Origin: Dunaliella salina
Taxonomy: Eukaryota > Chlorophyta > Chlorophyceae > Chlamydomonadales > Dunaliellaceae
DNA length: 10,334 bases
Direction: 5' to 3'
Assembly: GCA_002284615.2 (NCBI GenBank)
Contig: MU069726.1
Coordinates: 260,676-271,009, forward strand
A model generated the notes under the pieces. It was not told where the DNA came from and ran no database searches. It saw nothing but the letters and a program-made list of their open reading frames with translations. The position numbers and the translations under genes are program-made. Of the stretch, positions 1 to 10,334 are shown one piece after another; within the stretch, counting starts at the first letter, position 1, and each line of letters opens with the position of its first letter.

Positions 1-64
<64 letters not shown>
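1..64. repeat. (CA)n microsatellite, cut by the window edge
   Basis: Perfect CA dinucleotides to 64, followed by a degenerate GA/CA-rich stretch to about 98. It lies downstream of the predicted stop codon, so the transcript strand would be (UG)n if the 3' UTR reaches it. Confidence 0.98.
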
Positions 65-66
<2 letters not shown>

Positions 67-174
67 AGAGAGACACACACGCACCTGCACACACACAATC
101 AACTGACACAATTAACTAACCCATGCAGGCCAAACAAGAGAAGGAGTGACGATGGTCACAAGCGCCCTAGGTGA

Positions 175-356
175 TCATACCTCAGCACTGTTCTGTATGA
201 TTGTTGCAGGGGCGCGGGCAGCTGCGGGCGTGGTCGACGGGGGTGCATGAGACAAGCGTTGCCTCTTGGCTTGGCCAGAGTCATCATCTTGGCTGTCCTC
301 TGTGGGTGCTCCTGCCTGACCTGCCCCATTTGCAGCGCTGGTTTCCTTTGTCTTGC
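175..356 (-). CDS. Exon 6: C-terminal charged and Ala/Pro-rich tail, stop codon
   Basis: The acceptor is GGCTTTTTGTGCAG ending at 357. The first bases GC complete the Gly codon from exon 5, giving ...FVSKA-G-KTKETSAANG. The exon continues with AGAPTEDSQDDDSGQAKRQR, an acidic stretch followed by a basic patch that could act as a nuclear signal, then an Ala/Pro/Thr-rich segment and ...IIQNSAEV before TGA at 175-177. A donor-like GAG|GTATGA at 181/180 overlaps the stop, so a further exon beyond the window cannot be excluded. A second acceptor at 480 is in the same frame and would add 41 residues. No green-algal TGTAA polyadenylation signal is seen before the window ends. Confidence 0.55.
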
Positions 357-2471
357 CTGCACAAAAAGCCACCCAAAGGACCCCTTCAACTTCACCTCCC
401 TGTTGTCCTGAAAAGCTGTCCTGTGTGGGTGCGCCTGCTTGACCTGCACCATCTGAAGCGCTGCTTTCCTTTGTCTTGCCTGCACACACAAGAAGCAAGG
501 TAACATGCTTATTCTCTGTCTTCAGCTGTCCTCTGTGGCTGCGCTTGCCTGACCTGGCCCGTTCACAGAGCTGCTTTCCTATGTTATGCTTGCACACACA
601 GCCGCCCAAGTGACCAATGTGTATGTTTCACTTCATCTGAGGTATTTAGATGTGCTGTCTGTGGCTAGCAGTCAGTCGTTTTGACTGGAGGCCTTCTTTG
701 CTGCTGTAACCTGTCATCTGTGGGTGCGCCCGCCTGACCTGCTCCATCAGCAGCGCTGCTTTCCTTTGTCTTGGCTGCACAAAAAGCCACCCAAAGGAAC
801 CCTTCAACTTTGTCTCCCTGGTGTCCTGAAAAGCTGTCCTGTGTGGGTGCGCCTGCCTGATTTGCACCATCTGCAGCGCTGCTTTCCTTTGTCTTGCCTG
901 CACACACAAGAAGCAAGGTAACATACTTATTCTCTGTCTTCAGCTGTCCTCTGTGGCTGCGCTTGCCTGACCTGGCCCGTTCACAGAGCTGCTTTCCTAT
1001 GTTATGCTTGCACACACAGCCGCCCAAGTGACCAATGTGTATGTTTCACTTCATCTGAGGTATTTAGATGTGCTGTCTGTGGCTAGCAGTCAGTCGTTTT
1101 GACTGGAGGCCTTCTTTGCTGCTGTAACCTGTCATCTGTGGGTGCACCCGCCTGACCTGCTCCATCAGCAGCGCTGCTTTCCTTTGTCTTGCCTGCACAA
1201 AAAGCCACCCAAAGGACCCCTTCAACTTCATCTCCCTGGTGTCCTGAAAAGCTGTCCTGTGTGGGTGCGCCTGCTTGACCTGCACCATCTGAAGCGCTGC
1301 TTTCCTTTGTCTTGCCTGCACACAAAGCCACCTAAACTACAGACGCATCTTGCTAACTGTGTGCCTTCAGCAAAGCTGTCCACTTGAGGTGCTCAACTTG
1401 ACCCGTCCCATCTACAGTGCTCCTCTCCTTTGTCTTGCCTGCAACCAAAGGACTAACGCAACTCGCTCCATTCATTTGCTCCTTTCATCTTAAAAAAAAA
1501 AAAAACTGTTTGGGATTGCTTTCCTCTGTCTTGACTTTGAGTAATGCCAACGACTGATCTTGCTTTCTCTTTGCCTCCAAGTTTGTGATTGTCCTTTTTT
1601 GCATGGACTGTGAAGTTGCAAGGTGAAGCCATTCTGACGCGACATCAGAAACTTTTACGGGTGTGGCAAAGATTTTGTGGATAAGGCAGAGATTACATGG
1701 GTAAAATGTGTGTATGATGTGGATGTAGCAGCAATAATCCAGCAATGGGATGTGATGCTGGTATGAGGATGTCATGCGGACAGTGTGGATGCAAAGGTCA
1801 TGCCGCCGTTAGAATCCTGCATTAATGCGATGCTGTGTGAATGCCATGCAGACCGCGTGGATGCCAGCGTCATGTCGGCATGGTGCACTGCATTAATGTG
1901 TTTTATGGCGCCGCTATATGGATGTCATGCAGGTGATGTGGATGCCAAGGTCATGTGGACATGGTGCACTGCATTCATTAAGTGTGGATGCAAAGCCGCT
2001 TTGCGGATGCCTTGCAGACCATGGATAGGATGCTGTTCCGTAGATGTCATGCAAACAGTGTGGATGCCAAGGTCATGTGGACATGTTGCACTGCATCCAT
2101 AAAATGTGGAGGCAAAGCCGCTTTGCGGATGCCTTACAGACCATGGATAGGATGCTGTTCCGCAGATGTCATGCAGACCGTGTGGATGCCAAGGTCATGT
2201 GGACATGACGCCCTGCACAAATGTGGATACGCAGCTTTGTGGGGTGTCATGTAGACCGTGTGAATGCCCAGGTCATGTCGACTTGGCGCCATGCAAAAGC
2301 TTGCCTCCTAGGAACGCCAAGTTTTTGCACTGCCCTCTGAAGTCTGGTTGCACAGGAGCAGCACACTTGCAGTGCCGGAATTCAGACGAGTATGCATGGT
2401 GCACCCTGTAATGCCTCGCCTTGCACAAGCCTCAACTTTTTGACTGCCCTCTGTGAGCTGTCTACAAAGGT

Positions 2472-2561
<90 letters not shown>

Positions 2562-5500
2562 ATGCCACTGCTCACGCTCATGTGCACAGAGTGCTGCTTT
2601 TGTGCAATCCCCTGCAAGCTCAGTTGCAGGATTTACTTACTTTAAAGATGAAAAGGGCATGTCTGCTTTATAAAAAGAAGCTTATCATGCTTGTCTCCGG
2701 TATGAAGGACCAGGTAGAACACAAAGGGTATGTGCAGCCAGATACACCCACCAGTGCCTCAAACACAAATTGGGCAGTCTATGAAGGCGCTGCTCACACG
2801 CTTGTGAAGCAAACTCCAATGCACAGGCTCCTCTGCGAACAGAAGAACAAGTTTCCTACTCACCTGCTTTTGACACAAACTTGATAGCACCCGCTCCCAC
2901 AGGCAGTGGTGCCTTTGGCCCCTGCTCTTCTCCCAGTTGCAACTGCTCTTGAGGACTCAACATGGAGCGCGCACTGCTCACGGCCTGCGCAAGAATTGAA
3001 TTTGATCTGACTCAGCAGAAAGCACGCATGCTTGCAGCCCGAGCAGGTTTGTAGAATCCGGACTTCAGAACTTCCTGCAACATGTGTACGTGACAGGAAC
3101 TTCATGTGAAAAAATTGCATGTGTGTATGTATGTACTTCACATGTGTACGTGACAGTTGCTTGCACTCGGAAAGGCAATACTTGCTCATAGCCTCTGTGA
3201 GCATGGAGCACAGGTAGCCTGAGTTGGAAAGAAACACATGGCAACACAAGCATTTCAGCGCTGCCTACACGTAGTCATATAAATCCAGGAACCAGGCTTT
3301 CATTGGCACTCAGGAGGGCAATTTGTGTGTCAGGGGCAAGGTGAGGAATTCTGAGTTCGCTGTCAAAAAAATTGGTGGCAATCACTCCTTGCAAATTGGC
3401 ACAGCCTGTGTGAGCATGGATCACAGGTAGCCTGTTTTGGGAAAAAACACATAGCAGCACAAGCACTTCAGAGCTGCCTACACTTGGTCATATAAATCCA
3501 GAAGAAGGGCATTTATTGGCGCTCAGGTCAATTCTTGTGTCAGGGGCAAGGTGAGGGGTTTCAAGTGCGCTGTGAAGGAACTGGTGGCAACCAGGAGTCT
3601 TCCTTGCAAATTGGCACGCCTACATTTCAGGGATCATCCTTTAGCTTTACTTACTTTGTGTTGTTACAAAGGCATGGAGAATGGGCCATGCCCCTCTCTG
3701 AAAATGTTCTGTCTCCGGGAAAACCCCCTGACTACTCTTCCTTGGTCCCAGCAAGGGGAGCAGCAGCAGCAGCAGCAACACCACCACCACCACCACCACC
3801 ACCACCACTATCGACCCCATAAACACGAGTGACAACGGCATTGGAGGGTGCTCCAGCAGCAGCAGCAAGTGCGCAAGCATCTCTCTGATAATCACAGAAG
3901 CTACGAGCATGGCAGCGGATGGCCATACTCCAGTTGATGTATGAGGAGGGGGGGCCATGCCAGGGAGCTCCCCCTTCTTTTGGAGAGACCTCATTTATCC
4001 CCAACTTCTACCTACAGACAGCCCAAATACAGGCAACAAACTCTTTGGACATGCCATATGGTTCTCAGAAGGAGTACCCTCAGTCGCCAAAACCTTGAAA
4101 AACTTATCAGAGAGTAGGCTCAGAGGTGGTTACAGAGCGCGAAGCCTCCTGGAGTAATATCCCGATAAAAGGTACCAAAAAACATCCAGAACTACGGAGA
4201 TTTATATGGATACCTATAACCGCTTGCAGAGGAGAAGTGCATGACATAGGTATCAATTCCTCCCACGCCCAGGCAGCTGTATGCATCTCTGCTCCAAGGC
4301 TCATTAGCTTGGATAATGACATTTACAGGCTAGTGCTTAAAAGCGATACTCAACCCCTTTTTCATGTACAAGAGCCCGTAGGCCTGACAGTCCTCTACCT
4401 TAAACTCTGGACGAGGTATTCAACCCAATTTTCAGTCTGGACTTGAACATTTCACCTGGACCTTTCAAGGATCATCAGAGTAAACCTTTCATGCAACGCA
4501 GACCTTTTGTACACAAAGCAGCACCCACCTTCTTGAGCTCCAATGCAGCAGCATGTGCATCCGCTGCACTCTGCTGTTCGCCTCCACCCACAGTGATGGA
4601 CTCCCCCATGTCGTACACAGTATACCTGCATGGAAACCGATTGTCCCACTAAGGTAAACTCCCCCAGGTCATTCTCAGCACAGAAACTGATTGCCCCACA
4701 GAGATGGACTCCCCAATTCCGCACACATGTACCTGCGTGAAAACCAATTGCCCCCATGTTAAATCAGTTGTTCTAAAGTGATGGACTCCACCATGTTGTA
4801 CACAGTATACCTGCATGGAAACCGATTGCCCCATTAAGGTAAACTCCCCCAGGTCATTCTCAGCATAGAAACTGATTGCCCCACAGAGATGGACTCCCCA
4901 ATCCTGCACACATACACCTGCGTGAAAACTGATTGCCCCATGTTCAAATCAGTTGTTCCAAAATGATGGACTCCCCCATATCGTACACAGTGTACCTGCA
5001 TGGAAACCGATTGTCCCACCAAGGTAAACTCCCCCAGGTCATTCTCAGCATAGAAACTGATTGCCCCACAGAGATGGACTCCCCAATTCCGCGCACATAC
5101 ACCTGCATGGAAAACGATTGCCCCATATTATGGACACCCCAATGTCATACACCATGCACTATCAGAGAAACCAATTGTTCCACAGTGATGGACCCCCCCA
5201 CTTTTTACATAGTGCACCTGCTGAGATTCCACTTGCCCCAAAGAGGTGGACCCCCCAATGTCATACACCATACCCCGGCAAAGAAAATCAATAGTTCCAA
5301 AGTGATGGACTCCCTCAGGTTGAACACAATAGTCTTGTACAGAAAACGTTTGGCATCATCATTTTTCACACTATGCACATGCAAAGGCGCGAATCAATTC
5401 TATCCACCTCTACCGATGCACAGGCCTACATTGCGTAGTAAATTGTGCGCCTGTATGGTCAGTGTTTCATTGTCACTTGTAACCCATGCTCCTGAACAGG

Positions 5501-8500
5501 TGCTGACAATCTTTTCCTTTGCGCTCCGGTATCTAAAAGACCCTTTGGACGTCATTACCTGGGTACAAACCAAGCACTTGAATATGTTGCACACTGTGCA
5601 ATTATACAGGTTCATCTGGTGTTGCTGCCACAAACAGACTTAGAGCAGTGCCAAGCGGCAGCTTCTCTGAGCTGCGCGGCAGCTTCATCAACATAGGCTG
5701 TTCCTTGTATGAGCATGCATCATTGTTAGGTATTTGTGAAGGGACGAAAAGCTTGTGAGAGCAAATGAGGCTGCCAAGTGTGCAGCGTCCCCTCCTCTGT
5801 GATCTCATTTTCATTTTGATGCCACAAAGAGGGGCTAGGAAGGCAGCATTGCAAATTTTTCATATGAGACCCTCACAAAGGCCAAAGGAGCTCAATATAT
5901 AATATATATACAAAGGCCAAAGGAGCTCAATATATATATATATATACAAAGCTCACTTAAGCCTCAATTGAACAATGCTAAACCTTCCTCTCACGACCAA
6001 GCACTTCAGCTCCACCACACCCCCTCATGGAGATGTTACTGAACCTCCGCCCCTCACCCTAATTTGGATGTTACCAAATTTCCGCCACCCATCCAAGCTC
6101 CAGGGCCACGTAAGCCCTGTCCCTCACCCTTACTTCAATTTCACACACAACGCAGGCGGGCAAGAAAAGTACTGAAGGCCACGTCAATTTTTTGGGTGAA
6201 GCCCCCCTGACCCACCCAACACCCTCATAACCCCACTTCCAGTGACCCAATCCAGGCATGAAAATGGGTACCGGTCTGCTCCTCTATTAATTCTACATCC
6301 ATCTGCTTACTGGGTGAAATGGAAGACCTCGTTGCAGCAGAGACATTGAGCAAATACTGAGCAACAGACGCCCATATATACCTGCTGTTACAGGCACCCA
6401 CAACTGGTGTGTGAACTCACACATTGCCCTCCTGACTTCACCATGCAATAACACATCATGCATCCTCACAATTCTGGATGTTTCGATTAGTTGCATACGT
6501 TCCCCTCTGCACATGTTCCCCTCTGCACCCCCTGCTGCCCACACCCTTGCGCGCATGGTTCTGACTCCCATCCGTGCGCACAGACCCAACATTTTACCCA
6601 ATTTGCACCAAGAAGATGCCAATCGACAGCCTGGAGCCGACATAGGGACGGACCCAAAAAGTCCTCCCCAAAAAGACCTCCCCCAGTCCGCCCACCACCC
6701 CCCACCTCCTCCAATTGAACCTCCATATACACCAACTGAGCCCTCAACATGAGGAACGTCTTGCCTCCTAATGCCTCCCGCATAATGGTTAAAATGAAGA
6801 ACACACAAGTAATGTTACACAAAAATGTTTGCATAATCAACACGCTGTACAGTGGTGCGAGCCTGGTGTGGTCTCCTCGGATTGCATCCTCGAAAGGGAC
6901 GTGGGGGGCGTGGGTTCAAATCTGTGGAGGTTCGATAAGGCGGGCCCAGTGACGGGTGCTAAGGTCATTCCTCCCGTGATGCTTGGGGGCTTGTCCCGCA
7001 TGCGTAGCTTTTCCTTTTCCTCTGCATAATGTCGCACACAAGCTCTGTCTTTGCCCTGCTGTGGAGTTTCAAGCATCCCTGCCTCCACTGACGCTTACTT
7101 ACACTCTGGATCAGTACCTGCTGCTCGAAGTGCTGGCTTTTGCACAAAAGCCAGGGCCATCTGCCCAGGCATAAACTGCTACCTTGATTCCGTTGCTGGG
7201 GGAAAGCTGCACAAGACCTCCACGGCTGGCTCTGGGTCGTCCCCACCTCCCAAACCTCGATGTGTGCCTCCATCATGTTTTTGCAGTGTCCCCCGGCAAA
7301 ATCTCGCAGCATCATTGAGCGGACTGAGGGCAGCTTCAGTCCAGAAGCGCTGGTTCTTGTTGTGCTGGAAAGCTTGGAAATGCACATCTGCCAAATTGGT
7401 TGCACAGGCCTCAGGCAACACATACCGTACCGCTACGTGACCATTACGCATTATATATCTTTTTTCAAGGGGTGCGTAATGCGTATTGCGTAATGGAGTT
7501 GTTCAGGGGGGTGCGTAAAGGTGCGTAAAGGTGCGGAAAGGTGCGTGAAGGTGTGTAAAGGTGCGTAATGGTGCGTGAAAAAATTCTTTGAGCAGGGAAG
7601 CGTATTGACGCGTAATGGAGAAATTTAATTGCTGAAAAAAGGGGGGTGCGAACTGGTCACGGACTTGTACGGTAGTGCCTCCACGTGCTAGCAATTCAGC
7701 AAGTCTCAATCCTAGGTCATAACGAGGTGTTTCGTATGCTTGGGTCGCACAAGGACACATACAGGGATGAGAAGCCAACGAGCCTGTTTGAGGGGTTATA
7801 CATTGGGGAAGACTCGATCGCTGCCAAAGTATCCACTTTCTGGGAACTCCACACTCAGCAGACTTGACGCAGACAAACCCTGGCTTTTACGAATATAGCT
7901 GCATGGGCCGTCCCTGCCACATCAACACACCTGGACCCCCAACTTTAGCACTCACCGCTCCGGGTGCTTAACACGGTCCGGGACATACCTGGCTTCTGCT
8001 ACTCCAGCTGCTCATGCCCTCTCTGCCACACTAACACACCTGGACCCCTTTCAACTTTGGCACTTACCTCTCAGGCTCTTGACATGGTCTCACACGCATG
8101 CCCTCCCTGCCAAACCAACACACCTGGACCCCCAACATTGGTACTCACCGCTCGGGGTGCTTGACATGGTCCGGGACAAACCCTGGCTTCTGCCAATCCA
8201 GCTGCACGCGCCCTCTGCGTCCCCTGCCCCCACCACCTCTTCGCCACCTGTCTTCAGAGCCTCCACCCCTAGGTTTATCACGCAGCAGGCTCTGGTGCCT
8301 CGGAGCAGGGGCGGCCATGGAACCTGCAGCAAAGGATGTGAGGATATGGCAGTGTGAGGCAGCATTGGCTGCAGTGTGAGGTCCACTCCACCACCTCTTT
8401 GCCACCTATCTTCAGAGCCTCTGCCCCTGGGATTATCATGCAGCAGGTTTTGGTTCCGTGGAGCAGGGGCGGCCATGGAACCTGCAGCGGAACCTGCAGC

Positions 8501-10192
8501 GGAACCTGCAGCGAAGGGTGCGAGGATATGGCAGTGTGAGGCAGCATTGGCTGCAGNGTGAGGTCCACTCCACCACCTCTTTGCCACCTATCTTCAGAGC
8601 CTCTGCCCCTGNGTTTATCANGCNGCNGGNNTNNGNNCTGTGGAGCAGGGGCGGCCATGGAACCTGCAGCGGAACCTGCAGCGGAACCTGCAGCGAAGGG
8701 TGCGAGGATATGGCAGTGTGAGGCAGCATTGGCTGCAGNGTGAGGTCCACTCCACCACCTCTTTGCCACCTATCTTCAAAGCCCCCGCCCCTGGGTGTAG
8801 CGCGCAGCAGGTTCTGGTGCCTTGGAGCAGGGACAGCCATTTAACCTGCGCAGTCCATGCCATCAGAGCCGTGCCGTCAGAACCATGCTGTCAGAACAGA
8901 AATGCAAGCGTTGTCCAACAGTAATGGCCATGAACCTGCACAGACTGTGCCGTCAGGACAGTAGTCCAAAAGTTGGTGTCCACAGCAATGGCCAGAATGG
9001 TGGTCCGAGAATAGTTGTCCAACAGAGATAGTCAGAATAGTAGTCCAAAAGTAGCCAGGAAATGTATGGAAATGGCAGCCTGAAGCAGCATTGGCTGCGG
9101 GATGAGAAACTGATGGCCGGCTGTGCTTGCTTTAACACGTCTCGCAACAAAAGGAACCAGAGAAGTCATGAACAAAAGGAATCCAGCAAACGCCTTACGC
9201 CTGTTCATGCCCTGGCATGATGAGCGCTGTCAGAATTTGATGCATGATCACGTATAGGAGACAAATTGGGGGGAGCATTGCAAACAAGTGCTTTCCTGCA
9301 ATGTGACAAAGTAGGCAAGCATGAAGCAGCGACGCCTGCTTTTGCCACTGCCCATGCACGTGCAGGAGCACTGAGAATCTTCATCGCAAAGGCAATCAAG
9401 TTGACAAGAATGAAGCAGCAATGTCCGCACCTGCTTTGTCCGCTGGCTGTGCACTTGCATAAGTACTGAGCACCTTCATCACAAAGGCAACCAAGTCAGG
9501 CAGGCATGAAGTAACGATGCCCGCACCTGCCTTGGCCACAGGCTGTACACAACTGCAGCATTTGAGCGCCTTCATCACAAAGACAACTAAGTAGGCAGGC
9601 ATGAAGTAGTGATGCCCACACATGCTTTGGACTGGCCATGCACTTGCAGAAGTACCTAAACTCCTTCACCACAAAGGCAACCAAGTAGGCAGGCATGAAG
9701 TAACGATGCCTTGGCCATGCACTTGCAACAGCATCTGAGCACCTTCACCAAAAAGACGACCAAGTAGGCAAGCATGTAGCAGCAATGTCCGCACCTGCTT
9801 TGGCCACTGGCCGTGCACTTGCAGCAGCACCTGAGCGAGCCCGGTCCTCCTCGACTTCCATACCCTCTGCAGCAACACCAAGCTCCTACAAGCAGAGGCC
9901 ATGACGCTGAACTGTATGCACAATGAGTGGTACATTGGAGGTGAAGCAGGGACCCTTCTTCAAACTGCACAATAGCAGTGATACAGGGTCGCCAAGGAAG
10001 CAACAGCTAGAGACCTTCAGGCTTCCAGTGCAGGAGAGCGCTCTAGGAATCGGCAAGGCCTTTAAAGGAAAATTCACTGAATGACTTAAGGACTCATTAA
10101 CGCTGCCAATCCACTGTATCATTCCGATCCTGAGACTCTTCAAATGTGAACATTTAGAGTAATTGCTGGCCCTGACCCTGTTAACAAGCTCC

Positions 10193-10259
<67 letters not shown>

Positions 10260-10279
10260 ACAAGCTTACTTCTCGCCAT
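175..10279 (-). CDS. Six-exon gene, TSSC4-like (U5 snRNP assembly factor family), tentative family call
   Basis: This is a spliced gene model covering nearly the whole window. Exons in transcript order are 10270-10279, 9795-9866, 8149-8323, 4529-4625, 2864-2984 and 175-356. Introns are 403, 1471, 3523, 1544 and 2507 nt; all begin GT and end GCAG. Junction phases agree throughout (Lys, Gly, Arg and Gly codons are split; exon 4/5 is phase 0). The sum is 657 nt including TGA. Predicted protein: 218 residues, with an Arg/Gly-rich segment at about 46-66, VPDHVKHPER at 77-86, YTVYDMGESI at 87-96, an Ala/Glu-rich helix-like part at about 97-118, a hydrophobic GAGAIKFVSKA at 148-158, and an acidic, Ala/Pro-rich tail with KRQR at 189-192, a possible nuclear signal. 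TSSC4 proteins, as I recall them, carry a VPDY-V-HPERW-T-Y core and help assemble U5 and tri-snRNPs in the nucleus. The match is from memory, and the usual TSSC4 N-terminal part appears missing or short. Exon chain moderately sure, function less so. Confidence 0.6.
293..1480. repeat. 418-bp higher-order tandem array derived from the start of exon 6
   Basis: Nine monomers of about 110-185 bp share a core, marked by CCTTTGTCTTGCCTGC on the plus strand at 345, 468, 578, 763, 886, 996, 1181, 1304 and 1427. The spacing pattern 123, 110, 185 repeats, so three monomers form a 418-bp unit. Positions 345/763/1181, 468/886/1304 and 578/996 are each exactly 418 apart. The monomer at 345 is the beginning of exon 6. 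The others lie in intron 5 and carry the same acceptor plus about 60 nt of exon-like sequence. A weak tenth relative is near 1517. Confidence 0.93.
1492..1505. repeat. Short poly(A) run (poly(T) on the transcript strand)
   Basis: Fourteen A in a row directly after the end of the 418-bp array. No target-site duplication that would mark a retroposon tail was recognised. Confidence 0.9.
1768..2290. repeat. 70-122 bp tandem array with embedded hairpin
   Basis: The core GATGTCATGCAGACCGTGTG recurs near 1768, 1839, 1921, 2043, 2165 and 2243, with spacings of about 71, 82, 122, 122 and 78. The two 122-bp units (about 1981-2040 and 2101-2162 are the clearest parts) contain a perfect stem GCAAAG/CTTTGC with loop CCG at 1990-2004 and 2112-2126. 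It lies inside intron 5. I found no convincing similarity to a neighbouring exon, unlike the arrays at 293, 4593, 7866, 8324 and 9285. The plus-strand open frames here follow the repeat and are not taken as genes. Confidence 0.88.
2473..2556. repeat. (CA)42 microsatellite
   Basis: 84 bases of perfect AC/CA repeat in intron 5, about 310 bp downstream of the exon 5 donor in transcript direction. The pre-mRNA would carry (UG)n. Confidence 0.98.
2864..2984 (-). CDS. Exon 5: hydrophilic segment ending GAGAIKFVSKA
   Basis: The acceptor is CAATTCTTGCGCAG ending at 2985; the donor is a strong GTGAGT at 2863-2858. It encodes exactly 40 codons plus one base: AVSSARSMLSPQEQLQLGEE, then QGPKAPLPV and GAGAIKFVSKA. 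Phase 0 at entry matches exon 4, and the leftover G matches the GC at the start of exon 6, giving Gly. The short hydrophobic run LPVGAGAIKFVSK sits where I recall TSSC4-type proteins having a small LP-x-V-x-F element, but this is a loose resemblance. Unlike exons 3, 4 and 6, this exon has no obvious edge-derived array beside it. Confidence 0.6.
3080..3156. repeat. 17-bp exact direct repeat, 60 bp apart
   Basis: ACATGTGTACGTGACAG occurs at 3080-3096 and again at 3140-3156. The intervening stretch holds related TTCATGTGAA and CTTCACATG words, so this may be a decayed 60-bp tandem unit. It is in intron 4. Confidence 0.8.
3191..3617. repeat. Two-copy tandem duplication, about 213 bp
   Basis: Copy 1 starts at 3191 and copy 2 at 3404. 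Shared words include GCCTSTGTGAGCATGGA, GTCATATAAATCCAG (near 3274 and 3487), CAGGGGCAAGGTGAGG (3331 and 3541) and GCAAATTGGCAC (3391 and 3606). The copies differ at many positions and by small indels, so the duplication is not recent. On the minus strand each copy contains a pyrimidine tract plus CAG|GCTACCTGTG, which resembles an acceptor. The region is inside intron 4. Confidence 0.88.
3759..3808. repeat. Compound (AGC)n/(ACC)n trinucleotide repeat
   Basis: Six AGC units run directly into about ten CAC/ACC units. A second short AGC run lies at about 3853-3867. On the plus strand this could read as Gln-run then His-run, but no supporting coding context is seen and the tract sits in intron 4 of the minus-strand gene. 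Confidence 0.9.
4529..4625 (-). CDS. Exon 4: YTVYDMGESI segment
   Basis: The acceptor is TTTCCATGCAG ending at 4626. The first base G completes the Arg codon begun in exon 3, giving ...HPER-YTVYDMGESI. The exon then reads TVGGGEQQSAADAHAAALEL and KK, and ends before a donor GTGGGT at 4528-4523 in phase 0. The join HPER-Y-T-x-Y is what suggests a TSSC4-like protein, where that motif is followed by a polar, then Ala-rich helical stretch. The first ~33 nt with the acceptor recur many times in the 185-bp array directly upstream, but only this copy continues into the Gln/Ala-rich part and a donor. Confidence 0.6.
4593..5345. repeat. 185-bp higher-order tandem array derived from the start of exon 4
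   Basis: Monomers of about 50-75 bp begin near 4593, 4652, 4703, 4778, 4837, 4888, 4963, 5022, 5073, 5130, 5185, 5243 and 5302. The first nine form three 185-bp units of three monomers each (4593/4778/4963 are exactly 185 apart); the last four are more decayed. The consensus core reads GATGGACTCCCCCA, then a TACACAGTATACCTGCATGG-like part on the plus strand. On the minus strand this is CATGCAG|GTATACTGTGTA followed by GGGGAGTCCATC, i.e. the acceptor and first ~33 nt of exon 4. Long plus-strand open frames over this array do not keep frame with the period and are not genes. Confidence 0.93.
5346..5875. other. Unassigned intronic stretch
   Basis: Within intron 3. No repeat, RNA gene or credible exon was recognised. 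Open frames here are short and lack fitting splice signals. Confidence 0.5.
5876..5946. repeat. 35-bp tandem duplication with (AT)n tails
   Basis: CAAAGGCCAAAGGAGCTCAA followed by an AT run occurs at 5876-5910 and 5911-5946, then a third start CAAAGCTC at 5947. The AT tails differ slightly (ATATATAATATATATA against pure AT), showing slippage after duplication. Confidence 0.95.
5947..6840. other. C-rich intronic stretch without recognised gene
   Basis: Plus strand is rich in C and short CCTC/CACC words. A perfect 7-bp inverted repeat AATTTGG/CCAAATT with a 6-nt loop lies at 6061-6080. Between 6666 and 6703 the minus strand has four G-runs (GGGGGG, GGG, GGGGG, GGGG). Pro-rich open frames on the plus strand reflect this composition and are not called as genes. 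Confidence 0.5.
6848..6940 (+). other. tRNA-like remnant with B-box, possible SINE head
   Basis: GCGTGGGTTCAAATCT at 6908-6923 matches a tRNA T-loop (pol III B box GGTTCRANNCC) well. The preceding AAGGGACGTGG resembles the variable arm of Leu/Ser tRNAs. A possible A box (around 6852-6866) lies about 60 bp upstream. The T stem does not pair and no acceptor stem is found, so this is not a functional tRNA. It could be a decayed tRNA pseudogene, a SINE head, or chance. Confidence 0.25.
7133..7154. repeat. Perfect 10-bp inverted repeat, 2-nt centre
   Basis: Arms CTGGCTTTTG (7133-7142) and CAAAAGCCAG (7145-7154) flank CA. As RNA it could fold into a short hairpin once a few central pairs open. No T-run follows and no function is evident. 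Confidence 0.9.
7425..7672. mobile_element. MITE-like non-autonomous DNA element with TIRs and TA target duplication
   Basis: Left end 7425-7450 and right end 7647-7672 are inverted repeats matching at 20 of 26 positions: CCGTAC, five variable bases, CGTGACC, A, then CGCA after three or four bases. A further CTTTTTTCA block matches inward on both sides after a 3-nt gap, taking the TIR to about 40 bp. TA flanks both ends (7423-7424 and 7673-7674), as expected for a TA-targeting (Tc1/mariner-type) transposase. There is no transposase frame inside. The interior holds a direct repeat GCGTATTG...GCGTAATGGAG (7481-7498 and about 7600-7620) and a 10-bp minisatellite. It lies in intron 3 of the gene. 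Confidence 0.72.
7511..7580. repeat. 10-bp minisatellite, seven units
   Basis: Consensus GTGCGTAAAG with seven contiguous units at 7511, 7521, 7531, 7541, 7551, 7561 and 7571, each with at most two changes. It lies in the centre of the TIR element. Confidence 0.96.
7866..8204. repeat. 109-bp tandem array derived from the end of exon 3
   Basis: The marker AACACACCTGGACCCC starts at 7924, 8033 and 8117 (spacings 109 and 84; the short unit has lost about 25 bp). On the minus strand each unit is an acceptor-like GCAG, the LDWQKPG...VKHPER stretch and a donor. The copy at 8149-8201 is part of exon 3. The copy ending near 7957 still reads YVPDRVKHPER before GTGAGTGC. The middle copy is decayed but keeps GTAAGTGC. 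The last copy keeps only the front part. Confidence 0.88.
8149..8323 (-). CDS. Exon 3: Arg/Gly-rich segment and VPDHVKHPER core
   Basis: The acceptor is CATCCTTTGCTGCAG ending at 8324; the donor is GTGAGTAC at 8148-8141. The exon encodes 57 full codons plus split Gly and Arg codons. It opens SMAAPAPRHQSLLRDKPR, passes through an RGG-type stretch (GGGSEDRWRRGGGGRGRRGR), and ends LDWQKPGFVPDHVKHPE-R. RGG stretches commonly bind RNA. The terminal VPD-V-KHPER is the clearest family-like motif in the window. An internal acceptor-like TGCAG lies just before LDWQKP, but the frame is open through it. The start of this exon is copied upstream (182-bp array) and its end downstream (109-bp array), so this copy is picked as functional because it alone is intact from acceptor to donor. 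Confidence 0.6.
8324..8860. repeat. 158/182-bp tandem array derived from the start of exon 3
   Basis: GAGCAGGGGCGGCCATGG occurs at 8303 (in exon 3), 8461 and 8643, with a diverged form at 8825; spacings are 158, 182 and 182. On the minus strand each unit carries TGCAG|GTTCCATGGCCG and about 100 nt resembling the first part of exon 3 (MAAPAPRHQ-LL---PRGGG-EDRW). The two inner units are nearly identical, and the assembly has N bases at 8557, between 8612 and 8637, and at 8739, suggesting imperfect resolution of the copies. Confidence 0.92.
8478..8695. repeat. 12-bp triplications of an acceptor-like sequence
   Basis: GAACCTGCAGCG is repeated three times at 8478-8513 and again at 8660-8695. The single copy at 8320-8331 spans the real exon 3 acceptor. 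The two extra copies account exactly for the 24-bp difference between the 158- and 182-bp spacings. Confidence 0.95.
8861..9284. other. Intronic stretch with short degenerate repeats
   Basis: Between about 8870 and 9055 short words such as GTCCAACAG, GCCGTCAGAAC and AGTAGTCCAAAAGT (8960 and 9039) recur without a fixed period. From 9060 to 9284 nothing recognisable was seen. It lies in intron 2. Confidence 0.6.
9285..9840. repeat. About 95-bp tandem array derived from the end of exon 2
   Basis: GCATGAAG-type markers at 9321, 9410, 9506, 9601, 9695 and 9774 give spacings of 89, 96, 95, 94 and 79. Each unit has GCACTTGCAGCAGCACCTGAGC-like and CCGCACCTGCTTTGGCC-like parts, which on the minus strand are the two candidate donors of exon 2 (CTCAG|GTGCTG and GCAG|GTGCGG) and intervening sequence. 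Some copies have lost the GT. Minus-strand peptides such as LVAFVMKVLS recur, but unit lengths are not multiples of three, so a repeat protein is unlikely. Confidence 0.9.
9795..9866 (-). CDS. Exon 2: short acidic then Ala-rich segment, two possible donors
   Basis: The acceptor is TTGCTGCAG ending at 9867, after a T-rich stretch. The exon reads GMEVEEDRARS and then GAAASARPVAKA. Two donors leave the same phase (one base of a Gly codon, completed by GT of exon 3): GTGCTG after 9831, giving a 36-nt exon, and GTGCGG after 9795, giving a 72-nt exon. I prefer the second because of its G at intron position 5. The stretch around both donors is the part copied in the ~95-bp array just downstream in intron 2. 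A second in-frame ATG at 9859-9861 could serve as the start if exon 1 is non-coding. Confidence 0.45.
10195..10262. repeat. (CA)30 microsatellite next to the exon 1 donor
   Basis: Perfect to 10254, then TACACACA to 10262. In transcript direction the (UG)n tract begins about 7 nt after the predicted 5' splice site of exon 1. Confidence 0.97.
10270..10279 (-). CDS. Exon 1: start codon and first 10 coding bases
   Basis: Reading ATG GCG AGA A, then a donor GTAAGC at 10269-10264. It supplies Met-Ala-Arg and the first base of a Lys codon that is completed by AG at the start of exon 2. I chose this ATG because it sits directly before a good donor, its phase fits exon 2, and no useful upstream reading frame is visible in the remaining 55 bases. 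Those upstream bases are pyrimidine-rich on the minus strand, as often seen at 5' ends, but no clear TATA box is visible. The alternative is that exon 1 is wholly untranslated and translation starts at the ATG in exon 2 (9859-9861). This is one of the two least certain exons. Confidence 0.4.
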
Positions 10280-10334
10280 CCCAAAAGCACGCGCCAATGA
10301 AAGGAAGAGGAAACAAGCAAGGCACGTATATCCC

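Follow-up and report, generated by a model that had tools for sequence, protein, structure and literature searches.

How introns could lengthen by taking up copies of the exon edges beside them, splice sites included, and how such a gene might still be spliced correctly, are the questions raised by a 10,334-nt stretch of a green-algal genome (the window; C291:260676-271009, the assembly searched comprising 285 Mb in 1,403 contigs). An earlier sequence-only reading had described five tandem arrays at exon-intron borders here and ascribed them to repeated local duplication. On the minus strand of the window five exons (E2-E6) can be joined through GT-AG introns into one open frame of 201 codons, with mutually consistent junction phases of 1, 2, 0, and 1 along the chain. 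In order of window coordinates the exons are:

175..356, minus strand: exon 6 (E6); acceptor TTTTTGTGCAG followed by GC, phase 1 fitting the E5 donor, frame open to a stop
2864..2984, minus strand: exon 5 (E5); neither border duplicated
4529..4625, minus strand: exon 4 (E4), YTVYDMGESITV...; carries the second half of the TSSC4-like match
8149..8323, minus strand: exon 3 (E3), ...KPGFVPDHVKHPER; carries the first half of the TSSC4-like match
9831..9861, minus strand: exon 2 (E2), partial, MEVEEDRARS; open frame, phase 1 fitting E3

E6 is the last exon identified and may end either with a stop codon (175-177) or at a donor that starts at position 180. E2 appears to be the least certain exon, as it was called from its open frame and phase and not from homology, and the 10 kb adjoining the window beyond it are all N. 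The joined 201-codon protein gave a weak match to Pfam TSSC4 (PF15264; 17.5 bits, E 0.005), which rose to 18.4 bits (E 0.0027) with exons 3-5 joined. The match spans the E3/E4 junction and appears only when these two exons are joined: neither E3 alone nor a reversed-sequence control had any Pfam match, and E4-E5 alone matched only Med9 (E 0.16) and not TSSC4. As the scores of 17.5-18.4 bits lie below the Pfam gathering score of 27 bits, the gene is named TSSC4-like only. No relative of solved structure was found for the 201-aa protein at E 1, Pfam scans of the separate reading frames of the window gave nothing of note, and Rfam gave no structured-RNA match in the window at gathering cut-offs. 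The window thus read probably holds most of a TSSC4-like gene, i.e., of a splicing-factor gene. TSSC4 is described as a component of the U5 snRNP.

Five tandem arrays are present where the sequence-only reading had placed them. TRF detects four of these (periods of 418/123, 185, 182, and 95 nt) and self-alignment adds the one at 7866-8204. Alignment of the monomers to the exon edges recovered copies of the edge at the acceptors of E6, E4, and E3 and at the E3 donor. With two further large arrays that include no border, the arrays of the window are:

292..1450, minus strand: E6 acceptor array; upstream intron together with at most 65 nt of exon, 418-nt higher-order unit (TRF, self-alignment)
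1748..2298, no strand: intronic tandem array; TRF period of 122 at 1921-2217, includes no border
3187..3621, no strand: local repeat in intron 4; includes no border (self-alignment)
4587..5352, minus strand: E4 acceptor array; intron sequence together with 34-39 nt of exon, higher-order unit of 185 (TRF, self-alignment)
7872..8218, minus strand: E3 donor array; intron sequence together with at most 68 nt of exon (self-alignment, not reported by TRF)
8229..8849, minus strand: E3 acceptor array; unit of 182, up to 94 nt of exon (TRF, self-alignment)
9305..9840, minus strand: E2 donor array; unit of about 95, starting at the donor and including only 2-7 nt of exon (TRF, alignment)

In the E6 acceptor array 64-65 nt of exon are copied and eight decoy acceptors result, six of them with AG. 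The E4 acceptor array holds six decoys in which the site itself is aligned (five with AG), and a seventh, weaker one was seen in the border self-alignment. E3 is affected at both ends: its acceptor array carries exon copies of 66-94 nt and three decoy acceptors, all with AG, and its donor array copies 68 and 22-23 nt of exon, giving two decoys with the site aligned and one piece of exon only. The two arrays thus copy 94 and 68 of the 175 nt of E3 from opposite sides. The copy number of the array at 8324-8860 (E3 acceptor) may be imperfect because N bases lie inside it. No border copies were found at the E4 donor, the E5 acceptor, or the E5 donor, i.e., at three of the eight borders. The claim that every array holds a splice site with 30-100 nt of exon is consequently upheld for four arrays, at 22-94 nt, and fails for the one at 9305-9840; likewise, the multiplied acceptors of E6, E4, and E3 and the multiplied E3 donor are all present, but the E2 array holds at most 7 nt of exon. 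That most borders of the gene are amplified is correct for five of eight if the E2 donor is counted, and copies with 22-94 nt of exon are found at four. Together the five arrays, that of E2 included, make up 3,150 of 9,081 intron bases.

The border copies share about 70-95% identity with the true border, and some of them lie within higher-order units, so growth probably took place in several rounds. At the E3 donor and the E4 acceptor the exon sequence repeated in the array overlaps with the TSSC4-matching stretch, which, weak as the match is, suggests that the exon was the source of the copies and the intron the recipient. It was also claimed that each array is private to its own exon. A genome search covered two of the five arrays, using one unit of the E4 acceptor array and part of the E3 acceptor array, and found each at this locus only, with a tool that skips very common words and scores only the best candidates. 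A dispersed introner-type element was rejected on the same result. Tandem duplication of whole exons was rejected as well, since the longest exon copy is 94 of 175 nt and no border array reaches the far border of its exon. A search for a phage source of one stretch of intron gave no match, and this origin was rejected. Separately, at 7423-7674 in intron 3, a stretch of about 196 nt containing a decamer array, GGTGCGTAAA, lies between imperfect inverted repeats (28 nt, 79%); the whole looks like a short non-autonomous DNA transposon.

The decoys are largely intact. Among those with the site aligned, 19 of 22 have kept AG or GT, and 16.6 would be expected from their overall identity, so that there is no sign of selective removal and the decoys do not seem to be purged. 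Their use is nevertheless predicted to be costly: the normal C-terminus would be lost with 21 of the 22, including 18 of the 19 with an intact AG or GT. The exception is decoy 479, the one closest to E6 (window 357-479, minus strand): its use would lengthen the reading frame by 123 nt without a shift, adding 41 aa in which the start of E6 is repeated, and is predicted to yield a 242-aa protein with a repeated segment, no premature stop, and a normal C-terminus.

The sites were scored with tables derived from 16 donor and 16 acceptor sites in other genes, the present gene being left out. Five of the 22 decoys equal or surpass the real site in score. At the E4 acceptor decoy 4995 equals the true site (both 9.87 bits); at the E6 acceptor (true site 5.15 bits) decoys 1438 and 1192 reach 6.45 and 5.15 bits; at the E3 donor (9.55 bits) decoys 8067 and 7955 reach 9.93 and 9.55 bits. 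At three of five borders the choice must therefore rest on context. No context effect is needed at the other two, because the true E3 acceptor ranks first of 737 AG sites and the true E2 donor outscores all three of its decoys.

Partner sites at exon distance could provide such context. The true acceptors of E3, E4, and E5 have a strong partner site 97-175 nt away, which for E4 is a 9.8-bit donor 97 nt downstream, while for four of the five E4 decoys with AG no donor exceeding 5 bits lies in a range of 200 nt. For decoy 5102, however, a donor of 7.3 bits follows at 83 nt, and this speaks against the interpretation. At E3 a 6.4-bit donor is available to the decoys at 87 nt, the same being true of the real exon, and the true 9.6-bit donor is within reach of decoy 8481 at a distance of 333 nt. 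The E6 decoys have a choice of several 5-6 bit donors, and E6 is perhaps a terminal exon. The decoys would most likely be ignored through exon definition, an argument that is clear only at E4.

We propose, with a probability of about 0.6, that the introns of the TSSC4-like gene were expanded by ordinary local tandem duplication and that the decoys are ignored by means of exon recognition. Replication slippage or unequal exchange would have lengthened the introns, and some of the founding units would have straddled an exon-intron border. A unit of this kind would be structurally harmless because one whole exon with both borders remains and the decoy becomes part of the intron. Later rounds, including those involving the higher-order units of 185 and 418 nt, may then have multiplied the decoys. 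Most of these would be passed over if the exon is recognized as a unit, many decoys having no strong partner site at exon distance, and splicing in cells would presumably be normal.

Whether borders are preferred by the duplication process is a separate matter. Within the window, five of the seven large arrays terminate in exon sequence. When the arrays were placed at random, at least this number was reached with P 0.00013 or 0.0002, with P 0.0006 when overlap with whole exons was forbidden, with P 0.002 or 0.011 when the E2 array was counted as non-straddling, and with P 0.0025 to 0.098 when short and microsatellite arrays were added, all of them optimistic values because the gene was picked for this very feature. 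The limits of the seven arrays were set by hand from self-alignments, and one dispersed 45-nt piece (9062-9106) was left out. Counted by position, five of the eight borders meet a repeat versus 217 of 500 random positions in the window, so that borders are not clearly richer; exons are included in this and the other random-position baselines.

Borders elsewhere in the genome were sampled from eight other genes: 17 from six kinase loci found with a motif pattern (six of nine matches were taken), seven from one MADS-box gene, and eight from an HSP70 gene. We take the sampled kinase to be CDKB-like and the HSP70 to be of plastid type, which points to a green alga as the probable host. The HSP70 gene was mapped with E. 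coli DnaK to one place, 1.7 kb at a contig end; two motif patterns had given one and two places, and only one HSP70 place among these was used. Its borders were assessed by self-BLAST of the whole locus, which is coarser than the border test applied to the other 24, and more distant repeats would be missed because only 1.7 kb are available. The MADS-box locus (L026) is biased toward border arrays, as it was chosen among random stretches after coding segments had been seen beside arrays. Nine of 24 sampled 10-kb stretches were all N, and a locus that is a second copy of most of the window (L007) was left out.

A local repeat was met at 4 of 24 kinase and MADS-box borders and at none of the eight HSP70 borders, i.e., at 4 of 32 in total, compared with 56 of 500 positions drawn at random from the kinase and MADS-box loci and 82 of 500 from random loci. 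A copy that spans the border and includes 10 nt of exon or more was found at 1 of 32 borders (2 of 32 if a borderline match of 35 nt, E 0.001, is included) versus 37 of 500 random positions. An overlap of arrays with splice sites beyond chance, as the sequence-only reading would lead one to expect, is thus not seen in this small sample. The part of that reading which describes local, repeated duplication across borders is sustained as regards multiplied edges and sites, lengthened introns, and leftover decoys, but not as regards a process directed at borders. One of the kinase loci (L037, minus strand) holds one clear border duplication in another, independent gene: 48 nt around the acceptor at reverse-strand position 291 recur once, 148 nt upstream, with three mismatches and a frame-breaking 4-nt gap, and the exon start concerned encodes the HRDLKPQNLL region. 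In the MADS-box gene a gap of 2 nt separates the end of a 38-bp pyrimidine-rich array (L026 5251-5515) from an exon whose donor (approximately 5630-5730) has a weak 19-nt downstream repeat (E 0.004). Two other sampled loci showed features of their own. Translations from the minus strand of L005 (about 5648-6282, reverse-strand coordinates) resemble a Ty1/copia-type reverse transcriptase, and L027 (1414-9987) is GC-rich, consists to about 26% of local repeats, and has long open frames rich in glutamine and alanine.

It is conceivable, though unlikely, that borders are duplicated preferentially by a process directed at them, e.g., repair of breaks or R-loops at the junctions during transcription or splicing. 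The five of seven large arrays that end in exons (P 0.00013-0.1 over all placements), the duplicated acceptor in the kinase gene, and the MADS-box exon flanked by an array and a donor repeat would fit such a process, as would the rise in tandem-repeat density toward the ends of introns that the available part of a survey of Chlamydomonas and Volvox describes (PMC3887541). Borders elsewhere, however, met repeats and border-spanning copies no more often than random positions did, and two large arrays in the TSSC4-like gene itself avoid the borders. Slightly less probable still is the wider case in which duplication prefers borders throughout the genome; introns would then grow outward from exon edges, and exon definition would have to silence very many intact decoys.

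The arrays might also be partly coding, an upstream decoy acceptor being used to make an alternative isoform with protein repeats. We regard this as improbable: the isoform predicted for E6 decoy 479 is of just this kind, but use of any of the other 21 decoys would destroy the normal C-terminus, so that coding use was rejected as a general explanation, and units of 418, 185, 182, and 95 nt are not multiples of three. It is more doubtful again that intron birth is under way according to the Rogers model, with duplicated borders of AG before and GT after the junction serving as raw material for introns or shifted exon ends. The units of the E3 acceptor, E4 acceptor, and E2 donor arrays do carry AG and GT on the two sides of the true border, and a border-crossing duplication created an intron in potato RdRp, as described in the available text (PMC4974935); here, however, no new intron is visible, and each exon is a single piece that fits its neighbours in phase. 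An assembly artefact in which collapsed or mis-joined repeats mimic arrays is very unlikely. The assembly has many N stretches, N bases occur in the 8324-8860 array, and the 418-nt units at E6 are about 95% alike, so that their number could be wrong, but the border copies differ by roughly 5-30% from the true border, and mis-joining of one sequence does not produce such differences. Ordinary local tandem duplication combined with exon recognition hence remains the preferred reading. The TSSC4-like gene is a natural test of how the spliceosome chooses among near-identical splice sites.

The sequence-only reading knew of no gene with borders amplified in this manner, yet the same arrangement is on record. 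In amphioxus, boundary minisatellites termed "mirages" are described at 5' and 3' borders of the Adh3, globin, and TnC genes (PMC3087553), and tandem repeats overlap the 5' and 3' splice sites of PGBD5 (PMC3902484); both statements are limited to the available parts of these reports. The amphioxus units measure 10-72 bp in Adh3 and 150-160 bp in the globins and contain AG or GT in many cases but not all (PMC3087553; PMC3902484, available text), and RT-PCR was reported for globins with mirages (PMC3087553, available text). As in the mirages, tandem units here span exon-intron borders (four with 22-94 nt of exon and one with at most 7 nt), both types of border are affected (the E3 donor and the acceptors of E3, E4, and E6), and many units keep their splice signals (19 of 22 aligned decoys). 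Judged against what is described in those parts, the present case differs in that it comes from a green alga, affects a single gene at four to five of its eight borders, both borders of E3 among them, and has units compounded to 418 bp, with splicing read from the DNA only. The potato RdRp case consists of one tandem duplication across an intron-exon border (PMC4974935) and, as far as it is described there, comprises two copies and a new intron, whereas several copies and no visible new intron are found here. Tandem exon duplication similarly repeats exon sequence, but no whole exon is copied here. No algal border arrays were found in the open-licence literature searched, which is not a claim that reports from algae are lacking. 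Closest in lineage is the survey of units of 1-50 bp in Chlamydomonas and Volvox, in which tandem repeats are commoner near intron-exon junctions (PMC3887541); it likewise concerns green-algal introns with enrichment toward their ends, and inclusion of exon sequence is not among the features described in its available part. The kind of array is thus already known from amphioxus, and the TSSC4-like gene is an extreme case of it, its four to five of eight borders exceeding the extent described in the available parts of those reports. The finding extends boundary minisatellites from amphioxus to a green alga and suggests that lineages in which active local tandem duplication meets tolerant splicing may accumulate them.
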